From: a bacterium | Lineage (GTDB): Bacteria > SM23-31 > JAUVVT01 | Direction: 5' to 3' | Assembly (NCBI GenBank): GCA_030616165.1 | Contig: JAUWXV010000202.1 | Span: 1-6,830, forward strand | Length of the DNA stretch: 6,830 nucleotides | In this document: positions 1 to 6,830 of the stretch, piece by piece | How positions within the stretch are numbered: the first letter of the stretch is position 1 | Layout: the number at the start of each line of letters is the position of its first letter | Program-made: the position numbers and the translations under genes | Notes under the pieces: generated by a model | Database searches by the model: none | Seen by the model: only the letters and a program-made list of their open reading frames with translations | Told to the model about the DNA's origin: nothing

Positions 1-502
1 CTTCTGATTTATACTCAAAAATGACCTCTGCACCACTGTTCCAGCTTTTTATCCTTCCGTTGCAGTCGAGGCTTATTATTGCATCTGCAGAATTATGAAC
101 AACATTCGAAAGAAATTTATTCATTTCAACAATCTCATAAGCTAACTTCTCACGCTTGGAAAGATTTATTATTAAAAAAAGAATATGTTCTACCTTATCA
201 TTTTCCTCTTTTATCGGAATAAATATACTTCGACAGTATTCAATCTGGCCATTTTTTGTCTTCCAGGGAGTTATAATTCTTTCAATCTCATTTGACTCAA
301 AAGCAGAATCTAAAACTCTTTCACAACCCTCCGAGTTTTTTAAAACAACTTCATAATTCTTACCAATTAGACTGCCTTCGGATCCGTATTTTTTTAAAAT
401 ATAATTATTCGCCCACCAAATTCTTCGGTCTTTCCCTATAAGCAATACACCAATTTCAAACTCAGATACAACACTACTTACTTTTTCAAATACTTCCAAC
501 AT
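1..502 (-). CDS. PAS-domain signalling protein, N-terminal part (runs off left edge)
   Basis: The first 167 residues of a larger protein are present. Residues about 15-115 look like a first PAS domain: a hydrophobic strand (IGVLLIGKDRRIWWAN), a central helical part, and closing strands (YCRSIFIPI, then HILFLIINLS). A short helical linker (about 116-130) leads into a second PAS domain starting near 131, with the typical opening SADAIISLDCNGRIKSWNSG. No signal peptide or membrane helix is visible, so this sensory part is probably cytoplasmic. The output domain is outside the window; such tandem PAS modules usually precede a histidine kinase, a diguanylate cyclase or a sigma-54 activator, and the sequence here cannot decide which. 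The ATG at 502 is the first start after an in-frame TGA at 514-512. An AAAGGA lies only one base before it and an AGGA lies 12 bases upstream. The next codon, TTG at 499, is an alternative start. The ligand is unknown. Confidence 0.85.
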   Translation of the reverse strand, partial: MLEVFEKVSSVVSEFEIGVLLIGKDRRIWWANNYILKKYGSEGSLIGKNYEVVLKNSEGCERVLDSAFESNEIERIITPWKTKNGQIEYCRSIFIPIKEENDKVEHILFLIINLSKREKLAYEIVEMNKFLSNVVHNSADAIISLDCNGRIKSWNSGAEVIFEYKSE

Positions 503-855
503 TTCCTTTAATCATCCTAAAATTTTAAAAATAATATGATTGCATCTCTTAATTACTTTTACAACATTTTTTCTAAAAAGTTTCCTAAAAATAAATTTTT
601 TTTGTATTCTCCCTTATCAAATCTATAAAAGATTCATAAAGCAAAATTTCCCTGCTAAACTTAAATATTCAATTTATTTAAATAAAGAATCATAAATATT
701 CTATCAGAAAAAATAATTATATTTCTGGCAACACATTTGCAATTTAAATAATCGGATAATTTGATTATACTTTTTCTCTATATTAATCTTAATAAAATTA
801 AATTCCGATATATAATATAGACAGCATTTTTTATTTATATTTTAACAGGTTGATT
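503..855. other. AT-rich divergent intergenic region
   Basis: This stretch of about 350 bases separates the minus-strand PAS gene from the plus-strand small cysteine-protein gene, so it should carry the promoters of both. I see no convincing open frame, tRNA or G+C-rich structured RNA in it. It is dominated by A/T runs and contains a perfect 14-base A/T palindrome at 673-686, which is weak evidence in such a biased sequence. The right end holds a plausible plus-strand promoter, listed separately. For the PAS gene, a minus-strand TATAAT at 721-716 with TTGCAA at 742-737 (15-base spacer) is possible. It would imply a leader of roughly 200 bases, and I do not consider it secure. Confidence 0.6.
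789..816 (+). promoter_or_regulatory. Possible sigma-70-type promoter of the small cysteine-protein gene
   Basis: A perfect -10 hexamer TATAAT (811-816) is preceded, after 16 bases, by TTAATA (789-794), which matches 4 of 6 positions of the -35 consensus. Transcription would start near 823 and give a leader of about 33 bases before the ATG at 856. The position fits the gene, but chance matches to TATAAT are common in sequence this A/T-rich, so this is tentative. Confidence 0.4.
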
Positions 856-1047
856 ATGCATAGAATTAATATTAAAAATTGTAAAACGTGCAAGCATTTC
901 TATAGGGATGGAAACTATAATTCTCACTGCAGAAATTATATAAAAATGATTCCGGATTCAATCGAAAATTGCATAAACTGGGAAGAAAAGACTTTCAGCA
1001 GCATATTCGGTTTTATTACTCCAGATAAATCTACAATGAAAACATAA
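856..1047 (+). CDS. Small four-cysteine protein (63 aa), function unknown
   Basis: This is a 63-residue soluble protein that I do not recognise as a named family. Four cysteines follow the pattern C-x2-C-x12-C-x13-C (C9, C12, C25, C39) and there are no others. They sit in short contexts rich in aromatic and polar residues (CKTCKHF, SHCRNY, NCINWE). This spacing resembles small zinc-ribbon or iron-sulfur-binding mini-proteins; metal binding is an inference. The roughly 20-residue tail after W42 has no cysteine. I place the start at ATG 856, because AGG at 847-849 lies six bases upstream. A TTG at 850 in the same frame would add two residues but overlaps the end of that ribosome-binding site. 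It is the only plus-strand gene in the window, stands alone, and converges on the thioredoxin gene, with 86 bases between it and that gene's second stop codon. No clear terminator follows it. Confidence 0.65.
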   Translation: MHRINIKNCKTCKHFYRDGNYNSHCRNYIKMIPDSIENCINWEEKTFSSIFGFITPDKSTMKT

Positions 1048-1136
1048 TATTTATGCTGGTAATTTACATTTATTATCTAAAAAACATTTAAATATTTATT
1101 TTATAATAAAAATAATTCAATTATTACTATTTTCTA

Positions 1137-1448
1137 CTATATACTTAACTTTTTAATAATATTTTTTTTCGACTGATATCCAATTACTTGTTCTTCAACT
1201 TTACCGTTCCTAAAGAAAAGAAGAGATGGAATACTCCTAATCCCATACTTAACAGCAGTATTAGGATTTTTATCCACATCTATCTTACCAACTTTAATTC
1301 TATCTTTATATTCATTGCATATTTCTTCAGTAATTGGAGCAAGCATTAAACAAGGGGAACACCATTCAGCCCAGAAATCTACAAGAACTGGCTTCTCCGA
1401 TTCTAATACTTCTTTCTGGAAATTTTCATCCGTAAATTCTAAAGCCAT
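1137..1448 (-). CDS. trxA: Thioredoxin with a CSPC active site
   Basis: This is a small cytoplasmic thiol-disulfide oxidoreductase, normally reduced by thioredoxin reductase and used to reduce ribonucleotide reductase, peroxiredoxins and other targets. The protein has 103 residues, close to the usual 105-109, and forms one complete thioredoxin fold. VDFWAEWCSPC carries the redox pair C30/C33 and the buried acid D24. KIDVDKNP and KYGIRSIP follow, with the conserved cis-proline P74, then the FFRNGK turn. The active site is CSPC rather than the common CGPC, and the residue after C33 is Leu where Lys or Arg is usual. An extra cysteine is at position 44. I choose ATG 1448 over GTG 1454 because a perfect AGGAGG (1459-1454) sits five bases before the ATG and overlaps the GTG. 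Tandem TAG stops end the gene (1139-1134). It follows smc by 63 bases on the same strand, so co-transcription is likely. The trxA symbol rests on family resemblance; paralogues could exist elsewhere. Confidence 0.93.
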   Translation of the reverse strand: MALEFTDENFQKEVLESEKPVLVDFWAEWCSPCLMLAPITEEICNEYKDRIKVGKIDVDKNPNTAVKYGIRSIPSLLFFRNGKVEEQVIGYQSKKNIIKKLSI

Positions 1449-1453
1449 TTTCA

Positions 1454-1459
1454 CCTCCT
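1454..1459 (-). promoter_or_regulatory. Shine-Dalgarno site of the thioredoxin gene
   Basis: On the minus strand the sequence AGGAGG occupies 1459-1454, five bases before the ATG at 1448. It is the strongest ribosome-binding site in the window and it decides the thioredoxin start, because the upstream in-frame GTG overlaps it. A strong internal site like this would let thioredoxin be translated well from an smc read-through transcript. Confidence 0.85.
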
Positions 1460-1511
1460 ATTTTGTGCTTTTTCACATTTCCTTTAAGTTTTTGATTATT
1501 TTCATTTAAAA

Positions 1512-4500
1512 TTAATCAGCAAATTTAGTTGAAACAATCTTCGAAACTCCGCCTTCTTCCATAGTAATTCCATAAATATACTTTGCAATCTCCATAGTCT
1601 TTTTATTATGCGTAACAATAATAAATTGTGTATTTTTCGAAAAAAGTTTTAAGATATTTATAAATCTGTCTATATTAGAATCATCCAAGGGAGCATCCAC
1701 CTCATCCAATACACAAAATGGACCTGGTTTCACCTGATATATAGCCATAAGCAGAGCTATTGCAGTTAGAGCTTTTTCCCCAGCAGAAAGAAGCGATATA
1801 GACTGAAGTCTTTTGCCAAATGGCTTTGAAATTATCACAATCTTAGAATCAAGAGGATCAGAGTCATCGGATAGCAATAAATCCGCATCACCATCTTTAA
1901 AAAACTTTAAATATATGTCCTTAAAATTCACTCTTATTTTTTCGAAACTCTCCATAAATTTTTCACATGCTGTTTTATTTATCCTTTGAATGGTCTCAAG
2001 CAGAGTTTTTTCTGCTTCAATAATATCATTCCTCTGCTTTATAAAATTATCATACCTTTCCTTTTCTTCTTGATATTCATCCACAGCTGCAAAGTTTATC
2101 TGCCCAAAAGACTCCAATTTCTTTTCAAATGCCTCAATCCCCTTTCTTTTAACTTCAATTTCTGTTTCATCCAATTTATCATCCTCTGAAACCTCTATAC
2201 CCTCATCACCAATTTTTTCCAACAACATCTTTTCTTCCTGCTGAAGTCTTGATAATTCCATTTCCGATTCAAAAATATCACTTACTCTCTTATCTCTCTG
2301 ATTTCTCTTATCTTTTATCCTTTTTTCCTCTTCAAATAATTCATTTTTAAAAGTAACCTGCTTACCTCTTATATTGTCAACTCTTTCTTCAAAATCATTT
2401 TTTGTTATTATTAACTCATTTATTTTGCTCTGACCATTGTCGATTCTTTTTTCCCAATCCCTTATCTCTTCATCTATCTTTAATATTGATTCTTTTCCTG
2501 AGATGATTCCTTTTTTGTATTTTTTGTCAAGTTCAACATTTCTTTTAAAATCTATATCAATTCTTTTTAATTCTTCCTGAAACTTTATCAAACTTAAGTT
2601 TTTTTCATAAACAGAGTTTTCAAGGAGTTTTCTTTTTTGTTCGATTTTTTCCTCTTGAATTTTTAATTTTTCGATTTCAACTTGAAGTCGTATCTGTTCA
2701 TTTTTAAGCATTTTCAACTCTGCTTTTTGCTTTTCAAGCGCTTCTTTATCGACCTTAAAAATTTCAAGCTGTTTGCGTTCTTTCTCCATTTTACCCAACT
2801 GTTCTCTGTCTTTTTTCACATCATAATCACAAACAGATATTTCGTTCTCTATCTCTCTTAATCTCTTTTCGGAATTTAATATCTCAAAACCAGTTAGGTT
2901 CAGTTTATCAGTAATATCTTCTATTTGCCTTAAATAGTCAACCTTAATCATTTCCGATTCTTCTATACTTTTCTTTATTTGTTCTATTTTTGTTTTAATC
3001 TTTTCAATTTCAGAAAGTTTACCATCTACTTCGCTATGCTTACTATCCCCAATAGAGTGTACAAATCCTTGCCTGTCTATCATCATTCCTGAAATATCAA
3101 CAACACCGACTCCGTTCTCTCGAGCGACCACATCAAACCCACTTTCCATTATATTATCTTTAGTTATTAATATATCATACAAAAGGAAATCAACCATCTT
3201 TTTTATATTTTTACTGCACTTCACAAAATCATTTGCCCACCCAATAATTCTGTCACCAGAAATATTCACTCTTTTTTGAACATTTATACTAATCTCATTA
3301 ATTTTATTTAATGGTATTATACTAACCCCACCGTTGGTTTTCTCTGCAATTAATTTAATTGCTTTAAAAGCATTTTCTTCATTATCAAAAACAAGAAAGT
3401 TTAAAGTCTGATTCAGGGCAGAAATTATTGCCTTTTGATACTTTTCCTCAGTACTAATCAACTCACTTACTGTTCCAAGAAAACCATCAACTGATTCTCT
3501 CCTTTCCAAAAGAAACTCATTTCCTTCAGATAATTTCCCTTTTTCTGAAATTATCTGATATAAAAACTCTATTTTCTTATTATCAATTTCAATAAGATTT
3601 TTAAGATTAATGATCTTTTCTTTTAACTCATCAACCATCGCCTTTTTCGCTTCTATATCGTTTTGCATTCTTGAACGTTCTGACTTTTTTTCATTGAGAA
3701 AATCTTCAATCTTTTTTCTTTCGGTAGTCAGACTCTGTAAAATCTTATTTTTGCTCAGAAGTCTTTCTTTTATCCATTTGCTTTCTTTTACCATTGAGGA
3801 TATCTTCTCTTCTCTCTGCCGGAGGTCTGAAAGTATCTTATCCTGTTTTCTGCTTTTTTCAGCATATTTTTCTATTAATTCGACTATCCTTGTCTGTGCT
3901 ACTGATAACCTGTTCTTTTTTTCATAATAGTCATTATAGAAACTATTAAGTTCCTCCGTATAGATTTTTTGTTCTGCTTTAAGGTCACTAATCTTTTCTG
4001 TAAGAATATTCAATTTTTCTTTATTTTCCCTCATACTTACTTCGTTTTCGACAATTTGAGTATTAATCTCTATTTCTTCCGATTCGACTTTTCGTATATT
4101 TTCACAAAATGTATTTACCTTTTCCTTTGCAATTGCCAATTCCATCTGTTCGTTATTTAAAACATCAATAGTATTATTATATTCCCTCTGCACTTCACTT
4201 AACTTATTATCAAGAATAATCATATCGGCTCTTAATTTTTCAAGAGCGGCTTCATCTTTTGCGAGTTCCCCCTCATTACTATCCTTAAGACTCTTAAGTT
4301 TATTGATACTTTCTATAAGAGGCTGCTTTTTTGACCTAATATTATAAAGACAACTTCTGTAAATTTCACTCTCTTTTATTTTTAACTCTGCTTTTATCTT
4401 TTGATATCTTCTTACCTTTGCAGCTTGCCTTTTTGAATAGTTGACCTTTCTTCCTACCTCAATAATAATATCATTTACTCTGAGGAGGTCTTGTCTTGTA

Positions 4501-5048
4501 TCCTCCAATTTCTTAAAGGTTTCACTTCTTCTCTTTTTATACTTTGTTATTCCAGACGCCTCTTCAAAAAGTCTTCTTCTGTCTTCTAACTTATCATCGA
4601 TTATCTGTTCAACCATCTTTAACTCTATTATAGAATACGCATTTGCTCCTATCCCGGTATCCATAAAAAGATTTGTTATATCCTTAAGCCTGCACTGCAC
4701 ATTATTTAAAAAATATTCACTTTCCCCCGAACGATACATCCTTCTTTTTATCTCTACTTCAGAATATTCAACTGGTAGCATTCCATCATTATTTTCTATA
4801 ACAATAGTCGCCTCAGCCATCCCAAGAGGTTTTCTGTCAATAGAACCGTTAAATATCACATTCTCCATTCTCTCCCCTCTGAGGTTGGAGATTTTTTGTT
4901 CCCCTAATACCCACTTTATTGCGTCAACTATATTTGTTTTACCGCATCCGTTTGGACCAACTATACACGTAATCCCATCATCAAACATTATCTCTGCCTT
5001 CTTTGCAAAGGATTTAAATCCGAATAACTTTACTTTTGATAAATACAT
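1512..5048 (-). CDS. smc: Chromosome segregation/condensation ATPase SMC
   Basis: SMC is the ATPase of the bacterial condensin complex, normally working as a homodimer with ScpA and ScpB (not in this window) to extrude DNA loops and separate sister chromosomes. The 1178 residues match the usual length and every part is present. The N-terminal head (1-170) has Walker A GPNGCGKTN (31-39), R57 in LRGERMENVIF, and the FEEASGITKYK helix (161-171). A coiled-coil arm runs from about 175 to 515, the hinge spans about 517-665, and the returning coiled coil runs from about 670 to 1030. The C-terminal head has signature LLSAGEKAL (1086-1094), Walker B FCVLDE (1111-1116), D-loop APLDDSN and H-loop H1147. 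Two deviations stand out. The usual Q-loop glutamine is Leu (L143 in IIELKM), and the second position of the signature SGGE is Ala (SAGE). The start MYLSKVKLFGFKSFAKKAEI is the canonical SMC N-terminus, although its ribosome-binding site (AAAGAGA) is weak. Thioredoxin follows 63 bases downstream. Confidence 0.97.
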   Translation of the reverse strand: MYLSKVKLFGFKSFAKKAEIMFDDGITCIVGPNGCGKTNIVDAIKWVLGEQKISNLRGERMENVIFNGSIDRKPLGMAEATIVIENNDGMLPVEYSEVEIKRRMYRSGESEYFLNNVQCRLKDITNLFMDTGIGANAYSIIELKMVEQIIDDKLEDRRRLFEEASGITKYKKRRSETFKKLEDTRQDLLRVNDIIIEVGRKVNYSKRQAAKVRRYQKIKAELKIKESEIYRSCLYNIRSKKQPLIESINKLKSLKDSNEGELAKDEAALEKLRADMIILDNKLSEVQREYNNTIDVLNNEQMELAIAKEKVNTFCENIRKVESEEIEINTQIVENEVSMRENKEKLNILTEKISDLKAEQKIYTEELNSFYNDYYEKKNRLSVAQTRIVELIEKYAEKSRKQDKILSDLRQREEKISSMVKESKWIKERLLSKNKILQSLTTERKKIEDFLNEKKSERSRMQNDIEAKKAMVDELKEKIINLKNLIEIDNKKIEFLYQIISEKGKLSEGNEFLLERRESVDGFLGTVSELISTEEKYQKAIISALNQTLNFLVFDNEENAFKAIKLIAEKTNGGVSIIPLNKINEISINVQKRVNISGDRIIGWANDFVKCSKNIKKMVDFLLYDILITKDNIMESGFDVVARENGVGVVDISGMMIDRQGFVHSIGDSKHSEVDGKLSEIEKIKTKIEQIKKSIEESEMIKVDYLRQIEDITDKLNLTGFEILNSEKRLREIENEISVCDYDVKKDREQLGKMEKERKQLEIFKVDKEALEKQKAELKMLKNEQIRLQVEIEKLKIQEEKIEQKRKLLENSVYEKNLSLIKFQEELKRIDIDFKRNVELDKKYKKGIISGKESILKIDEEIRDWEKRIDNGQSKINELIITKNDFEERVDNIRGKQVTFKNELFEEEKRIKDKRNQRDKRVSDIFESEMELSRLQQEEKMLLEKIGDEGIEVSEDDKLDETEIEVKRKGIEAFEKKLESFGQINFAAVDEYQEEKERYDNFIKQRNDIIEAEKTLLETIQRINKTACEKFMESFEKIRVNFKDIYLKFFKDGDADLLLSDDSDPLDSKIVIISKPFGKRLQSISLLSAGEKALTAIALLMAIYQVKPGPFCVLDEVDAPLDDSNIDRFINILKLFSKNTQFIIVTHNKKTMEIAKYIYGITMEEGGVSKIVSTKFAD

Positions 5049-5076
5049 AATTCTCTTTGGATAAAAAGTTTAACTA

Positions 5077-5103
5077 ATTTTAATATTTTAAAAAAGTTGT
5101 AAA
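5077..5103 (-). promoter_or_regulatory. Tentative smc promoter
   Basis: On the minus strand TTTACA (5103-5098, 5 of 6 to the -35 consensus) is followed after 15 bases by TAAAAT (5082-5077, 5 of 6 to the -10 consensus), ending 28 bases before the smc ATG. The spacer is shorter than the preferred 17 bases and the region is A/T-rich, so confidence is low. A promoter is expected somewhere here because a probable terminator lies just upstream at 5144-5170. Confidence 0.25.
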
Positions 5104-5143
5104 TAATAATCACTCTACTTTCTTCTGAAAAAGAAAACAATCT

Positions 5144-5170
5144 CCGCCACAGGGGATCCACCTAAGGCAG
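5144..5170 (-). terminator. G+C-rich imperfect hairpin, probable terminator of the GH2-like gene
   Basis: Arms 5144-5153 (CCGCCACAGG) and 5161-5170 (CCTAAGGCAG) pair around the loop GGATCCA. Seven of ten positions are Watson-Crick pairs on either strand. On minus-strand RNA two of the other three become U-G wobbles, leaving one U-U mismatch. The hairpin starts 13 bases after the stop codon of the minus-strand GH2-like gene. Three bases after it comes a T-rich run, TTGTTTTCTTTTTC, which fits intrinsic termination in that direction. In the plus direction the hairpin is followed by A residues, so it would not terminate there. It is the most G+C-rich patch of any intergenic stretch here, and it could instead be, or also be, a decayed copy of an interspersed palindromic repeat. 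Confidence 0.55.
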
Positions 5171-5183
5171 AAAAAAATTTATA

Positions 5184-6830
5184 TCAAGGAATATAAGTAT
5201 TAGCAAAAAATTTTACAAAATCATAAGTATTATGAAAACTCTGATAATATAAAAAAACTATTCCGAATAAAGCAAAAGTTATTCCCCCAAACGCAAGTAC
5301 TACCTTTTTAATCTGCACCTGAAATGATATACTTATAACTCTTGTCAATCTAAATATATACCAAACAATAAAAAATGAAACAAGAAATAGACTTAAAAAA
5401 ATAACACTTTTATATTTCAAAGCGGGATACAAAACTATCGTTAAAAGAATAAGAAATAAATTATTTACGCCAGACCAAAACACTAAATGAACAGCGCTTT
5501 TATAAGAAAGGGTAGATTTTTGAAAAATACCCCATAAATAGACTATCCATGAAACAAAAAGAAAAAAAACAAATAAAATTAAGGAACTGTATAATACAAA
5601 ATAAAGTGGTTTCCAGGTAAGCCTTCCAACCATCTCTTTAACAAAATTATTAAAAATAAAATGAGAGATAAAATAGTCAAACTCCTTATTAAACCTGAAG
5701 TAATAAAAATACGAAGATAAAATTACCGAAAAAATAACAGATATCATTATACCAAGAAAAATAGTCTGTCTTATCGAAAGGACTCTCTTCTGTATAACAT
5801 CTCTGAAATAGTTTTGGGGAAAGATTAAAGACCTTCTTAAATTTTCAGAAAATCTTTTGTTTCTTTTGTAAAGGTAAATCAGAAATATAATCATTATAAA
5901 TCCAATAACCTGATATTCGTAGGGATCATAATTTTTATGATTAACCGAAAAAATCGCCGGGATTTGACCTTCCGCATTTAGTGCTTTTATTATTCTATAA
6001 GAAATTCTTTCATTCCTATAGTAATCTGTCAACCCAATCGCATAAAGGTATTGGTCTGATTCAGGAGGAACAATAATTAGTGGTCTTTCCACTCTCCAGT
6101 CAGAATAGCTCCATAATATACTCATATCTATCTCAGGATCAGATAATATTTTATTATAAAAACTCTCAAGAATTACAGCCTGATAGTCCATTAAACTCGG
6201 AGTCATTCTTCCATTCAGACCCATTGAAAATAGATCAATTCCATATCGAGAAATTATTAATGGTTTATCAGAAAATCTCATTTTCCATATACTTAATATT
6301 TCCTCCATCTCCTCAGGAGAATTGGTGTAAATGTTGATACCTGGCAGATCAATCATATTAGCACATTTCTCATTTTCAATTATTCTCGAAGAGAAAAAAG
6401 AAGGTCTTGAATCAATGTTTTTTAAAACTTTAACCAATTCTCCGACATAATTAACAGCTTCTGTGTCTGAAGATTCAAATTCCCCCCCTAATCCCCAAGC
6501 AATGACAGACACACGATTTTTATCCCGCCGAATCATCTCTTTAAAATAATTAATGCTGACTTCCTTATATCGCTCATTTTTAAAACATATAGCAGGAACA
6601 TTCCAGACCGGGAGACTTTCAATCGTAAAAATCCCATATATATCACATAATTCATAAAAATATGGATGAGATGGATAATAACCACTCTGAATAAGATTAA
6701 AACCTAAATTCTTTATTTCTACAATCTCTTTCTCGATAATATTCCAGTTTAAAGCAGATCCGAGCCCTGGATAATCCTCTTGATATAATATTCCGTAAAG
6801 CTTAATTTTTTCATTATTTATATAAATATC
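5184..6830 (-). CDS. GH2-like barrel (probable pseudoenzyme) fused to a six-helix membrane domain; N-terminus off right edge
   Basis: The frame stays open to the right edge, so the internal ATG at 6536 is not the start; 548 C-terminal residues are visible. Residues 1-290 follow the TIM-barrel domain of glycoside hydrolase family 2: YQEDYPGLG (16-24), YYPSHPYFYELCDIYGI (51-67), SVIAWGLGGE (108-117), KPLIISRYG (189-197), LWSYSDW (239-245). The acid/base Glu is kept (E117), but the nucleophile Glu is Arg (R195), the Asn before the acid/base is Gly (G116), and the LacZ-type active-site His, Arg and His correspond to Q17, Q48 and Y51. Glycosidase activity is therefore unlikely. Six membrane helices follow, at about 306-323, 355-378, 408-434, 446-470, 474-494 and 508-530. 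The K/R-rich segment after helix 1 (KRNKRFSENLRR) should be cytoplasmic, which places the barrel outside the membrane. The helical part, with its LIFPQNYFRDV lead-in, recalls Yip1-type membrane domains; that is a weak inference. Ligand and role are unknown. The gene ends 135 bases before the smc start, with a probable terminator between. Confidence 0.85.
   Translation of the reverse strand, partial: DIYINNEKIKLYGILYQEDYPGLGSALNWNIIEKEIVEIKNLGFNLIQSGYYPSHPYFYELCDIYGIFTIESLPVWNVPAICFKNERYKEVSINYFKEMIRRDKNRVSVIAWGLGGEFESSDTEAVNYVGELVKVLKNIDSRPSFFSSRIIENEKCANMIDLPGINIYTNSPEEMEEILSIWKMRFSDKPLIISRYGIDLFSMGLNGRMTPSLMDYQAVILESFYNKILSDPEIDMSILWSYSDWRVERPLIIVPPESDQYLYAIGLTDYYRNERISYRIIKALNAEGQIPAIFSVNHKNYDPYEYQVIGFIMIIFLIYLYKRNKRFSENLRRSLIFPQNYFRDVIQKRVLSIRQTIFLGIMISVIFSVILSSYFYYFRFNKEFDYFISHFIFNNFVKEMVGRLTWKPLYFVLYSSLILFVFFLFVSWIVYLWGIFQKSTLSYKSAVHLVFWSGVNNLFLILLTIVLYPALKYKSVIFLSLFLVSFFIVWYIFRLTRVISISFQVQIKKVVLAFGGITFALFGIVFLYYQSFHNTYDFVKFFANTYIP

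What the first reader, a model, noticed from the sequence alone, without database searches (positions are those of the whole stretch)
5961..6830. GH2-like barrel that has lost most of its catalytic residues but kept its framework
The domain clearly follows the GH2 pattern, but several LacZ-equivalent active-site positions are changed. The His of the HED-type motif is Q17 (6780-6782), the Arg and His of the RxSHYP-type motif are Q48 and Y51, the Asn of the NE pair is G116, and the nucleophile Glu is R195 (CGA, 6246-6248). Only the acid/base E117 (6480-6482) remains. The frame is intact and the structural motifs are conserved, so this looks like a maintained pseudoenzyme, perhaps a sugar-binding or sensing domain outside the membrane, rather than a decaying gene. 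The residue correspondence comes from alignment by eye to family motifs recalled from memory.
Basis: partly seen in the sequence, partly recalled or inferred. Interest (0 to 1): 0.7.

Follow-up and report, generated by a model that had tools for sequence, protein, structure and literature searches.

The report
Membrane-anchored inactive GH2 barrel family
The gene encodes a sugar-cutting-enzyme fold that has lost its cutting residues but is kept as a single-copy membrane protein throughout several poorly known bacterial phyla, often right beside the chromosome-organising gene smc, which suggests it now serves as a structural part of the cell envelope.

Summary
Window residues 1-289 (6830-5964, minus strand) form a GH2 beta-glucuronidase-type TIM barrel (Pfam E=3.7e-25; structural Z=28 to GH2 enzymes). 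Q17, Q48, Y51, G116 and R195 replace LacZ His357, Arg388, His391, Asn460 and the nucleophile Glu537; only the acid/base E117 remains.

It is not a decaying gene. The fragment is the 3' part of an ~860 aa protein: probable signal peptide, GH2 sandwiches, barrel and about six membrane helices. Orthologues occur once per genome: 22 of 23 good genomes of one phylum, 7/7, 4/4 and 9/9 in three others. Of 60 readable members, none has a Glu at the nucleophile position and 19 keep the acid/base Glu. They form one clade apart from active GH2 enzymes (100/99 support). Barrel dN/dS is ~0.06. R195 itself is not conserved (7 of 60).

Catalytic positions drift while new conserved residues (H55, P74, P79, W245, P250) ring the barrel mouth. 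This favours a scaffold or docking role over the old sugar pocket. The gene lies just upstream of smc in at least three phyla, often followed by a GWxTD-domain gene. The molecular function is unproven.

The parts
5184..6830 (-). Pseudo-GH2 membrane protein, 3' part (548 codons plus stop); the 5' part (expected: signal peptide and GH2 sandwich domains) is beyond the contig end
   Evidence: the missing 5' part is not elsewhere in the assembly
5961..6830 (-). GH2 C-terminal TIM barrel (residues 1-290), catalytic residues substituted
   Evidence: Pfam PF02836 E=3.7e-25; VIA-align Z=28.1 over model residues 1-289 to GH2 6ncw
6246..6248 (-). R195 (CGA) at the nucleophile position (LacZ E537, UidA E504)
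6480..6485 (-). G116-E117: Asn of the NE pair lost, acid/base Glu kept (LacZ N460-E461)
6780..6782 (-). Q17 at the LacZ H357 position
6678..6689 (-). Q48-S-G-Y51 at the LacZ R388...H391 positions
5187..5924 (-). Membrane module of about six helices (residues 303-548), with the conserved loop motif F327-x2-N330-x2-R333 ... F342-x-D344-x4-R349 between helices 1 and 2, plus W406, W452, W490 and R494
   Evidence: model helices 303-323, 353-380, 408-436, 443-470, 474-502, 507-533; conservation; Pfam Yip1 below cut-off
1512..5048 (-). smc, chromosome segregation protein SMC, 135 nt downstream of the pseudo-GH2 gene on the same strand (conserved neighbour)
   Evidence: TIGR02168 887.5 bits; neighbour survey

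Best explanation
The gene is a member of an ancient, vertically kept family of inner-membrane proteins. Each has a secreted GH2 ectodomain (two sandwiches plus TIM barrel) joined to a module of about six membrane helices. The ectodomain lost the retaining-glycosidase nucleophile in the family's common ancestor and is catalytically dead as a GH2 enzyme (shown by sequence, not by assay). I infer that the barrel is kept as a rigid periplasmic scaffold. The loops around its mouth, now carrying family-specific conserved H55, P74, P79, W245 and P250, dock a partner, either an envelope protein or a polymer. The membrane module, whose conserved F-x2-N-x2-R...FF-x-D-x4-R loop should face the cytoplasm, links this to an inner-side or in-membrane partner. 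The protein would then be a constitutive envelope assembly or adaptor factor of these phyla, comparable in logic to the fake-glucosidase ectodomains of 4F2hc and rBAT. Shown: fold, residue losses, orthology, single copy, purifying selection, synteny. Inferred: topology, scaffold role, partners.
For: Fold. Residue losses in all members, against intact pairs in the active GH2 enzymes compared: (nucleophile Glu 0/60; acid/base Glu 19/60; NE pair 3/60). One branch separates the family from 20 other GH2 proteins, support 100/99, with catalytic columns left out of the tree. Single copy and near-universal in several phyla. Purifying selection: omega 0.058 for the barrel, window vs G001, likelihood-ratio 128.6 against omega=1; other pairs all far below 1. 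The seven catalytic columns are much less conserved in the family than the other 29 columns that active GH2 enzymes conserve (mean top frequency 0.31 vs 0.68, permutation p=0.00025). The five clearest gains of conservation all lie in loops on the C-terminal (mouth) face. Same architecture in full-length members.
Against: No biochemical or interaction data exist. Rim conservation could also mean the mouth packs against the protein's own sandwich or membrane domains. The acid/base Glu persists in 19 of 60 members, and three keep the NE pair, so a residual or altered activity in some branches is not excluded. The alignment of the most divergent members is uncertain. The predicted models have modest confidence (pLDDT 65.5 and 53.3) and the membrane part is weakly modelled.
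Confidence: 0.6

Rival explanations
1. Glycan-sensing receptor: the barrel still binds a sugar in the old pocket and signals through the membrane helices.
For: The GH2 fold and sandwich domains often bind sugars; W240 and E117 remain in the window; the ectodomain is probably periplasmic.
Against: The sugar-contacting columns (17, 48, 51, 116, 117, 195, 240) are the ones that drift in the family. No signalling domain is fused. Near-universal single-copy presence is unlike the patchy spread of carbohydrate sensors (inference).
Confidence: 0.2
2. Still an enzyme with an unusual mechanism, for example acting through E117 and a non-Glu nucleophile or substrate assistance.
For: E117 persists in 19 of 60 members and the NE pair in three.
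Against: No Glu occurs at the nucleophile position, and one lies within a few residues of it in only two members. No family-specific carboxylate is conserved in the barrel. 41 of 60 also lack the acid/base.
Confidence: 0.07
3. A recently decaying gene or an assembly artefact.
For: The contig ends inside the gene; the orthologue G001 carries a TAA near its 3' end, next to its contig end.
Against: 548 open codons; omega about 0.06; the same state in 60 members across phyla.
Confidence: 0.02

Closest known systems
GH2 beta-glucuronidases and beta-galacturonidases (E. coli UidA, human GUSB, E. tayi 6ncw)
   Same: Same sandwich-sandwich-barrel order and TIM-barrel fold; Z 26-28 over the barrel.
   Different: Nucleophile Glu, Asn of NE, and the substrate Arg and His residues are lost; a membrane module of about six helices is added.
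4F2hc (SLC3A2) and rBAT (SLC3A1) ectodomains (PMC8537225)
   Same: A glycosidase TIM barrel on a membrane protein, treated as a fake or orphan glucosidase, working as ancillary/scaffold protein of a membrane complex.
   Different: GH13/alpha-amylase type, animal, one membrane helix; no common origin implied. A parallel in logic only.
GH2 domain architecture types 1-5 (PMC5145203)
   Same: Shared GH2 core; diversification by C-terminal additions.
   Different: A text search of that survey found no mention of membrane-anchored or inactive GH2 proteins.
Yip1 domain (PF04893)
   Same: A weak match of the window's membrane module, 17.5 bits.
   Different: Below the 28.6-bit cut-off, and absent in the nine other family members scanned.

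Membership tests
GH2 superfamily by fold (Pfam PF02836) | Profile match above the curated cut-off | tested here: met
   89.1 bits, cut-off 21
GH2 superfamily by fold (Pfam PF02836) | TIM-barrel structure like solved GH2 enzymes | tested here: met
   Z=28.1, rmsd 3.0, 278 residues to 6ncw
Catalytically active GH2 glycosidase | Glu nucleophile at the end of strand 7 | tested here: not met
   R195; no Glu in any of 60 members
Catalytically active GH2 glycosidase | Asn-Glu pair after strand 4 | tested here: not met
   G116-E117 in the window; the pair kept in 3 of 60
Catalytically active GH2 glycosidase | Measured hydrolysis | not testable with these tools
   needs purified protein
Maintained pseudoenzyme | Orthologues share the loss | tested here: met
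   60 of 60 lack the nucleophile; one clade
Maintained pseudoenzyme | Purifying selection | tested here: met
   omega well below 1 in six pairs; dS is saturated or nearly so in most pairs
Yip1 membrane family | Profile match above the curated cut-off | tested here: not met
   17.5 vs 28.6 bits; no match in nine other family members
4F2hc/rBAT-like ancillary ectodomain | Physical partner membrane protein | not testable with these tools
   no partner known

The most novel reading that the evidence does not exclude
The family is a phylum-wide core envelope protein that works with its neighbours SMC and the GWxTD-domain protein: a periplasmic pseudo-glycosidase scaffold whose cytoplasmic loop couples the envelope or its growth to the chromosome-organising machinery. 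The conserved order pseudo-GH2 - smc - GWxTD across phyla would reflect a shared pathway rather than an inherited gene order.
Probability: 0.12. Interest if true: 0.85.

Novelty: new variant of a known kind. Interest (0 to 1): 0.5.

Why it matters
It defines a near-universal, single-copy membrane protein family in several largely uncultured phyla that automatic annotation would call a beta-galactosidase or beta-glucuronidase. That would wrongly credit these organisms with an extra sugar-degrading enzyme and hide a probable core envelope component. It also gives a bacterial, GH2-type counterpart to the animal fake-glucosidase ectodomains. The conserved link to smc makes a concrete question testable: does an envelope protein work with the chromosome machinery in these bacteria?

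Tried and rejected
Decay: rejected. R195 as a conserved functional substitute: rejected (R in 7 of 60; N, G, K commoner). Yip1 membership: not met. A solved relative of the membrane module: none credible by sequence (two chance-level matches). The first attempt at a collection scan with the broad membrane alignment failed for lack of conserved stretches. The missing 5' half was looked for in the own assembly and not found. An active relative with a membrane tail (G045/L013, NE and SEYG intact) was examined as a transitional form, but it groups with the active enzymes in the tree. The GH2 paralogue G000:C239 looked like a second pseudoenzyme in the alignment, but its sequence (SDKSP and EFNTEVGPG) fits an exo-glucosaminidase-type GH2 with an Asp/Glu pair, from memory. 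Papers on GWxTD: none held.

Full report
Observation. The window is a whole contig (G000:C236) of a genome in a phylum of which only six genomes are held. Named relatives in that phylum include 'bacterium SM23_31' and a 'candidate division KSB1 bacterium'. The frame 5184-6830 (-) is open to the contig end. Its first 290 residues match Pfam Glyco_hydro_2_C at E=3.7e-25 and solved GH2 enzymes at up to E=1.7e-18. An AlphaFold model made from five family members gives an eight-stranded barrel that aligns with GH2 beta-glucuronidases and galacturonidases at Z 26-28 over residues 1-289.

What the gene is. Full-length orthologues (about 840-980 aa frames) show a probable signal peptide, GH2_N and GH2 sandwich domains, the barrel, and a C-terminal membrane module. 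In the window the module is residues ~303-548, with helices 303-323, 353-380, 408-436, 443-470, 474-502 and 507-533. Pfam has no model for it: Yip1 scores 17.5 bits against a cut-off of 28.6 in the window and nothing in nine other members. Its best conserved residues are W406, W452, W490, R494 and the motif F327-x2-N330-x2-R333...F/Y341-F342-x-D344-x4-R349. By the positive-inside rule (inference) this motif faces the cytoplasm.

Distribution. A profile of the barrel end plus membrane module found exactly one copy in each positive genome and nothing in most of the domain: 21 of 386 broadly sampled genomes. Within positive phyla it is nearly universal: 22 of 23 good genomes in the phylum of G348 (35 of 40 overall), 7/7 in that of G201, 4/4 in that of G056, 9/9 in that of G085, and 5 of 6 in the window's own phylum. 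With G006, G012, G050 and G195 outside these groups, at least six phyla are involved. This is the pattern of a core gene, not of an accessory carbohydrate gene.

Catalytic state. In 60 readable members the nucleophile position is N 15, G 11, K 10, R 7, A 5, L 4, D 3, V 2, S 2, T 1, and never E. The acid/base Glu is kept in 19 and the NE pair in three. Active GH2 enzymes from the same and other genomes keep both. A tree of 41 barrels built without the catalytic columns puts all 21 membrane-anchored members on one side of a branch with 100/99 support. The simplest history is one ancestral loss of the nucleophile, followed by drift of the other catalytic positions.

Selection. Pairwise codon models give omega 0.058 for the barrel and 0.070 for the linker and membrane part between the window and G001 (likelihood-ratio 128.6 and 113.3 against omega=1). 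G219-G078, the pair with the lowest synonymous divergence (dS ~2-2.6), gives 0.12 for the barrel and 0.05 for the membrane part. dS is saturated or nearly so in most pairs, so the exact values are rough, but omega=1 is rejected everywhere.

What is conserved instead. Columns strictly conserved in active GH2 enzymes split cleanly: the seven catalytic columns fall to a mean top frequency of 0.31 in the family, the other 29 stay at 0.68 (permutation p=0.00025). The largest clean gains of conservation, P79, P250, W245, H55 and P74, all lie in loops on the C-terminal face, around the former active-site mouth. In the larger set P74 is in 58 of 60, P79 40, H55 31, W245 28. This is what I would expect if the mouth became a docking surface. 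Packing against the protein's own domains is an alternative.

Neighbourhood. smc lies immediately downstream on the same strand in the window (135 nt) and in G002, G004, G005, G006, G219, G195, G078, G050 and G348 (gaps 6-441 nt). In the phylum of G348 all 26 further informative loci have smc within 1.34 kb, 19 of them within about 110 nt. In G006, G219, G195, G078, G050 and G348 a GWxTD-domain protein (TIGR04514 in the four neighbours scanned) follows smc; in G201 and G332 it directly follows the pseudo-GH2 gene. Other lineages lack the smc link (G012, and the phyla of G056, G085 and G201, as far as the fetched flanks show). The order is therefore old and widespread but not universal; it is suggestive of a shared pathway and does not prove one.

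Mechanism and rivals. The best reading is a periplasmic scaffold or adaptor joined to a membrane module, similar in logic to 4F2hc and rBAT, whose ectodomains are described as fake or orphan alpha-glucosidases with roles in stability and trafficking of their transporter partners (PMC8537225). A sugar receptor using the old pocket is possible but disfavoured by the drift of the sugar-contacting positions. Residual enzymology is unlikely. Decay is excluded.

Novelty. Inactive glycosidase ectodomains on membrane proteins are a known kind. A GH2-type, multi-helix, phylum-wide bacterial family of this sort was not found in the papers searched, and the GH2 architecture survey does not mention membrane-bound or inactive forms (PMC5145203). 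The searches cover open-licence papers only.

Limits. The 5' half of the gene is absent from the assembly. Topology is inferred. Membrane-part models are weak. No experiment was possible.

Noticed in passing
L034, L035, L036, L037, L077, L078, L080, L081, L082 (downstream of the GH2 gene) and window 1512-5048: smc directly follows the pseudo-GH2 membrane gene in at least three phyla, often with a GWxTD-domain gene after it; the function of this cluster is unknown.
   Followed up: partly
L033 3697-3699 (G001): The closest orthologue has a TAA about 40 codons before the position of the window protein's end, close to its contig end; it would lack the last membrane helix unless it is a sequence error.
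   Followed up: no
L013 547-3096 (G045): A GH2 protein with an intact NE pair and SEYG nucleophile motif also carries a C-terminal membrane-like tail; it groups with active GH2 enzymes, so active GH2 enzymes can be membrane-anchored too.
   Followed up: partly
L085 7256-10231 (G000:C239): A GH2 paralogue in the window's genome with SDKSP and EFNTEVGPG motifs, probably an exo-glucosaminidase-type enzyme rather than a second pseudoenzyme.
   Followed up: partly
Loci L101, L102, L103, L104, L107, L111, L115: In seven genomes of the phylum of G348 about 0.75-1.3 kb separates the pseudo-GH2 gene and smc, enough for an inserted gene that I did not identify.
   Followed up: no
L113, L107, L117 (G407, G406, G401): Three members keep the full Asn-Glu pair while lacking the nucleophile, a possible record of the order of loss.
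   Followed up: no
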